From Colwellia sp. Arc7-635 (GTDB lineage: Bacteria > Pseudomonadota > Gammaproteobacteria > Enterobacterales > Alteromonadaceae), in the NCBI RefSeq assembly GCF_003971255.1, contig NZ_CP034660.1, positions 3,906,001 through 3,970,000 of the forward strand: a stretch of 64,000 nt of DNA, given 5' to 3'. Both the position numbers and the translations under genes were made by a program. The notes under the pieces are model-generated. The model saw nothing but the letters and a program-made list of their open reading frames with translations. It did no database searches and had not been told where the DNA came from. Shown piece after piece: positions 1-64,000 of the stretch; position 1 is the stretch's first letter; every line of letters begins with the position of its first letter.

Positions 1-619
1 TAACTTTAGATAGTTTAGCGAATAACTGCTGGCCCTCTTTTGAGCTGCGTACCATATTAGCCACAACTTTAAATTTAAATAAGCCATGGTCACGACTCAA
101 TAATTTCATTAATGCATAGCAATCGGTTATCGAGGTTGGTTCGTCACACACTACTAATAAAACATCTTGTGAAGCACGACAAAAGCTTAATACCATGTCA
201 GAAATACCTGCTGCGGTATCAACAATCAAGATATCGAATTTGGTTTGCATATCGCTAAAAGCACGAATAAGGCCGGCATGCTCAGCAGGTGTGAGATCGA
301 CCATAGATTGTGTGCCCGAGGTGGCAGGGATAATATTGATGCCTGCAGGGCCTTTAATAATAATATCATCAAGCTCACATTCGCCTGATAAAACGTGAGA
401 TAAGTTACGCTGTACACGTAAACCTAACATCACATCAACATTAGCTAGGCCTAAATCCGCGTCTAATACTAAAACACGTTTACCTAGTTGAGCTAGCGAA
501 ATAGCGGTGTTTAACGAGATATTAGTTTTACCAACACCGCCTTTACCACCAGAAACTGCTATGACTTTTATATGTTGGGGATCTTGCATTTTTCTTAAGC
601 CACTCGCTTGATCTATCAT
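1..619 (-). CDS. flhG: FlhG (FleN/MinD-like) flagellar number ATPase, 3' part missing
   Basis: A MinD/ParA-type ATPase that limits the number of polar flagella and restrains FlrA in the polar flagellates. Translating the minus strand from the ATG at 619 gives a P-loop of deviant Walker type (SGGKGGVGKTN) about 20 residues in, then VLVLDADLGLANVDVMLG and DTAAGIS motifs, all hallmarks of FlhG/FleN. The reading frame is open to base 1, so only about 206 residues are present and the C-terminal end, with the membrane-targeting helix known from the family, lies outside the window. It starts 44 bases after the flhF stop codon and is surely co-transcribed with flhA-flhF. In related genomes fliA and che genes follow. 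Confidence 0.93.
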   Translation of the reverse strand, partial: MIDQASGLRKMQDPQHIKVIAVSGGKGGVGKTNISLNTAISLAQLGKRVLVLDADLGLANVDVMLGLRVQRNLSHVLSGECELDDIIIKGPAGINIIPATSGTQSMVDLTPAEHAGLIRAFSDMQTKFDILIVDTAAGISDMVLSFCRASQDVLLVVCDEPTSITDCYALMKLLSRDHGLFKFKVVANMVRSSKEGQQLFAKLSKV

Positions 620-663
620 CTATATAACTTCTCTAAATAACTACGTTACTTACCATAAAGTAA

Positions 664-2244
664 CTATACCGCAACGGCTGTTACGGGGGCGCGCCAAGAA
701 ACAGCCACTGAACTCTTAGACTTTATTGCCATTCTATCTGCAAGCGTAACCAATTTTTCAGCATTTGCAACCTTAATGTCTTCTGGAACTCTTTGCCCAT
801 CAGTAAGATAGCCAATAGCGAGGCCATGTTGCAGTGATGTGGTGATAATTTCGCCAACACTAAGGCTCTCATCTAATTTAGTATAGATACAACCCGCTAA
901 TGGAATACGTTTAAATCGTTCGACATTTTCTTGCATCACACGCTGCTGGGTATTAGCAGATAATACTAAATAATTACGAATTCTAACACGAGCATTAGCG
1001 ATCAAAGTAGTCAAATGCTCAGCTAAGCGCATATCTCTTTGTCCCATACCTGCGGTATCAATCAAGATTAATTTTTTTTGTGAGAATTGCTGTAAAAGGC
1101 TATCTAACTCATTGCCATCATTAGCAAGTTTAACCTGACAACCAATAATACGACCATAAGTTGAAAGCTGCTCAAAACCAGCAATACGATAGCTATCAGT
1201 AGAAATTAGTACGACTTGATCGGCACCATGTATTTGTGCAAATCGGGCAGCTAACTTGGCAATAGTTGTTGTTTTCCCTACACCTGTAGGCCCAACTAGA
1301 GATACTACGCCACCACGTTGAATGATATCGTTATTGGTGGTATTTAATTGTTGAGCAATGATATGTTTCGCTTGCTGCCATGCATCTTGCTCCTGAGTAT
1401 TTGCCGGAATATAACCTGCAATTTGGTCAGCAACTTGTTCATTTAATCCCATCGCGATTAGCTTATCGACTAACACAGCACGCATCGGATCTTTTTGCGC
1501 CATGTCTTGCCACATTAGCCCTGACATCTGATGTTCTAATAGTTGGCGAATCGATGACATTTCTTTTTGCATATTATCGAATTCACTGCCACTAATTTGA
1601 CGTTCACCATGAGAAGCCATTTTCTCTGGCGATGCCATAGATTTAGCAATGGCGTCATTGAAACTGGAATCATTAAAGCTAGAATCACTGTTTTCTATAT
1701 TATCTGCATTTAATTGCGCTTGTGATGCCGCTTCAGCTAACTCAGGAGTGGTAGATTGCTCTAGACGATTAGTAAAGTTCTTAAACTGCTGCTCAATGTC
1801 TGGTGATGCTTGATCTTTACTGTCAGCAACTTTCCTATGATTAGTCGTCGCAGAATTCTCAATTTGACTGTTAAAAGCACGCGTTGCCGGTGCTTTATCA
1901 TAGCCATTTTGCTGAACTTGTCTGCTCAACAATGCTGCCAAGCTGTCGACAGGTGCTGTAGAAGATTGTTCAGGAGCAGCTTTAGCGCTGCTAATCGCGA
2001 CTGTATCTTCAACAGTGTCGAATCGCTCAACTGATGGCGTAGCTTCCGCTGAGGCTTCAGCGTGCTTATCTGCAGTGTTTGGCATAGCAGGCTTGACACT
2101 TTGGTTGTAGTCAACCGCTGCCATTAGTTCGACACCTTCAGCAATCTTCTTATTAGACATAATGACAGCATCAGCACCTAACTCTTCTTTAATTTGTGCC
2201 AGTGCGCTTCTCATATCTTTTGCTACGTAACGTCTAATTTTCAC
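664..2244 (-). CDS. flhF: FlhF, SRP-type GTPase that places the polar flagellum
   Basis: A signal-recognition-particle-like GTPase that defines where the polar flagellum is built. The N-terminus (KIRRYVAKDMRSALAQIKEE) is the conserved FlhF start. A long low-complexity acidic/Ser-rich linker follows, including a SSFND tandem duplication, then the G domain with P-loop GPTGVGKT at about 318-325, DTAGMGQ and TKLDE motifs. I choose the GTG at 2244 rather than the upstream GTG at 2265: it gives the canonical N-terminus and sits 6 bases after a strong AAGGGG ribosome-binding site, giving 526 residues. It lies 45 bases after the flhA stop and is followed by flhG, the usual order in polar flagellates. 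Confidence 0.95.
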   Translation of the reverse strand: MKIRRYVAKDMRSALAQIKEELGADAVIMSNKKIAEGVELMAAVDYNQSVKPAMPNTADKHAEASAEATPSVERFDTVEDTVAISSAKAAPEQSSTAPVDSLAALLSRQVQQNGYDKAPATRAFNSQIENSATTNHRKVADSKDQASPDIEQQFKNFTNRLEQSTTPELAEAASQAQLNADNIENSDSSFNDSSFNDAIAKSMASPEKMASHGERQISGSEFDNMQKEMSSIRQLLEHQMSGLMWQDMAQKDPMRAVLVDKLIAMGLNEQVADQIAGYIPANTQEQDAWQQAKHIIAQQLNTTNNDIIQRGGVVSLVGPTGVGKTTTIAKLAARFAQIHGADQVVLISTDSYRIAGFEQLSTYGRIIGCQVKLANDGNELDSLLQQFSQKKLILIDTAGMGQRDMRLAEHLTTLIANARVRIRNYLVLSANTQQRVMQENVERFKRIPLAGCIYTKLDESLSVGEIITTSLQHGLAIGYLTDGQRVPEDIKVANAEKLVTLADRMAIKSKSSVAVSWRAPVTAVAV

Positions 2245-2289
2245 AGCCAACCCCTTATAATTCACTACAGCTTACATTGAAGTATTCTT

Positions 2290-4392
2290 TTACTGGCCGA
2301 TAGCACTGACAATTTTTATTTGTTTGTCATCAGGAATTTCTTGATAAGAAATTACTCGTAATCCTGGGATGGTATATTTAACAAATTTAGCGAGTACTGA
2401 GCGTAAAATACCTGACGTTAATAAAATAGGTGTATCACCAGCCATTTCTTGCTGTTGTGCACCATCTGTCAAAGATTTCTGTAACCTTTCCGCTAAACCT
2501 GGTTCGATACCTGCGCCATCGTCTCCAGCCATTTGCATTGACTGATGCAACATTTGTTCCAGCTCTGGCGACAAAGTTATGACAGGTACTTCAATGGTTG
2601 GTCCAACAAGTTCTTGAACAATAAATTTACGTAAGGTTATACGTACCGCAGCGGTTAAAACTTCAGGGTCTTGGCTCTTCGGTCCATACTCAACTAATGT
2701 TTGAATTATACTACGCATATCGCGTACAGCGACCCCCTCGTTCATCAAATTCTGTAAGACTTTAACAATACTACCTAATGACAACACATCTGGGATCAAA
2801 CCTTCAACCAACTTCGGATAGCTCTTAGCTAGCATATCAAGTAAGTTTTGTACTTCTTCATGGCCTAACAGTTGTGCAGCGTTATTAGTTAAAATTTGAC
2901 TTAAATGTGTTGCTAACACCGTTGCAGCATCAACCACGGTATACCCAAGTGATTGCGCATGTTCACGTTGTTCTTGTTTTATCCATACTGCGTCTAAACC
3001 AAAAGCAGGGTCTTTTGTGGCAATACCGTCAAGTTTACCAAATACTTGTCCTGGATTAATCGCTAGCTCATTATCATGACGAATTTCTGCTTCACCTATG
3101 GTTACTCCCATCAGTGATATTTGATAGCTATTCGGGTCTAAGTCTAAATTATCGCGAATATGTACGGCTGGCACTAAAAAGCCAAACTCTTGCGATAGTT
3201 TCTTTCTGACGCCTTTAATGCGATTAAGTAACTCGCCACCTTGAGCTTTATCGACTAGAGGAATTAACCGATAACCTATTTCTAGACCAATAATGTCGAC
3301 ATGATTAACATCATCCCAACCCAAATCTTTAACTTCAGCTTCTTGCTGTTGATTTTGTACATCATCAGCTTGACCTTGCTCGACCAGCTGCGCTGCTTTT
3401 GCCACTTTATATTTACCACTAAAAAAGGCAACACCACCAACTAATACCGCAAAAATTAAAAACGCAAAATGTGGCATTCCTGGCACAATGCCCATAACGA
3501 ACATAACACCAGCAGCGATATAAAGTGACTTAGTTTGACCAAGCTGACTGCTAACCTGTTCACCCATATCTTGAGAGGTGTTTTGGCGAGTAACAACAAT
3601 GGCGGTTCCAACTGATAATAACAGCCCAGGAATTTGCGCTACTAAACCGTCACCAATAGTTAATAAGGTGTAGATTTCTACTGCAGTATCGAAACTTAAA
3701 TCATGCTGAACCATACCAATAACTAAACCACCAACAATGTTGATAAATAGAATGAGAATACCGGCAACTGCATCACCTTTAACAAATTTACTCGCACCAT
3801 CCATTGAACCGTAAAAATCAGCCTCACTGGTGACCTCGACTCGGCGTTCACGCGCTTGATCGGCAGTAATAAAACCGGCATTCAAATCGGCATCAATCGC
3901 CATTTGCTTACCTGGCATAGCGTCAAGGGTAAAGCGGGCGGTAACCTCTGAAATACGTCCAGCACCTTTAGTAATTACGACAAAGTTGATAATAATAAGA
4001 ATCAGGAAAACGACGAGACCAACAGCATAGTTCCCACCAATAACTACAGAGCCGAAGGCTTCAATGACCTTTCCTGCCGCTGCAGGCCCTTCATGACCCT
4101 CAAGCAATACTACTCGGGTACTAGCAACATTAAGTGCCAGACGCAAAATAGTCGCAATTAATAATACCGCAGGAAACGAACCAAATTCGAGTGGTTTTAA
4201 AGTATAAACTGTGATCAATAGTACAACTAGAGACAAGGCAATATTGAACGAGAAGAGGATATCGAGCAAAAATGCTGGCATGGGTAAAATCACCATACCT
4301 AGCGCAGCCATCACGAGGAATGGCGTACCTAAACCAGAAAATAAGCTTAGTTTTTGTTTCTTTATATGATTTAAAGTTGCCGCTAACTGCAT
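2290..4392 (-). CDS. flhA: FlhA, export gate protein of the flagellar type III system
   Basis: The large subunit of the flagellar export gate, with an N-terminal membrane part and a C-terminal cytoplasmic ring that docks substrate-chaperone complexes. The 700-residue length is normal. About eight hydrophobic segments lie in residues 20-330. The conserved FHIPEP-family loop is clear: FPAVLLIATILRLALNVAST, then the GRISEVTARFTLDAMPGKQM stretch between membrane segments. The cytoplasmic half begins near residue 350 (LGWDDVNHVDIIGLEIGYRL). It heads an flhA-flhF-flhG transcript. A 204-base gap separates it from flhB, and a sigma-54-like element lies 39 bases upstream of the start. Confidence 0.97.
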   Translation of the reverse strand: MQLAATLNHIKKQKLSLFSGLGTPFLVMAALGMVILPMPAFLLDILFSFNIALSLVVLLITVYTLKPLEFGSFPAVLLIATILRLALNVASTRVVLLEGHEGPAAAGKVIEAFGSVVIGGNYAVGLVVFLILIIINFVVITKGAGRISEVTARFTLDAMPGKQMAIDADLNAGFITADQARERRVEVTSEADFYGSMDGASKFVKGDAVAGILILFINIVGGLVIGMVQHDLSFDTAVEIYTLLTIGDGLVAQIPGLLLSVGTAIVVTRQNTSQDMGEQVSSQLGQTKSLYIAAGVMFVMGIVPGMPHFAFLIFAVLVGGVAFFSGKYKVAKAAQLVEQGQADDVQNQQQEAEVKDLGWDDVNHVDIIGLEIGYRLIPLVDKAQGGELLNRIKGVRKKLSQEFGFLVPAVHIRDNLDLDPNSYQISLMGVTIGEAEIRHDNELAINPGQVFGKLDGIATKDPAFGLDAVWIKQEQREHAQSLGYTVVDAATVLATHLSQILTNNAAQLLGHEEVQNLLDMLAKSYPKLVEGLIPDVLSLGSIVKVLQNLMNEGVAVRDMRSIIQTLVEYGPKSQDPEVLTAAVRITLRKFIVQELVGPTIEVPVITLSPELEQMLHQSMQMAGDDGAGIEPGLAERLQKSLTDGAQQQEMAGDTPILLTSGILRSVLAKFVKYTIPGLRVISYQEIPDDKQIKIVSAIGQ

Positions 4393-4430
4393 GAGCTCTT
4401 AGTGATAATTTTTTGACGTGTCTTACGAAA

Positions 4431-4446
4431 AGCAATAATCAGACCA
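4431..4446 (-). promoter_or_regulatory. Candidate sigma-54 promoter of flhA
   Basis: On the minus strand the sequence reads TGGTCT-GATTA-TTGC-T. The invariant -24 GG and -12 GC have the required spacing, but TCT replaces CAC in the -24 box. It would start transcription about 28 bases before the flhA ATG. In Vibrio cholerae the flhA operon is a FlrA/sigma-54 class II unit, which agrees. The imperfect -24 box limits confidence. Confidence 0.55.
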
Positions 4447-4596
4447 ATTCAGCCTACTCTTGAGTTATAATCTGCCTTTTAATACCGTCATCGCCCTACT
4501 TTATCTTGTACTAAAAAAGCCAGCGACAAAGAACAAAGCCAATGATGTATCATCACTCATCAGTTAAAAATTGATAAATAACATCAGAAAGCAAAA

Positions 4597-5724
4597 TTAA
4601 TAACGATAGTCATCGGGAATAGGTAGGTTTTTAGCAACCGGCTTCGGTCGCCTTGCTTTACCTTTTTTATGGGCATTAAGTTGAAAAATAAAAGCTAAAA
4701 TTTGTGCTACGGCAGCAAATAATTGTTCAGGAATTTCTTCATTGGGCTCCGCAGTATAATACAAGGATCTCGCTAAGGCAGGCGATGCGATAATTTCAAC
4801 ATTGTGTTCTTTGGCAATCGTACGAATATGCAACGCCATTTCATCTATCCCTTTAGCAACCAGTATTGGCGCGCCTCCAACTTCAGCATCATATTTAAGT
4901 GCGACTGAATAATGTGTCGGATTGGTGATAACAACATCAGATTCAGGTACTTCTTGCATCATACGCCGTTGCGACATTTCATATTGTGCTCGTCTTACAC
5001 GCCCTTTTGTTTCCGGGCTACCTTCTGAGTTTTTCATTTCATCTTTAATTTCTTGCATAGACATTTTTAATTGTCGATTGTGATTCCACACCTGATAAGG
5101 TGCATCGATAACCACAATTATGCCAATAGATAATGCTAAGGCCAGAAACATCCAAAGTAATAAAGATACGGCATGAGAGAAGTTATGAGGAATGTTTTCC
5201 GTACTTAAATTAATAATTTGGCCAAATAAACTGGTCAGTAATAGATAAGCGGAAATGAAAACGACAAAAAATTTAAGAATTGATTTGATCAGCTCTACAT
5301 AAGACTGCACACCGAACATTCTTTTAAAACCAGCTAAAGGAGAAAGTTTACTCGCTTTAGGCGCCATAGCTTCCCAAGAAAAGTTCAAACCGCCCAATAT
5401 TATATTACCAATAAATGCCGCAAAAACAATGATCACGTGGATCCAGAGAAAGAGCACAAGTATCGCGCTAACGCCATCACTTGCTACTTGATATAACGCA
5501 TGTGGGTCCATAGCTTCTCGACGATTAAGGCTAAAAAGCCGTTTCATCATCGTAGACATCCCCTCTACAAGAGAGCCGCCCATTAACATTAATGCAAAAG
5601 CGCTGCCCACTAAAACAAACATAGTGCCTAAGTCTTTCGAACGCGCTATTTGGCCTTTTTTTCGTGCGTCAGAGAGTTTTTTTGCCGTGGGTTCTTCTGT
5701 TTTTTCACCACTATCATCTGCCAT
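4597..5724 (-). CDS. flhB: FlhB, export switch protein
   Basis: A membrane component of the export gate that switches substrate class from rod/hook to filament after self-cleavage. The N-terminus (DDSGEKTEEPTAKKLSDARK) is the family signature. Four membrane segments fall in about residues 33-210. The autocleavage site NPTH is intact at 268-271, so the FliK-triggered switch should work. The length of 375 residues is usual. The ATG overlaps the fliR stop codon (TAATG), implying translational coupling. It is the last gene of the fliK-to-flhB block. Confidence 0.97.
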   Translation of the reverse strand: MADDSGEKTEEPTAKKLSDARKKGQIARSKDLGTMFVLVGSAFALMLMGGSLVEGMSTMMKRLFSLNRREAMDPHALYQVASDGVSAILVLFLWIHVIIVFAAFIGNIILGGLNFSWEAMAPKASKLSPLAGFKRMFGVQSYVELIKSILKFFVVFISAYLLLTSLFGQIINLSTENIPHNFSHAVSLLLWMFLALALSIGIIVVIDAPYQVWNHNRQLKMSMQEIKDEMKNSEGSPETKGRVRRAQYEMSQRRMMQEVPESDVVITNPTHYSVALKYDAEVGGAPILVAKGIDEMALHIRTIAKEHNVEIIASPALARSLYYTAEPNEEIPEQLFAAVAQILAFIFQLNAHKKGKARRPKPVAKNLPIPDDYRY

Positions 5725-6509
5725 TAGGGTGCTGCTCCACAGTTAATCAAGTAACAGCTAAAGTCCATTGCTCGCTGCCACTGCATAACAAAATGACTAT
5801 AAAAATTACCCATGGTGAGCCACATGATCAACAAGCCTGCACACATGGTAATTGGAAAGCCAATAGCAAAAATATTTAGTTGCGGCGCTGCTCGCGTCAT
5901 AATGCCAAAGGAGAAATTAATCAGCAGCATGGCTGTTAACGGCGCGATCGCAAGTGATAAAGCAGTAGCGAACATCCAACCACCCCATTCAGCAATTTCT
6001 TTAAACTTCACACTAGAGAATTCTGTAGCAGGGATGGGAATAGTATCAAAACTTGTTACGACAAATTGTAAGTAAGCTAAATGTCCATCCATCGCCCAGA
6101 ACAATAATGACGATAGGATTAAAAAGAATTGCCCAACGGCAGGAACATTTTGACCACTAGCGGGATCAACCAATGAGGCAAAACCTAGGCCGGTTTGCAT
6201 AGCGATAATTTGCCCGGCTAAGGTGAAGGTATTAACCACCATCACCGTCACAAAACCTAACATAATACCAACGATCATTTGCTCACCAATGAGCAAAGTT
6301 GTTGCTAACGAAAATAAATCGCCAACTTGAGTTGGTGGTAGCGCAGGTAAAACTGCAATAGTAATAGCTAAGCAAAAGAAGAGTTTAACACGGCCGGGGA
6401 TACTCTTAGCCCCTAAGCCAATCATTGACATTACCATTGCTGAAATACGCGCGAATGGTAGTAAAAAGTCAGCAATACTTTGATTGATAACTGACTCTGT
6501 GAATTCCAT
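5724..6509 (-). CDS. fliR: FliR, export gate subunit
   Basis: A polytopic inner-membrane protein that, with FliP and FliQ, forms the helical export gate at the base of the flagellum. The 261 residues hold about six hydrophobic helices and typical FliR stretches (LPFARISAMVMSMIGLGAKS near the start, and GLGFASLVDPASGQNVPAVG around 105-125). It starts 2 bases after the fliQ stop codon and shares one base with the flhB start, so the export genes are tightly packed. Confidence 0.95.
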   Translation of the reverse strand: MEFTESVINQSIADFLLPFARISAMVMSMIGLGAKSIPGRVKLFFCLAITIAVLPALPPTQVGDLFSLATTLLIGEQMIVGIMLGFVTVMVVNTFTLAGQIIAMQTGLGFASLVDPASGQNVPAVGQFFLILSSLLFWAMDGHLAYLQFVVTSFDTIPIPATEFSSVKFKEIAEWGGWMFATALSLAIAPLTAMLLINFSFGIMTRAAPQLNIFAIGFPITMCAGLLIMWLTMGNFYSHFVMQWQRAMDFSCYLINCGAAP

Positions 6510-6511
6510 GG

Positions 6512-6781
6512 TTAACTCACCACGCTAGGAATGCTACCAATAAGTCGAATAGTATAATCCATTAATTTTTGTACCAACCAATGGCCACCCATAATCAAAG
6601 CTAGCAAGGTGACAATTAAACGCGGTAAAAAACTCAAGGTTTGCTCATTTATAGAGGTAGCGGCTTGGAATACAGCGACCACAAGACCAACACATAAGCT
6701 CGGTACAATAACAGCACTCACCAAGACAATAACTAAAAACAAAGCGTCTCGTAGGATATCAACAAATACTTCAGGACCCAT
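6512..6781 (-). CDS. fliQ: FliQ, small export gate subunit
   Basis: A two-helix membrane protein of the FliPQR export gate. The frame is open further upstream (to 6835), but I take the ATG at 6781. It gives the standard 89-residue protein starting GPEVFVDILRDAL, and it overlaps the fliP stop codon as TAATG, the same coupling used elsewhere in this operon. The central FQAATSINEQTLSFLPRL stretch is a hallmark of FliQ and its virulence homologues. Confidence 0.95.
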   Translation of the reverse strand: MGPEVFVDILRDALFLVIVLVSAVIVPSLCVGLVVAVFQAATSINEQTLSFLPRLIVTLLALIMGGHWLVQKLMDYTIRLIGSIPSVVS

Positions 6782-7578
6782 TATGTAGCTCCCAGACCAT
6801 AACTTGTTGCCAAGGTACCTATAACTAAATTCCAACCATCAATAAGTACGAACAGCATCAATTTAAAGGGTAAAGAGACGATCATGGGTGATAGCATCAT
6901 CATCCCCATCGCCATTAAAATACTCGCCACGACTAAATCTATAATCAAAAAGGGAATAAACAACATAAAACCAATTTGAAATGCCGTTTTTAATTCACTG
7001 ATAATAAAGGCAGGAATAATAACCGTCATTGGTAAATCTGTCGGCTTATCAACTTGTTCAATACCCGCCATTTGAGCCAAGGTATCAAGATCTTTAATCC
7101 GTGTTTGCTCTAACATAAAAGCACGTAATGGCACTTTTGCTTTATTGATCGCCTCAACTGACGTTAATTGCTCTTGTAAATAAGGCTGAATGGCTCGGGC
7201 ATTAATCTCGTTATATACCGGTGTCATAATAAACAAGGTCATAAACAATGTTATGCCGATAATAACTTGGTTTGATGGTGTTTGTTGTAAACCAAAAGCT
7301 TGTCTTAGAATCGCCATAACCACCACAATACGGGTAAAAGAGGTCATCATGATCACCGCAGCAGGTATAAAACTCAGTGCGGTCATAAAAATTAAAATTT
7401 GCAGGGTAACCGAATATTCTTGCGACCCATCAGGGTTTGTCGTTAAAGTTAGTGCTGATAGTGAAAGGTCGTCTGCGGCAAAACTAGTGTTGCTGATGAG
7501 TAAAAGCAAAAAAAAGGTAATCAGTAAAATTACGACTTTATTTAACGATAATAATGATTTTTTATTTTTGTTTATCAT
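6781..7578 (-). CDS. fliP: FliP, export gate subunit with signal peptide
   Basis: The main ring-forming subunit of the flagellar export gate. The 265-residue protein has an N-terminal signal peptide (hydrophobic residues about 14-33, ending NTSFAADD), then conserved FliP stretches: [20 protein letters not shown] around 80-100, and [20 protein letters not shown] near the C-terminus. It overlaps the end of fliO by 17 bases and shares a base with fliQ. Confidence 0.96.
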
Positions 7579-8032
7579 AGTTTTTTATAGCTTTTTGTTT
7601 GAGTAATTTCCCCAACGACTGGGCAAAATCGACACTGCCTTCTTTATTACTTACCAAGGGCTCATCAAGCGTTTCTAATAACGTAATTTGATGTGCCGTC
7701 ACGCCTAGCAATAATTGCTTTTGACCCGCTTGCACCACCACTAACTTTTCTTTTGCTCCTACATGCAAGCTAGTCACTATTTTTAGACCGTTAAGACTAT
7801 GACGCACACCTTGAAAACGTTTTAATATAAAAGCGCTAGTAGCAATAACGGCAAGTACCATGAATAACGATAATATCATGCTCATCGCATCCATATTAGA
7901 AGCAACATGTTTACCAACTTCTACAGGTGCAATATCAACTGGAGTCACGATACTAGCGGCTTCTTCAGCATGAGCAAACGCTAAAAAAAAGAATCCGATG
8001 ATAAATAATGAAAAAAGCTTTTTCATTAGCAT
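7562..8032 (-). CDS. fliO: FliO, export gate assembly factor
   Basis: A small membrane protein that helps FliP assemble. It has a likely signal peptide (residues 1-22, [20 protein letters not shown]), one membrane segment at about 47-70, and a basic cytoplasmic part with [20 protein letters not shown] and [17 protein letters not shown], which match the FliO domain. The first ATG overlaps the fliN stop codon (TAATG); a second ATG two codons later is an alternative start. The sequence is weakly conserved in the family, so the position between fliN and fliP carries much of the call. Confidence 0.92.
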
Positions 8033-8424
8033 TATTTCAGCTTTTTAATACGTTCAACTTGACTAATAACATCGGTTAAGCGAATGCCGAACTTGTCATT
8101 AACTACCACAACTTCACCATGGGCAATCAAGGTGCCATTTACCAAAACATCCAGTGCTTCACCGGCAACACGGTCAAGTTCAACAACAGAGCCTTGGTTG
8201 AGTTGTAACAAGTTTCGAATGCTAATATGGCTGCGCCCTACTTCCATAGAAATAGTGACAGGTATGTCAAGAATAGCATCAAGTTTACGCTTTTCTTCAC
8301 CGGTAATAGGTTCATTATCTTCTTGTAAATCTTCCAACTCAACAGTTTCAGCAGCTTCAGCAGTCGCTTGTTCATCCATTGCTTCGTCCCACATACCTAG
8401 GTCGTCTTCTTTATCTGTGCTCAT
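8032..8424 (-). CDS. fliN: FliN, C-ring switch protein
   Basis: A rotor/switch component of the cytoplasmic C-ring that also docks the FliH-FliI export complex. An acidic N-terminal arm (about residues 1-45) is followed by the SpoA domain (residues about 50-130; LDAILDIPVTISMEVGRSHI, LNQGSVVELDRVAGEALDV, GEVVVVNDKFGIRLTDVIS). I choose the ATG at 8424, which lies 8 bases after a GAGG ribosome-binding site, over an in-frame GTG at 8445. It is 146 bases from fliM and coupled to fliO. Confidence 0.96.
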   Translation of the reverse strand: MSTDKEDDLGMWDEAMDEQATAEAAETVELEDLQEDNEPITGEEKRKLDAILDIPVTISMEVGRSHISIRNLLQLNQGSVVELDRVAGEALDVLVNGTLIAHGEVVVVNDKFGIRLTDVISQVERIKKLK

Positions 8425-8493
8425 GCTATTTACCTCAATTTTCACCGAGCAACGTCAATATAACCACGCTACTCATTTTTATTTGTTTATTAT

Positions 8494-8519
8494 GCCGTAT
8501 ATATGCAGTTATATATGGC
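8494..8519. repeat. Hairpin in the fliM-fliN gap
   Basis: GCCGTATATA and TATATATGGC form a 10-pair stem (one G-T pair) around a 6-base loop, in the 146-base gap between fliM and fliN. There is no T-run on the minus strand, so it is not a standard terminator. It could stabilise or process the operon mRNA. The function is unknown. Confidence 0.4.
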
Positions 8520-8570
8520 GTTAAGCGATTTTCACACCACATTTAAAGCGGCAGTGTTATAGCAATACGG

Positions 8571-9632
8571 TTATAAATCATCTTCTAACATGTGTAATTC
8601 TGCGTCACTGTCTAAACGTTTACCGCCTTTTGTTAAGATAGTCAGTTCTGATTTAACTGATTCTGGACGTCTAATTTTTGATTCTATTTTCAGCGCTAAA
8701 TTATCGCGACTACGGCCAAGTTTAGCTCTAAATGAAGGTAAGTTTTCAATCAAAACGGTGATGTGATCTGGCATCTCGATGGGAATAATATCACCCACTT
8801 TAAAGTCCATTATTTTTTGTAGTGTTAACTCAACTTCAAGAAATTTGGTTGATAGTTCAACTGGCACATCCATAATTTCATCACGTAAGGCCTTCGACCA
8901 ACGCATGTCGGTATCTTCTTTATCACTTTGCACACCGGCATCAAGCAACTCTCGAATAGGCTCCAACATAGAATAAGGCAAGGCAACATGAAAATCGCCA
9001 CCACCACCATCAAGCTCAATATGAAAAGAGCTGATCACGACAACTTCTGTCGGGCTAACAATGTTTGCCATTGATGGGTTAACTTCTGAGTCAAGATATT
9101 CAAACGAAACATCCATCACGGGTGACCATGCTTCTTTATAATCCTCAAAAATTATTTTTAGCAACATTTGAACGATTCGACGTTCGGTAGGCGTAAACTC
9201 TCGACCTTCAATTTTAGCGTGATAACGACCATCACCACCAAAAAAGTTATCAACAAGAATAAAGACAAGTCGCGCTTCCATGGTAATTAAGCCCGTACCT
9301 TTTAATGGTCTAAAGCGCACCATATTCAAACTGGTCGGTACAAACAGTGTATGTACGTACTCACCAAACTTAATCATTTGGATGCCATTAATTGAAACTT
9401 CAGCAGTACGGCGCATCATATTAAATAAGCTAATACGCATATGGCGAGCAAAACGTTCATTAACCATTTCGAGCGTTGGCATGCGACCACGAACAATACG
9501 ATCTTGCGAAGAGAAGTCGTAATCAGAAGTCCCCTCGGCTTTTGCGTGGTCCTCTTCTACATCTTCCTCTTCGACATCATCGACACCATGTAAAAGTGCA
9601 TCAATTTCGTCTTGAGATAATAAATCACTCAC
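8571..9632 (-). CDS. fliM: FliM, C-ring switch protein and CheY receptor
   Basis: The rotor component that binds phosphorylated CheY and sets the rotation direction. The N-terminal DLLSQDEIDALLHGVDD carries the EIDALL CheY-binding peptide. The CheC-like middle domain spans about 50-230 (including LITMEARLVFILVDNFFGG), and a C-terminal SpoA domain follows (about 250-330; LTLQKIMDFKVGDIIPIEMP). The length of 353 residues is slightly above the usual size because of an acidic linker (EEEDVEEDHAKAEG) after the CheY-binding peptide. It follows fliL after a 101-base gap with a hairpin. Confidence 0.97.
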   Translation of the reverse strand: MSDLLSQDEIDALLHGVDDVEEEDVEEDHAKAEGTSDYDFSSQDRIVRGRMPTLEMVNERFARHMRISLFNMMRRTAEVSINGIQMIKFGEYVHTLFVPTSLNMVRFRPLKGTGLITMEARLVFILVDNFFGGDGRYHAKIEGREFTPTERRIVQMLLKIIFEDYKEAWSPVMDVSFEYLDSEVNPSMANIVSPTEVVVISSFHIELDGGGGDFHVALPYSMLEPIRELLDAGVQSDKEDTDMRWSKALRDEIMDVPVELSTKFLEVELTLQKIMDFKVGDIIPIEMPDHITVLIENLPSFRAKLGRSRDNLALKIESKIRRPESVKSELTILTKGGKRLDSDAELHMLEDDL

Positions 9633-9688
9633 TCGATAGTCTCTTTATCTTATTAATTTAGTTACGCTAAACACAAATTATACCAATT

Positions 9689-9726
9689 GAATTAAAGAAT
9701 TAGCTACTTAGTTCATTCTTTAATTC
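9689..9726. repeat. Hairpin in the fliL-fliM gap, with a half repeat end
   Basis: A perfect 12-base inverted repeat (GAATTAAAGAAT / ATTCTTTAATTC) surrounds a 14-base loop between fliL and fliM. Immediately before it is ATACCAATT, the same outer sequence that ends the two long repeats at 10385 and 54063, so it may be a decayed or solo end of that family. It lacks a T-run on the minus strand and is AT-rich, so strong termination is unlikely. Confidence 0.5.
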
Positions 9727-9733
9727 ATAAGTG

Positions 9734-10270
9734 CTATTGCATCACAAAGCCAGTAAACAGGACTTTTTCAACAATTTTACTGCCTTCAACTTCAGTCATC
9801 ATTTTATGTACTTCAGATAAGGACTTCTGCTTTAGTGACGTTTTTCCTGCGCTAGTTGCTAGATCATCAGCATTTGACTGAGAAAATACGGCCAACAAAG
9901 TGCTTTCAATTAACGGCACGTGCTTTTTAGCGGCTTCTTCGTTATCTGAACCACGAACGAGTAATTGTACGCGTATTTCAACAAAACGATCTCGAGCGGC
10001 TCCTGGTACATTAAAACGAAAAGGCCTAGGCATTGGAACATATAGGGCCGAGCCAAGTTCTGCATTTGGCTCTGATGTTGCTGCCATTTCGCTATCAGTG
10101 CCTGAATCTAAAGCGGCATCAAGCTCTGCTTGTGATACTTCATCTTCACCACCGAGCATAAAAAATGCTGCTGCACCGCCACCAATCAAAACCAGTACAA
10201 TCGCGATAATAATAATCAGTTTCTTTTTCTTCCCCGGACTTTCCATCTCGAGTTCTTTTTCGTCTGCCAT
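9734..10270 (-). CDS. fliL: FliL, stator-associated membrane protein
   Basis: A single-pass inner-membrane protein that sits at the flagellar base and supports stator function. A basic stretch (PGKKKK) precedes one membrane segment at about residues 17-39. An acidic linker follows, then the periplasmic FliL domain (about 75-178; RPFRFNVPGAARDRFVEIRV, ending KVLFTGFVMQ). The length of 178 residues is usual. It is preceded by a 351-base gap that holds a repeat element. Confidence 0.95.
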   Translation of the reverse strand: MADEKELEMESPGKKKKLIIIIAIVLVLIGGGAAAFFMLGGEDEVSQAELDAALDSGTDSEMAATSEPNAELGSALYVPMPRPFRFNVPGAARDRFVEIRVQLLVRGSDNEEAAKKHVPLIESTLLAVFSQSNADDLATSAGKTSLKQKSLSEVHKMMTEVEGSKIVEKVLFTGFVMQ

Positions 10271-10384
10271 GTTCCCTGCCTTTAAAGAGTATTTCTATCT
10301 ATTGTTGAACTATACCCGCTCCATTTCAAGAGGCAATTTCAGTGTAAAGCTAAGAAATCGAATCAAGTAGTACAGCGCTAATTA

Positions 10385-10544
10385 ATACCAATCCTATTAA
10401 TTAAGTGAGTATTTGAAGACGGCCTAAATATCCAATAGCTACGTTGCTTTCAATCCCAATAGCTCGCTATTACTCAATCAAGCGCCTTGTTATTAAACAT
10501 TTACTCACGCTAAAAATAGATCACTAATTTAATGAGATTGGTAT
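10385..10544. repeat. MITE-like inverted-repeat element, copy 1
   Basis: A 160-base non-coding element fills most of the 351-base gap between fliK and fliL. Its ends read ATACCAATC... and ...GATTGGTAT; over 24 bases the two ends match at 20 positions. The inner part shares long blocks with the element at 54063-54271 in opposite orientation, for example CCAATAGCTACGTTGCTTTC here against CCAATAACTGCGTTACTTTC there, and both contain AATAGCT.GCTATTACT. It codes for nothing. The rest of the gap (10271-10384 and 10545-10621) shows no clear feature. Confidence 0.8.
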
Positions 10545-10621
10545 AATATTTAATATGTCACTTAATCAAAGAGTTTTGCGATTATACCTATTGTATTAGC
10601 GAATACATCACATAGCGAGAA

Positions 10622-12694
10622 TTAAGCATAGTAATCAACACCAGTTGATGATGCTTTGAACATATTTAATGCTGAACCATTATTATCGCTAGGCATTTCT
10701 TCTGCCGAATTACCTTGCTGCCCACCACCGGCTTGGTTGCCAAAGTCACTATTATTTTGATCCTTCGCTTCACGTTGCTCAATATTAGCATCGCCAACAT
10801 CAACACCACTTTCTGCGAGCATATCACGCAATTTACCCATATTTTGCTCTAGAGCTTCTTTTGCTTGCTGATTTTGTACAATAAATTGCACGGCGGCTTG
10901 CTCATTTTGCAAATTCACTCGAACATGAATATTACCCATTTCTGGTGGGTCCAGCTGAATATCAACCTGCTGAATCTTTTGGTTAATCATCACCATAACT
11001 TTGTCTTTCACCGCATTAGCGAAATCTTTACGATAAATAGCAATAGTTTCAGTGTTCAAAGCTGTGGCTGCCTTTTGTGCTTGTACTGTATTGGTTGTTA
11101 AGCTGTTAATTGAACTTTCAAAGCTTTGCTCTTGACGAGCGGCAAGCTCACCAGTGCTTGTTGTTGGCTTGATAGCCTGAGCGTCTAAAGTCTGATTAAA
11201 ACTAGATGTTATTTTTTCGGCTAATGGTACCTGTTTCTCACTTTGTGCTTTAACAAGTTTTTCTCCATCAACATCGACATCATTACTAATCGATGTATCC
11301 GCAGTTTCATTCGCGCTCGTTTTTTGATCAGCATCTACTTTTACATTGGTGTTGGATGCCATGACAACAGATGCCGTACTTTGGTTTATTGATCTATTTT
11401 TCGTTTGCTCACTTGCACGTTGTGATTCAACAACAATCGACTGTTTAGCATCTTGTTTTTGAGTATTATCAACGTCATCAGAAAATATATTATTGGCGAC
11501 TTTATTCGCGCTATTATTATCTGTCTTAGTATCGCCTGAAGCCGTTTCTTTAGTCATCGCTATGTCAAGTTTATGACTCTCATCTACAGCCCGATTTTCA
11601 AGTTCTGCATTGTTTTGCGCTGCCATTGCTTTTTTATCATTATCAACAGCTAGCGCAGACTCTTGCATGGCAGATTTTACTGTTGTTATCTGTTGTGCAT
11701 CTATTAATTTTTGTTCAACAGCATTTGCACCCGCTCCACTTTGTGTTGCTATGGTGTTTTTAGCATCTGACACTGCATTTTTTTCGGTTAATAACTCTGA
11801 TTGAATACCAGTACTGCTAGCTAATGACTTTTGCTCGGCTGTTAAATTATTTTTTACTTGCTCGTCTACTGTCACAGCCTTAGCGCTAGCCAATTGCTCA
11901 TTTTTCATATCAGCTTTGATACCGTTTTCGTTACTGTCCTGCACAGCATTTTCATCTGTGGTACTAGCACCAGTTAATAATTTTTGAGCAGCGTTTAGCA
12001 TTTTTAATAAATTAACCGTATCATCATTTCCAGTTAACTTACCACTCTCACTGCTGGTGTTAATATTACTAGAAGAGCTCTGCTGGCTATTTTGGACACT
12101 AGCATCATTGCTACGTGCTATTTCGCCTTGTTGAAAGCCTCTGTTTTCTTGACTACTTTCTGGACTTAATGGAGCGACAGGAACAGGTAATGTATGAGCA
12201 TCATCTTCTGCTAATAATTTTTCTTTTAAGGCTGCATCATCTAGCGATATAGGTAAAGGTACCGGTAAAGTGTGAGCATCATCACCAGGCGCAATTTTAG
12301 GTGCTATAGAATCATCTTCGATGAATATTGGTACGGGTAAAGTGTGAGCGTCGTCGTTAGATTTTTTCTCTTTTAAAGCATCATCATCAGGTACTTCTAT
12401 TGGTACTGGAAGCGTATGTGCGTCATCTTCTTTAGCTGCTTTAAGCTTTTTTATTACATCAGCATTGCTATCACTATACTCTGGCGATTGCTCTGTTGCC
12501 GTTTTAGACACAAGATTGCCGTCTTGCTTATCTTTACCATCAGCTCCCTTAGCTTCTCTACTTGAGTAATGTTGCTCCATCGCATCGGAAAAAGCGCTAG
12601 ATTTAGCTTGATTTTTATTTGATAGACTGCCACTTCCACCTTGAGTATCAGGGGATTGGCTAACATCAACAGACAATAAACTCACTTGAGACAT
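10622..12694 (-). CDS. fliK: FliK, hook-length control protein
   Basis: The secreted ruler that stops hook growth and triggers the FlhB switch. The C-terminal Flg_hook domain is clear at about residues 560-645 (KVMVMINQKIQQVDIQLDPP, EMGNIHVRVNLQNEQAAVQF, then LRDMLAESGVDVGDANIEQ). The long middle is low-complexity, rich in Ala, Ser, Asn, Asp and Lys, as usual for the ruler region. At 690 residues it is longer than the roughly 400 of enteric FliK. The N-terminal part carries four copies of DDAHTLPVP. A sigma-54-like element lies upstream, in keeping with an own operon start. Confidence 0.95.
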   Translation of the reverse strand: MSQVSLLSVDVSQSPDTQGGSGSLSNKNQAKSSAFSDAMEQHYSSREAKGADGKDKQDGNLVSKTATEQSPEYSDSNADVIKKLKAAKEDDAHTLPVPIEVPDDDALKEKKSNDDAHTLPVPIFIEDDSIAPKIAPGDDAHTLPVPLPISLDDAALKEKLLAEDDAHTLPVPVAPLSPESSQENRGFQQGEIARSNDASVQNSQQSSSSNINTSSESGKLTGNDDTVNLLKMLNAAQKLLTGASTTDENAVQDSNENGIKADMKNEQLASAKAVTVDEQVKNNLTAEQKSLASSTGIQSELLTEKNAVSDAKNTIATQSGAGANAVEQKLIDAQQITTVKSAMQESALAVDNDKKAMAAQNNAELENRAVDESHKLDIAMTKETASGDTKTDNNSANKVANNIFSDDVDNTQKQDAKQSIVVESQRASEQTKNRSINQSTASVVMASNTNVKVDADQKTSANETADTSISNDVDVDGEKLVKAQSEKQVPLAEKITSSFNQTLDAQAIKPTTSTGELAARQEQSFESSINSLTTNTVQAQKAATALNTETIAIYRKDFANAVKDKVMVMINQKIQQVDIQLDPPEMGNIHVRVNLQNEQAAVQFIVQNQQAKEALEQNMGKLRDMLAESGVDVGDANIEQREAKDQNNSDFGNQAGGGQQGNSAEEMPSDNNGSALNMFKASSTGVDYYA
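12179..12427 (-). repeat. Four DDAHTLPVP repeats inside fliK
   Basis: Residues 90-98, 114-122, 138-146 and 164-172 of FliK all read DDAHTLPVP, with spacings of 24, 24 and 26 residues. The codons vary between copies (for example GTATGAGCATC and GTGTGAGCGTC on the plus strand), so the repeat is held at protein level and is not a fresh DNA duplication. Spacers are acidic and lysine-containing (DDDALKEKK, DDAALKEKL). Confidence 0.92.
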
Positions 12695-12757
12695 AACAAG
12701 ACCTTTCTTAAATGTAGATTTAAAAGCAATTCAGATAATAGATTCAGTAGTTAGACA

Positions 12758-12773
12758 AGCAAATTCTATTCCA
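12758..12773 (-). promoter_or_regulatory. Candidate sigma-54 promoter of the fliK operon
   Basis: The minus strand reads TGGAAT-AGAAT-TTGC-T: -24 GG and a full TTGC -12 box at the correct spacing, with AAT in place of CAC. It lies about 64 bases before the fliK start, in the 126-base fliJ-fliK gap. In Vibrio cholerae the fliK operon is a FlrC/sigma-54 class III unit, which fits. Confidence 0.5.
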
Positions 12774-12820
12774 CGTTATTAAAGCATGAATGATAAAATC
12801 TAACTTAAATAAAGGAATGG

Positions 12821-13255
12821 TTACCGACGGCGTCGAACAAATTGTTGAGTAGCTATTTCATCAAACATTTTTTGCTCTTGCTTATTGGCGACTAACTGCA
12901 GTGCAGCAAGTTTTTTATCACGTAATAGTTCTACCGCTTGTATTTTTCGCCTTTGCTCAAGCCATTGTTTTTTTCGTGTTTCAACCAATGCTTTTGCCTG
13001 ATGCTCAGCCATTCTAACTTGCTGTGCAGCATTATCTAGTTTGGCGATAAAAGCATGAAAGTGGCTAAACGTTGCGCTATCAATACCTTCAATCGAACGT
13101 TGATTGAGTCGTTTCATATATTCTAAACGATAATCACTAACATTTTTTAAACGCTCTTGATGCTGCTGATACTCTAGCTCTGCCGCTTTTAATGCTTGCG
13201 AGGCTTTCTGCTCTTTATCAAGCTCGAATTTGTATAGCGTGTTTAACTGTTTCAT
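12821..13255 (-). CDS. fliJ: FliJ, export chaperone/ATPase stalk
   Basis: The coiled-coil protein that fits in the centre of the FliI hexamer and links it to FlhA. All 144 residues look helical and highly charged (EKEQ, EYQQHQERLKN, RKKQWLEQRRKIQAVELLRD), typical of FliJ. It lies 42 bases after the fliI stop and ends the fliE-to-fliJ block; the next gene, fliK, has its own candidate promoter. Confidence 0.94.
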   Translation of the reverse strand: MKQLNTLYKFELDKEQKASQALKAAELEYQQHQERLKNVSDYRLEYMKRLNQRSIEGIDSATFSHFHAFIAKLDNAAQQVRMAEHQAKALVETRKKQWLEQRRKIQAVELLRDKKLAALQLVANKQEQKMFDEIATQQFVRRRR

Positions 13256-13297
13256 CGCTTTAATTACCTATAGCTGTACTTATGCAAACCTTATGCA

Positions 13298-14662
13298 TTA
13301 TTGCGCCGCTTGACCTTTTTGTGCATGAGCCTGCGCTGCCGCTAGCACTTCCTGTAATTGCGCTAAGCTCTGGTCGTAAGGAATAACTTCTAGCATTCTT
13401 TGTTGTAAAAAAAACTGAATGACGGGCTGTAAATCAATGGCTTGATCTATTCTTGGATCCGTTCCTCGGCTGTAAGCACCGATTGAAATTAAATCTTTAT
13501 TTTCTTGGTATAGCGCATAGACTTGTCGTAACTGTCGCGCTAATTGTTGGTGCTCTTCACTGGTAACCATTGGCATAACACGACTAATCGAACCTTCGAT
13601 ATCCACCGCAGGATAATGGCCAGCGTCAGCTAACTTTCTCGATAAGACGATATGTCCATCTAAAATAGCACGGGCCGCATCAGCAATGGGGTCTTGTAAA
13701 TCATCTCCTTCGGTTAATACGGTAAAAAAAGCACTAATTGAGCCTTGTCCGTCACCACCATTACCTGCTCGTTCAACAAGTTGAGGTAATTTCGAGAAAA
13801 CCGATGGCGGATAACCTTTTGTTGCTGGAGGCTCTCCCACCGCAAGGGCAATTTCACGTTGTGCTTGTGCATAACGAGTCAATGAATCTACCAGTAAGAG
13901 CACCTTTAATCCTTGGTCACGAAAATATTCACTAATTTGTACTGCGGTTTCACAACCCTTTAGTCGCATGAGTGCAGAATTATCGGCAGGTGCTGCGACA
14001 ACAACAGAGCGAGCACGCCCTTCTTCACCCAATATTTCTTCAATAAACTCTTTTACTTCTCGCCCACGTTCACCGATCAACCCCACCACAATAACATCAG
14101 CGTTTGTGCCTCGTGTCATCATACCTAGCAAGACACTTTTACCAACACCTGACCCCGCAAACAAGCCCATTCGTTGACCAACGCCAACGGTAAGAAAGCT
14201 ATTAATGGAGCGAACACCAACATCCAAAGGTTCAGTAATGGCACGTCTTGACAATGGGTTTATGGGTTTACTGTCATATTGATAACTATCAGAGGCTTTT
14301 ATCGGCCCTTTACCATCAAGCGGTTTACCAACACCATCAATAACTCTACCGAGTAAATCCATAGATAATGGCAAACGTGCTTTAGTTGATAGCGGTACAA
14401 CGCGTGCGCCGGGTAATACCCCTTGTAAACTTTGTTCTGGCATCAAAAAAGTTATATCTTGTGAGAAACCAACAATTTCCGCGATAAGATCACCCTGTGA
14501 GGTTTCTACTAAACATTGACTGCCTACAGGTGCTTTAACACCTACAGCCTCTAATGTTAAGCCAACTACACGTACTAAACGCCCTGCAACCGATACGCTA
14601 GGCGAATGAATAAGTTGCTCACAATTTTTTAAACGTTCCGTTATACGATTTATATCAACCAT
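13298..14662 (-). CDS. fliI: FliI, flagellar export ATPase
   Basis: A hexameric ATPase, homologous to the F1 beta subunit, that unfolds and delivers export substrates. Walker A AGSGVGKS is at 169-176, followed by GLIGERGREVKEFIEE and the Walker B-like VLLLVDSLTRYAQAQREIAL. The N-terminal beta barrel (residues 20-95) and C-terminal helical domain are complete; 454 residues is the usual length. A gap of 194 bases separates it from fliH, unusually wide for this pair; it holds only a loose inverted repeat (TTGAGTTAA / TTAACTCAA). Confidence 0.97.
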   Translation of the reverse strand: MVDINRITERLKNCEQLIHSPSVSVAGRLVRVVGLTLEAVGVKAPVGSQCLVETSQGDLIAEIVGFSQDITFLMPEQSLQGVLPGARVVPLSTKARLPLSMDLLGRVIDGVGKPLDGKGPIKASDSYQYDSKPINPLSRRAITEPLDVGVRSINSFLTVGVGQRMGLFAGSGVGKSVLLGMMTRGTNADVIVVGLIGERGREVKEFIEEILGEEGRARSVVVAAPADNSALMRLKGCETAVQISEYFRDQGLKVLLLVDSLTRYAQAQREIALAVGEPPATKGYPPSVFSKLPQLVERAGNGGDGQGSISAFFTVLTEGDDLQDPIADAARAILDGHIVLSRKLADAGHYPAVDIEGSISRVMPMVTSEEHQQLARQLRQVYALYQENKDLISIGAYSRGTDPRIDQAIDLQPVIQFFLQQRMLEVIPYDQSLAQLQEVLAAAQAHAQKGQAAQ

Positions 14663-14856
14663 AAAATGTTCACATATCTTAATAAAATTTAGTGCTGTAA
14701 AGCTCTCGACGAGAATAATTATTGAGTTAATGGCTATTGATAAGTTATTTATTTGCTAAGTGCTCTCGCCCCAACAAAAAATGACAACTTAACTCAAAAA
14801 TAAACAGAGATATAATATGAGCGATGAGATTCTTAACACATAACGCTTAACAGTGC

Positions 14857-15651
14857 TTACTGGTGCAAAGCTTCCTGTAGAAACGACTCTAAAACTTCGT
14901 TTAATCGTGATTTAACACTGAGATCGATATTAGAGGTGCTATTTTCAATTTGGCAACCACCTGGACTTAATTGCGGAGCCGCAAGTAAACGCCAACCTTG
15001 TGCTTGAATATGTTCAGCACCAAATTGTTGCTCAACCAATTTAATGTCTTGTGGATTCAATAAAATTTGCGTTTGGGGCTCTTGTCCAGGTAAAGCTTTG
15101 ATACCTTCAGCAATAGCTGAAAGTAAAATATCAGGGTTAGTTTTCGCTTCATGCTTAGTTACCGCTTGCGTTAATTGTACGACTAATTGCAATAACTGCG
15201 CTTCCACATTTTTCTCAACATTCGCTAATGGCTGATGCAGCTGATCGAGTAATGACTGCATCGCGGCAATTTGTTGTTCAATGCTCTCTTTACCCTCTGC
15301 TAAGCCTTGTGCTAGACCTTCTTCATGGCCAGACGTTAGGCCTTCTTCATGACCACCAACTTTACCTTCATCGAAACCTTTTGAAAAACCCTCTTCTTTA
15401 CCTTGATTAAAGCCTTCTTCAAACGCTGCTTGACGAATTTCATCTATTTCTTCGGCGGTTAATGGTACGGGTTCAATAATTTCGGTTTCTTCTGGTGGTT
15501 CATAACGCCAATTGCGTTGCTTACCAAAAGCATTCGTTTGATTATCATCTTTAACGGCGTTCGACTCAACATGAGGTGCTGACCAAGTATCAACATGCGC
15601 CATTTCTTCTTCAGTGATCGCATGACTGCTTTTTGGAGAAAGTGGCTTCAT
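14857..15651 (-). CDS. fliH: FliH, regulator/stator of the export ATPase
   Basis: A dimeric coiled-coil protein that binds FliI and tethers it to FliN in the C-ring. The N-terminal 80 residues are polar. Residues about 90-150 show the glycine repeat known from FliH (EEGFNQGKEEGFSKGFDEGK, then GGHEEGLTSGHEEGLAQGLAEGK), with Gly at every fourth position for close helix packing. The C-terminal domain (150-264) resembles the peripheral stalk of V/F ATPases. The length of 264 residues is slightly long for the family. It is 24 bases after fliG. Confidence 0.95.
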   Translation of the reverse strand: MKPLSPKSSHAITEEEMAHVDTWSAPHVESNAVKDDNQTNAFGKQRNWRYEPPEETEIIEPVPLTAEEIDEIRQAAFEEGFNQGKEEGFSKGFDEGKVGGHEEGLTSGHEEGLAQGLAEGKESIEQQIAAMQSLLDQLHQPLANVEKNVEAQLLQLVVQLTQAVTKHEAKTNPDILLSAIAEGIKALPGQEPQTQILLNPQDIKLVEQQFGAEHIQAQGWRLLAAPQLSPGGCQIENSTSNIDLSVKSRLNEVLESFLQEALHQ

Positions 15652-15675
15652 TATTTAGCGCTCGCTGATTTAATA

Positions 15676-16731
15676 TTATAAGAACTCATCGCCACCGCCA
15701 GCGCCGCCAAGCATAATTTCACCGGCGTCAGATAATCGACGAGCGACTGATAAAATTTCTTTTTGTGCTGCTTCCACTTCACTAATACGTACAGGTCCCA
15801 TAGCTTCAAGATCATCTGCTAACATCTCGGCTGCACGTTTAGACATATTGGCCATGATTTTTTCTCTTAAGGCTTCATCGGTACCTTTAATCGCTTTCAT
15901 CAAGGCGTCTTGTTGTACTTCTCTCAAGATGGCTTGAATACCTCGGTCATCAACATCAGCAAGGTTTTCAAACACAAACATTAAGTCTTGAATTTGTTGA
16001 CTCATTTCTTCGTCATGTTCACGGATAGAGTCCATCAGCATACCTTCAACATTAGTATCTAGATAGTTCATTATGTCTGCTGCCGCTTTTAAGCCGCCCA
16101 TTTTCGCTGCTTGCGCACCTGCTTGACCAGCGAACTGTTTCTCCATAATTTCATTTAGTTCTTGCAGTGCTGCTGGTTGAACTTCTTCTAAATTAGCAAT
16201 ACGCATCATAAGGTCTAAACGCACTTTATCGGCGAACTGGGTCATTATTTCTGCTGATTGTTCAGGCTCAAGATAGGATAAAACAATAGTTTGGATCTGA
16301 GGATGCTCATTACGAATGATATTCGCCACTTGTTTTGAGTCCATCCATTTTAAGGAATCTAGACCTTTAGCACCACCTCCCATCACAATTTGATCAATGA
16401 GGTTGCCGGCTTTATCTTCACCCAATGCTGCGGTTAAAGCTTTACGAACAAATTCTTCGCTTTGGAAACCGATAGTGGAGAAGTTTTGAATTTCGTTAAT
16501 AAATAATTTATGTACCGCAGTGATTTTTTGTTGAGTAAAATCTTCCATACCGGCCATGATCATACCCACTTTTTGCACTTGCTTAGGCTCTAAGTGTTTC
16601 AGTATTTGCGCGGCATCTTCTTCTGATAAACTCAATAATAAAATAGCTGCTTTTTCGCCACCATCAAGTTTATTGACGTCAAACCCAGAAGAGGCTTGTG
16701 TTTCTGCTAATTCTTGCTTTTCATCACTCAT
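15676..16731 (-). CDS. fliG: FliG, rotor protein that meets the stator
   Basis: The rotor protein that couples stator force to the MS ring. It has the three-domain FliG plan: N-terminal FliF-binding domain (KLDGGEKAAILLLSLSEEDA, residues about 20-40), a middle domain with an EHPQ-type motif (RNEHPQIQTIVLSYL), and a C-terminal charged helix region (AIKGTDEALREKIMANMSKR, DDLEAMGPVRISEVE) that carries the torque residues. The start overlaps the fliF end by 8 bases. Confidence 0.97.
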   Translation of the reverse strand: MSDEKQELAETQASSGFDVNKLDGGEKAAILLLSLSEEDAAQILKHLEPKQVQKVGMIMAGMEDFTQQKITAVHKLFINEIQNFSTIGFQSEEFVRKALTAALGEDKAGNLIDQIVMGGGAKGLDSLKWMDSKQVANIIRNEHPQIQTIVLSYLEPEQSAEIMTQFADKVRLDLMMRIANLEEVQPAALQELNEIMEKQFAGQAGAQAAKMGGLKAAADIMNYLDTNVEGMLMDSIREHDEEMSQQIQDLMFVFENLADVDDRGIQAILREVQQDALMKAIKGTDEALREKIMANMSKRAAEMLADDLEAMGPVRISEVEAAQKEILSVARRLSDAGEIMLGGAGGGDEFL

Positions 16732-18448
16732 CTTCGTTCAACCAACTTTTAACTACTTGCGATGATAATTCTGGCTCGTTAGCCACTAAGGCACGTACCG
16801 CTTTTAAAACATCTTCATCACGATGTAAATCAGGTAATTGTAGACTACCGTCAGGGGCAAAGCCAACAGCGCCAGCATCGAAATCGGATGTTAGCATATC
16901 CATAGTCTCATCGCCCAAGTCAATATGACTATCAAGAGACTTATCGCCGTAATCATTTGGTGTTTGATCAGGGTATATCAAACGTTTCAGCATAGGACGA
17001 ACCACAGCCAAAATCAGTACAATAATAACAATAGCGCCCATCACAAGTTTTAACACTTTCAGGAACCAAGGTTCTTGCCATATAGGCAGTTTTACTACTT
17101 CCAAGACATCCGCACGTGAAAATGGCAAAGTCACCACTTCAAGTGAATCACCACGCTGTAAATTAAAACCGATACTACCTTGCAATAACCGACGAATATT
17201 AGCCATTTCTTGCACTGAACGTGGTGTCAGTGTTGGTTCACCTTCGGCATTTGCTATGGCTAAATAATCTAAAGCTACTGAGACACTAATACGATGAATA
17301 ACACCTGTTTGTTGTTTGGTGTAGCTAATCGCTTCATCAAGCTCGTAATTTCTTGTCGATTCACTATGCTTACGACCCGGCATAGTTCTTTGTTGAGCAT
17401 TTCCAGTAGCATCTTCAGGGATATTGCTGTCAAGTGGCGGTTGATTAGTTAAAGCGCCAGGAATACCACCTAAAAGCCCGCCAATGGTATTGTCTTCAAC
17501 TTTCATTTCACTGCGCAAAGCAGGTAAATCTGAATTATAACGGCGTTGAGTTTCTTCGCTATTGGTAAAATCCATCGCGACATCAACTTGTGCAGTGTAA
17601 TTTCCTAGCCCAACAACGGGAATTAAAATCGAATCGATTTTATCCATATATTCTTTTTCACGTTTTTGCTCAATTTCGAACTCTTTACGTGAACGTGATG
17701 ATACCGAATCTTGTGAACCTGAGTTAAGTAAACGACCATTTTGATCGGTTACGGTGACACGATTAGGATCCATACCTTGCACTGCAGATGCGACGATATC
17801 GACTACAGAGTCAACTTCTTCTTCTGATAGCAAGCGACCTCGACGTAAAGTCAGTACTACAGTACCAGATGGATTTTTTTCACGTTTTGCAAAGACATTA
17901 TCACGCGGTATTGCTAGTAGAACACGAGCACGAGCAATCGTTTGTAGCTCTTCAATAGTACGAGCAAGTTGTTGTTCTCGTGAATGTTTTAAACGCTCAG
18001 ACTCTAATCGCTGACTAACACCAAAGCCCATGTCTTGCATTAAGATTTCACTACCTTGAGACGGCCCTTCACTTAGACCTTCTCGCGCTAGCATTAATTT
18101 AACATTTTGATACTCGTCGCTTTCTACAGAAATAGTGTTATTTTCTTGGCGATACTCGACTTTATTGGCATCGAGAAAGTCCATAGTTTTAATTAACTGC
18201 TCAGTCGGCAACTTAGTTAAGAAACGATATTCCGCTTGATTGGCCCACATGATGACAAAAATGGCAATCGCTAAACAAATAGCCAACGCCATCACAATCG
18301 TAATTTGGCGTAGGAAGTCAACATTACCCATAGCACCAGCTAAGCCTGATTTTTGCTCACCAGAGACACCATCATCGCCATCATTAGCAACCATGCCATT
18401 ATTGCCATCTGCTAACATTAAATTTGTGTTGTCTGCTGAATCTGCCAC
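16724..18448 (-). CDS. fliF: FliF, MS-ring protein
   Basis: The membrane ring on which the flagellum is built. A hydrophilic N-terminus is followed by a membrane segment at about 48-70, the periplasmic ring-building motifs (starting YRFLTKLPTEQLIKTMDFLD), a second membrane segment at about 463-486, and a cytoplasmic tail (LVANEPELSSQVVKSWLNED) that binds FliG. The length of 574 residues is usual. It lies 74 bases after fliE and overlaps fliG. Confidence 0.97.
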   Translation of the reverse strand: MADSADNTNLMLADGNNGMVANDGDDGVSGEQKSGLAGAMGNVDFLRQITIVMALAICLAIAIFVIMWANQAEYRFLTKLPTEQLIKTMDFLDANKVEYRQENNTISVESDEYQNVKLMLAREGLSEGPSQGSEILMQDMGFGVSQRLESERLKHSREQQLARTIEELQTIARARVLLAIPRDNVFAKREKNPSGTVVLTLRRGRLLSEEEVDSVVDIVASAVQGMDPNRVTVTDQNGRLLNSGSQDSVSSRSRKEFEIEQKREKEYMDKIDSILIPVVGLGNYTAQVDVAMDFTNSEETQRRYNSDLPALRSEMKVEDNTIGGLLGGIPGALTNQPPLDSNIPEDATGNAQQRTMPGRKHSESTRNYELDEAISYTKQQTGVIHRISVSVALDYLAIANAEGEPTLTPRSVQEMANIRRLLQGSIGFNLQRGDSLEVVTLPFSRADVLEVVKLPIWQEPWFLKVLKLVMGAIVIIVLILAVVRPMLKRLIYPDQTPNDYGDKSLDSHIDLGDETMDMLTSDFDAGAVGFAPDGSLQLPDLHRDEDVLKAVRALVANEPELSSQVVKSWLNEDE

Positions 18449-18522
18449 TTAACTTCTCCGAGTAACTCGTATTTCATTCTTAAAATATCAAACTAGTATT
18501 TATAGCGTTAATAACCGAGTCG

Positions 18523-18867
18523 CTATACTGGCATACTCATAATTTCTTTATACGCTTCAACAAACTTATTACGGACCTGCACGGTTGCATCGAAGGCAAC
18601 ACCTGCTTTTGAAGCCGCAATCATAGTATCAGCAAGCGTAACGCTACGATCACCTAACTCAAAAGCCGTACGCTTTGCACCAGCATCTTGTTGTAGCTCA
18701 TTAACGTTATTGACAGCATCTTTTAGCAAGCTACCAAAATCACTACCTGCTTTGCTAACAGGTGGTGTGCCCATGCCGCTTTCGTCACCTATTGGTAATC
18801 GATTACCCATAGCTTCCATCGACATACTTTGCATTTGGGCATATAGAGAATTGGTTTTAATATCCAT
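18523..18867 (-). CDS. fliE: FliE, MS-ring/rod junction protein
   Basis: The first axial protein, joining the MS ring and rod, and needed for export gate opening. The 114-residue size and C-terminal half (FGSLLKDAVNNVNELQQDAG, LGDRSVTLADTMIAASKAGV, then NKFVEAYKEIMSMPV) are classical FliE. It is the first gene of the fliE-fliF-fliG-fliH-fliI-fliJ operon, 52 bases downstream of a consensus sigma-54 promoter. Confidence 0.96.
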   Translation of the reverse strand: MDIKTNSLYAQMQSMSMEAMGNRLPIGDESGMGTPPVSKAGSDFGSLLKDAVNNVNELQQDAGAKRTAFELGDRSVTLADTMIAASKAGVAFDATVQVRNKFVEAYKEIMSMPV

Positions 18868-18918
18868 GGTTAACTCGCTTGCGTCAATTTCTTGTTACTG
18901 TTTATTAACCATGATTAA

Positions 18919-18934
18919 AGCAAGCATAGTGCCA
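18919..18934 (-). promoter_or_regulatory. Sigma-54 promoter of the fliE operon
   Basis: The minus strand reads TGGCAC-TATGC-TTGC-T, a perfect match to the sigma-54 consensus at the right spacing. It lies 52 bases before the fliE ATG and just after the flrC terminator. FlrA is the expected activator, by analogy with Vibrio cholerae class II promoters. Confidence 0.88.
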
Positions 18935-19059
18935 AGCTATAAATTACGAAGATAATGGGAATGAAGCGGAAGGATTAAATTAATAAAAACGGAGTAAAAT
19001 AAAAGTAAAAACCTTTGTAATCAATAAGAAAGAAATCAAACAAGATAAAAAATAAATAC

Positions 19060-19085
19060 AAAAAAAGCGACGATAATTTCGTCGC
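19060..19085 (-). terminator. Terminator of the flrBC operon
   Basis: On the minus strand, 32 bases after the flrC stop, GCGACGA and TCGTCGC form a perfect 7-pair stem with a 5-base loop, followed by seven T residues. This is a textbook Rho-independent terminator separating flrBC from the fliE promoter. Confidence 0.88.
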
Positions 19086-19117
19086 ATTTCATCACTTTTA
19101 GATAATATCTTAGTTAT

Positions 19118-20458
19118 TTACAGTGGTATTTGAATACCACTGTCTCGCATACGAGCAATTTTATAACGTAAGGTTCTTGGGCTTATGCCTAAACGTTCCG
19201 CAACATCTTTGCGGCTACCACGACAAGCATGTAGTGTATCCAAAATTATTTGATGCTCTTGTAACTTAAGTTCGCTACCTAACTTATCCTCTTTGTTCGA
19301 TTCCAAACTCTCGTTTAGCACTTTAGGAGGCTCAAAATCATCAATCAATAAATCATTGGCATCGATACATCGATCACTTTGTAAAATCAGCGCTCTTTGT
19401 ATCACGTTATCTAATTCGCGGACATTACCCGGCCAGTCATAAGCCAATAGCTTACTGCGAGCAGCAGCAGTAAATTCAGGAATTACATTACCGTCTTTTT
19501 GACAAATTCGTGTAATAAGATGTTTTGCTAAGGGGAGAATGTCGTCTCTGCGTTCGTTTAATGGTAACCAAGTTAATGGAAATACATTCAAGCGATAATA
19601 GAGATCTTCTCTAAAAACGCCCTCTTGAACAGCATCTTTTAAATCTCGGTTACTGGTGGCTATCACTCTAACATCTAGACTAATGGTTTTACGCCCGCCC
19701 AAGCGCTCTACTTCACGCTCTTGTAATACTCGCAAAATTTTTGCTTGTAAGCCTAAATCCATTTCGGTGATTTCATCAAGTAAAATAGTACCGCCCTGCG
19801 CTTGTTCAAACTTACCAGGACAGGCTTGAATAGCTCCCGTAAAAGCTCCTTTTTCATAACCAAATAATGTCGCTTCAAGCATATTTTCAGGGATAGCAGC
19901 ACAATTAATTGCGACAAAAGGCGCTTCGCTACGTGGCGAATAATTATGGATATATTGTGCGAGCACTTCTTTACCTGAACCACTTGGACCTAGCACCATA
20001 ACAGAGGCTTCGGTATTAGCGACTTTTTTAGCTAAGCTTAATAATTCAAGACTTTTCGCATCCGCCACGACGGGATCAGCGCGATCATTCGTTTGTATTG
20101 GCACATATTGATCAACCATATTCAGTAACACTTCTGGTGCAAATGGTTTAGCCATATAATTACAGGCGCCATCTTGCATCGCTTGTACGGCATCGTCGAT
20201 AGTGCCGTAAGCCGTCATCATCAATACAGGTAATTTAGGGTAGCTATGACGAATACTCTTCAATAATGCCAGTCCTGACATACCGCCCATTTGTACATCG
20301 CTCACCACTAAATCAACGGCATGAGTTTTTAGCTTGATCAGCGCATCTTCGCCTGAATCAACCGCCAAGCATTGATAGCCGGCTAACATCAAAGTATCAA
20401 CAAGAGCCTCTCTAAGCCCGGCATCATCTTCGACTACCATAATTTTACTTGTGGTCAT
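19118..20458 (-). CDS. flrC: FlrC (FleR), sigma-54 response regulator
   Basis: An NtrC-family activator of middle flagellar genes. The receiver domain (1-118) has the acidic pocket VVEDD, phosphoacceptor Asp54 (VVSDVQM) and Lys104. The AAA+ domain has Walker A GPSGSGKE at 157-164, the sigma-54-contacting GAFTGA at 204-209, and LLDEITEMD as Walker B. A Fis-type helix-turn-helix ends the protein (RKDVAERLGISPRTLRYKIA). It overlaps flrB by 14 bases, so sensor and regulator are made together. All key residues are present. Confidence 0.96.
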   Translation of the reverse strand: MTTSKIMVVEDDAGLREALVDTLMLAGYQCLAVDSGEDALIKLKTHAVDLVVSDVQMGGMSGLALLKSIRHSYPKLPVLMMTAYGTIDDAVQAMQDGACNYMAKPFAPEVLLNMVDQYVPIQTNDRADPVVADAKSLELLSLAKKVANTEASVMVLGPSGSGKEVLAQYIHNYSPRSEAPFVAINCAAIPENMLEATLFGYEKGAFTGAIQACPGKFEQAQGGTILLDEITEMDLGLQAKILRVLQEREVERLGGRKTISLDVRVIATSNRDLKDAVQEGVFREDLYYRLNVFPLTWLPLNERRDDILPLAKHLITRICQKDGNVIPEFTAAARSKLLAYDWPGNVRELDNVIQRALILQSDRCIDANDLLIDDFEPPKVLNESLESNKEDKLGSELKLQEHQIILDTLHACRGSRKDVAERLGISPRTLRYKIARMRDSGIQIPL

Positions 20459-21653
20459 AACTTAACTCCTTCGACGAAACATCGTCGTTTTCATTCTTAG
20501 TTGATTCTGACTGATTATTTTCACCGGCAAGCTTAGGAATTTTGATACAAAAATGAGCTCCTTCGCCAGGTTTACTAAGCAAACTCGCTTCACCTTGATG
20601 AGCATTAGCAACCGACTTAACAACAGCAAGTCCTAAGCCTGTGCCTTGGCTTCTTGATGTATAAAAGGGTTCAAATATTTTATCGGCGAGCTCTTCACTA
20701 ATACCCGGTCCATTATCTCGTACGCTAATGTAGGCATGGTCGTCATGACAATAGGCACTTATATCGATAACGGCATTACTACTAATGACGGATAAGCTAT
20801 TGTGTATTAGATTTTGAATGGCACCAGATAACGCCGTAACATTACCAAGCACTTCACAACCCTGCTTACAGAAATACAAATTAACTTTTGCACCTGCTTG
20901 ATTTACTTGTGGTTCAATAGCCTGTTTTGCTTGTTCAATAAGTTGATTAATATTGACCGGTTCAACCACGGCCTGCTTACCACTTTTGGCAAACAACAGC
21001 ATGTCATTAACTTGCTGTTCAAGATCATGTAAACGTAACATCAGCTTATCTTGAAAACTTACACGAGCATCGTCAGTGAGTTTTTTATTACGCAGATTTG
21101 CGCCATATAATATTGCTGCTGATAATGGTGTGCGAATTTGATGAGCCAATTTTGAGACCATACGTCCTAAAGACGACAATCGTTGTAGTTGACCAAGTTT
21201 ATCTTGTAGTAATCGCGTTTCAGTTAAGTCAGTGATCATAATCAACTGTCCCGGCTTACCTGCTAAAGCGGTAATTTCTAACTTAACACGGCGACCATCA
21301 TTTAAAGAGACCTCATGCCAATCATCTGCTCTTGGTTTAAATGAGCGCTTAATCACGTCAAACCAAGGTTGTCCTAAAATAGGTTCATCAAGTAAAAGTT
21401 GTGCGGTATCGTTCATTCTCACCACAATGCCATTACCATCAAGCATGATCATACCTGTTGGCATAACATCAATAACATCTTGTAGTTGTTTATTCTGCTG
21501 GCGCAGAAACGCCAGTTCACCCGAGTAATTTTCACGTTCTAATCGATTAGTTTGCTCATGCTTTAAATTAACGTCATCAATTGAAGTTAATACGCGGTTC
21601 AGCACACGGTTAGCTGAAGAAGAGTTGGTCGATGTCGAATAGGCTAATGCCAT
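20445..21653 (-). CDS. flrB: FlrB (FleS), sensor histidine kinase
   Basis: The cytoplasmic kinase that phosphorylates FlrC when basal-body assembly has progressed. There is no membrane segment. A PAS-like domain occupies about 55-145 (VMPTGMIMLDGNGIVVRMND). The H-box LAHQIRTPLS holds the phospho-accepting His171. The ATPase part shows IQNLIHNSL, DNGPGIS and GTGLGLAVVKS. The 402-residue length is normal. It is the first gene of the flrBC operon, with a sigma-54-like element about 37 bases upstream. Confidence 0.95.
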   Translation of the reverse strand: MALAYSTSTNSSSANRVLNRVLTSIDDVNLKHEQTNRLERENYSGELAFLRQQNKQLQDVIDVMPTGMIMLDGNGIVVRMNDTAQLLLDEPILGQPWFDVIKRSFKPRADDWHEVSLNDGRRVKLEITALAGKPGQLIMITDLTETRLLQDKLGQLQRLSSLGRMVSKLAHQIRTPLSAAILYGANLRNKKLTDDARVSFQDKLMLRLHDLEQQVNDMLLFAKSGKQAVVEPVNINQLIEQAKQAIEPQVNQAGAKVNLYFCKQGCEVLGNVTALSGAIQNLIHNSLSVISSNAVIDISAYCHDDHAYISVRDNGPGISEELADKIFEPFYTSRSQGTGLGLAVVKSVANAHQGEASLLSKPGEGAHFCIKIPKLAGENNQSESTKNENDDVSSKELSYDHK

Positions 21654-21689
21654 AATATTTTACCCGAATAAAGAATACACTCGAATAAA

Positions 21690-21704
21690 GCACTAACTAT
21701 GCCA
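21690..21704 (-). promoter_or_regulatory. Candidate sigma-54 promoter of flrBC
   Basis: The minus strand reads TGGCAT-AGTTA-GTGC: -24 GGCA and -12 GC are kept at the correct spacing, with one change in each box. It is about 37 bases before the flrB start. FlrA-dependent sigma-54 transcription of flrBC is known in Vibrio cholerae. Confidence 0.6.
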
Positions 21705-21965
21705 ATAAGTTAAAGCTATATTATTCAAGTATTAACATCGATTATTCTTCATAAAACATGCTGTCAATAAAATGGCTGAAAGCAGACAAATACTGTAATT
21801 AATTATTAATCACACTAATAAGTTGGCATCTGATTTTTGATAGGTTGGACTTCAGGCGGTCAATCACGAAGGAGATAATAACCTCAGAACTAAAATTATC
21901 GGTGATCAGCGGATTGAAGTTTATTCGATAATAGTAATAATAAGGTTTACTTTGATAGCATAAAT

Positions 21966-21990
21966 ACAGTCTACAAGACTTGCAGACTGT
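21966..21990 (-). terminator. Hairpin just after flrA, possible terminator
   Basis: ACAGTCTACAAG and CTTGCAGACTGT pair at 11 of 12 positions around a single central base, 22 bases after the flrA stop. Only a short T-rich stretch (ATTTATG) follows on the minus strand. It may be a weak terminator or a protein-binding site, since the symmetry is near perfect. Confidence 0.5.
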
Positions 21991-22011
21991 TCTATTTCAA
22001 TATTTTTAAGA

Positions 22012-23487
22012 TTATTGGTTATCTTTTTGTAAATTATATTTACGCATTTTTTCTACTAAAGTCGTGCGTCGCATACTTAACAGCTCAGCAGAGCGAGCAA
22101 CAACCCAGTCATTTTTATCTAGTGCTTGGTTGATTAACGACACTTCTAAATCCGCTAAATACTCTTTTAAGTTCAGCCCTTCATGAGGTAGCACATCAAC
22201 AGTTTTACCATTAACTTCTGAGATACCGGCAACACTATCTTCTTCCGCCTCATCGTCTTCATCATCAAAACCTGAAAACATGGCATTAATCGCCTCACGC
22301 TCTTGTAACTCTTCCGGATATTCAGGTTGATAATCATCGACATCTAAATGACGGTATTTTAAGGGCAATTGCCCCACATTAACGACTTGTTCGCCATACA
22401 TAATAATCATACGTTCGATTAAGTTTGATAGCTCACGTACATTACCATCCCAAGTATGCTCTTGTAGCGATTCAATCGCTTTATCCGTAAAACGTACCGA
22501 GTGGCCTTGTTCAGCAGAAAAACGTGAAATAAGTTCTTGTAGCAACAGTGGTAGATCTTCTTTTCGATCTCTCAACGCAGGTGTTTCAATAGGGAATACA
22601 TTCAGTCGATAATATAGATCTTCACGAAACTGGTTGGTTTTTATCATATCCTCTAAATGCTGATGTGTTGCTGCGACAATTCGAACATTGGCTTTTATGC
22701 TTTTAGCACCACCGACCCGCTCAAAAGTACGCTCTTGCAATACACGTAATAGCTTCACCTGCATAGGTTGAGGCATATCTCCTATTTCATCGAGAAATAG
22801 CGTTCCGCCTTCTGCCATTTCGAAACGGCCTTTACGCGTAGAAATAGCGCCAGTAAAAGCGCCCTTTTCATGACCAAATAATTCACTTTCTAATAAATCA
22901 GCAGGAATAGCACCACAGTTAACAGGTACAAAGGGTCCTTTACTTCGATCAGATAAATCATGGATGTTACGTGCGACCACTTCTTTACCCGTACCAGACT
23001 CACCTAGAATGAGAACGTTAGCAGCAGTACACGCCACTTGTTCAATTAAAAATCGAACTTGTTGCATTGGTTCACTTGTACCGACCAAAGAACGAAATAA
23101 GGCATTTGGTCCACTCACACTTCGCTTCGATGGTAAGTTATTATGATACTGATGACTATGATGAACTAACTCGGTCAGTTGCGCGTAATTAAGTGGGGTC
23201 GTTAGTTCACCAATAACATTAACATAAGCGCTGATTTGTTTTTTATCGATGATATCGTGATATATAAAAGGACAAGCAGGATGGACTTTAATAATATCTT
23301 GTAGCTTTGGTGATATTTCACCACACAAAATAATAGTAAGAATATCCTTAACAGTAACTAGCGACTTATCTATTTCATCTTCAGAGCAAACATGGAAGTG
23401 CTCACCAACAAAGGCTAAAACAGTCTCTATTTGATGTCGTCTTTCAGCGTCGTTATCAACGACTAGAATATATTTTTGCCCGTGCAT
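22012..23487 (-). CDS. flrA: FlrA (FleQ), master regulator of flagellar genes
   Basis: The sigma-54 activator at the top of the polar flagellar hierarchy; the family binds c-di-GMP and is held in check by FlhG. The N-terminal FleQ domain (1-120) is receiver-like but lacks the phosphoacceptor set. The AAA+ domain has Walker A GESGTGKE at 162-169, GAFTGA at 209-214 and FLDEIGDM. An acidic linker ([10 protein letters not shown]) precedes a Fis-type DNA-binding end ([20 protein letters not shown]). The 491-residue length is usual. It is transcribed alone, away from the plus-strand accessory operon, with an 18-base palindrome upstream. Confidence 0.96.
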
Positions 23488-23560
23488 TTAGTTACCTTTG
23501 CTTTATAGCTACACTCTACTTTGTCTATGCATAGTGCTCTGATAAGTCATTTATTATCAT

Positions 23561-23578
23561 TAGTATAGCTATACTAAC
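23561..23578. promoter_or_regulatory. 18-base perfect palindrome upstream of flrA
   Basis: TTAGTATAGCTATACTAA reads identically on both strands and lies 74-91 bases before the flrA ATG. Each half contains TATACT, close to a -10 box, so a bound dimer could block an flrA promoter. The form fits an operator for a dimeric regulator; which regulator is unknown. Confidence 0.6.
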
Positions 23579-23846
23579 TTGCTATTGTGAATAATCAACA
23601 AAAAATTGACACTGCGACGTCAGATTATTGACTTAAATATAAGTAAATACAGCAGTGAAGGTCTCCTCTTTCACTCAACACTTATCTCTACAATAAGTAA
23701 TATATGAAGGAAAAACCCGGCATGGTTCATGCTTCTTATCTTATGATTAGCAACTTAAAATGCCAAATATAAAATATCAACTTAAAAAATTTATCTATTT
23801 ATTGTCAAAATTAAGCTTAATGCATAAAGTAACAAGTGATAGTAAG

Positions 23847-23874
23847 TTTGATAGTACATTGATTTTTATATAAT
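23847..23874 (+). promoter_or_regulatory. Candidate sigma-70 promoter of the accessory operon
   Basis: TTTGAT, a 16-base spacer and a perfect TATAAT lie 40 bases before the ATG at 23915. No sigma-54 or sigma-28 element was found here: the nearby TTGGCATTGG has a -24-like box but no GC at -12. The operon may therefore be expressed outside the flagellar cascade. Confidence 0.5.
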
Positions 23875-23914
23875 CATCCTATATTGGCATTGGAAAAATT
23901 AACGAGAGGTACTC

Positions 23915-24091
23915 ATGAGTAATTTATTAAAAGGCAATTTCACTACCAAAAAGCAAGTGGAAGCCAAAAAAGAAGATCACGAAAGTAGTTCTTTGCAAGA
24001 TGAATTCAAAAAGGCAGCCTTAAACTCTATTGGTGGCAGCATGTCATATGTGGAACGGACCGACTTAACATGGTCTGGTGATGACGAATAA
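23915..24091 (+). CDS. Unknown 58-residue protein, first gene of the accessory operon
   Basis: A short frame of 58 residues with a good GAGAGG ribosome-binding site 5 bases before its ATG. It begins MSNLLKGNFTTKKQVEAKKE, has a charged, probably helical middle (LQDEFKKAALNSIGG), and ends in an acidic, aromatic tail (ERTDLTWSGDDE). There is no signal peptide, membrane segment or cysteine. I do not recognise a family. It is followed after 32 bases by the MptE-like gene, so it is probably co-transcribed with the DUF115, radical SAM and Maf genes. It could be a substrate, chaperone or adaptor for them, but the sequence does not show which. Confidence 0.68.
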   Translation: MSNLLKGNFTTKKQVEAKKEDHESSSLQDEFKKAALNSIGGSMSYVERTDLTWSGDDE

Positions 24092-24123
24092 TTTGAACGG
24101 TGACGAGTAACTTAGGTAATACT

Positions 24124-25143
24124 ATGCAAGAAATAAATTTAAGCGCGTCTTTTAAAAAGGTTGTAGCTCAAATAACGGATATAGGTAAAGAATGGCATTC
24201 TAATACCTTGCTTATTAATGCGAAATACAATGCTCAATACGCGCTTAACAGTATAAAAGACTTACCACCCTTAGCGAAAGAAGAAAAACGACAACATGCT
24301 ATTGTGGTAAGCGCAGGTCCAAGCTTGCATAAACAAAATGTACTGAAGAAGCTTAAAGAATCTGATTACCAAGGCAGTATTGTTGCTATAGATGGTTCGC
24401 TCGTTAAATGTCTAAAAAATGGCATTATCCCTGATTATGTTCTGACCTTGGATCCTCATCCCACAAGGATGATTCGTTGGTTTGGTGACGATGACTTTGA
24501 AGAGAACACCCGCAATGACGATTATTTTAGTCGACAGGATCTCGATGTTGAGTTTAGAAATAATTCTCTGAAAGAAAATGAAGAAAATATAGCCCTAATC
24601 AATAAGTATGCGCCACAAATAAAACTTATTATTTGCTCTTCAGCACCTAAAAATGTTGTTAGCAGAGCACGAGAAGCTGGATTTCAAATGTATTGGTGGA
24701 ATCCTATTGTTGATGATCCTAAACAGGAAGACAGTTTAACTCGCGAAATTTATAAAATTAACAAATTTCCTTGTATGAACACCGGCGGCACTGTTGGTAC
24801 TGCGGCTTGGGTATTTACCAATGCCATTTTAAAAATTCCTCGTATTGCGTTAACCGGCATGGATCTAGGCTACCACCTTGATACGCCTATTGAGATGACT
24901 CAAACCTATTATGAACTTCAAGAGTTTGTAAATTCACCTGACGAACTTGATGCGCTATTTCCTCAGTTTACTTTTCCATCGACCGGAGAAGTTTTTTACA
25001 CGGATCCTACATACTTTTGGTATCGACATAACTTCCTTCAATTATTAGAACAATCGGTTGGTGATACATTCAATTGCACAGAAGCAGGCACATTATTTTC
25101 TGAAAATTTGCCATGCAAATCCCTTAACGAATACATAACTTAG
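24124..25143 (+). CDS. MptE-like (DUF115) protein, putative flagellin modification factor
   Basis: A 339-residue protein with the DUF115/6-hydroxymethylpterin-pyrophosphokinase MptE-like domain, the fold also found in Maf flagellin glycosyltransferases. The family marks are IVVSAGPSLHK at about 60-70, VAIDGSLVKCLKNGIIPDYV, and LTLDPHP at 108-113, followed by NTGGTVGTAAWVFTNAI and ALTGMDLGY. I prefer the ATG at 24124, which follows AGGTAAT, to an in-frame GTG at 24100 with no ribosome-binding site. It lacks the N- and C-terminal extensions of full Maf proteins. It probably acts on flagellin or its sugar, judged from neighbours; a pterin role is less likely here. Confidence 0.78.
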   Translation: MQEINLSASFKKVVAQITDIGKEWHSNTLLINAKYNAQYALNSIKDLPPLAKEEKRQHAIVVSAGPSLHKQNVLKKLKESDYQGSIVAIDGSLVKCLKNGIIPDYVLTLDPHPTRMIRWFGDDDFEENTRNDDYFSRQDLDVEFRNNSLKENEENIALINKYAPQIKLIICSSAPKNVVSRAREAGFQMYWWNPIVDDPKQEDSLTREIYKINKFPCMNTGGTVGTAAWVFTNAILKIPRIALTGMDLGYHLDTPIEMTQTYYELQEFVNSPDELDALFPQFTFPSTGEVFYTDPTYFWYRHNFLQLLEQSVGDTFNCTEAGTLFSENLPCKSLNEYIT

Positions 25144-25154
25144 GTATATATAAA

Positions 25155-26753
25155 ATGGCCAAAATTTTATTTATCAACCCAACCGTTCGCGAAGAAGATG
25201 TACCAAGACATATTCCATACGGCATCGCACTATTAGCGGCTATTGCTATGAAAGAAGGACACTTGGTTCAAGTCTATGACGCCAATGCTTGGCGCTTACC
25301 AATAGAAACTATCTCAGAAGTTTGTCAAGCCGATGACTGGGATGCTATATGCGTTGGCGGTTTAACCACGTCCTATAATTACATAAAAAATGCCTGTAAA
25401 TTAATTCGCCAAGCGGCGCCCAAAGCGACCATTATTGCTGGTGGTGGTTTTCTAACTAGCATGCCGCACGAAATGTTTGACTGGTTGCCTGAACTAGACG
25501 TTGGCTGTATTGGCGAATCTTTTGTTACATTTCCTGAAGTACTAAAAAATGTTGATAATAATGATGACGATTTTTCTAAAATATTGGGGGTTATTCATCG
25601 CGATGAGAGTGGGAAGTCACATTTAACCAATGTCAGACCTAATATTCATGATTTAGATGAATTGCCTTGGCCAGCATGGGAGTTATTCCCATTAGATATT
25701 TATTTTGAAAACTCTGCATCATTGTTTAGTGAAGAGTCATTCACTTCAAAACGTAGAATGGATATTAATGGTAGTTTTGGCTGTGGCTTAACCTGCAAGT
25801 ACTGTTGGCATTTAGGTACAACAGGAGATATGTTAATCGAGCCAAATGAAAATGGTGATAACGATGTTGTCTTTACTTATGGCCGTAATATTCGTTACCA
25901 CAGCGCTGACTATATTGTCAGTATGGTCAAACATCTACATGAAACTTATGATATAGACTTTGCCGCATTTATTGATGAAAACTTAATGACAATGGATGTT
26001 GCCAGTAAAGGAACGTGGTTAAAAGAGTTATGCGCAAAATGGATTGAAGCGGGATTACAACCAACTTGTCGTGCACAGGGCATTGAACATGATGAAAACT
26101 GTCGAGGTGTTCATTGGAATGGCACTAGTCATGCAGGTCTTCATCGTCCAGCAACATTAAAGTTGATGCATGAAGCCGGCTGTACCCATTTAGTCTATGG
26201 TCTCGAATCATTTGATCCTAATATATTGAAAAACTTAGGCAAAGGTTCAAATGCTAGAAAGAATTTTAATAGTATTGCTACCTGCTTAGATTCCGGCATT
26301 AAACCCATACCTAATATCATAATAGGCTTCCCAGAAGAGAGCTTCGAGAGTGTCAGAAATACCATTGAAGCATTAAAGAAGTTAGGCATTACCGCTAAAC
26401 CACATTTTGCAACGCCCTACCCTGGCTCTGAATGGTATTATCAATATAAAGATTCAATATTAGAGCAATACAGTGGTGATCTAGAGACCTACATTATGGA
26501 CTTAGGTGATGCGAGTAAAATAACGGCTGTGATTTCACATGAATTTTCAGCTTTGCAATTACTCGGTTTGCAGCAAATAGTATATTTAAAAGACCTACGA
26601 TTATTGGCGCAATCAGAGCAACATTGGGGAAAAGCACAACAATTAACGCAGCCTTTAGCTCAACCAAAAGTTACCTTTAATTTGAAACCACTAAGAGAAG
26701 CGGGCCCATTGGCAATACCAGTGATGAATATCGAGCCAGTAGCCGTAAAGTAA
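25155..26753 (+). CDS. Cobalamin-binding radical SAM enzyme, putative flagellin or glycan modification
   Basis: A 532-residue class B-type radical SAM protein. Residues about 1-135 form a Rossmann-like B12-binding domain (KILFINPT at the start, VYDAN, DAICVGGLTTSY, ATIIAGGGF). The radical SAM core begins near 200 with the iron-sulfur motif CGLTCKYC (Cys210, 214, 217), then FIDENLM, HLVYGLESFDP and IIGFPEES. Enzymes of this layout often perform methyl transfer or difficult C-H chemistry; the substrate cannot be told from sequence. It lies 11 bases after the MptE-like gene and 10 before the Maf gene, so a role in decorating flagellin, for example methylating the sugar or the protein, is the best inference. 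Confidence 0.82.
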   Translation: MAKILFINPTVREEDVPRHIPYGIALLAAIAMKEGHLVQVYDANAWRLPIETISEVCQADDWDAICVGGLTTSYNYIKNACKLIRQAAPKATIIAGGGFLTSMPHEMFDWLPELDVGCIGESFVTFPEVLKNVDNNDDDFSKILGVIHRDESGKSHLTNVRPNIHDLDELPWPAWELFPLDIYFENSASLFSEESFTSKRRMDINGSFGCGLTCKYCWHLGTTGDMLIEPNENGDNDVVFTYGRNIRYHSADYIVSMVKHLHETYDIDFAAFIDENLMTMDVASKGTWLKELCAKWIEAGLQPTCRAQGIEHDENCRGVHWNGTSHAGLHRPATLKLMHEAGCTHLVYGLESFDPNILKNLGKGSNARKNFNSIATCLDSGIKPIPNIIIGFPEESFESVRNTIEALKKLGITAKPHFATPYPGSEWYYQYKDSILEQYSGDLETYIMDLGDASKITAVISHEFSALQLLGLQQIVYLKDLRLLAQSEQHWGKAQQLTQPLAQPKVTFNLKPLREAGPLAIPVMNIEPVAVK

Positions 26754-26763
26754 TGAGTAAACT

Positions 26764-29244
26764 ATGGACGTAAACGAAAGTTTTTTAAAATCTTCATTTG
26801 ATGAAGAGTATTTATATTCGATTAATCGCAATAGCTTCAATAAAGAGCCATCAGTATCAATTTTTAAAAGGCTATACAAAGATAAATTAGAAAAAGAAAA
26901 TAGCTTTTATATTGTACTAGGTACAGATTCAGGCTTGTTGCTAAGTTATATACTACTGCAAGAAGTACCAGATGATACACGTTATCTCTTTATTGAACTG
27001 CCTCATGTTATCGAGCAACTTAAGCATAAATTTGATTTTTCAGATTTACCAGAACACATTGATATTTGTCCAATAGATGACTGGCAAGACAAAGCGGGAG
27101 ACTTTGGTATAGAGTTGTATTTGTTTAAAGACAAGTGTCAGTATATTAAGTCTTTAGCGGCAATAGATTCATACTTGCCAGCCTACAATAGCGCTATTTT
27201 GTCGTTTGAGCAGGATTTTCAAAGCTTACGTTTTTTTACGCGTGCAACCTTAGCTGTTTCGCCATTTATGGATACACAACTAAAAAACATTTGTGAAAAC
27301 AGCAATCCGGCCTATGTACTCAAAGATCAATTTAAAACAGAGACTTGTGTATTATTAGCGGGTGGGCCTTCATTAGATGAAAGTATTGATTGGCTAAAAA
27401 GCAATCAGGATAGTATTGTCATAATGGCAGTTTCCCGTATTGCAAAGAAATTACTACAAGTCGGTCTTATACCTGACATTGTCGTCTCAGTAGATCCCTT
27501 TGAAATCAGTTTCGATGTTTCAAAAGAACAGTTACTTTTCCCTGATTCAGTGCTTTTTATTCATAGTAACAACGTTACTCCTTTCTTGTTAGGACAATGG
27601 CCAGGTAAAAATGTCTTCATGGATCGCCGATATCCTTGGGATGTTGAGGACGATGAAAAGAATTTAATGTCCTGCGGTCCAACCGTTACAAATACAGCGC
27701 TGAAAGCCGCAATTGATATGGGTTTTAGTAATATCTTACTTTCTGGTGTTGATTTGTGTTTTTCAGAAAAAGGAGTCACTCATGCATCAGGCAGCAACGA
27801 GGCTAAAATTGGCCCAACGCTTGGGCAATCAGGCAAATGGGTAGAAACCTATCGTGGTAATACCGTCGAAACTTTAATTGTTTTCGAACAAGCTGCTGAA
27901 GGGCTTTCAGTCGAAGCATTAAGAGCGAAAGAACAAGAAACTGATATTTATAACCTATCAGCTAATGCGGCAAAAATTAAGCACATCACCCATATTCCAA
28001 CTTCAGCACTTAGCTTTACCAACGAGCACTGCCAATTTAAAGAAAAAGTTAATCAACTGATTCCCACGAAGCCTACTCACGCTATTGTACAAGATTATAA
28101 TGAAGTGCTATCTCAGGTTAAAAAAACACTTGCAGATATAAAGACAATTGCTCTGCTAGCAAAAGATGCCTTAAAAGCTAACAACAAGCTTTTTGAAAAT
28201 AAAGGACAAGAGACTGAGAACTTTAAGTATAAAGTTCAGATGGACAAGATTGAAAAAAAATTAAATACAAAATTTAAAAAAACAGCCAAGTTTGTCAAAA
28301 ATTTTGGTATTGATAAGTTTATTGCTTCTGCACAGACCAACTCTTCAACAGAGTGGTCTAATGATAAAGTTGAAGAAACAGGACGCTTATATTATCAAGC
28401 TTATATTGACACTTGTAACAGCTTAATCATTCATTTGGAAAGCACGAGAATAAGAATTTTAAGCCGTATTGAAGAGCAAAAACCTCATGCTAATGTTTCT
28501 ACTTTATTAGCCCAGTGGCAAAAAGATAAAATACCTGGTCGGGCAAAAAACTGGTTAAAAGCAAAACAACAGGACGTTAATCAGTATTCAGATGAAATCA
28601 AAGAAACCTTTGCTACCTTTGAGCAACAATTTAAAGACGTTATCGCAAATGAAGATACTCGCCATCTAGCGCGGACTAAAAGCGAAGCCTCTCTGCACGG
28701 TGTTAGACGAAAAATAATTACCCTTTTTCATCAAAAAAATATTGATGCTTTAAAAACCTTAGCTCAAAGCCTTAAGTTACATATGCAAACGAATAGTGAA
28801 GCCACATCACTCTATCATCTATGTTTAGCATATTTTTTTACTGCAGATAAAAGTGAAGCTTTGGCACTCGAAAATTTTGAATTATTGCCAAATGATGAAA
28901 TTTTAGAGGATGAATTACAACAGATTGCCGCTATTGCTTTTAAACTAGAAAATTATAGCTTGGCCAAAGCTTGTCTAAATCAATTATCAGTTATAGCCAA
29001 AATATACATTCCACAACATGCTAAATTGTTACTGCTGTTGGGTGAGAAAGAGGCTGCTATCGAATGTTACACAACATTTTTACAAAAACATCCTGAAGAT
29101 ACTTTTATTTGGTGTAGTTTAGGTGTGTTTAACTTTGATATTGGCGCTATAGAAGCCGCTAGATTTGCCTTTGAGAGAGTGCTAGCGACGGAGAGTGATA
29201 ATAGCCGAGCAAAGATTTATATGGAGAAAATAAGCGCTGAATAA
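26764..29244 (+). CDS. Maf-type flagellin glycosyltransferase with TPR-like tail
   Basis: An 826-residue motility-associated factor. Maf proteins of Campylobacter, Aeromonas and Magnetospirillum transfer nonulosonic acids onto flagellin. An N-terminal domain (1-180) is followed by the DUF115 core: CVLLAGGPSLDES at 195-207, IVIMAVSRIAKKLLQVGLIP, IVVSVDPFE at 239-247, MSCGPTVTNTALKAA and LLSGVDLCFSEKGVTHASGS. After a coiled region (450-640), the last 170 residues show helix pairs like TPRs (AKLLLLLGEKEAAIECYTTF, FIWCSLGVFNFDIGAIEAAR). The CMP-nonulosonic acid genes lie next door in the opposite direction. The TPR tail may recognise flagellin or chaperone; that is inference. Confidence 0.85.
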   Translation: MDVNESFLKSSFDEEYLYSINRNSFNKEPSVSIFKRLYKDKLEKENSFYIVLGTDSGLLLSYILLQEVPDDTRYLFIELPHVIEQLKHKFDFSDLPEHIDICPIDDWQDKAGDFGIELYLFKDKCQYIKSLAAIDSYLPAYNSAILSFEQDFQSLRFFTRATLAVSPFMDTQLKNICENSNPAYVLKDQFKTETCVLLAGGPSLDESIDWLKSNQDSIVIMAVSRIAKKLLQVGLIPDIVVSVDPFEISFDVSKEQLLFPDSVLFIHSNNVTPFLLGQWPGKNVFMDRRYPWDVEDDEKNLMSCGPTVTNTALKAAIDMGFSNILLSGVDLCFSEKGVTHASGSNEAKIGPTLGQSGKWVETYRGNTVETLIVFEQAAEGLSVEALRAKEQETDIYNLSANAAKIKHITHIPTSALSFTNEHCQFKEKVNQLIPTKPTHAIVQDYNEVLSQVKKTLADIKTIALLAKDALKANNKLFENKGQETENFKYKVQMDKIEKKLNTKFKKTAKFVKNFGIDKFIASAQTNSSTEWSNDKVEETGRLYYQAYIDTCNSLIIHLESTRIRILSRIEEQKPHANVSTLLAQWQKDKIPGRAKNWLKAKQQDVNQYSDEIKETFATFEQQFKDVIANEDTRHLARTKSEASLHGVRRKIITLFHQKNIDALKTLAQSLKLHMQTNSEATSLYHLCLAYFFTADKSEALALENFELLPNDEILEDELQQIAAIAFKLENYSLAKACLNQLSVIAKIYIPQHAKLLLLLGEKEAAIECYTTFLQKHPEDTFIWCSLGVFNFDIGAIEAARFAFERVLATESDNSRAKIYMEKISAE

Positions 29245-29270
29245 TAAATAACTTAATAATAAATAACTTA
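29241..29270 (+). repeat. 15-base tandem duplication at the end of the maf gene
   Basis: ATAATAAATAACTTA occurs twice in direct succession. The first copy contains the maf stop codon. It looks like simple replication slippage in AT-rich DNA. Confidence 0.85.
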
Positions 29271-29279
29271 ATAAATTGT

Positions 29280-29307
29280 AGCTCGACCTGTGTTGATCAG
29301 TCGAGCT
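29280..29307. terminator. Bidirectional terminator between maf and legF
   Basis: AGCTCGAC and GTCGAGCT form a perfect 8-pair stem, extended by TG/CA with a bulged C, in the 86-base gap between two converging genes. T-rich DNA follows on both sides (GTATTTA on plus, ACAATTTATT on minus), so it can serve both transcripts, though neither T-run is long. Confidence 0.75.
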
Positions 29308-29330
29308 GTATTTACTAAGATAAAAACAAA

Positions 29331-30062
29331 CTACCCACCTCTTCGTTCAGCAAGTAATAGCCCTGCTAATTTAAAGTCGAGAGGACTATCAATATCAATT
29401 GAGGATTCTTTTGCCATTTTATAAGCGAAAATATTTTCGTCTAAAAAGAAGCTTTTTTCCTGCAATAGTTTATCTGTTTGTGCAATGTATACCGCACCAT
29501 TAAGTCGAAAATAATCAGGTAGCGCCTGACTGCGAGGGTTATTCTTTACGAATGCAGGAAGGAAGTCCTCCATACTAGCATTTGCATCGAGCGTATTACT
29601 CCACAGTGGTGAATGATCGCATTCACAAACACTGATAACGGCATCTGCATTTTTTGCGATTAACGTCTCGATGGCACCGTCAATATCTTCCACTGTTCTT
29701 AATGGCGAGGTTGGCTGCAACCAAAGAATATAGTCGTATTTTTTTTTCACTGAATCTAAGTGTGCTAGTGCGTGTTCAATGACATCAATTGCTGTAGATT
29801 TATCGCCAGCAAAAACTTCTGGTCGCATAAATGGCACGGGGAGCCCACAATTTTCAGCTATTAGCGCAATTTCCTCGCTATCGGTACTAATTACTATATC
29901 GGTCAAATATCGACATTGCTTTGCTGCTTCGATAGTCCATTGGATTAAAGGCTTATTAAACAAAATCTTACTATTCTTCCCAGGCAGTCTTTTACTGCCG
30001 GCTCGTGCAGGTATAATCGCTAAAATACGCTTATCTAGCATGCTTTCATTGAAACTAACCAT
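29331..30062 (-). CDS. legF: CMP-nonulosonic acid synthetase (legionaminate/pseudaminate cytidylyltransferase type)
   Basis: It activates a sialic-acid-like sugar with CTP to give the CMP-sugar used by Maf transferases. The motif ILAIIPARAGSKRLPGKN is the nucleotide-binding start of the NeuA/PseF/LegF family; DIVISTDSEEIA, WLQPTSPLRTVEDIDGAI and YFRLNGAVYIA follow. I choose the ATG at 30062: it overlaps the ptmE stop by 8 bases and sits 8 bases after AGGTGG, giving 243 residues; a longer frame to 30122 has no support. With LegB, LegG, LegI and PtmE homologues upstream, legionaminic acid is the likeliest product. PseF is the main alternative. Confidence 0.85.
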   Translation of the reverse strand: MVSFNESMLDKRILAIIPARAGSKRLPGKNSKILFNKPLIQWTIEAAKQCRYLTDIVISTDSEEIALIAENCGLPVPFMRPEVFAGDKSTAIDVIEHALAHLDSVKKKYDYILWLQPTSPLRTVEDIDGAIETLIAKNADAVISVCECDHSPLWSNTLDANASMEDFLPAFVKNNPRSQALPDYFRLNGAVYIAQTDKLLQEKSFFLDENIFAYKMAKESSIDIDSPLDFKLAGLLLAERRGG

Positions 30063-31116
30063 CAAACCGTCCACCTTGCATAACATCTTTTTGTGCTTGA
30101 TAAAAATCAACCATTTTACCAATATCTAGCCAATATTCATGCACGGGAAACATTGCGACATAATGCTCATTGTTAATGGCTGTTTCAATTAAATCGGTCA
30201 TATCAACGCGTTGATTTTCATCGACAGTTTTAATCAATTTTTGGCTAACAACATAAACACCTGCATTGATAAAATATTTATGAACTGGTTTTTCAACTAA
30301 GCTAATTATTCTATTATCATTAGCTTCTACAACACCATACGGCACTTGATATTCATCTTCTCTTACACACATAGTGCAGATAGGTTGATGTTGATTGTGA
30401 TACTCTAAGAGCTGCTCAAAATCTATTTTAGTGAGCACGTCACCATTCATCATAATAATAGGTAAATCAGGCAAGTTCTTTGGCAGTAAGCCTAAGCTTC
30501 CGCCAGTGCCTAAAGGCGTATCTTCATGGACATAATGAATATCGACATTCCATTTTTCACCATCACCAAAGTGTAATCGTATTGCTTCGGGCATATAATG
30601 CGTTGAGATGTAAAACTGATGAAAACCACAGCTAATAAAATTTTCTAAAATAGTTTCAAGTATTGGCTTATCGCCCAGCTTTAATAGCGGCTTGGGGCAG
30701 TTGTCTGTCAGGGGTTTTAGCCGAGTACCAAAACCTCCGGCCATAAGGAATACGGGGTTATTATAACGTTTTGCATCCATGGCTTTTTGCAAGGTTTCTA
30801 AACCTACCACGACACCATTTTTGACAATGGGAATTGCAGTCAGTCCTTTCGAATTCATCATATTCAGCAATTTAATACGTGATGTATTTGGCGGGGCAAC
30901 TAATGGAGTTTTATGCATAACCTCTTGAATTTCCGAGTTCATGCTTAAGTGTTTAATCAGGGCTCGTCTAATGTCACCATCAGTAACTACGCCAAGTAAT
31001 TGGCAGTTACTATCGACAACCAAAGCTAACTTTAGCGCGCCTTTATCAATAACAGAAATCGTTTCTTCCATTGATGTATCAGGCGATACAAGAATCTCTT
31101 GCCATTTATGCCCCAT
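30055..31116 (-). CDS. ptmE: CBS-domain sugar-phosphate nucleotidyltransferase (PtmE-like)
   Basis: A two-part protein. Residues about 8-118 form a CBS pair (LALVVDSNCQLLGVVTDGDI, TAIPIVKNGVVVGLETL). Residues 120-353 form a nucleotidyltransferase with the signature FLMAGGFGTRLKPLTDNCPK, IMMNGDVLTKIDF and LVEKP. This layout matches PtmE of Campylobacter jejuni, which makes the GDP-amino sugar that feeds legionaminic acid synthesis. The CBS pair may sense nucleotides. Its stop codon overlaps the legF start, and a 115-base gap separates it from legI. The exact sugar and nucleotide cannot be read from sequence. Confidence 0.82.
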   Translation of the reverse strand: MGHKWQEILVSPDTSMEETISVIDKGALKLALVVDSNCQLLGVVTDGDIRRALIKHLSMNSEIQEVMHKTPLVAPPNTSRIKLLNMMNSKGLTAIPIVKNGVVVGLETLQKAMDAKRYNNPVFLMAGGFGTRLKPLTDNCPKPLLKLGDKPILETILENFISCGFHQFYISTHYMPEAIRLHFGDGEKWNVDIHYVHEDTPLGTGGSLGLLPKNLPDLPIIMMNGDVLTKIDFEQLLEYHNQHQPICTMCVREDEYQVPYGVVEANDNRIISLVEKPVHKYFINAGVYVVSQKLIKTVDENQRVDMTDLIETAINNEHYVAMFPVHEYWLDIGKMVDFYQAQKDVMQGGRFDG

Positions 31117-31231
31117 ACTTTACTCCCCGATATTTAGCGTGTTACCACTATAATAATGATTAAATAAGTGTTTAATTATAAAAATGTAAATTTTAATAAA
31201 AGTAATACAAGTATTACGCCAACACAGCCGA

Positions 31232-32317
31232 TTAAGGCGTGATTAAATCACCATTTTGATAGTTTTTATTTGCTTTACTGCCAAGCATATCAAAGTAATT
31301 AACCGGTGAAATCCCATTACCAGGTCTTAATACGGTTAAATTATCAGCCGTATAACACTCTCCTTTGACTATCGGTTTAAGGGCAACAATGCTTTTACGA
31401 GCAACAGAGATATTTTTATGTTCGCTTAGACTTGGTATTTTCTCTTTGTTACCAAGAGCTAGTTCTACCTGTCTGATATTTTTTACCATTTGTTTTAATT
31501 CTTCTGGCTCGATAGATGCTTTATGATCGGGTCCAGGCATATTTCGATTAAGTGTAAAATGCTTTTCAATGATCACAGCGCCATTAGCCACAGCAATAAT
31601 AGGGATTAAAATACCTTCTGTATGATCAGAGTAACCGACAGGTAAACCAAATCTCTCTTTCATTAACTCCATTGCTTTCAGGTTAATTTCTTCAATAGGT
31701 GCGGGGTACTCAGTGGTACAATGTAGTAGAGAAACATGCTGAGCGAGTAATTTCTTTCCCTCAATAGAGTGATAAGCGTTTATAAACGCAGATAAGCTTG
31801 GTTTATTCTTTCTTTCTGCAGCATTTAAAAAGCCAAAAGCAACGACACCCAATGCTTGCTCTATATCAGCTAATGTCGCCATGCCGGTTGAAATAATAAG
31901 GCGCTTTCCGGCATAAGCATGCTCAAGCAACAATGGTGTATTTGTTAGCTCACCAGAGGGTACCTTTAATACTTGTAAATCTATTTCACTCACTAAAAAC
32001 TGTAAACTTTCGTCATCAAATGCCGTTGATAAATATTCAATGCCCTTGTGTTGGCAATAATCACGAACTAACAAATGTTGCTCAAAGCTCAGTTCAAGTT
32101 TTTTTAGCATAGAATATTGTGATTCAACTTTATTAGTATTGATACTTTGATAGCACGCCTGCTTGGCCTGCTGTGTAACAAGCTTTTCGGCTTTAAAGGT
32201 CTGAAATTTAATGATATCAACCTTGGCATCAACCGCCGCATCAACTAATTGGTAAGCAATATCCAATTGTCCGTTATGATTAACACCTGCCTCTGCAATA
32301 ATTAATGTTGAATGCAC
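31232..32317 (-). CDS. legI: Legionaminic/N-acetylneuraminic acid synthase (NeuB family)
   Basis: It condenses phosphoenolpyruvate with a six-carbon amino sugar to make a nine-carbon nonulosonic acid. The 361-residue protein begins LIIAEAGVNHNGQLDIAYQL, continues with IIKFQTFKAEKLVT, LKVPSGELTNTPLL, ISTGMATLADIEQAL and HCTTEYPAP, then GYSDHTEGI and IIEKHFTLNRNMPGPDHKAS, all NeuB-family motifs. The C-terminal SAF (antifreeze-like) domain (SIVALKPIVKGECYTADNLT, LRPGNGISP) is complete. It lies 31 bases after legG. Choice of legionaminic over sialic acid rests on the neighbours. Confidence 0.87.
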   Translation of the reverse strand: MHSTLIIAEAGVNHNGQLDIAYQLVDAAVDAKVDIIKFQTFKAEKLVTQQAKQACYQSINTNKVESQYSMLKKLELSFEQHLLVRDYCQHKGIEYLSTAFDDESLQFLVSEIDLQVLKVPSGELTNTPLLLEHAYAGKRLIISTGMATLADIEQALGVVAFGFLNAAERKNKPSLSAFINAYHSIEGKKLLAQHVSLLHCTTEYPAPIEEINLKAMELMKERFGLPVGYSDHTEGILIPIIAVANGAVIIEKHFTLNRNMPGPDHKASIEPEELKQMVKNIRQVELALGNKEKIPSLSEHKNISVARKSIVALKPIVKGECYTADNLTVLRPGNGISPVNYFDMLGSKANKNYQNGDLITP

Positions 32318-32348
32318 AATTACCTCTTTTGCTTGAATAGCATTTAGC

Positions 32349-33512
32349 TTATTTCGATGGGAGATTAAAAAAAGTTTTTTGAATTAAACCATCTAATTCA
32401 AGCGTTTTAAGTATCTTATATATCGCTTGTGATGCATCACCATTCCCGTAAGGGTTTTCCATTAATAGGATGCTTTTTTTAAAGTCTGGGGAAATGGCTT
32501 TACGAATGCCTGCAGTAATGTCATCAATACCATCACCGCAATGAATCACACTTTCACTGGCTATTCGTCCTTTTTGACGATCTCCAATGTTAACTGTTGG
32601 CACATTAAGTGATGGCGCTTCAATAATACCGCTGGAAGTATTCCCGACAACAGCCTCAGCGTGCTTCATAGCTGAAAGGTAGCGTAACGCGCCCAAATTT
32701 TTTACTAATAAAATTTGCTCTTGATGTTGTTCAGCATAAATTTTTAAATGCTCAATAATCTCATATCCAAAACTATCGGCGTTAGGATATGTAATAATAA
32801 CTTGAAAGCTAGTAAAGCACTCCATTGCCAATAGTAAATTTTTCAGCCCCTCAATAGCGCCATTTCTTGACAAAGTCACAGGGTGGTATGTTACTAAGAA
32901 ATAAGGTTTAGTTAATTTACCGGAAAAATGATTATTGAGTTCATCACGACTTAATAATTTTATTTTTTTTATACTATCAAGGCCAGGTGCACCGACATTA
33001 AAAACGTGCTTCGGGGATTCACCAAGTTGAATGACTCTTTTTCGATAAGGCTCTGTTGCGGTAAAATGTATATGCGACAACTTGGTAATTGCATGTCTTA
33101 TCGCATCATCATATGCCCCTTCAGTAATTTCACCACCATGTATATGAACAATAGGGACTTGATTAATCATAGCGGCCTGAGCAACACCTAACGCTTCATA
33201 TCTGTCGCCTAACAACACAATGGCATCAGGAGAATGCTTGACGATCGCATCAGCGGTCGTACTAATCGCTAAGGCTAATGATCTACTGACTGCATTTAAT
33301 GTGTCTGAAGGCACAAGAAAATCGAGCTGTTGTGTCACCGAAAAGCCATCAGCAATAATTTGATCAATGGTATGACCAAATTCATGAGATAGATGCGTGC
33401 CACCAACAAAAAGTTGTAGATTAATATTCTCATCTTGCTGTAAAAACTTTAACAGCCAATACAATAAACTATATTCAGCACGCGTACCGGTGAACACCGC
33501 TATATTCTTCAT
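32349..33512 (-). CDS. legG: Hydrolysing NDP-sugar 2-epimerase (NeuC/LegG family)
   Basis: It removes the nucleotide and inverts C2 of an activated amino sugar to give the free sugar used by LegI. The 387-residue protein starts NIAVFTGTRAEYSLLYWLLK, then IVLLGDRYEALGVAQAA, PIVHIHGGEITEGAYDDAIR, YHPVT and GNTSSGIIEAPSLNVPTVNI, the standard NeuC/WecB-like motifs. In the legionaminic route the substrate is a GDP-linked 2,4-diacetamido sugar; in the sialic route it is UDP-GlcNAc. The presence of LegB and PtmE homologues favours the former. It is 23 bases after legB. Confidence 0.86.
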   Translation of the reverse strand: MKNIAVFTGTRAEYSLLYWLLKFLQQDENINLQLFVGGTHLSHEFGHTIDQIIADGFSVTQQLDFLVPSDTLNAVSRSLALAISTTADAIVKHSPDAIVLLGDRYEALGVAQAAMINQVPIVHIHGGEITEGAYDDAIRHAITKLSHIHFTATEPYRKRVIQLGESPKHVFNVGAPGLDSIKKIKLLSRDELNNHFSGKLTKPYFLVTYHPVTLSRNGAIEGLKNLLLAMECFTSFQVIITYPNADSFGYEIIEHLKIYAEQHQEQILLVKNLGALRYLSAMKHAEAVVGNTSSGIIEAPSLNVPTVNIGDRQKGRIASESVIHCGDGIDDITAGIRKAISPDFKKSILLMENPYGNGDASQAIYKILKTLELDGLIQKTFFNLPSK

Positions 33513-33535
33513 TTTACTGTGCCTTAAGTAATAAT

Positions 33536-34522
33536 TTAGACATTATAAATGTTATGTTTGTATTGACTTAAATTCTCAGGTTTAGTGAACCAATTAACCG
33601 TCTCAATTAACCCTTGTTTAATTGAAAATTCAGGCTTAAATCCCGTTAATGCCATCATTTTTTTATTATCACACCAAAGTCTAAATACTTCTGATTTTTC
33701 AGGACGAATTCTTTGCTCGTCTGTGACAAACTCAACATCACTTTGCATGATATCTTTAATTAAATTTAAGGTATCAGCCATACTAATTTCGAAGTTTGAA
33801 CCGACATTAACAACTTCACCAATCGTTTTTTCACTTTCTGCTACTGCTAAAAATCCTCGGCAAGTATCTGTAACATAATTAAAATCACGAGTAGGCGACA
33901 GATCACCTAATTTAATTTTCTGCTCGCCGTTTGCAATCTGACTAATAATGGTTGGAATAATAGCTCGGGCAGACTGTCGTGGACCATAGGTGTTAAACGG
34001 TCGAACAATACTCAATGGTAAATTAAACGCGTTATAAAAACTCATGGCCATGGCATCAGCACCTATTTTAGATGCACTATAAGGTGACTGGGCTTGTAAG
34101 GGATGTTTTTCATCAATGGGGACATACTGCGCGGTGCCATACACTTCACTTGTTGAAGTATGAATGAAGCGGCTGACGTTATTATCCAATGCGGACTGAC
34201 ATAGGTTCAATGTGCCTGTGACATTAGTTTCGACGTAACTTTGCGGAGCACTATAGGAATAAGGTATTGCTATTAAAGCAGCTAAATGAAATACCACATC
34301 GATATCTCGTGTGATTTTTTGGCAAAAATGTGGGTCTCTAATATCACCACTGATAATATTTAAATTTTCGTGATTAGGAATACTTTCTAACCAACCCCAA
34401 AAATTAAAAGAATTATATTGTGCTAAAGCCGTTACTTGAAAATCATTAGCTAACAATAACTCAACAAGATGCGAGCCAATAAAACCATCTGCACCAGTAA
34501 CTAATACACGCTTTTTCAGCAT
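33536..34522 (-). CDS. legB: NAD-dependent sugar 4,6-dehydratase (LegB family)
   Basis: A short-chain dehydrogenase/reductase that would make a 4-keto-6-deoxy sugar nucleotide in the first committed step to legionaminic acid. The Rossmann motif VTGADGFIGSHL is at about 8-19, and the catalytic Tyr-Lys is in SPYSASKIGADA. The SFNFWGWLE stretch near residue 42 is, as I recall it, characteristic of LegB proteins. The length is 328 residues. It is the first sugar gene, 62 bases after the FliT-like gene and in the same direction, so it may be read from the fliD-fliS transcript. Confidence 0.85.
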   Translation of the reverse strand: MLKKRVLVTGADGFIGSHLVELLLANDFQVTALAQYNSFNFWGWLESIPNHENLNIISGDIRDPHFCQKITRDIDVVFHLAALIAIPYSYSAPQSYVETNVTGTLNLCQSALDNNVSRFIHTSTSEVYGTAQYVPIDEKHPLQAQSPYSASKIGADAMAMSFYNAFNLPLSIVRPFNTYGPRQSARAIIPTIISQIANGEQKIKLGDLSPTRDFNYVTDTCRGFLAVAESEKTIGEVVNVGSNFEISMADTLNLIKDIMQSDVEFVTDEQRIRPEKSEVFRLWCDNKKMMALTGFKPEFSIKQGLIETVNWFTKPENLSQYKHNIYNV

Positions 34523-34584
34523 AAATATAAATCCAAATAAATCAGTAAGTTTGTTGATAATATCACTGATTTAATTTGATGTAA

Positions 34585-34899
34585 TCATTCACTAAATTTT
34601 TGATAGATATTTAAAGCTTGTGTGCGTTTTTTTTGATGACTGCCGTCAGAAATAATTTCATTCTGACTTACATTAATAAGCTCAACCGCTTTACTATCTC
34701 GAATCTGAATGCTTAAAAGAAAATCGTGATAGTTTTCTGACATCGATTTATCTTTTTTCATCAAAAAATCAAGTTCCTCAAGCAATGTTAGTCGCTGTGC
34801 TAACAGCGAAGGACACAGTTCTTCATTGCTTGCTAATATCAACGCTTCGACTTGCTCAGACAAGTCATTTATTTGACTTGTTAAACGTTGAAATGACAA
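34585..34899 (-). CDS. FliT-like flagellar chaperone (FlaI position)
   Basis: A 104-residue, mainly helical, charged protein beginning MSFQRLTSQINDLSEQVEAL. It has no signal peptide or membrane segment. It starts one base after the fliS stop codon, the place held by FliT (the FliD chaperone) in enteric bacteria; Vibrio has FlaI near the same site. The sequence itself is not diagnostic, so the call rests on size, helix content and position. Confidence 0.68.
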   Translation of the reverse strand: MSFQRLTSQINDLSEQVEALILASNEELCPSLLAQRLTLLEELDFLMKKDKSMSENYHDFLLSIQIRDSKAVELINVSQNEIISDGSHQKKRTQALNIYQKFSE

Positions 34900-34900
34900 A

Positions 34901-35338
34901 TTATGCGCCTTCAGCTAGCTTATTTTTCTCAGATAATAGCGACAAACCTTCCTGCTTGCTACTTTCCGGCATAGCAAACCACGCGTCTCTTAACGGCTTT
35001 AGCATACCAACAACTTCAGGAAACGCTGATACATCCAAAGACACGCTAATATCTGCAAGTCGATCAATACAATAGCTGTACATTATATCAAAATTGTCTG
35101 ATATTTCAGGCTGGCTTTCAAAATCAAGAGACTTACGTAGTGCCTCTAAAATATTGATTGCTTTGGTTATTGATTTTGATTTAAGTTCGTAATCTTTACG
35201 CTCAATAGCGCCTTTTGCTACAGCAATTCCCTGTAGCATACCGTCAAACATCATTAGAATGATTTGATGTGGGTTTGATTCTAATAAACTACTATTTACG
35301 TCAACTTGCTTATAAGCTTTTAAATTTTGTCTCATCAC
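34901..35338 (-). CDS. fliS: FliS, flagellin export chaperone
   Basis: It binds the C-terminus of flagellin in the cytoplasm and prevents early polymerisation. The family core is clear: SNPHQIILMMFDGMLQGIA at about 21-39, then KGAIERKDYELKSKSITKAI. The 145-residue length is slightly longer than enteric FliS because of a C-terminal tail (EGLSLLSEKNKLAEGA). It is 38 bases after fliD. Confidence 0.95.
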   Translation of the reverse strand: MMRQNLKAYKQVDVNSSLLESNPHQIILMMFDGMLQGIAVAKGAIERKDYELKSKSITKAINILEALRKSLDFESQPEISDNFDIMYSYCIDRLADISVSLDVSAFPEVVGMLKPLRDAWFAMPESSKQEGLSLLSEKNKLAEGA

Positions 35339-35376
35339 TTTACTCCTACCATTGCTAATTCACTACGAAGAAACGC

Positions 35377-36738
35377 TTAATCATCTGATGACGATTTCAA
35401 TGCCGATGTTAAAAAATTCGATGTTGCGTTATAGCCAGCAACGGTCGAATCGAGAAAAGAAAAACGTTTTCTTAATGTATCTTCATAATCTCTTAAACGT
35501 GTTTCTAAGTTTTCGTACTCAACTTCAATACCTGATAAGTCGTCACTTAGATCGGTTTGTCTCTTTGTTAAAGTACCATCACTATCATTATAGTTTTCAA
35601 TTAACGATGTCAATTGACTGACGATACCATCAGAGGAAGCAAAAAGCTGGCCAAGTTCACCTAAATTATTTTCAACTCTTTTAGCAAGTGTTTCTACACC
35701 ACTATCGAGAGTACCTATACCTACAGTTGATATCTCAAGTTTACCAAATTCATTAAACCCGACACCTATATCAATAAGTGATTTTACTTCTCCACCAGCC
35801 ATACTGCCGACAGAATTAATCAAAATATCATTCAGTTGACCCTTTACAGAACGTAAATCGGAATCAAAAGCTAACTTACCAAACTTAGGTGATGCTAAAA
35901 CATCCATACTGTCAGCGAGCGCATTATATGAGCTAACAAATTCATTAACCAAATCCGTGGCAACCTGAGTATTTTGAGAGATATCTATGGTTGCAGCGCC
36001 TGAAGTACTGACTTTATTAACTACAATAGTAACGTCTTCAATGGTGTTTTTAAATTCATTACTTGAGCTAGTAACCGTATTACCTGGACCATCAATTTCA
36101 ATAATGGCATCTTTGGCATTTCTTGTTGTAGTGGCATTGGTCGCTAAATTATCGAGAGCGGCATCAGAGGTAGTCACTGATAACTCATTGGCTGTACCTG
36201 TCGTATTAGAGGTGTAGCTTAAATAAGTACCTGAATCACTATTTACCAACGATGCAGTAACACCAAAATTACTACTCTCTGCATTTATTTTATCGCGGAT
36301 GGTTGAGAGGTCGTCCGCTGCATCGATAGCAACATCAAAAGTATCTGAACCCGCTGAGAAGCTTAATGTCCCAGTGCCAACGGTAGTAGTTGAACTAGCA
36401 AAATCGGGAGTTTGAATACGTGTAGATTCAGCTAATTGCAGCACACTAATTTCAAATGCACCATTACTAGCAAAACCATTGGTGGTCACCGATATATCAT
36501 CATTACCAACATCCAGCACCTGTTCATTGAAGTCTTCAACAGATTTCAATTTATCTGCAACGCTTTGAAAAGATGCTAATGCCGACTTAAACGAGCCTAA
36601 GCCCGACAATTCTGACGTTATACGATCTTCTTTCTTTTGCAGCCTTACTTCTGTTGGTACAGACTCAGCTGTTACAAATGCTGTTATAATTGATTCAAGA
36701 TCAAGTCCAGAACCAATACCTGCCGATGTAATATTCAT
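35377..36738 (-). CDS. fliD: FliD, filament cap protein (HAP2)
   Basis: It forms the cap under which flagellin subunits insert. The N-terminal FliD domain (NITSAGIGSGLDLESIITAF) and C-terminal coiled region (LETRLRDYEDTLRKRFSFLD, STVAGYNATSNFLTSALKSS) are standard. The middle is Thr/Ser-rich with low conservation. The length is 453 residues. It starts 28 bases after flaG. Confidence 0.96.
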   Translation of the reverse strand: MNITSAGIGSGLDLESIITAFVTAESVPTEVRLQKKEDRITSELSGLGSFKSALASFQSVADKLKSVEDFNEQVLDVGNDDISVTTNGFASNGAFEISVLQLAESTRIQTPDFASSTTTVGTGTLSFSAGSDTFDVAIDAADDLSTIRDKINAESSNFGVTASLVNSDSGTYLSYTSNTTGTANELSVTTSDAALDNLATNATTTRNAKDAIIEIDGPGNTVTSSSNEFKNTIEDVTIVVNKVSTSGAATIDISQNTQVATDLVNEFVSSYNALADSMDVLASPKFGKLAFDSDLRSVKGQLNDILINSVGSMAGGEVKSLIDIGVGFNEFGKLEISTVGIGTLDSGVETLAKRVENNLGELGQLFASSDGIVSQLTSLIENYNDSDGTLTKRQTDLSDDLSGIEVEYENLETRLRDYEDTLRKRFSFLDSTVAGYNATSNFLTSALKSSSDD

Positions 36739-36766
36739 TAGACCTCCAATCGTACGCTAAATATAA

Positions 36767-37231
36767 TTAAACTTTTTCTTCAAGAAATATGCCAGTTTTT
36801 TCTCCGACATCTTGACGCAGTGCTACTATTTTTTGCGCAATCTCTAAAACTTCTTCAGAAGGAAATTGCTTTATGAGTTCTTTACTATCAGAGTCGAAAA
36901 ACTTAATAACAGTTTTATCACTTGCTTCATCTTGTTGAAAGTTTATATTTCGAGATGATAACTGCATAAAATCTGATATCAGTTCAAGTGCCTCATCGAT
37001 AACTAAAGGTTTTTCCTGCGCACTAGACGCTTCTTCTTCCTTAAGCATTTTCTGAGTTATTTCTTGCTGCTCTTTGAATTGATTAACTCTTGCATCTGTA
37101 ACCTCAGTCTCATTTTCAACTTTATTTGAGATTTCATCTGCTATTGGCCGAGCTTTATTTGCAGTGTTAGAGTTTAAATCAGTCACCTGATTGGCAAAGT
37201 TATTTTGCGTTGATGTAATTTGCGTACTCAT
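36767..37231 (-). CDS. flaG: FlaG family protein, affects filament length
   Basis: A small flagellar protein of unsettled function; its loss gives long filaments in several polar flagellates. The C-terminal FlaG domain is at about 80-154 (ISDFMQLSSRNINFQQDEAS, TVIKFFDSDSKELIKQFPSE, EVLEIAQKIVALRQ). I choose the ATG at 37231, which lies 5 bases after GGAGG, giving 154 residues. The N-terminal half is polar and charged. It sits between the second flagellin and fliD. Confidence 0.93.
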   Translation of the reverse strand: MSTQITSTQNNFANQVTDLNSNTANKARPIADEISNKVENETEVTDARVNQFKEQQEITQKMLKEEEASSAQEKPLVIDEALELISDFMQLSSRNINFQQDEASDKTVIKFFDSDSKELIKQFPSEEVLEIAQKIVALRQDVGEKTGIFLEEKV

Positions 37232-37265
37232 CCAAACCTCCAAATTAGAAATATAAAAACAAAAA

Positions 37266-37286
37266 TGACACTCAAATTGAGTGCCA
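37266..37286 (-). terminator. Terminator of the second flagellin gene
   Basis: About 30 bases after the flagellin stop, TGGCACTCA and TGAGTGTCA pair (one G-T) around a short loop, followed by TTTTTGTTTTT on the minus strand. It should end most flagellin transcripts; some readthrough into flaG-fliD is possible because I found no separate flaG promoter. Confidence 0.8.
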
Positions 37287-37315
37287 TTTCACTTTCAATA
37301 ACACTACAGTAATGA

Positions 37316-38131
37316 TTATAGTAGTGATAGTGCAATTTGTGGTTGTTGATTTGCTTGCGCTAACATTGAGCTTGAAGCCTGCTGTAATACAGTACTACGT
37401 GCTAGTGCCGCACTTTCTGCTGCATAATCTGTATCTTCGATACGTGAACGTGATGCAGAAAGGTTTTGTGATGTATTTTCGTTACTACGCACAACAGACG
37501 CAAAACGGTTTTGTTTAGCACCTAAATCGGCACGAGTACTGTTAATTGATGCTAAAGCAGTATCTATTTTACCTAACGCTCTTGACGCCATACTAGTTGC
37601 TGAAATACCAATCGTTGAAAGTACAGAACCGGCAGCAAAGTTTTTACCAATACTTACTTCAATACGTTGGCCTGCATCAGCACCTACTTGGAAAAACTTA
37701 CTTGTGTAGCTACCATCTAAAAGATTTTCACCCGCAAAACCTGTATCTGTAGATATACGAGTTAACTCAAGCTCTAGCTCTGAAAACTCTGAATCCAGTG
37801 CCGTGCGATCGGCGTTACTGTTTGAACCATTCAATGATTGTACAGACAGTGTACGCATACGTTGTAGTGTGTTTGTATACTCATCCAAAGCACCCTCAGC
37901 CGTTTGCGCTAATGAAATACCATCATTTGCGTTACGTGATGCTTGGTTCAAACCGTTTATTTGTGACGTTAAACGACTTGAGATTTGCAAACCAGCAGCA
38001 TCATCTTTAGCGCTATTAATACGTTTACCTGAAGACAGACGTTCAAAGTTTGTTCCTAAGCTATCAGTCGAAGAAGCTAACTGACGCTGTGAATTCAATG
38101 ATGCGATATTACTATTTACGACTAAAGCCAT
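37316..38131 (-). CDS. Flagellin, second copy (sigma-28 type promoter)
   Basis: The filament subunit. The 271 residues have conserved N- and C-terminal D0/D1 helices ([37 protein letters not shown]) and only a short central part, so no D3 domain is present. It differs from the upstream copy at scattered positions, for example [10 protein letters not shown] against NDLQTNFER, and lacks the final Gln. A strong sigma-28 promoter lies 86-112 bases upstream and a terminator lies after it. Several Ser/Thr in the central region are candidate glycan sites. Confidence 0.95.
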
Positions 38132-38216
38132 GATAATGCTCCTGGGCTAATTGCCCTTTCAAAGTTGTTAATTTACGAAGCGGTTATTCAATATCAATAA
38201 ATGCTTCTTGCAACCT

Positions 38217-38243
38217 TTATCGGACGCCTAATATTTTACTTTA
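38217..38243 (-). promoter_or_regulatory. Sigma-28 (FliA) promoter of the second flagellin
   Basis: The minus strand reads TAAAGTAA, an 11-base spacer, then TCCGATAA, against the sigma-28 consensus TAAAGTTT-N11-GCCGATAA. The spacing is exact. Transcription would begin about 80 bases before the ATG. Confidence 0.85.
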
Positions 38244-38382
38244 GTTTTTTTTCATTCTTTTTATCATTTCTTAATCTAAATTCAAGTAAGCCCATGTATT
38301 AATACAATTTTAAAAATTAAATAAATTTAAAGTTTTATTTAATAAATAATTAAAACCCACAAAATTATTACTTTTTACAAAC

Positions 38383-38408
38383 AAAAAAACCTCCGAAGAG
38401 GCTTTTTA
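38383..38408 (-). terminator. Terminator of the first flagellin gene
   Basis: CCTC-TTCG-GAGG on the minus strand, with a stable UUCG-type loop, flanked by A and T runs (AAAAAG before, TTTTTTTG after). It lies about 40 bases after the stop codon. Confidence 0.88.
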
Positions 38409-38440
38409 AAATTGCGATAGTGTCGCTTATTGCTAAAGAA

Positions 38441-39259
38441 TTACTGCAATAATGATAAGGCAATTTGTGGTTGTTGATTTGCCTGCGCTAGCATAGAGCT
38501 TGATGCTTGTTGTAGTACAGTACTTCTGGCTAAATCGGCACTTTCTGCTGCGTAATCGGTATCTTCGATACGTGAACGAGATGCTGATAAGTTCTGCGCT
38601 GTATTGTCATTACTACGAATAACAGAAGCAAAACGGTTTTGTTTTGCACCTAAGTCAGCACGTGTACTAGTAACTAAAGCAAGAGCACTATCAATTTTAA
38701 CTAATGCTCGCGAAGCTTGGCTTGCGGCAGAGATACCAACGGTAGAAATAACGGATGCCGCTGCAAAGTTACGACCAATGCTTACTTCAATTTTTTGTCC
38801 AGCATCAGCACCTACTTGGAAGAACTTAGATGTGTAAGTACCATTAAGTAGTTTTTCACCTGCAAAGCCTGTATCTGTTGAGATACGAGTTAATTCTGTT
38901 TCTAGTTCAGAGAATTCAGCATCAAGTGCCTTTCTGTCCGCGTCACTGTTTGAGCCGTTTAGTGATTGTACTGACAAAGTTCTCATACGTTGCAATGAAT
39001 TGGTATATTCATCTAACGCCCCTTCTGCCGTTTGCGACAATGAAATACCATCATTGGCGTTACGAGCAGCCTGATTTAGGCCGTTAATTTGTGCAGTCAA
39101 ACGACTTGATATTTGCAAACCAGCAGCATCATCTTTCGCACTGTTAATACGTTTACCAGAAGATAAACGCTCAAAGTTAGTTTGCAAATCGTTGGTAGAT
39201 CCACCCAAATTACGTTGCGCATTTAAAGATGCGATATTACTATTTACGACTAAAGCCAT
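38441..39259 (-). CDS. Flagellin, first copy (sigma-54 type promoter)
   Basis: The filament subunit of 272 residues, ending ALSLLQ. It has the same compact D0/D1 plan as its neighbour and is identical over long stretches ([35 protein letters not shown]). The two genes are a tandem duplicate pair. Upstream lies a sigma-54 element, while the other copy has a sigma-28 element. This matches Vibrio cholerae, where FlaA alone is sigma-54/FlrC-dependent and essential for the filament, so this copy may form the hook-proximal part. Confidence 0.95.
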   Translation of the reverse strand: MALVVNSNIASLNAQRNLGGSTNDLQTNFERLSSGKRINSAKDDAAGLQISSRLTAQINGLNQAARNANDGISLSQTAEGALDEYTNSLQRMRTLSVQSLNGSNSDADRKALDAEFSELETELTRISTDTGFAGEKLLNGTYTSKFFQVGADAGQKIEVSIGRNFAAASVISTVGISAASQASRALVKIDSALALVTSTRADLGAKQNRFASVIRSNDNTAQNLSASRSRIEDTDYAAESADLARSTVLQQASSSMLAQANQQPQIALSLLQ

Positions 39260-39354
39260 TGCTATTATCTCCTATGTTTTAGGGTGTGGCTCTATCGTTG
39301 ATAACAATACGTTTGTGGAACCACATTACTAATTTTTTGACACAAACTAATTAA

Positions 39355-39369
39355 GCATATCGCGTGCCA
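39355..39369 (-). promoter_or_regulatory. Sigma-54 promoter of the first flagellin
   Basis: The minus strand reads TGGCAC-GCGAT-ATGC: a perfect -24 box and a conserved -12 GC at the correct spacing, about 96 bases before the flagellin ATG and just after the flgL stop. FlrC is the likely activator. Confidence 0.8.
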
Positions 39370-39393
39370 AACTATACTTTCGTTGAAAGTAAT

Positions 39394-40599
39394 TTAAATA
39401 TAATTAAATAAATTTAAATCTTTTACCTGTACAAAGCTTTGCTGTGCGGCCTGTAGAGCCACTTTGGACTGTTCAAAGTTAGAAACTGCCTTGGCAAAAT
39501 CTAAATCTTCAATGTTTGATTTACCGGAAGCAAGAGTGAGTTCTGAATCCGCATGGTTACTTTCTTGACTATCGATTAGCTGCAGCCTAATACCTGACTC
39601 ACTACGGCGAGTGGTCATATGATTTAGTCCTTGATCAAGCTGTGACAATATCTCAGCGTAATCAACTTCATGCTGCAGTGGGTTTGTAGGCGTACTACCC
39701 GTTTGCATCCAATCGATAGCACTTTTTATTGTGTTAAAAATACTTATATTTTGCTCAGGGGAAATATTAACTTCATCGCCCGGCAAAGGGTTGCCACTTA
39801 ACTGAACTTCAATTCCATTAAAGGCAATGGTTTGCCCTGCGGTATATGGAGCCGTTGGTACAACCACAACATTATTAGCATCGGTTACGGTTAGATCATT
39901 TGGTAAGCTAAAAGTAAATTTATAGTCAGGTGGATTCGTTGCCGTGTCGTAACTGCTTGGATCAGTAATCGTGGCATTATTGACACTAAAACCCGATTCA
40001 TTTTGAATATAGTTAGCGCTAAAATCGCCAATTTCGTTTGGAATATTAGAAAACGCGACATCACCTGGCTGATTGGTTTCAACAGAAACATTTTTTGCTA
40101 TTTGCAGCTCTCTAACACCGCTGTCTCCCTGGTATGTCACCGTATTATCTAACTGCAAAGAGAAAGGTTCTTTATGAATTTGATATCCTGCAAAGATGTA
40201 GCCGCCTGTTTCATCTTTAGTATTAGCAATATCAAGTAACTGGGCCTGAGAGTTTCTTGCCTGTTCAGCTAACGATTCAAGATCTTGATCGGATAACGTA
40301 CCATTATTGGCTTGAGTGAAAATTCGCTTGAGTTCTTGCATTAAATTTTCGGCATTACCAAAAGAAATATCTTGTAAAGAGTTTCTATTTTCAGCTTGAA
40401 TGATATTACGCTGATACTTTTCGATATTGGCAAGCTCGTCTTTATAGCCAGCAAGCGTGCCGTATGAAACGGCATCGTCTTTAGCGGTAATCACTCTTTT
40501 GCCACTTGATAAATAATTAATTTGATCATTCACACTCGACTGTTTACTCGTCAACTGTTGGCTACTTTGAAAATAGAATTGGGCTGTTGAAACTCTCAT
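39394..40599 (-). CDS. flgL: FlgL, hook-filament junction protein (HAP3)
   Basis: It joins the hook to the filament with FlgK. The flagellin-like N-terminus (STAQFYFQSSQQLTSKQSSV, LSSGKRVITAKDDAVS) and C-terminus (NIEDLDFAKAVSNFEQSKVA, LQAAQQSFVQVKDLNLFNYI) are typical. The length is 401 residues. It is 11 bases after flgK and ends the flgF-to-flgL block. Confidence 0.96.
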   Translation of the reverse strand: MRVSTAQFYFQSSQQLTSKQSSVNDQINYLSSGKRVITAKDDAVSYGTLAGYKDELANIEKYQRNIIQAENRNSLQDISFGNAENLMQELKRIFTQANNGTLSDQDLESLAEQARNSQAQLLDIANTKDETGGYIFAGYQIHKEPFSLQLDNTVTYQGDSGVRELQIAKNVSVETNQPGDVAFSNIPNEIGDFSANYIQNESGFSVNNATITDPSSYDTATNPPDYKFTFSLPNDLTVTDANNVVVVPTAPYTAGQTIAFNGIEVQLSGNPLPGDEVNISPEQNISIFNTIKSAIDWMQTGSTPTNPLQHEVDYAEILSQLDQGLNHMTTRRSESGIRLQLIDSQESNHADSELTLASGKSNIEDLDFAKAVSNFEQSKVALQAAQQSFVQVKDLNLFNYI

Positions 40600-40610
40600 A
40601 ATATTTCCTC

Positions 40611-42608
40611 TTAAACCGCGGCTAATAAGGTGTCGAAAATAGTATTTGCGACCGATATAATTCGAGATGAAGCCTGATAGGCTTGCTGAAATTTGATCAT
40701 ATTCGCGGCTTCTTCATCTAAGTTGACACCCGAAGTTGATTGGTTGCGATTATAAGCTTGCGTGAAAAGTGCTTCAGCTGTACCAGCAACAAGTTGAGCA
40801 GAACTTGCTTTTGAGCCTATATCAGCGGTTGTCACGGCTAGGCCCTGACTAAATGTTTGAGTGCTGTTGCCAACAATCGCTTGTTCTTGAGTTGCAGCAA
40901 TAAAGCTAGCATTACGACCATTACCGGGGCCAAATGCGTCAGAGAGGGTAAATTCTTCTCTCGCCAATGCCCCTTGCCCAGTTGGTGTTCCGGATATTTC
41001 AATTTGAAATGCAGCCGTCGCAGGTGATGGTGGCATATTAATAACTTTTGGGACCCCTCCTGTGAAAGTACCGGAGTCTAATACAGGTGATGGTGGTGGG
41101 TTAGCAGCATCATAAACACGATATTCAAATGTGCCCGCGCCACTCTCATAAACATCAACAGTTAATTGGCTATTTGTCCCTTCCGTGTACGCTCTTGCTG
41201 CTTCGGGATCGGTGACATTAATAATATTAACAGCGCCATCACTGACGTTATTTGCACTAGCATTAACATCGACAGTGCCACTGGCCGCAATGCTTTTACC
41301 ATCAGTTAATGTTACTTTCATCAAAGCGGCACTATTTTCTGTTGGGCGAAGGGTAAAACGATCTTCTGTCGCAGGAGCGCCTGAATTTTCATTAAATTCA
41401 AAACCAAACCCCGTTGCATAGGTCCCCGCCCCTGGTGCACCTAGGTTAGATATCGTGCCATCATTTTTATTAGTCATGATGTAATCAGTACCATCAAATT
41501 TAACTTCAAACTCATCAGTTGGTACTAAAGAGACATCCGTAATATTCACGCTGGCACTCAAAGACCCGGTGTTCGCTGAAAAATCTAAAACTCGTGACGC
41601 TTGCATATCACTGCCATTAATATCAGTGAATAAATCTCGGCCTGTCTGTGCATCTAAATCTAAACCCTGCGACTGTGCTTGGTTTAACGTTTCAGAAATA
41701 GCCATCGCCAGGCGATTAATTTCACTACGAGCCTTAACCAAATGCTCGTCACGATATTCTAGCTTCGCGGCGATAGCACCTCCGAGTTTTGAGCCATCAA
41801 GCGCCACTTTGCCATTAGCACTATTGAGTTGTAATTTTGTTTGCAATGGATCGGGATCACCTGATTGCACACTAACCGTTAAAGGCGTGATACCTGCAAC
41901 AAGTGTTGAGCCATTGCCAATCATCACAGTCATTACACCATGAGTGTCTTGAATAGTATTTACTGAGGTGTATTCACCTAATTGACCCACAAGTTGATCG
42001 CGCTTATCGAGTAAGTCATTGGGCTGACCTGCTACGGTAAGGTTGCCATTTTGCAAAACTTGTTCATTTATTTTTGCAATCTCTAACGATATTTGTGAAA
42101 TTTTGCTAGCCATTTGCTCAATTTCGCCGTTAGTCGATTTCTCTAACTGATCAAAATTTGCATTTAAGGTATTGAAGTCACTGGCAAGTATTTCTGCTTG
42201 GCTTAACGCAATACTGCGCAGGCCTAAATCACTTGGATTATCAGCAATACCGTTCATTGCTTGATAGAATCTATCTATTGAGCCACTGATAGCATCACCA
42301 GAAAATGTCATTATTTCATTTAGCTGATTTAGCTGGATACTAAGTGAATCGGCATTACCAAGATTACTTTGACTGAGTAGTTGTTCTTTATGGGAGAATT
42401 GATCATAAATTCGGGTAATATCTTGGACGTAGGTGCCTGAGCCAATATAATTACCACCATTAACATTACCAAGCATAGCGCCTTGTTCAGCACGCTGACG
42501 GGTATAACCTTCGGTATTAACGTTTGCAATGTTATGCCCTACGGTCGCTAACTGCTGTTGAGCAGCTAATAAGCCACTAACACCCGTTTGATAAAGATTA
42601 ATCGACAT
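40611..42608 (-). CDS. flgK: FlgK, hook-filament junction protein (HAP1)
   Basis: The first hook-associated protein. The N-terminal rod-family motif (YQTGVSGLLAAQQQLATVGH, NIANVNTEGYTRQRA) and C-terminal end (NLDEEAANMIKFQQAYQASS, RIISVANTIFDTLLAAV) are complete. At 665 residues it is longer than enteric FlgK (about 547), with extra variable sequence in the middle (about 330-540), which is exposed on the junction in the family. Confidence 0.96.
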   Translation of the reverse strand: MSINLYQTGVSGLLAAQQQLATVGHNIANVNTEGYTRQRAEQGAMLGNVNGGNYIGSGTYVQDITRIYDQFSHKEQLLSQSNLGNADSLSIQLNQLNEIMTFSGDAISGSIDRFYQAMNGIADNPSDLGLRSIALSQAEILASDFNTLNANFDQLEKSTNGEIEQMASKISQISLEIAKINEQVLQNGNLTVAGQPNDLLDKRDQLVGQLGEYTSVNTIQDTHGVMTVMIGNGSTLVAGITPLTVSVQSGDPDPLQTKLQLNSANGKVALDGSKLGGAIAAKLEYRDEHLVKARSEINRLAMAISETLNQAQSQGLDLDAQTGRDLFTDINGSDMQASRVLDFSANTGSLSASVNITDVSLVPTDEFEVKFDGTDYIMTNKNDGTISNLGAPGAGTYATGFGFEFNENSGAPATEDRFTLRPTENSAALMKVTLTDGKSIAASGTVDVNASANNVSDGAVNIINVTDPEAARAYTEGTNSQLTVDVYESGAGTFEYRVYDAANPPPSPVLDSGTFTGGVPKVINMPPSPATAAFQIEISGTPTGQGALAREEFTLSDAFGPGNGRNASFIAATQEQAIVGNSTQTFSQGLAVTTADIGSKASSAQLVAGTAEALFTQAYNRNQSTSGVNLDEEAANMIKFQQAYQASSRIISVANTIFDTLLAAV

Positions 42609-42660
42609 GACCTACGCTCCAACAGTAACCCTAATTTCAACAGTGAAATTATCGGTAAAG

Positions 42661-43653
42661 CTATTTATTTAATAAGCCAGTTACTGTCCGAAGTGTTCCC
42701 ATTATCTTTTTAGCGTAATTAGGATCGGTTGCATAACCAGCACCTTGTAGGTTATGCAGAAATTGTTCCACATTTGTCGATTGTTCTAAAGCACCTTCAT
42801 ATCGTTCGCTACCAGTTAATAGATCTAAGTAGTCATTAACGCTTTGTCCAATAGAATCATAAACCCTAAAAGGTTCACGTTTTTTCACCATAGCGCCATT
42901 CTCAAACTCAAGCGTTTCTTTATGTGTCTTCTCGCCAGCCCAGCGGCTATCTGCTTTAATATTAAACAAGTTGTTCGAGCTTTCACCACTATCAGTTTTA
43001 ATTATTTTTTGACCCCAACCGGTTTCAAGCGCAGCTTGAGCAATAACAACTTCAAACGGAATATTAATTTTTTCTTGCACACGTTTTGCTTCAGGAATAA
43101 GCGCGGTAACAAAGTCTTTGGGCTCTGAAAATACTGGCGTTTGTAATAATTTTGCCGCTTGTGCGGCGATAGAGCCATTTGTTTGACGATCTTCATTAAG
43201 ATCCTCTGAAGCTGTCGAATCATTGACTAAACTAGAGCGACTTAAAAGAGGTGACTCACTCACTCGCACATTTTTTCGACTATCAAGGTTGCCATCTGAA
43301 CGTAGAATGTTGTGCGGGGTAAAGTTATCGCTGTCGCCACCTAATTGACGAACAATTAACTCAGAAAGACCTAAAGCGCCATTGTTAGATAGTTCAAGTG
43401 ACATTTGTTGGTCATGCATGTCACGATAAAACTTTGTTGACTCGGAATTGAACGGACTATCAGATGCCAACACATCTTGAGATTTACGCATGCTCTTCAT
43501 TAGCATCTGCATAAAAATCGCTTCAAACTGTTTAGCTGCTTGCTCTAAGGCCGCTTCTTTACTCTCTTTATCACCTGATTTTGCATCTTGGCGAATCGAG
43601 TTTAGACCATTAACATCTAAAAAGTTTTGTGCATCTGCAATCCGTGTTGTCAT
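42661..43653 (-). CDS. flgJ: FlgJ, rod cap with peptidoglycan hydrolase domain
   Basis: A dual-domain protein. The N-terminal rod-binding part (about 10-110; QAAKQFEAIFMQMLMKSMRK) scaffolds the rod. The C-terminal glucosaminidase domain (about 170-330; FEVVIAQAALETGWGQKII, NLFNIKAD, RVYDSIGQSVNDYLDLL) opens the cell wall. The candidate catalytic Glu is in the ALETGWG motif. The length of 330 residues is usual for the fused form. It is 17 bases after flgI. Confidence 0.96.
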   Translation of the reverse strand: MTTRIADAQNFLDVNGLNSIRQDAKSGDKESKEAALEQAAKQFEAIFMQMLMKSMRKSQDVLASDSPFNSESTKFYRDMHDQQMSLELSNNGALGLSELIVRQLGGDSDNFTPHNILRSDGNLDSRKNVRVSESPLLSRSSLVNDSTASEDLNEDRQTNGSIAAQAAKLLQTPVFSEPKDFVTALIPEAKRVQEKINIPFEVVIAQAALETGWGQKIIKTDSGESSNNLFNIKADSRWAGEKTHKETLEFENGAMVKKREPFRVYDSIGQSVNDYLDLLTGSERYEGALEQSTNVEQFLHNLQGAGYATDPNYAKKIMGTLRTVTGLLNK

Positions 43654-43669
43654 AAGCGTTATTTGATCA

Positions 43670-44767
43670 TTAAATAATGATCAAATCTCCACGTAATGCG
43701 CCAGCTTGATCTAGGGCTTCGAGAATCGCCATAACATCACCAGGTCCTGCGCCAACTTGGTTTATTGCACGTACTAATGCATCTAAAGTCACGCCAGGGT
43801 TGAAAACAAACATCCGTGAATCGTCTTGTTTTACATCAATTATTGATTGATTAGTTGCTACTGTTTCACCCTCAGCAAAAGCATTAGGTTGCGACACATT
43901 GGCTAATTCATTAATGGTTACTGTAATGCCACCATGAGTGATTGCTGCCGGTAACAGGCGAACATCAGCGCCAATGACAATGGTACCGGTTCGAGAGTTA
44001 ACAATAATTTTTGCTGAAGGTGAGCCAGGCTCAAATTCTAAATTCTCGAGTGTTGCCAGGAAACTAACGCGGTCTGCCGCATCTCTAGGCGCTGTAACTT
44101 TTACTGACGCAGCATCAATTGCGCGTGCTGAACCAGCAATTAAATTATTAATGGTATCTGAGAGGCGTTTTGCCGTCGTAAAATCAGCATTATGAAGATT
44201 AAAGGTAATGTGATCACCTGATGAAAATGGTGACAACACTTCGCGTTCAACCATAGCACCATTAGCAATACGACCAACGGTAGGGGTATTAGCAATGACT
44301 TTTGAACCATCAAGGCCTTCAGCGCCTAAACCACTCACAATTAAACTACCTTGGGCAACCGCATAAGCATTGCCGTCAAGTCCCATTAAGATAGTTTGAA
44401 TTAAAGTTCCGCCACGCAAACTTTGTGCACTACCCATAGACGAAACTGTGACATCGATTCTTTGTCCTGGTTTTGAAAACGCAGGCAATTCTGCATGTAC
44501 AGCAACAGCGGCAACATTTTTAATTTTTGGTTTTAAGTTATCTGGCATTTTGATGCCAAAATTACTTAGCATCGTTTTAAAGCTTTGCTCAGTAAAAGGA
44601 CTTTGTTCACCTGTGCCCGGTAAACCCACTACTAAACCATAACCAATTAACTGATTACTACGTACACCAGCCACATCAGCTAAATCTTTAATACGTTGCG
44701 CATTTGTCTCAGGTACGAACACCAATAACGTAAGACATAAAAAACTGTATAGATATTTTTTCATCAT
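43670..44767 (-). CDS. flgI: FlgI, P-ring protein
   Basis: The periplasmic ring around the rod in peptidoglycan. A signal peptide ([20 protein letters not shown], cleaved near residue 23) precedes the mature protein starting [20 protein letters not shown]. The family stretches [20 protein letters not shown] and [20 protein letters not shown] are present. The length of 365 residues is usual. It is 9 bases after flgH. Confidence 0.96.
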
Positions 44768-44776
44768 ATTATCCTA

Positions 44777-45484
44777 CTAAAGAGGCCACCATGAACTGCT
44801 GAAAAATTTTGATAACCAGCCTTGTTCTTGTGTGTCAGCAAAAGCGCCCGTTCCTGCGTATTGAATGCGAGCATTCGCGACTTTGCTCGAGGTAACTGTA
44901 TTACTAGAACTAATATCTTCTGAGCGCACGATACCGGTTAAGCGAATATATTCATCACCATTATTCAAAGACATCCACTTTTCGCCGCGGATCATCAAGT
45001 TTCCATTAGGTAGGACTCGCAGCACATGAACAGAAATATTGCCCGACAAGCTATTACCTTGGTTAGCTTTTGAGTCACCAGAAAAATCTGATGTTTGGTT
45101 ATAACCAAATTGTATTGCTTGTTTTTTAATATTAATTGCTGCACCACCAAAGCCAGTAATAGGGTTAAGCGTGGCACTATTCTCTTTTGTTAATTCTGTT
45201 TTAGCGTTCTTTTGTGCTTGCGTGCTTTCACTTAAAATAACCGAAATAATATCGCCAACACGGTGGGCTTTAGAATCAGAATAAATGTTATTAACATAAT
45301 TAACTCTAAACAGTGACCCCGTAGGCACTAAAGGTTCATCATCCATTTCAGGCAAAATAGGTGCGAAGTCAGGATCGTTTGGCAAAGTTTGTGACTGCTC
45401 AGTACTGGCACAGCCCGCAGATAACACAGCAACAATACTAAGAGTACATAAAGTTGATATTAACGGAGATCGTTGATTTTTCAT
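44777..45484 (-). CDS. flgH: FlgH, L-ring lipoprotein
   Basis: The outer-membrane ring of the basal body. A lipoprotein signal ends with the lipobox LSAGC (Cys25). The family motifs HRVGDIISVILSESTQAQKN, LPNGNLMIRGEKWMSLNNG, and EYIRLTGIVRSEDISSSNTV are present. The length is 235 residues. It is 15 bases after flgG. Confidence 0.96.
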   Translation of the reverse strand: MKNQRSPLISTLCTLSIVAVLSAGCASTEQSQTLPNDPDFAPILPEMDDEPLVPTGSLFRVNYVNNIYSDSKAHRVGDIISVILSESTQAQKNAKTELTKENSATLNPITGFGGAAINIKKQAIQFGYNQTSDFSGDSKANQGNSLSGNISVHVLRVLPNGNLMIRGEKWMSLNNGDEYIRLTGIVRSEDISSSNTVTSSKVANARIQYAGTGAFADTQEQGWLSKFFSSSWWPL

Positions 45485-45499
45485 GATGCGATCCTCAAT

Positions 45500-46288
45500 C
45501 TATAATTGTTGATTGATATAGCTAAGCATTTGATCAACCGCTGAAATAACTTTTGAATTCATTTCATAAACGCGCTGACTCTCAATGAGGTTAACTAATT
45601 CTTCAGTGGTATTTACATTCGACGTTTCTAGTGCTCCTTGCACTATCATGCCGTAACCTTCTAAACCAGGGACACCTTCTTGAGGCGCACCACTGACTGC
45701 CGTTTCAACATATAAATTTTGTCCAATGGGTTGTAACCCTGTTGGGTTAACAAAATTTATCGTATTAATTTGTCCAACAACAGCCGGTTCAGCTTGACCT
45801 TGCAACGTGACAGAGACTTCTCCATCTTGCGAAATAATAATACTCAACGCATCTTCTGGTACGGTGATTTGTGGCTGCATTAAATAACCAGCGCCAGGCG
45901 TAACGATATTGCCCTCATCATCCATGGTGAATTGGCCATTTCGAGAATAGGCAGATGAACCATCAGGCATTAGAATTTCAAACATACCTTCGCCTTGGAT
46001 CATCATGTCCAGTGCATTATCGGTATTTAGCATATCGCCTTGGGTATGAATTTTTTGTGTTGCCACAACTTTAGTACCAGCACCTAACATTAAACCAGAC
46101 GGCATTTCAGTATCTTGTGCTGAACGCCCACCAGGTTGATTAATAGTTTGATAAAGTAAATCTTCAAATACTGCACGACTTTTCTTAAAGCCAACCGTAC
46201 TGGCGTTCGCTAAATTATTGGAAATAACCGCAATTTCTTTAGACTGGGCATCTAAGCCCGTTTTACTGATCCATAATGCTGGGTTCAT
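45500..46288 (-). CDS. flgG: FlgG, distal rod protein
   Basis: The main distal rod subunit. It starts NPALWISKTGLDAQSKEIAV with the SNNLANASTVGFKKSRA motif and ends NTTEELVNLIESQRVYEMNS, KVISAVDQMLSYINQQL. The length of 262 residues is usual. It is 22 bases after flgF. Confidence 0.96.
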   Translation of the reverse strand: MNPALWISKTGLDAQSKEIAVISNNLANASTVGFKKSRAVFEDLLYQTINQPGGRSAQDTEMPSGLMLGAGTKVVATQKIHTQGDMLNTDNALDMMIQGEGMFEILMPDGSSAYSRNGQFTMDDEGNIVTPGAGYLMQPQITVPEDALSIIISQDGEVSVTLQGQAEPAVVGQINTINFVNPTGLQPIGQNLYVETAVSGAPQEGVPGLEGYGMIVQGALETSNVNTTEELVNLIESQRVYEMNSKVISAVDQMLSYINQQL

Positions 46289-46310
46289 ACATCACCTCGA
46301 AATAATTTAT

Positions 46311-47054
46311 TTAAAATGCACGTAATAATGAAGCTGCACTTGCATCAACTTCTTCTGCGGTTTTCATCATTTTTAACTGCATTTCAAATTGACGTTGCAG
46401 CGCAATCATATCGGTCATTTCGCCAATTGGGTTTACGTTACTTGACTCTAATGCCCCACTTGCGACTTGTACCGAAATGTCAGCCGGTTCGTTATTGCCA
46501 TCTTTACGACGAAATAAGCCGTCACTGCCTTTTTCTAAAAAACGATTATCCGGATTAACCAATTTAATACGGCCAACTTCTTCTTGAACGTTGTTAGGCG
46601 CTCCTTCAGGTTGAACCATAATGGTCCCGTCAGCTGAAATATTAATGTTATTGACTGGCAAAGGTAAAAAGATAGGACCATTGTCGCCCATCACTAAATC
46701 GCCACGGGCCGTTTCAAGTGCACCGTTGTCACTTAATTTAAATTGGCCGTTGCGCGTATAGGCCTCACTGCCATCTTCAGTTTGTACGGTTAACCAACCT
46801 TGGCCCTGAATCGCAATATCTAAATCACGTCCGGTTGTGAGTAAAGCACCACTGTCAAAGTTTTGGCCCGCTCGCTCAGTCATAGAGAATACCCGTGTAG
46901 GTAGCCCTTCACCAAAAGCTTGCATCGATCTTGCGTTAGCTAAATCGGCTTTAAAGCCTGTGGTTTTAGCGTTAGCCAGATTATTAGCAGTGATTGATAA
47001 GGCTTGCATATTTTGCTTGGCACCGCTCATGGCGATATACAGCATCTTATCCAT
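46311..47054 (-). CDS. flgF: FlgF, proximal rod protein
   Basis: A rod subunit of the flagellar basal body rod family. I choose the ATG at 47054 (MDKMLYIAMSGAKQNM), which aligns with the enteric start MDHAIYTAM; an in-frame GTG at 47066 is the alternative. The rod motif ITANNLANAKTTGFKADLAN and the C-terminal end ALQRQFEMQLKMMKTAEEVD are present. The length is 247 residues. It is the first gene after a perfect sigma-54 promoter, so flgF to flgL can be made separately from flgB to flgE. Confidence 0.95.
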   Translation of the reverse strand: MDKMLYIAMSGAKQNMQALSITANNLANAKTTGFKADLANARSMQAFGEGLPTRVFSMTERAGQNFDSGALLTTGRDLDIAIQGQGWLTVQTEDGSEAYTRNGQFKLSDNGALETARGDLVMGDNGPIFLPLPVNNINISADGTIMVQPEGAPNNVQEEVGRIKLVNPDNRFLEKGSDGLFRRKDGNNEPADISVQVASGALESSNVNPIGEMTDMIALQRQFEMQLKMMKTAEEVDASAASLLRAF

Positions 47055-47093
47055 AATAAACTTCACTCAATAAATTAGTCATAATTGAACTGT

Positions 47094-47109
47094 TGCAAAT
47101 TAAGTGCCA
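47094..47109 (-). promoter_or_regulatory. Sigma-54 promoter of the flgF-flgL operon
   Basis: The minus strand reads TGGCAC-TTAAT-TTGC-A, a perfect consensus match. The start would lie about 28 bases before the flgF ATG. Together with the terminator after flgE, this splits the flg genes into two transcripts. The rest of the 338-base flgE-flgF gap (47110-47330) shows no gene. Confidence 0.88.
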
Positions 47110-47331
47110 GAAAGATTTAAAGCTATTATATGAAGCAAGATTCAATGAGATAAAAGTCAAGATAGTTTCAAGGCAGTGTTATCCCAAAAAGAAGCATAAT
47201 GATGAAGGGGTTTACAATGAACTATTGCAGCCATGATGTTAACTTGGCTAGCGTTAATTAAAAACTCTTAGGAATAGCGTCCTAAAAAATAAAACAAATA
47301 AACGCGCTAAAAAAAGTAAAAAATTTGGATA

Positions 47332-47368
47332 TAAAAAAACCAGATATCATTTGTTGATTATCTGGTTT
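47332..47368 (-). terminator. Terminator of the flgB-flgE operon
   Basis: ACCAGATA and TATCTGGT form a stem on the minus strand just after the flgE stop, followed by a run of seven T. A further few pairs are possible inside the loop. Confidence 0.85.
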
Positions 47369-47392
47369 TTCTTCATCTAAATACGACTAAAA

Positions 47393-48802
47393 TTAACGAA
47401 TTTGTAAGATAGTCTGGTTTAGCTGATTATCAACTTCCAGTGCACGTGAGTTAGCTTGGAAGTTACGTTGAGCTGAAATTAAGTCAATTAATTCAGATGT
47501 TAAGTTAACATTAGATTGCTCTAATGCTGAAGAGTTGATGGTACCAAAAGTTCCCGACCCCCCTTCACCAGCAAGCGCTTCACCTGAAGTAATACTCTCT
47601 TTCCAACCTGTACTGCCCACTTGTGTTAAACCTTGCTCATTTGCAAAGTTAACCATAGCAATACGAGATAAAGGCTCTGATGTACCATTACTATAAGTTG
47701 CTCGAACTAAACCATCAGTACCAATATCAATACCGGTTAATCGACCTACGGCTAAACCATCTTGCTGTAAAGAAGTAACTTCAAAGTTAGAAGCAAACTG
47801 TGTTGGCTCATTTGGGTTTGGCGCTAGAACATCTAAATTAAAATCAACTTTGATAGTCTGTGTATCATCAGCACCATTTGACAAGATACTGGCACCTAAT
47901 GCCCGAGTCTGTAATCCGCCCTCAGCTAAACTTGGCACCTGACCAATAAAGTCACCTGATGAACTAAATGTTAACCTTGCGCCAACAACACCGGTATCTG
48001 CTGCCGTATATGGTGGTACAGGTAGCGCGCGACTCGCTAAGGGTCCAGATGTGCTACCACCAAGAGGATTATTCAACGCTGCATCAGATTCTAAATCAAC
48101 CATTTCACCATCGACCGCAGCAAAAACCATCCACTCATTAGGGTTGGTTGATGGATTATCTTTAACAAAATAATAAGTCATCGTATGACTATCACCCAGA
48201 GAGTCAAATATTGTTACTGAGGTTGAATGATTAAAAGTTAACGGATCTCCTTGATCAAAATTACCAGGAGCACCTGTAATATAGGCATCGCCAGCCGGTA
48301 AATTCATACGAATATCAACTTCAGATGACTGCTGAGGAGCACCAGAAGCGGTAGGAATACGAATAGGCTCGGCTGTACTTAAACTTACCGAAGCAGATGT
48401 ACCATCTGGATTCACTGGAAAGCCTAATAAATGGCCGCCTTGTGAATTAACAATAAAATTGTCTTGGTTCAATTTAAATTGACCAGCACGGGTATAAGAC
48501 GTTTCTAAACTACCTAGCTCAGGTACCGTAGCGAAAAAACCGTTACCGGTAATTGCTAAATCTAGAGCATTGTTAGTAAATTGGATGCTACCTTGGGAAA
48601 ACTGTTGTGCAACATCGGCGGTCAAAACACCGTCGCCCACTTTAGTTTTACCTGATGATAAAAGAGACGCTGCATAGACATCAACAAATTCTGCTCGCGA
48701 CTCTTTAAAGCCGGTTGTGTTTACATTTGCAATGTTATTGGATGTAACATCCAGGTCTTTTTGAGCTGCGTTTAGTCCGCTCAATGCGATATTAAATGAC
48801 AT
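47393..48802 (-). CDS. flgE: FlgE, hook protein
   Basis: The subunit of the flexible hook. It starts SFNIALSGLNAAQKDLDVTS with NNIANVNTTGFKESRAEFVD and ends SNVNLTSELIDLISAQRNFQ, ANSRALEVDNQLNQTILQIR, the classical D0 ends. The length of 469 residues is slightly longer than enteric FlgE (about 400), with the extra in the exposed middle. It is 30 bases after flgD and followed by a terminator. Confidence 0.97.
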   Translation of the reverse strand: MSFNIALSGLNAAQKDLDVTSNNIANVNTTGFKESRAEFVDVYAASLLSSGKTKVGDGVLTADVAQQFSQGSIQFTNNALDLAITGNGFFATVPELGSLETSYTRAGQFKLNQDNFIVNSQGGHLLGFPVNPDGTSASVSLSTAEPIRIPTASGAPQQSSEVDIRMNLPAGDAYITGAPGNFDQGDPLTFNHSTSVTIFDSLGDSHTMTYYFVKDNPSTNPNEWMVFAAVDGEMVDLESDAALNNPLGGSTSGPLASRALPVPPYTAADTGVVGARLTFSSSGDFIGQVPSLAEGGLQTRALGASILSNGADDTQTIKVDFNLDVLAPNPNEPTQFASNFEVTSLQQDGLAVGRLTGIDIGTDGLVRATYSNGTSEPLSRIAMVNFANEQGLTQVGSTGWKESITSGEALAGEGGSGTFGTINSSALEQSNVNLTSELIDLISAQRNFQANSRALEVDNQLNQTILQIR

Positions 48803-48831
48803 AATTTCACCTCGTAAAAAATTCCGTTAAT

Positions 48832-49521
48832 TTAACCTTGTGTTACTTCAACAACATCCGATAGTTTCATCGAGCTGCCACCATTAAGATTTAATAAAAT
48901 ACTACCACCCGCTCCAGCTAACGTAACACTGTCAACTTTTCGATAAGTCATAGCTTGTAATTCATTGGCTTCGCCATCAACTAAACCAGCAACGCGAAAA
49001 CGATAAGCTCCTTCAGGTGCAGGTTCTCCATTCGAACCTTGTCCATCCCAGGTAAAGGTAAACTCACCGGCTTTAACACTACCAACAGGAACCGTTTGAA
49101 CGATTTCTCCAGCAACGTTTTCAACATAGATGTTGACATTACTTGCCGCTTTATCCGTTACCAATTTACCCTTAACTTCTTCACCAGTTTCCATACCAAA
49201 AACATTATCGTCGACTAAAACACTTCGACCGACTAATGACGATGCCTGTAATGCCTGACTAGAAGACATTGAGGCAGCAAAACCGGTAAATTGTTCATTT
49301 AGCTGACTCACACCATCTGTTGTAGAGAATGCAGTCATCTGAGAGATCATCTCATTATTTTCAACGGGCTTAGTTGGATCTTGATGCGAAAGCTCTGTGG
49401 TCAGCAAGGCAAAGAAATCTTCCTGCGTTAACATACCGCGGTTGGAATCCGCCTCGGATGTTGTCGCTTCTTGCTGCCAACGAATATTATCTAATGGACT
49501 TGAACCAGATACTGTTTCCAT
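48832..49521 (-). CDS. flgD: FlgD, hook cap protein
   Basis: The scaffold that caps the growing hook. The N-terminal part (LTQEDFFALLTTELSHQDPT, KPVENNEMISQMTAFSTTDG) is the family signature. A FlgD Ig-like/tudor region follows (FTFTWDGQGSNGEPAPEGAY, RFRVAG). The length of 229 residues is usual. It is 16 bases after flgC. Confidence 0.96.
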   Translation of the reverse strand: METVSGSSPLDNIRWQQEATTSEADSNRGMLTQEDFFALLTTELSHQDPTKPVENNEMISQMTAFSTTDGVSQLNEQFTGFAASMSSSQALQASSLVGRSVLVDDNVFGMETGEEVKGKLVTDKAASNVNIYVENVAGEIVQTVPVGSVKAGEFTFTWDGQGSNGEPAPEGAYRFRVAGLVDGEANELQAMTYRKVDSVTLAGAGGSILLNLNGGSSMKLSDVVEVTQG

Positions 49522-49537
49522 TTTAAATTCCTATTGA

Positions 49538-49957
49538 TTAGCTTTTGCCAAGTGTTAGCGTTTTATTCAGCATATTTTTTGCTGATTCAGCTAATTGCAC
49601 ATTGGTCTGATATGAACGTGAAGCAGAAATCATATTGGTCATTTCTTCAATAACATTTACGTTCGGCTTATAAATATAACCCTCGCCATCGGCCATCGGA
49701 TGATCAGGAGCATATTCAATGTTCAGCGGTTTATTACTTTCAACAACACCAAGTACCTGAACGCCTACTGCCTCATTTTGTCCTGCGGCAGCTTTTTGCA
49801 TCTCAGCGGCAAAAACTGGATGGCGTGCACGATATGTTTGATCGATACTACTGCTAACGCTATCGGCGTTAGCTATATTACTGGCCGTAGTATTCAAACG
49901 CACTGATTGCGCGCTCATCCCCGAGCCGGAGATAGAAAATACATTAAATAGGCTCAT
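49538..49957 (-). CDS. flgC: FlgC, proximal rod protein
   Basis: A short rod subunit of 139 residues. It starts SLFNVFSISGSGMSAQSVRL with the NTTASNIANADSV motif, and ends NVIEEMTNMISASRSYQTNV. It is 5 bases after flgB. Confidence 0.96.
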   Translation of the reverse strand: MSLFNVFSISGSGMSAQSVRLNTTASNIANADSVSSSIDQTYRARHPVFAAEMQKAAAGQNEAVGVQVLGVVESNKPLNIEYAPDHPMADGEGYIYKPNVNVIEEMTNMISASRSYQTNVQLAESAKNMLNKTLTLGKS

Positions 49958-49962
49958 AATTA

Positions 49963-50358
49963 TTACCCTCCAGTGATGGCTTTTTTCAAGCCCTTAATCT
50001 TACTATCAAGAAATTGTAGGCTTGCTTGGTATTCCATAGAGTTTTCTAGATACAAGTTTCGTTCCACTTGTACATCTACAGTATTACCATCGCCTGTATC
50101 TGGTTGATCTGGCACACGAAAATCGACACCATTATTGAGTTCCATGCGAACATCAAAATGTTTTTCATTGGTGCGAGTCATACCGGTTTGTTGTCTGGAA
50201 CTGGCTTGCGCTAAGGCTGCTTTGAAGTCCATACCTTTAGCTTTGTAGCCTGGCGTGTCAGCATTGGCTATATTGCCGGCAATAAGTTCTGCACGTTGAG
50301 CACGTACTTGTAAACTTTGCGGGTGAATGCCAAATGCTTTTTCAAAACTAATAGCCAT
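49963..50358 (-). CDS. flgB: FlgB, proximal rod protein
   Basis: A rod subunit of 131 residues and the first gene of flgBCDE. It starts AISFEKAFGIHPQSLQVRAQ with GNIANADTPGYKAKGMDFKA, and ends with SMEYQASLQFLDSKIKGLKK. A 66-base gap separates it from cheR. Confidence 0.96.
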   Translation of the reverse strand: MAISFEKAFGIHPQSLQVRAQRAELIAGNIANADTPGYKAKGMDFKAALAQASSRQQTGMTRTNEKHFDVRMELNNGVDFRVPDQPDTGDGNTVDVQVERNLYLENSMEYQASLQFLDSKIKGLKKAITGG

Positions 50359-50392
50359 AAAAAAATACCTCCAGATGAATGAAGGTATTTAT

Positions 50393-50407
50393 TCAATATT
50401 TATGCCA
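50393..50407 (-). promoter_or_regulatory. Weak sigma-54-like element before flgB
   Basis: The minus strand reads TGGCAT-AAATA-TTGA. The -24 box is good, but the -12 box has GA where GC is nearly invariant. It lies 35 bases before the flgB start, where a sigma-54 promoter is expected from Vibrio. Confidence 0.35.
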
Positions 50408-50424
50408 TAGATGCGTAGGGGATG

Positions 50425-51255
50425 TTATTTTTTTTGGTAAACGATGCCAGGATTACATCGAATCATATTAAAATCTTGGCTAATACCTGACAAAGATTCA
50501 GAGGCGCCAAGAAATAAATATCGATCTTTATTTAGTGTGCCATGAATCTGAGATATTATTTGTGACTTTAACGCAGGAGAGAAGTAAATCAATACGTTAC
50601 GACAGAAAACCAAGTCGAACTTACCCATTAAACTGTAACTATTTAACAAGTTAATTTGTCGAAAACTCACCATTTTTTTAATGACATCTTTCACTTTTAA
50701 CATGCCATTGTCACCGGCTTCAAAAAACTGGCGTTTTCGCTCTTCAGATAAACCTCGTGATAAGGCTAAATTATCGTAATGAGCATATTTACAATGCTCC
50801 AACATAGTATTAGAAATATCAGTGCCAATAATTTGAACACCTCCAGGAAACGCACCTGAATTACTTTGTTGGTATTCATAAATTGCCATAGCAATCGAAT
50901 AAGGCTCTTGTCCTGAGGAGCTTGCTGCCGACCAAACTTTTAGCGGGCCTCGCTGTCCTTTAAACTCAGGTAATATCCGATTTTTCAACAATTCAAACGG
51001 ATATTCATCTCTAAACCAAAGCGTTTCATTCGTTGTCATGGCATCAATAACAGCAGCACGAAGTTGTCGCTTAACTGGGTTAAGCGTTTGTGCGACTAGT
51101 TCAGACAAAGATTCCACATCAAATTTAAGCATCAATGGGGCTAAGCGGCTTTTCACTAAGTACTGTTTATTTTCACCTAAAACAATACCGCATTGCTGCT
51201 CGAGAAATGTTCTAAATTGATGATAGCTTTTATCATCAAGTTGCTTAGTTAACAC
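50425..51255 (-). CDS. cheR: CheR, chemoreceptor methyltransferase
   Basis: It methylates glutamates of chemoreceptors with S-adenosylmethionine for adaptation. The N-terminal helical domain (about 10-75) is followed by TTNETLWFRDEYPFELLKN, the SAM-binding motif VWSAASSSGQEPYSIAM, IIGTDIS, and FDLVFCRNVLIYF. The length of 276 residues is usual. It lies 39 bases after cheV, next to flgB, as in Vibrio and Shewanella. Confidence 0.96.
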   Translation of the reverse strand: MLTKQLDDKSYHQFRTFLEQQCGIVLGENKQYLVKSRLAPLMLKFDVESLSELVAQTLNPVKRQLRAAVIDAMTTNETLWFRDEYPFELLKNRILPEFKGQRGPLKVWSAASSSGQEPYSIAMAIYEYQQSNSGAFPGGVQIIGTDISNTMLEHCKYAHYDNLALSRGLSEERKRQFFEAGDNGMLKVKDVIKKMVSFRQINLLNSYSLMGKFDLVFCRNVLIYFSPALKSQIISQIHGTLNKDRYLFLGASESLSGISQDFNMIRCNPGIVYQKK

Positions 51256-51294
51256 TAGCGATAATCCACCTTATTAAAATATTGTAAATAAACA

Positions 51295-52230
51295 TTAAGT
51301 AATATCATCATGTTTCAGCCACTTCTTAACTGCCGTAGCCAGTTCATCAGGATGAAACTTAGGAATAAAGTCGTCTGCGCCTACTTTCTCGACCATGGCA
51401 TTATTAAAAACACCACTTAGTGATGTATGCAATATGATCGGTATATCCTTCATACGATCATTTTGCTTAATTTCTGCCGTTAGAGTATAGCCATCCATTT
51501 CTGGCATTTCGATATCAGAAATTAACAAGGCAACTTTCTCAGTCAAAGAGTTTTGACAGTCTTCAGTAATAGCGGTTAGCTGATCTAATGCATCTTGGCC
51601 ATTTTTCGCTAAGAGCATATTCAGCCCTAAAGGCTCGAGCGCGCGTTTTACTTGATTTCGAGCCACAGTTGAATCATCAGCGATCATAATAACTTTGTCA
51701 CCAATATCCTCACCAACGCTGATATCAGCCACGCCTTCACTTAACTCCGTAGAGATAGGGCTAATTTCATTAAGAATTTTTTCAACATCAAGAATCGACA
51801 CCATTTCGTTATCAATTTCTGTTACCGCGGTAAGGTAACTTGATTTACCCGCACCTTCTGGTGGTGGCATAACATCTTTCCAGCTGAGAGTAACAATACG
51901 CTCAACGCCAGCAACAAGGAAACCTTGAACACTACGATTGTATTCCGCGATAATAACGAAGCTACTTTCTGTTTGTACAATTTCAGGACCACCGGTGGCT
52001 TTACTTAAATCGATGACAGAAATAGTTTGGCCACGAATATGCGCCACACCTTTAATAAATTTGTCTTGTTTAGGTAATGTTGTCAGCCGAGGACATGGCA
52101 TCACTTCACGCACTTTAAATACGTTGATACCAAAGCGCTGTCTACCAATAAGTTTAAATAACAGCAGCTCTAATCGATTTTGCCCGACTAATTGCGTACG
52201 CTGATTTACTGAGTCTAAGATACCTGCCAT
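51295..52230 (-). CDS. cheV: CheV, CheW-receiver coupling protein
   Basis: A chemotaxis coupling protein with adaptation function. A CheW domain (about 18-165; LELLLFKLIGRQRFGINVFK, GVAHIRGQTISVIDL) is joined to a receiver domain (about 180-310; MIADDSTVARNQVKRALEPL, LISDIEMPEMDGYTLTAEIK). I choose the ATG at 52230, 6 bases after GAGG, giving 311 residues starting MAGILDSVNQ; an upstream in-frame start at 52275 is not supported. The 190-base gap to flgA upstream holds no clear sigma-54 or sigma-28 box. Confidence 0.95.
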   Translation of the reverse strand: MAGILDSVNQRTQLVGQNRLELLLFKLIGRQRFGINVFKVREVMPCPRLTTLPKQDKFIKGVAHIRGQTISVIDLSKATGGPEIVQTESSFVIIAEYNRSVQGFLVAGVERIVTLSWKDVMPPPEGAGKSSYLTAVTEIDNEMVSILDVEKILNEISPISTELSEGVADISVGEDIGDKVIMIADDSTVARNQVKRALEPLGLNMLLAKNGQDALDQLTAITEDCQNSLTEKVALLISDIEMPEMDGYTLTAEIKQNDRMKDIPIILHTSLSGVFNNAMVEKVGADDFIPKFHPDELATAVKKWLKHDDIT

Positions 52231-52420
52231 AAAAAACCTCTTTGGTATGCCGATGAAAAGATAACAAAGGCACAATTCTTGATTGTATTACCATTTAAAC
52301 ACCATTTTAACGACAACGTAAATATTTTGACGTTATTCGTGCTAAATTGTATTTAGTTAAGCTTAAGTTAATAAGCATAGACGAGTATTTTTATTTCCCT
52401 AGCTGTAAGATCAAAAAATT

Positions 52421-53113
52421 ATGAGTAAATTAAAGATATTAGTAAAGCTTACCCTTATTTATTTTGCTGTACTTAATCCAAGTACCGCGATGACATTCGA
52501 TCGTGATTACCTCTATAATTTTATAGAAAATTACGTTGAAAGCAATATCAGCATACCTGCTGAAGGAAAAATAAAAATAGAAGTTTCTCCGATAGATCCA
52601 AGAATTTCATTACAGCCTTGCTTATTACCATTATTGGCGAATATACCTGAAAAACATAATAGTAGAAACGTAAATGTTAAAGTCCTTTGTCCTGACGAAG
52701 CATCATGGCAATTGTTTATTCCGGTAAAAATTCAAACAATAGTACCAATATTAGTAACACGCATGCGAGTAGCTAAAGGTACTTTGCTCGATAATTCCAA
52801 TATTGAAGTCATATTCAAAGATAATAGCCAGATAAGAGGTAGTGTACTCACCGATCCAGCCATAGTCACTGGCGCTCGCACGAAACGAAACTTATCTCAG
52901 GGCAGTGCAATTACCGATAGAAACACTTGTTTTGTCTGTAAAGGGCAACCCGTTAATATTATTGCGAGATCAGTAAATTTTGAAATAAAATCTTTTGGTA
53001 TCGCCTTAAAAGACGGTAGCTTAGGTGAGTTAATCCCCATCAAAAATAAAGAATCAGGGCGCATAGTTCAAGGGCAAGTTAACGCTATTAACCAAGTAGT
53101 AATTAATTTATAA
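52421..53113 (+). CDS. flgA: FlgA, P-ring assembly chaperone
   Basis: A periplasmic chaperone for FlgI. The signal peptide spans about 1-23 (KILVKLTLIYFAVLNPSTAM). The C-terminal SAF/ChapFlgA domain is complete (VTRMRVAKGTLLDNSNIEVI, RTKRNLSQGSAITDRNTCFV, ending GRIVQGQVNAINQVVINL). The length of 230 residues is usual. It points away from cheV and is followed by flgM and flgN. Confidence 0.94.
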   Translation: MSKLKILVKLTLIYFAVLNPSTAMTFDRDYLYNFIENYVESNISIPAEGKIKIEVSPIDPRISLQPCLLPLLANIPEKHNSRNVNVKVLCPDEASWQLFIPVKIQTIVPILVTRMRVAKGTLLDNSNIEVIFKDNSQIRGSVLTDPAIVTGARTKRNLSQGSAITDRNTCFVCKGQPVNIIARSVNFEIKSFGIALKDGSLGELIPIKNKESGRIVQGQVNAINQVVINL

Positions 53114-53120
53114 TTATAGC

Positions 53121-53147
53121 TTAAGTTTTCTACTGTTTTGCCGATAG
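53121..53147 (+). promoter_or_regulatory. Sigma-28 (FliA) promoter of flgMN
   Basis: TTAAGTTT, an 11-base spacer and GCCGATAG lie about 41 bases before the flgM ATG. Seven of eight bases match in each box. FlgM can thus be raised by the sigma factor it inhibits, as in other species. Confidence 0.85.
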
Positions 53148-53187
53148 AAGGTTAGAAACCAATTACCGTTGTAAGTAGGATATAATT

Positions 53188-53517
53188 ATGGCTATAAATA
53201 TCAATAACTTGAGCAACACAAATCAAGTAAAACAAAAAGTTGAACAACAAGTTGAACAACAAGTTCAAACTAAACAGCAAGTCAATGAAAGTGCTAACGC
53301 ATCACAGCAAACTAAATTGGCAACGCGTGATTCTGTGTCAATTACACCACAAGCCAAACAGATGAATGAACTGCAAAAGAAAGCAGCTGACTCTTCTCCG
53401 GTACCAAATCAGAAAAAAATTGATGAATTAAAAAGTGCTATTGCCTCTGGCGATTATAAAATTAATCCTGAAAAACTAGCAGCAAGTATTGCCAACTTTG
53501 AATTTGAACTTGGCTAA
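53188..53517 (+). CDS. flgM: FlgM, anti-sigma-28 factor
   Basis: It binds FliA until the hook is finished, then is exported. The C-terminal sigma-binding region is typical (DSVSITPQAKQMNELQKKAA, IDELKSAIASGDYKINPEKL, AASIANFEFE). The N-terminal part is a Gln/Val/Lys-rich stretch (KVEQQVEQQVQTKQQV) encoded by a 12-base tandem repeat at about 53237-53268. The length of 109 residues is usual. Confidence 0.95.
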   Translation: MAININNLSNTNQVKQKVEQQVEQQVQTKQQVNESANASQQTKLATRDSVSITPQAKQMNELQKKAADSSPVPNQKKIDELKSAIASGDYKINPEKLAASIANFEFELG

Positions 53518-53542
53518 CTAAGCGCTAAAGTGGAGTATTGAA

Positions 53543-53974
53543 GTGTCTGAAAAAATAACGCCGCAACAATTGGTTTCTCAACAATTATTACAATTGACGC
53601 AGTTAGAGGCATTATTAAGCACTGAAAAAGAAGTGCTTCAACAGCAAAGTCCTGATGCTCTTATCAAAATAACTTCAGATAAAAACACTCTACTTTTAGC
53701 GATCCAAGATATTGATAATGCCATAGGTCAAAGCTTCGAGTTCAAACAAGCAAAATTGGCGGGTCACTTCAGTGATGAATTATCACAAATTAAAGAAATT
53801 TTAGAGCGCAGTAAAAAGCAAAATCAAATTAATGGCCTAATCATCCATCAATCACAAATAGCAGTTGAGCGTATGAAAACCTCATTACTTGAAAATCATA
53901 ATAGATCCTCAATGACCTATGATAGTAAAGGTAAAACCTCTGGTGGCCTGAGTAGCTTAGGTATAAAAGCTTAG
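53543..53974 (+). CDS. flgN: FlgN, chaperone for FlgK and FlgL
   Basis: A cytoplasmic helical chaperone. The 143 residues are nearly all helical with FlgN-like heptads (LLQLTQLEALLSTEKEVLQQ, IKITSDKNTLLLAIQDIDNA). The start is GTG at 53543, 7 bases after GGAG. It lies 25 bases after flgM and ends at a strong terminator. Confidence 0.93.
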   Translation: MSEKITPQQLVSQQLLQLTQLEALLSTEKEVLQQQSPDALIKITSDKNTLLLAIQDIDNAIGQSFEFKQAKLAGHFSDELSQIKEILERSKKQNQINGLIIHQSQIAVERMKTSLLENHNRSSMTYDSKGKTSGGLSSLGIKA

Positions 53975-54003
53975 CAACGTTGCCTTTGACAACTTTTGAG
54001 CAC

Positions 54004-54032
54004 AAAAAAAACCAGCGAGTGCTGGTTTTTTT
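54004..54032 (+). terminator. Terminator of flgA-flgM-flgN
   Basis: ACCAGC-GAGT-GCTGGT followed by seven T, preceded by a run of A. It lies 30 bases after the flgN stop. The A-run lets it also work on the minus strand for flgO-flgP. Confidence 0.92.
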
Positions 54033-54062
54033 GTAACTGAAATACCGTGATGAAATAGTATT

Positions 54063-54271
54063 ATACCAAATGTAATAAGTTATCGATCAATTTTAAGCGA
54101 GGGTAAATTTTCAAGAATAAGGCTCTTGATTGATTCTTACATGGATGTAAGTCATTAGCGCAATGCAGGAGCATATTGCCAAGTAATAGCTAGCTATTGT
54201 GATTGAAAGTAACGCAGTTATTGGAGATTTAAACCGCCTTAAAATGATCGATTGTTTATTTCAATTGGTAT
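54063..54271. repeat. MITE-like inverted-repeat element, copy 2
   Basis: A 209-base element in the gap between flgN and flgP, in reverse orientation to copy 1 at 10385-10544. Its ends (ATACCAAATGTAATAA... and the complement ATACCAATTGAAATAA...) match over about 35 bases, including ATCGATCA. It contains an extra inner stretch of about 50 bases (around TTACATGGATGTAAG) that copy 1 lacks. Its right end runs into the flgP stop codon at 54271-54273. It codes for nothing. Confidence 0.8.
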
Positions 54272-54735
54272 TAGTAATAAGAAATTTTCTTGATTTCTTT
54301 GCGATTCGAAGAAGCGCTATATATCTCATAAACATCTTTAAAGTCTAAACTTAGTTCTGTGGTATAGCTGTCGCCTACAGGATAACTTTTAACAACTTTT
54401 GCACCACGAATGATGCCTTGAACAGATGCCTTTAATTGTTGGTTATCAATAATCAAATTAGACATTGTGGTTTTACCATCAATAGTTTGACCGTAAACTT
54501 GCTCTGCTAATTCGGCATAAGCGGCAATTTTTGAAGCATTGATGGCCATCAACATACGTTGCATTTTATGTTTAGACTTTTGCAAGCTAATCGGTGCTTG
54601 CCCAATAGCAGTTATCACCGGAAAGCTATCAGGCTTTACCGCTTGCCACTCAACATGTTTATCAAATATGGTAGAACATGCACTTAGTAACAAAGCACTT
54701 AATAAAACGCAGCTATAACTATGTAAAGTTTTCAT
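54271..54735 (-). CDS. flgP: FlgP, outer-membrane flagellar lipoprotein
   Basis: An LPP20-family lipoprotein needed for a stable polar flagellum and motility in Vibrio. I choose the ATG at 54735; the signal (KTLHSYSCVLLSALLLSAC) ends in the lipobox LLSAC. The mature part has ITAIGQAPISLQKSKHKMQR, MLMAINASKIAAYAELAEQV and YGQTIDGKTTMS, as in FlgP. The length is 154 residues. An upstream start at 54765 would overlap flgO and hide the signal peptide. It is 29 bases after flgO, and its stop touches a repeat element. Confidence 0.9.
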   Translation of the reverse strand: MKTLHSYSCVLLSALLLSACSTIFDKHVEWQAVKPDSFPVITAIGQAPISLQKSKHKMQRMLMAINASKIAAYAELAEQVYGQTIDGKTTMSNLIIDNQQLKASVQGIIRGAKVVKSYPVGDSYTTELSLDFKDVYEIYSASSNRKEIKKISYY

Positions 54736-54764
54736 ATTCACCTTCGCTATTCTTTTCGCCGACA

Positions 54765-55409
54765 TTACTGTTGTATCTCAATGGCACGTGCATCATCAAC
54801 TAGCATTGCACTATCACGTAAAATCATACCATCTTTCATTTTAACATTTTCGTGACGGTTGAAATCATCCCCAACCACCCAGGCAGGAATAAAAGATTGT
54901 GCGGTAGCGACAACTACGCGTGATTGCATACCAATCATACGGGCATTAACCAGAATGCCTTCACCTTGTTGCATCATTGTACCGGTTACAACATAGTCAA
55001 TTATCTGACGTTCGGGTAACTCTTTCCAATCACGGCTAAAAACATAGTCACCATCTTCGGTGACACGGATATGTCCGGTAGTTTTAAAATCAATGACGAC
55101 CAAGCCATGTCGTTGCATTTCATGGACAAAACTCTCTGACAACTGATTACCCAACCAATTGGTTGATTCTAGATTTTTTAAGTCGACGAATGATGCAATA
55201 GCGATCGGGGTTTTTGGATTAACAAATGAACTACTTTCCAACATTTGGTAGGCAAGGCCTTTAACCACATCATTTATCGCATGTCGAGGTAAGTCGAAAC
55301 TGTCAATTTCTTGTTTATCAGCATAAGAAGATCGATAAAAATCGTCATTAGACTTCATAGAACACGACATGATTGTCGGTATTAGTATTGCTATAAGCCA
55401 ATTTTTCAT
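54765..55409 (-). CDS. flgO: FlgO, outer-membrane flagellar protein
   Basis: A FlgO-domain protein that partners FlgP and FlgT in the outer rings of sheathed or polar flagella. The ATG at 55409 follows GGGGAGAG by 4 bases. The signal peptide (KNWLIAILIPTIMSC) ends in a possible lipobox at Cys16. The FlgO domain covers about 50-190 (IAIASFVDLKNLESTNWLGN, QLSESFVHEMQRHGLVVIDF, DYVVTGTMMQQGEGILVNAR). The length is 214 residues. A sigma-54-like element lies about 50 bases upstream. Confidence 0.9.
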   Translation of the reverse strand: MKNWLIAILIPTIMSCSMKSNDDFYRSSYADKQEIDSFDLPRHAINDVVKGLAYQMLESSSFVNPKTPIAIASFVDLKNLESTNWLGNQLSESFVHEMQRHGLVVIDFKTTGHIRVTEDGDYVFSRDWKELPERQIIDYVVTGTMMQQGEGILVNARMIGMQSRVVVATAQSFIPAWVVGDDFNRHENVKMKDGMILRDSAMLVDDARAIEIQQ

Positions 55410-55459
55410 TGAGCTCTCCCCAATTGATACAAATATCATAAAATTAATGTAAATATCAA

Positions 55460-55475
55460 AGCAGGATCCGCGCCA
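55460..55475 (-). promoter_or_regulatory. Candidate sigma-54 promoter of flgOP
   Basis: The minus strand reads TGGCGC-GGATC-CTGC-T: -24 GG and -12 GC at the right spacing, with one change in each box. It lies about 51 bases before flgO. A second, poorer possibility (TGGCAA-TAGTG-GCGC) overlaps just upstream. In Vibrio cholerae flgOP depends on the FlrA/FlrC cascade. Confidence 0.55.
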
Positions 55476-55880
55476 CTATTGCCAACAATGAAGACAATGA
55501 GAATGAATAAACGCTTATTATTGGTACAAGAGACTCACTATCAACATGAAATACAGCCTGATTAATCACTTTTATAAAATAACTTATGAACGGCTGAGCA
55601 TTTGTAGCAATTGTAAATGGGTAAAAGATGTAGATAAGTAAATCACGTTTTTACTTTTAAAGTAGTAAGCGGTAACCATAATACATTTTGAATACCTATT
55701 TTATATTATTACTACCAACAGAATTATAATATATATACCACTAAATAAAGCTGACGTTGCGCTATCTATTATACAAGTGAATATGATGTTCTTGATGCTG
55801 AGTTCAGAAAAGTCGCTAAACAGGCACAAAACCTGCATATTCCAAAATATAGATCGAATCCATTTTAAAAAGAGATATTT
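55476..55880. other. Intergenic region between flgO and flgT
   Basis: A 405-base AT-rich gap between two diverging genes. No open frame longer than a few dozen codons and no clear sigma-54 or sigma-28 element for flgT was seen; ATTATAATATATATACC near 55725 is too unspecific to call. Confidence 0.5.
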
Positions 55881-57044
55881 ATGCGCTTAAGTTTATTTTG
55901 CCTATGCCTTGCTATATATAGTGGCTCAAGTTTTGGGCAATGGTATGAATCGCAAGGCGTAGCAACTATAAAGAACAATGATAACAAAGCAGCAAAAGCT
56001 CAAGCTGTGCAAAATGCCCTAAAAAGAGCTCTACTGGTTGCTGGCGCTTCAGTGTCAAGTGTTCGTCAAGTAGTCAACGGTTTGCTTACTCAAGACGAAA
56101 TTAGCATTCGTGCCAGTGGCAGCGTCAATTCATTGGAACTGATCAGTGAGAACTATACTGACGATCTTGTTACCGTCACTATTCGTGCTGATATTTTTTC
56201 GCAAGAAAAAAAGTGTTTTGCCGCTGACTATAAAAAATCAATGCTATTAACACGTAGTAATATATTACATCGAGAACAAGCAAATGTCGGTAGCATCTAT
56301 TCTATTGATAAAACATTAATTGAAAAGCTTGCGAGTAAAATTCAGCAACAAGGCATATATCTAGATACTAAAATGGCCTTGCGCACTAAAACTGAGTTCT
56401 CACGGTTTAATCAAAGTTTACAAACACAAAGTTTAAAAAATCTCACTATGTCTTTAGCAAACATGACCAATAGTCAATATGTGATGTTCTCAGAAATTCA
56501 AGATCTCTCGCTAGCCAACGATGAGAATAACAATTGGCAATTTTGGCAAAAAAATATCTATCAACGCCAATTTAATATTGCCCTCTATATTCATGACGGT
56601 ACCACAGGAGAACGGGTGTTAGATAAGCATTATCAGAGCTCTGCACCTTGGCAGTTCGATAAACGAAAAAGTGTTGATGTTACAAGCAACAATTTTTGGC
56701 AAAGTGAGTATGGTGAAAGAATCAGTCAGACGCTAGATACTATGGTCAGTGATATTGATGAAAATATGATGTGCCAACCCACCCAAGGCCGAATAGTACA
56801 AGTTAATGGTAATACTTTAATCTTTAACTTAGGAAAAAGACATGGCGTTAAAGTAGGTGACGAGTTTTCTTTACTACATTTCAACAATTTTATTAGTGAT
56901 GATAAACGCTCTTACGCCGGCTTTAATATTAGTCCTTATAAAGTTATTGTTAACTCTGTTAGTCAAGATAGTGCGCACGCAACAACGACACAACAACATA
57001 TATTAGACAACATTCAAATTGATGATTTAGCAGTGCGTTATTGA
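55881..57044 (+). CDS. flgT: FlgT, H-ring flagellar protein
   Basis: A periplasmic protein that forms the H ring around the LP ring in Vibrio and helps stator assembly. The signal peptide is residues 1-19 (RLSLFCLCLAIYSGSSFG), and the mature protein starts QWYESQGVATI. Three FlgT domains are recognisable: N-terminal (20-110; KAQAVQNALKRALLVAGASV), middle (115-285), and C-terminal (CQPTQGRIVQVNGNTLIFNL, GKRHGVKVGDEFSLL). Cys109 and Cys289 could pair, but this is not shown. The length of 387 residues is usual. Confidence 0.92.
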   Translation: MRLSLFCLCLAIYSGSSFGQWYESQGVATIKNNDNKAAKAQAVQNALKRALLVAGASVSSVRQVVNGLLTQDEISIRASGSVNSLELISENYTDDLVTVTIRADIFSQEKKCFAADYKKSMLLTRSNILHREQANVGSIYSIDKTLIEKLASKIQQQGIYLDTKMALRTKTEFSRFNQSLQTQSLKNLTMSLANMTNSQYVMFSEIQDLSLANDENNNWQFWQKNIYQRQFNIALYIHDGTTGERVLDKHYQSSAPWQFDKRKSVDVTSNNFWQSEYGERISQTLDTMVSDIDENMMCQPTQGRIVQVNGNTLIFNLGKRHGVKVGDEFSLLHFNNFISDDKRSYAGFNISPYKVIVNSVSQDSAHATTTQQHILDNIQIDDLAVRY

Positions 57045-57280
57045 GTGCTGAAGTAAAATGATGAAGGTTGAAGATGAAGTGCCATCAATACTGATTTTCA
57101 ACTATTGACACTTTAGCGCTTACATCAACAGTGATACTTTGAACTAGAAAAGGATGTATGCCCTGACGTATATCAATCATGAACGAGCCGTTATTTCATA
57201 TTATTAGTAATAGTCTATTGCTTTTTATCTATTAATTTATAAAATAGCGCCGTACGTAACTGATATAACTACTATATATT
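57045..57280 (+). other. Region between flgT and tRNA-Arg
   Basis: A 236-base AT-rich stretch that must hold the tRNA promoter. A TTGCTT box and downstream TATAAAAT are visible near 57218-57245, but their spacing is only 14 bases, so I do not call them. No gene was seen. Confidence 0.4.
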
Positions 57281-57356
57281 GTCCTCATAGTTTAACTGGA
57301 TAAAACTGCGGCCTCCTAAGCTGCTGCTCCAGGTTCGAGTCCTGGTGGGGACGCCA
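57281..57356 (+). tRNA. tRNA-Arg, anticodon CCU
   Basis: A full cloverleaf. The acceptor GTCCTCA pairs with TGGGGAC (one G-T pair), with encoded CCA at the end. The anticodon stem GCGGC/GCTGC carries the loop CTCCTAA, with anticodon CCT at 57315-57317, which reads AGG (arginine). The T-arm CCAGG-TTCGAGT-CCTGG is perfect. It stands alone on the plus strand, between the flagellar locus and metabolic genes. Confidence 0.95.
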
Positions 57357-57540
57357 ATAGCTTTACCTAGAATACTAAAATGGTCATTAACGCGACTAAA
57401 TTGATATTATAAATTTAACCGTTTTCCCAACATAGTCACTTTAAATAGTAATCGTTATCTAAGGTAAATACTCGCGAATTTGAGTGTCACCTCTATTGCA
57501 GTAAGTACCATATTTCTTATATAGAAAGCATCAGACATAA

Positions 57541-57566
57541 AAAAACCCCGTTTCAACGAGGTTTTT
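57541..57566. terminator. Terminator hairpin after the 48-residue gene
   Basis: AACCCCGTT and AACGAGGTT form a stem with one mismatch; GGGGTTTTTTTATG follows on the minus strand and GAGGTTTTTC on the plus. It lies 8 bases after the stop codon of the small minus-strand gene and may also end the tRNA transcript coming from the left. Confidence 0.75.
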
Positions 57567-57573
57567 CAATAAA

Positions 57574-57720
57574 CTAATTTACTTGTTCTGTATTTGCTGG
57601 TTCTACAACAACATCCTTGTCGTCTGCTGCTGAGCCACTGCTCAACAATGCTGATACCGTCAATATTAATACGGCTAATATTACTGTAGTCAGCTTAATT
57701 CCGCTTGACGACTTATTCAT
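57574..57720 (-). CDS. Small 48-residue protein with one hydrophobic segment
   Basis: Starts MNKSSSGIKL, has a hydrophobic helix at about 10-28 (TTVILAVLILTVSALLSSG), and ends with an acidic tail (AADDKDVVVEPANTEQVN). An AGGA box lies before the ATG and a terminator hairpin just after the stop, which supports a real short transcript. It could be a single-pass membrane protein or a small exported peptide; GSAADD resembles a signal cleavage site. I recognise no family. Confidence 0.55.
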   Translation of the reverse strand: MNKSSSGIKLTTVILAVLILTVSALLSSGSAADDKDVVVEPANTEQVN

Positions 57721-58189
57721 TACTCAATCCTGTGTCAGGTTATATCTTTTTATTCTTATTTGTACATACAACAAATCAACACTATAGGATCTATATTTTA
57801 ATTTCAAGAGCTTAGACAAGCATTTACCACTTTATTGCCAAAAAAACGTACAGAACAACATTTAAACCATATCTGAACGTTAAATAACCACCCTGGTGAT
57901 TGAGACAAGCATCACCAGATCATGAAATACATAGAAAGACTAGCTGATTAATTGAATAAATAATTTCACAGTTAAACTTATTCCGCTTAAATAAAAAGTA
58001 CTTACCTCAGTATTATGCAGTACTTAGTGAAGTTCAAAATAAGCGCTATTTGAATCCTAATTAGCAACATTTTTAATAAGTTGAAAATAATCGCTAAAAA
58101 AGGCCAATTAAATTTGCAGTACAGGGGCACTCTAGGTGAAAATAAGCGCAATTTATATCCCATCAAACTTTACAATAATTGGAGCAATT
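57721..58189. other. Region upstream of transketolase
   Basis: A 469-base AT-rich gap that must contain the tkt promoter. It holds an 8-base inverted repeat at 57893-57918. An in-frame extension of tkt to 58136 exists but lacks family similarity. Nothing else is clear. Confidence 0.5.
57893..57918. repeat. Inverted repeat before tkt
   Basis: CTGGTGAT and ATCACCAG form a perfect 8-pair stem around a 10-base loop, about 270 bases before tkt. No T-run follows, so it may be an operator or an mRNA/sRNA hairpin. Confidence 0.4.
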
Positions 58190-60169
58190 ATGCCGTCGCG
58201 TCAACAACTGGCCAATGCAATTCGAGCTTTAAGCATGGATGCCGTGCAAAAAGCTAAATCAGGACACCCTGGAGCCCCAATGGGCATGGCAGATATCGCT
58301 GAAGTTTTATGGCGTGACTTTCTAAAACATAACCCGACTGACCCACAGTGGACCGATCGCGATCGCTTCGTGCTGTCTAATGGTCATGGTTCAATGCTAA
58401 TTTACTCACTATTGCATTTAACCGGTTATGATTTACCGATCAATGAATTGAAAAACTTCCGTCAGTTGCACTCTAAAACACCAGGTCACCCTGAGTACGG
58501 TTACACTCCAGGCGTAGAAACCACGACAGGTCCACTAGGCGCTGGCGTGTCAAACGCTGTTGGTATGGCAATTGCCGAGAAAACATTAGCGGCACAATTT
58601 AACCGCGAAGGTCATAACATTGTTGATCACAACACTTATGTATTTTTAGGCGATGGTTGCTTAATGGAAGGCATCTCTCATGAAGCCTGTTCATTAGCGG
58701 GTACCTTAGGTTTAGGTAAACTCGTTGCCTTTTGGGATGACAACGGTATTTCTATCGATGGTAAAGTTGAAGGTTGGTTTACTGACGATACCCCTGCACG
58801 TTTTGCCGCTTACGGTTGGCATGTTGTTAGTGTTGATGGCCATAACCCTGAGGCTATCGCAGCCGCTATAGCTGAAGCTAAGTCAGTTACTGACAAACCT
58901 TCAATGATTTGTTGTAAAACCATTATCGGTTTTGGCTCACCAAATAAAGAAGGCACGCACGATTGTCATGGCGCGCCTTTAGGTGATGATGAAATTGCAG
59001 CGACACGCGAAAAATTAAATTGGCCACATGCTCCTTTTGAAATTCCAGCAGACATTTATGCAGATTGGGATCAAAAAGAAAAAGGCACTGCAGAGCAAAC
59101 GAGCTGGAATGATAAATTTGCCGCTTACCAAGCAGCTCACCCAACATTGGCCGCTGAATATGAGCGTCGTGTTATTAAAGGTGATTTACCAGCAGAATTT
59201 GAAGATAAAGCTAATGCCTACATTTTAGAATGCCAAGAAAAAGCTGAAAATGTTGCCTCACGTAAAGCATCACAAAATACCATTGAAGTATTTGGTGCGA
59301 TGTTACCTGAATTATTAGGTGGCTCAGCTGATTTAGCCGGTTCAAACTTAACGCTTTGGTCTGGTTCAAAAGGTATTCAAGAAGATGCCGCAGGTAACTA
59401 TATTTTCTACGGTGTACGTGAGTTTGGTATGAGCGGTATCATGAACGGTATTTCGTTACATGGTGGCTTTATTAACTACGGCGCGACGTTCATGATGTTT
59501 ATGGAATATGCACGTAACGCAGTACGTATGTCAGCATTAATGGGTATTCAAAACGTTTTTGTTTATACCCATGATTCAATTGGCCAAGGTGAAGATGGTC
59601 CAACACATCAGCCAATTGAGCAATTAACCAACCTGCGTACTACCCCGAACATGGTGACATGGCGTCCAGCAGATGCAACTGAATCTGCCGTATCGTGGAA
59701 AAATGCTATTGAACGCCAAAATGCGCCAACATCGCTAATTTTCTCTCGTCAGGGTTTACCTGCTTTAAGCCGTACTAGCGCACAAGTTGCTGATATTGCA
59801 AAAGGTGGTTACATCTTAAAAGATAGTGTTGGTACACCAGCCGTTATTCTAATTGCGACAGGCTCGGAAGTGTCATTGGCACTAAAAGCAGCTGAAGCAT
59901 TAGGTGATAGTGTGCGTGTTGTATCTATGCCATCAACCAATATTTTTGATGCTCAAGATAGTGAGTACAAAGAGTCAGTATTACCTTCATCAGTGACTAA
60001 ACGTGTTGCTATTGAAGCTGCTCATACTGATTTTTGGTATAAGTATGTTGGCTTGAATGGCAAAGTTGTCGGTATGACGACTTTTGGTGAGTCAGCACCA
60101 GGTAATGTATTACTTGAGTACTTTGGTTTTACTGTTGAAAACGTTGTAAAAACAGTAAATAGCCTTTAA
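58190..60169 (+). CDS. tkt: Transketolase
   Basis: A thiamine-diphosphate enzyme that moves two-carbon units between pentose phosphate and glycolytic sugars and supplies erythrose 4-phosphate. I choose the ATG at 58190 ([20 protein letters not shown]), 5 bases after GGAG, giving 659 residues, the usual length. The TPP/metal motif [13 protein letters not shown]...[10 protein letters not shown] and the substrate motifs [11 protein letters not shown] and [12 protein letters not shown] are intact. It precedes epd-pgk-fba, as in many gammaproteobacteria, and epd uses its product. Confidence 0.97.
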
Positions 60170-60196
60170 GTCTTAATAAAATAATCATGAAGTTGC

Positions 60197-60223
60197 AGCC
60201 AGTTAAGTATTACTTAACTGGCT
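60197..60223. terminator. Hairpin after tkt
   Basis: AGCCAGTTAAGT and ACTTAACTGGCT form a perfect 12-pair stem with a 3-base loop, 27 bases after the tkt stop. There is no long T-run, so it is probably a partial terminator or mRNA-stabilising hairpin between tkt and epd. Confidence 0.65.
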
Positions 60224-60325
60224 ATTAAATGATTAATAAAATCACCACTCATGTCGAGTACATTTCGCTTAACTCACATTAAATTCGCATTGTATTCAAC
60301 ATAGAGCGCTATAAATCAGAAATAT

Positions 60326-61339
60326 ATGTCAATTAATATCGCAATAAACGGCTTTGGTAGGATCGGCAGAAATGTGGTTCGTGCTCTTTATGAAAACGGT
60401 AGAACCAACGAATTCAACTTAGTCGCCATTAATGAACTTGCCGAACCAGAAGGTATAGCTCACTTATTAAAATATGACTCTACACATGGCCGTTTTTCAT
60501 TTGCGGTGCAACAAAGTGGCGCTAAATTATTTATTGCTGGTGACGAGATAGCACTCAGTCATGAAGCTGATATTTCCAACCTGCCTTGGCAACAGCATAA
60601 TGTCGACATTGTCATTGATTGTACCGGTAAGTATGGCAGTCAAGCTGATGGACAACAGCACATTGCACAAGGGGCAAAAAAAGTCCTTTTTTCCCATCCC
60701 GGCTCACAAGATTTAGACGCGACTATTATTTATGGTATCAACCATCAACTACTTACCTCTGCTGAAAAAGTAGTATCGAATGGCTCCTGCACCACTAACT
60801 GTGTGGTACCTGTTATTCAGGTTTTAGATAAAGCCTTTGGCGTTGAAAGTGGCGCCATTACAACTATCCACTCTTCCATGCATGACCAACAAGTAATCGA
60901 TGCCTATCATCCTGATTTACGTCGTTCTCGTGCCGCTAGCCAATCAATAATACCTGTTGATACCAAGCTTGCTGCTGGTATTGAGCGTATATTGCCAAAG
61001 TTTGCAGGCCGCTTTGAAGCCATAGCAGTGCGCGTACCCACGATCAATGTCACCGCGATGGACTTGAGCTTAAATTTATCGAGCGACGCGACTATTGCTG
61101 ATATTAATCAAGCAATAGTCGATGCACAGAACAATGGGTTAGCCGGTATTTTAGGCTATACCACTGAACCGCTAGTTTCTATTGATTTTAACCATGACCC
61201 GCACTCGTGCATTGTTGATGGCAATCAAACACGTGTTAGTCACAAGCGTTTAGTTAAACTCCTTATTTGGTGTGATAACGAATGGGGCTTTGCTAATCGT
61301 TTACTAGATACCGCCTTTACGATGGCGAAGGTAAAATAA
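60326..61339 (+). CDS. epd: D-erythrose-4-phosphate dehydrogenase
   Basis: It oxidises erythrose 4-phosphate to 4-phosphoerythronate, the first step of the DXP-dependent pyridoxal phosphate pathway. It is a GapA relative with NAD motif [17 protein letters not shown] at the start and the active site SNGSCTTNC with Cys155. Long Epd-specific stretches ([46 protein letters not shown]) separate it from GapA. The length of 337 residues fits. The order epd-pgk-fba is the same as in Escherichia coli. Confidence 0.96.
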
Positions 61340-61417
61340 TTCGACACGATATCATCAAACTATTACATAATTAAAAAATTTACTTAACAGTTAAACTTCT
61401 ACCAACAGGGAATAAAC

Positions 61418-62596
61418 ATGTCAGTAATCAAAATGACCGATTTAGCATTAAACAATCAACGTGTGCTCATTCGTGAAGACTTAAATGTGCCAGTTAAAGA
61501 TGGCAAAATCACCTCAGATGCTCGTTTAAGAGCTGCGTTGCCAACACTTAGACTGGCTTTAGAAGCCGGTGCGAAAGTAATGGTAATGTCACATTTAGGT
61601 CGCCCTACTGAAGGCGAATATAATGAAGAGTTTTCTTTACAACCGGTTGCTGACTACCTTAGTGCTGCATTGAACGTACCGGTTCGTTTAGTTAAAGATT
61701 ACCTAGATGGCGCAGAAGTTAATGTTGGCGAGTTAGTTTTATTTGAAAACATTCGTTTTAATGTTGGTGAAAAAAGCAATGATGACGCGTTATCAAAAAA
61801 ACTAGCCGCTCTATGTGATATTTTCGTTATGGACGCATTTGGCACCGCTCATCGCGCGCAAGCCAGTACCCATGGCGTTGCAAAATATGCTCCTACCGCA
61901 TGTGCAGGACCATTATTAGCCGGTGAATTATCTGCATTATCAAAAGCACTTGATAACCCTGCCCGTCCGCTAGTCGCCATTGTTGGTGGCTCTAAAGTAT
62001 CGACTAAACTAACGGTACTAGATTCACTAGCCGGCATTGTTGATCAATTAGTTGTTGGTGGCGGTATTGCTAACACTTTTATTGCTTCGCAAGGACACAA
62101 TGTTGGTAAGTCTTTATATGAAGCTGATTTAGTTGATGAAGCAAAGCGTTTAACTAAACAAGCTAACGACAATAATGGTTCTATTCCAGTACCAACTGAT
62201 GTCGTTGTTGGCCAAGAGTTTTCTGAAACAGCGCAAGCAACGCTTAAAAATGTCAGTGAGGTTACTGATGGCGATATGATTTTTGATATTGGCCCAGAAA
62301 GCGCAAAGGCATTAGCAGAGATTATAGCCAATGCTGGCACTGTAGTATGGAATGGTCCTGTTGGCGTATTTGAATTTGATCAGTTTGGTAAAGGCACTGA
62401 AGTTATCGCCCGTGCTATTGCTGATAGCAATGCATTTTCTATCGCTGGTGGTGGTGACACATTGGCTGCTGTTGATAAATATGATATTGCCGACAAAGTA
62501 TCTTATATTTCAACCGGTGGTGGTGCTTTTCTTGAATTTTTAGAAGGTAAAAAATTACCTGCAGTAGAAATTTTAGAAGCACGCGCAAAAGCATAA
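61418..62596 (+). CDS. pgk: Phosphoglycerate kinase
   Basis: A glycolytic kinase that forms ATP from 1,3-bisphosphoglycerate. The 392 residues hold the N-terminal substrate motifs ([39 protein letters not shown]), the KVSTKL region, and the C-terminal nucleotide motif ([45 protein letters not shown]). All parts are complete. It ends in a strong terminator before fba. Confidence 0.98.
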
Positions 62597-62614
62597 CCCT
62601 GCCCATTTATGATT

Positions 62615-62650
62615 AAAAGCGGCCAGTACTTAAATGCACTGGCCGCTTTT
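62615..62650 (+). terminator. Terminator after pgk
   Basis: AAAAGCGGCCAGT and ACTGGCCGCTTTT are perfectly complementary around a short loop, 18 bases after the pgk stop, ending in four T. It suggests fba has its own promoter. Confidence 0.92.
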
Positions 62651-62915
62651 GTTACAAACAACATAAGATTAATGAAGCACATAAGCCGTTAAATTACCGC
62701 TGCTAGTAAAACCTCATTCACCTGCCCTAACCTAAGTAATGATTAAGCAAAATCACTAGATAAATGAAAAATTGTTTTTTAAACTAAATTGACCGCTTTT
62801 TGTAGTGCAAATTACTAAATTCATCTGATACAATTACGGTACGAAAGCGTTAAGTTTCACAATGAAACTTTTTTAAATCAATTTTGTCACTATTCACAAC
62901 CACAGGAGTTAGTTC
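62651..62915 (+). promoter_or_regulatory. Upstream region of fba with a likely promoter
   Basis: With pgk terminated upstream, this stretch should hold the fba promoter. An extended -10-like TGATACAAT is seen at about 62825-62833 and TTGACC at about 62788, but their spacing is too wide to be one promoter, so the exact site is open. CAGGAG before the ATG is the ribosome-binding site. Confidence 0.45.
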
Positions 62916-63980
62916 ATGGCTTTAGTTTCTATGCGCCAAATGTTAGATCATGCCGCTGAAAATGGATACGGTATTCCAGCCTTTAACGTTAACAATTTGG
63001 AACAAGTTAGAGCTATCATGCTTGCCGCTAACGACACCAATAGCCCGGTAATATTACAAGGTTCAGCGGGTGCTAGAGCATATGCTGGCGCACCATTTTT
63101 ACGCCATTTAATCTTAGCCGCTATTGAAGAGTTCCCTCATATTCCTGTGGTAATGCATCAAGATCACGGTACATCTCCTAGTGTTTGTCAGCGCTCAATC
63201 CAATTAGGCTTTTCATCAGTCATGATGGACGGTTCATTAATGGATGATGGTAAAACGCCTTCAAGCTATGAATACAATGTTGATGTTACTCGTCGCACTG
63301 TTGAAATGGCACATGCTTGTGGTGTATCTGTTGAAGGTGAATTAGGCTGTTTAGGCTCGCTCGAAACAGGTGAAGCTGGTGAAGAAGATGGTATTGGCGC
63401 AGTGGGTAAGTTAACGATGGATCAAATGTTAACGGATCCAGAAGAAGCCGCTGACTTTGTGCAAAAAACCCAAGTTGATGCCCTAGCAATTGCTTGTGGT
63501 ACTTCACACGGCGCTTATAAATTTACTCGTCCACCAACAGGCGATATCTTAGCGATTGACCGTATTAAAGCGATTCATAACCGTATTCCTAACACGCATT
63601 TAGTTATGCATGGTTCTTCTTCTGTACCACAAGACTGGTTAGCGGTTATTAATGAGTTTGGTGGTAAAATCCCTGAAACTTACGGTGTACCTGTTGAGCA
63701 GATTCAAGAAGGCATTAAAAACGGTGTACGCAAAATCAATATCGATACCGATTTACGTTTAGCGTCTACTGGTGCTGTACGTCGTTTCTTAGCTGAGAAC
63801 CCAAGCGAATTTGACCCACGTAAATTCTTAAAAGCATCAACATTAGCGATGTATGATATTTGTAAAGCACGTTACGAAGCGTTTGGTACTGTTGGCCATG
63901 CTTCAGGTATTAAGCCTATCTCTTTAGATAACATGTTTATGCAATATTCTACTGGTAAGTTAGACGCTTTAATTAAGTAA
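62916..63980 (+). CDS. fba: Class II fructose-bisphosphate aldolase
   Basis: A zinc aldolase splitting fructose 1,6-bisphosphate in glycolysis and working in reverse in gluconeogenesis. The 354-residue protein starts [20 protein letters not shown]. Metal ligands are visible in HQDHG and in [10 protein letters not shown], then GTSHGAYKF and [10 protein letters not shown], and the substrate loop [12 protein letters not shown]. Length and motifs fit the Calvin-type class IIB subgroup rather than the E. coli FbaA subgroup. It ends 20 bases before the window edge. Confidence 0.97.
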
Positions 63981-64000
63981 CTTTAATTAGATTACTTAAC

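Follow-up and report, generated by a model that had tools for sequence, protein, structure and literature searches.

Which product do four tightly spaced plus-strand genes serve when they interrupt a minus-strand flagellar locus? We addressed this in a 64,000-nucleotide stretch of the Colwellia sp. Arc7-635 genome, hereafter the window (Table 1). All four ORFs were found on the plus strand where the original prediction had placed them, with spacings of 32, 11, and 10 bases that hold if the second gene starts at ATG 24124, and minus-strand genes flank the set on both sides as described, encoding an FlrA/FleQ-type regulator and a NeuA/PseF-type cytidylyltransferase. Pattern searches revealed no sigma-28-type site and two exact sigma-54-type matches, at 18919 and 47094, neither of which lies upstream of the operon; the sigma-54-type total was near chance (50 vs. 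a mean of 37.9), and sigma-70-like and terminator-like sites occurred about as often as chance would give.

Table 1. Features of the operon and its surroundings, by position in the window
Feature	Position	Strand	Evidence
FlrA/FleQ-type regulator	22012-23487	-	Left neighbor of operon
Small protein (SP), 58 aa, proposed NulO acceptor/carrier peptide	23915-24091	+	Homologs in 56/57 loci
Ser42 codon of SP, proposed attachment site	24038-24040	+	Ser in 56/56 rows of alignment A1
Stand-alone Maf catalytic core (short Maf), proposed CMP-NulO:SP transferase	24124-25143	+	PF01973, 78 bits
B12-binding radical SAM enzyme (rSAM), 532 aa, CxxxCxxC	25155-26753	+	PF02310, 52.7 bits; PF04055, 51.9 bits
Large MAF, 826 aa, proposed flagellin NulO transferase	26764-29244	+	PF01973, 146.5 bits
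NeuA/PseF-type CMP-NulO synthetase	29331-30122	-	PF02348; PseF model 158.5 bits, under cut-off 205.7
CBS and sugar-1-phosphate nucleotidyltransferase	30055-31116	-	PF00571, PF00483
NulO synthase (NeuB/LegI type)	31232-32317	-	TIGR03569, 475.8 bits, cut-off 399.65
Hydrolyzing 2-epimerase (NeuC/LegG type)	32349-33512	-	TIGR03568, 457.8 bits, cut-off 235.9
LegB, 4,6-dehydratase	33536-34522	-	TIGR04180, 516.7 bits, cut-off 475
Two flagellin genes, presumed end target of large MAF	37316-38131, 38441-39259	-	Match flagellin places of relatives

The first gene encodes a small protein (SP) with the motif LKGNF, a helix, GGS(I/M)x(F/Y)V, and a Trp, in that order, and no match in Pfam or NCBIfam at E 0.01. 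BLAST returned SP homologs at 55 of the 57 loci compared (all counts of 57 omit L064 and L065, where a contig end leaves rSAM as a fragment), and reading and translation of L044 added one more. SP behaves as a real gene, because 15 of its 58 codons differ synonymously and only 3 non-synonymously from its nearest relative, in L021 (dN 0.038, dS 0.94). G7, G40, G41, and S42 are invariant in 56 SP sequences, and Ser42 is the sole conserved Ser or Thr in alignment A1, which omits L020 (no room for SP) and L044 (missed by BLAST and read separately); the last alignment columns are variable, leaving the C terminus unconserved. The AF2 model (pLDDT 63) is mostly without structure except for a helix at residues 27 to 39. 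Ser42 belongs to a flexible GGS segment flanked by a helix and a VxKKKVxW-type stretch, and we propose it as the attachment site.

The second gene encodes a short Maf that may be read from ATG 24124 (339 aa) or GTG 24100 (347 aa), both frames ending at 25143, and L021 likewise has a frame readable from further upstream. The ATG is the probable start, because an AGG lies upstream of it and a Met occupies the matching place in L007, L008, and L021. By structure comparison the predicted fold is that of the Maf core, with residues 28 to 347 of the 347-residue model aligning to residues 238 to 511 of the 632-residue 5mu5 chain, and it is also an MptE/HPPK fold (MptE, pterin diphosphokinase). Short Maf resembles the Maf/PseD/PseE flagellin NulO transferases (PF01973; solved in 5mu5) in its central Maf domain and fold. 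Full Mafs have a three-domain architecture, according to the available text of PMC11339370; in contrast, short Maf has no separate N- and C-terminal domains and, unlike flagellin Mafs, also occurs in genomes with no flagellin match. While GPSL, DP, and GG-V motifs are shared with the window's own large MAF, the DP-to-GG spacing is 111 residues in short Maf compared with 60 in the latter, and R126, W127, D140, Y142, R145, and Q146, all invariant, fall within this stretch. The invariant polar residues of alignment A2, which omits L020, are D118, R126, D140, R145, Q146, D255, D302, and N325.

The third gene encodes a B12-dependent radical SAM enzyme (rSAM), having an N-terminal B12-binding domain and a radical SAM domain, both over their Pfam cut-offs, and a CxxxCxxC motif conserved in 57 of 57 rows of alignment A3, which omits L015, where the rSAM frame is split in that bin. 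DxHxxG was not found in the first 160 residues of any row. PDB relatives include AprD4 (6fd2, E 4.8e-6) and TokK (7kdx, E 4.5e-4). No NCBIfam functional model was over cut-off, the best being HpnJ (97.8 bits vs. a cut-off of 577.6), and the RiPP models ApyD (88.6 bits) and rSAM_ocin_1 (77 bits) were far under theirs. Plasmids gave no rSAM match at 1e-30, and among viral contigs 66 stretches fit a pattern, none of them a relative.

These three genes form the conserved unit. SP, short Maf, and rSAM were found together at 56 of the 57 named-genome loci, the remaining locus lacking room, hence the predicted gene linkage held for the trio but not for large MAF, present at only 11 loci. A search of 317 genomes seeded with SP identified 16 genomes, 13 previously found and three new; short Maf adjoined SP in all 16 and rSAM was within reach in 15. 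The cassette occurs in distant bacteria and phyla, including marine SAR11 cells, and across 398 genomes of the phylum SP and rSAM were each detected in one, the window's own.

The minus-strand genes to the right of the operon (29331 to 34522), which the original prediction did not cover, are NulO (sialic-acid-like sugar) pathway genes. NulO genes were likewise present at 53 of the 57 loci, the other four showing none in the available DNA, and of the 32 loci that span 19 kb or more, 30 have NeuB, NeuC, or PtmE homologs. At 33 of 57 loci, a NeuA-type gene on the same strand is no more than 250 bases away from the cassette, although the BLAST labels are best matches under loose limits and the NeuA-type calls (49/57) may include other cytidylyltransferases, just as HisH/HisF-type calls may include histidine genes. 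Given that the trio co-occurs in distant bacteria beside genes for sialic-acid-like sugars, the data suggest a so far undescribed route by which these sugars are modified or joined to a small peptide. As in the CMP-legionaminic acid (CMP-Leg) pathway, LegB, NeuC/LegG, and NeuB/LegI models score over cut-off beside the cassette, and we take the CBS-domain nucleotidyltransferase to be PtmE-like. However, no LegC was over cut-off in the window's genome (best 228.2 bits vs. 420), and this best gene scores over cut-off as PseC and belongs to a separate cluster. Hence, the sugar of this locus may not be standard legionaminic acid.

The original prediction treated all four genes as one system for an unusual flagellin modification. 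As such it is not supported, given that large MAF occurs at 11 of 57 loci and that flagellin was unmatched in 11 of the 50 carrier genomes searched (those of 50 of the 57 loci, several being incomplete). Nor was the expected flagellar linkage general: flagellar genes were within reach at only 12 loci, 11 of which encode large MAF, whereas none of the other 45 do. Large MAF, with its Maf domain at residues 171 to 335 and TPR matches under the Pfam cut-off, is an operon member here but lies outside the conserved cassette. In the same-genus relative G308, genes for LegB, NeuC, NeuB, and a divergent MAF lie beside flagellins, along with a PtmE-type match truncated where the piece ends; that genome has no rSAM match. 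Because large MAF is limited to flagellar loci, some carriers lack a flagellin match, and G308 has no rSAM match, the cassette is more aptly regarded as accessory to NulO biosynthesis. In this genus, however, it is located in a flagellar glycosylation locus, and of 17 genus genomes the same four carry both rSAM and a MAF of the large type (E 1e-20), which makes flagellin a plausible end target here. The two flagellin genes of the window were named from their N-terminal sequences.

The linkage of the three genes, their NulO context, the invariant Ser42 of a mostly unstructured SP, and the Maf-core fold, along with the precedent of the B12-rSAM TmoD, which acts on a substrate held by the carrier peptide TmoA (PMC9303977, in its available text), together lead us to propose, tentatively and at somewhat less than an even chance, that SP, short Maf, and rSAM constitute a module for NulO tailoring centered on a small peptide, with NulO on Ser42. 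The neighboring pathway would produce a CMP-activated NulO, which the sialyltransferase-like core of short Maf would move onto Ser42. rSAM would then recognize SP and radically modify the peptide-bound sugar, C-methylation being the most likely outcome. Finally, the modified NulO would enter surface glycans, in this genome via large MAF onto flagellin, its release occurring either back to CMP through the same, reversible transferase or through another one. That SP is a true sugar carrier, loaded at Ser42, holding the NulO while rSAM rebuilds it, and then returning it to glycan assembly, is a more specific and rather unlikely version of this proposal. If true, it would represent carrier-protein logic for a sugar, yielding C-branched or otherwise radical-modified sialic-acid-like sugars on flagella and other surfaces. 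More broadly, a module of peptide, CMP-sugar transferase core, and B12 radical enzyme would carry the use of carrier peptides beyond amino acids to sugars and give the stand-alone Maf/DUF115 core a job outside flagella. It would also predict that bacterial surfaces, those of marine SAR11 cells among them, bear new sialic-acid-like sugars.

SP might instead be a non-covalent scaffold joining short Maf and rSAM. In that case rSAM would modify NulO in its free form, as CMP-NulO, or within a glycan, and short Maf would transfer it to a glycan or to some protein that is not SP. The conserved motifs of SP (LKGNF and helix-GGS-W) are two and separate, and its model is mostly unstructured, as expected of a linear-motif adaptor; moreover, the cassette accompanies NulO genes regardless of where the sugar ends up. 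An adaptor is possible, if on balance unlikely, since one invariant Ser, the only invariant residue with side-chain function, is more than it needs, and the 40 commonest neighbor families (from a clustering that omits L007, L010, and L021) offer no other conspicuous acceptor protein. Double-glycine leaders have a helix that ends in GG, as does this small peptide, whose gene adjoins that of a modifying enzyme at nearly every locus. SP could be a RiPP-like precursor, its part after the GG modified by rSAM and NulO-glycosylated by short Maf to give a small glycopeptide or peptide cofactor; B12-rSAM enzymes are frequent in RiPP clusters (PMC4632189, in its available text), and the weak RiPP-model scores of rSAM point the same way. 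However, none of the three cassette proteins matched a peptidase, exporter, or precursor-recognition domain in Pfam. An ABC transporter homolog was present at 10 of 57 loci, and the one that was scanned has no peptidase domain. The would-be core, moreover, shows conservation and not diversification from phylum to phylum, and this reading is improbable.

Equally improbable is that the four genes jointly place an unusual modification directly on flagellin, for which short Maf would serve as a second transferase while rSAM modified either the flagellin itself or the sugar on it. The position of the operon inside a flagellar locus and the shared genus distribution of MAF and rSAM fit this, but the carriers lacking a flagellin match and the confinement of large MAF to flagellar loci do not, and SP is left unexplained. 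Surface-sugar islands collect mobile genes, and the four loci with no NulO gene in the available DNA might indicate that the trio is an unrelated system, for example of cofactor or lipid chemistry, merely residing there. This is very improbable given the NulO homologs at almost all long loci, the close NeuA-type genes, and a Maf core that fits CMP-NulO chemistry. The preferred reading therefore remains the tailoring module around SP.

In agreement with the original prediction, no described flagellin modification system matched this gene set, which is tied to a sialic-acid-like sugar. Searches found no literature joining radical SAM with nonulosonic acid, with or without flagellin, or with legionaminic acid, and none on Colwellia flagellin glycosylation; DUF115 appeared with radical SAM only in a gut-family survey, as far as its available text goes, and broader searches named no such system among the matches listed. 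The word "radical" is absent from the available text of two papers on legionaminic/NulO gene clusters (PMC7439481 and PMC7371886). The sfmABCDE flagellin modification genes of Shewanella oneidensis are similar in forming an accessory operon that includes NeuB and lies close to a Maf gene, but encode NeuB-like, TPP-enzyme, ACP-reductase-like, methyltransferase, and ATP-grasp proteins, and "radical SAM" does not occur in the available text (PMC3765264). Amino-group carrier proteins such as LysW and Vzb22 hold a metabolite during tailoring, as proposed for SP, though they have a C-terminal Glu and a globular domain (PMC9303977, available text), in contrast to the mostly unstructured SP model. SP also lacks the conserved C-terminal Glu of this family, its last alignment columns being variable. 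The pearlin pathway is similar in combining a small carrier peptide, a B12-radical SAM enzyme, and a peptide-bound substrate, the last being proposed here. According to the available text of PMC9303977, a PEARL ligase loads the amino acid of a tRNA at the peptide C terminus and a protease releases the product. Neither Pfam nor NCBIfam placed a PEARL ligase domain in the three cassette proteins, and the unconserved C terminus of SP speaks against loading of this kind; in the cassette, a Maf core would take the place of the ligase, an internal Ser that of the C terminus, and a sugar that of the amino acid.

Four plus-strand ORFs, read in the original prediction as one possible flagellin-modification system, were present as described, with gaps of 32, 11, and 10 bases if the second gene starts at ATG 24124 (339 residues); an alternative start, GTG 24100, begins 8 bases after the ORF of the small protein (SP). 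The genes to their right constitute a large share of the nonulosonic acid (NulO) pathway, including a CBS-nucleotidyltransferase that we take to be PtmE-like, and are followed by genes that, from N-terminal sequences, presumably encode FliS, FliD, FlaG, and two flagellins.

Features of the window and of related loci
Feature	Position	Strand	Remarks
FlrA/FleQ-type regulator (left neighbor)		-	PF00158, PF06490
SP, 58 residues	23915-24091	+	
Short Maf, stand-alone Maf core	to 25143	+	
rSAM, B12-binding radical SAM protein	25155-26753	+	
Large MAF, 826 residues	26764-29244	+	
NulO genes (right neighbors)	29331-34522	-	
NeuA/PseF-type cytidylyltransferase		-	
CBS-nucleotidyltransferase		-	
NeuB		-	TIGR03569, 475.8 bits (cut-off 399.65)
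NeuC		-	TIGR03568, over cut-off
LegB		-	TIGR04180, over cut-off
tRNA-Arg (CCT)	57281-57356		sole tRNA gene found in window
Formyltransferase-like and PIG-L-like genes (Thalassotalea)	L010:13769-15354		between NeuC and NeuB
Second radical SAM proteins	L042:17687-19075; L030:11641-13059; L052:17017-18666		23-27% identical
Pseudaminic-acid-type cluster (L070)	G000:C1:3868000-3873000		PseB, PseC, PseF, PseG over cut-off

With rSAM as the query and one genome per species, 59 loci were recovered, and 57 were counted after exclusion of two contig-end fragments (L064, L065). A short Maf homolog lay directly 5' of rSAM in 56 of these, and SP lay directly 5' of short Maf in 56 as well, 55 of them detected by BLAST and L044 by reading the DNA; at the 57th locus (L020), the DNA begins 64 bases before rSAM, leaving no room for either gene. 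A few loci carried an extra reading frame or NeuA-type gene between these members (e.g., L062), and in L032 an intervening gene or frame was found ~1.2 kb before rSAM. Linkage held for SP, short Maf, and rSAM (56/57 loci; hereafter, the cassette) but not for large MAF (11/57). An SP-seeded search around Paramagnetospirillum matched 16 of 317 genomes, 13 already in the first set and three independent; short Maf was near SP in all 16 and rSAM in reach in 15, the sixteenth piece (L086) ending short of the rSAM position.

The cassette is rare across the genomes searched, rSAM being found in 1 of 295 order genomes and both SP and rSAM in 1 of 398 phylum genomes, each time the window's own alone; within the genus, 4 of 17 genomes had rSAM. 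A quick-method tree of 57 rSAM rows, many of them metagenome bins, spanned Pseudomonadota, Elusimicrobiota, Myxococcota, Bdellovibrionota, Chloroflexota, and Omnitrophota, with Gammaproteobacteria in both main clades; this would fit transfer from one lineage to another, of which a tree alone is no proof.

NulO genes (NeuA, NeuB, NeuC, PtmE, or LegB homologs) occurred in 53 of the 57 loci, the other four being pieces of 5.9, 7.4, 13.7, and 18.3 kb. Of the 32 longer loci (19 kb or more), 27 had NeuB, and 30 had NeuB, NeuC, or PtmE, singly or combined. In 33 of all 57, a NeuA-type gene on the cassette's strand lay no more than 250 bases away. By BLAST best hit among the 57, LegC-type aminotransferases were found in 26 loci, NeuD in 23, the WbuX/HisH/HisF amidation set in 22, 23, and 21, respectively, formyltransferases in seven, and deacetylases in eight. 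The Thalassotalea locus, where formyltransferase-like and PIG-L-like genes (homologs in 7/57 and 8/57 loci) separate NeuC from NeuB, hints at an N-formyl NulO. Second, distant radical SAM proteins were encoded in the same sugar islands at three loci.

Large MAF was confined to 11 of the 12 loci with flagellar genes in reach (0/45 others). Among 17 genomes of the window's genus, the four that encode such a MAF are the same four that carry rSAM. Flagellin was matched in 39 of 50 carrier genomes at E 0.001 (38 over cut-off); the 11 without a match, several of them incomplete, comprised three Elusimicrobia, one Anaerolineales, three Pelagibacteraceae, and four others. The three Pelagibacteraceae single-cell genomes (L056, L057, L059) carried the full cassette inside NulO/sugar islands. 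A congener (G308, L097) encoded LegB, NeuC, NeuB, and a divergent MAF (25% identity to large MAF over 209 residues) by its flagellins, along with a PtmE-type match truncated where the piece ends; rSAM had no match in this genome, and the cassette was absent from its flagellar NulO locus. In two further congeners (G296, G302), ~0.9 kb separated FliS from the regulator, and the 20 kb covered there contained none of these rSAM, NulO, or MAF genes. The cassette is thus best viewed as accessory to NulO systems, whether or not these are flagellar, and direct joint modification of flagellin by all four genes appears improbable.

Despite LegB, NeuC, NeuB, and a cytidylyltransferase in the flagellar NulO cluster, no LegC over cut-off was found in the window's genome; LegB without LegC in reach also characterized all five Colwelliaceae cassette loci of the scan (L007-L010, L021) and L045. 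Either the customary 7-amino group may be missing from the sugar, or another aminotransferase may be used. The pseudaminic-acid-type cluster is separate, ~35 kb from the window and adjoining WecA/WecB-type genes, which makes it probable that two distinct NulOs are produced in this cell.

The simplest reading using all three cassette proteins and their context, which we favor tentatively, is that short Maf would act as a CMP-NulO-dependent transferase with the sole Ser kept by SP as acceptor, and rSAM would then act on the NulO-loaded SP by methylation or another radical reaction. Methylation is the commonest reaction of B12 radical SAM enzymes (PMC11659888). As a guess, the transferase might release the sugar from SP by returning it to CMP; no release enzyme stood out among the 40 commonest neighbor families. 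SP might instead be a non-covalent scaffold joining short Maf and rSAM, which is conceivable but rather doubtful, and we think it quite unlikely that SP is a RiPP-like precursor modified by rSAM and NulO-glycosylated by short Maf.

The cassette's parts belong to known families. In line with the original prediction, which could name no matching flagellin modification system, neither the combination nor the tiny conserved protein had a counterpart among the described systems we could find; in the open-licence literature searched, no report was found that links radical SAM to nonulosonic or legionaminic acids. TmoD of pearlin biosynthesis is a direct precedent for a B12 radical SAM enzyme whose substrate is attached to a carrier peptide (PMC9303977). 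The experimentally studied relative found, Shewanella sfmABCDE, differs from the cassette in its gene set (PMC3765264).
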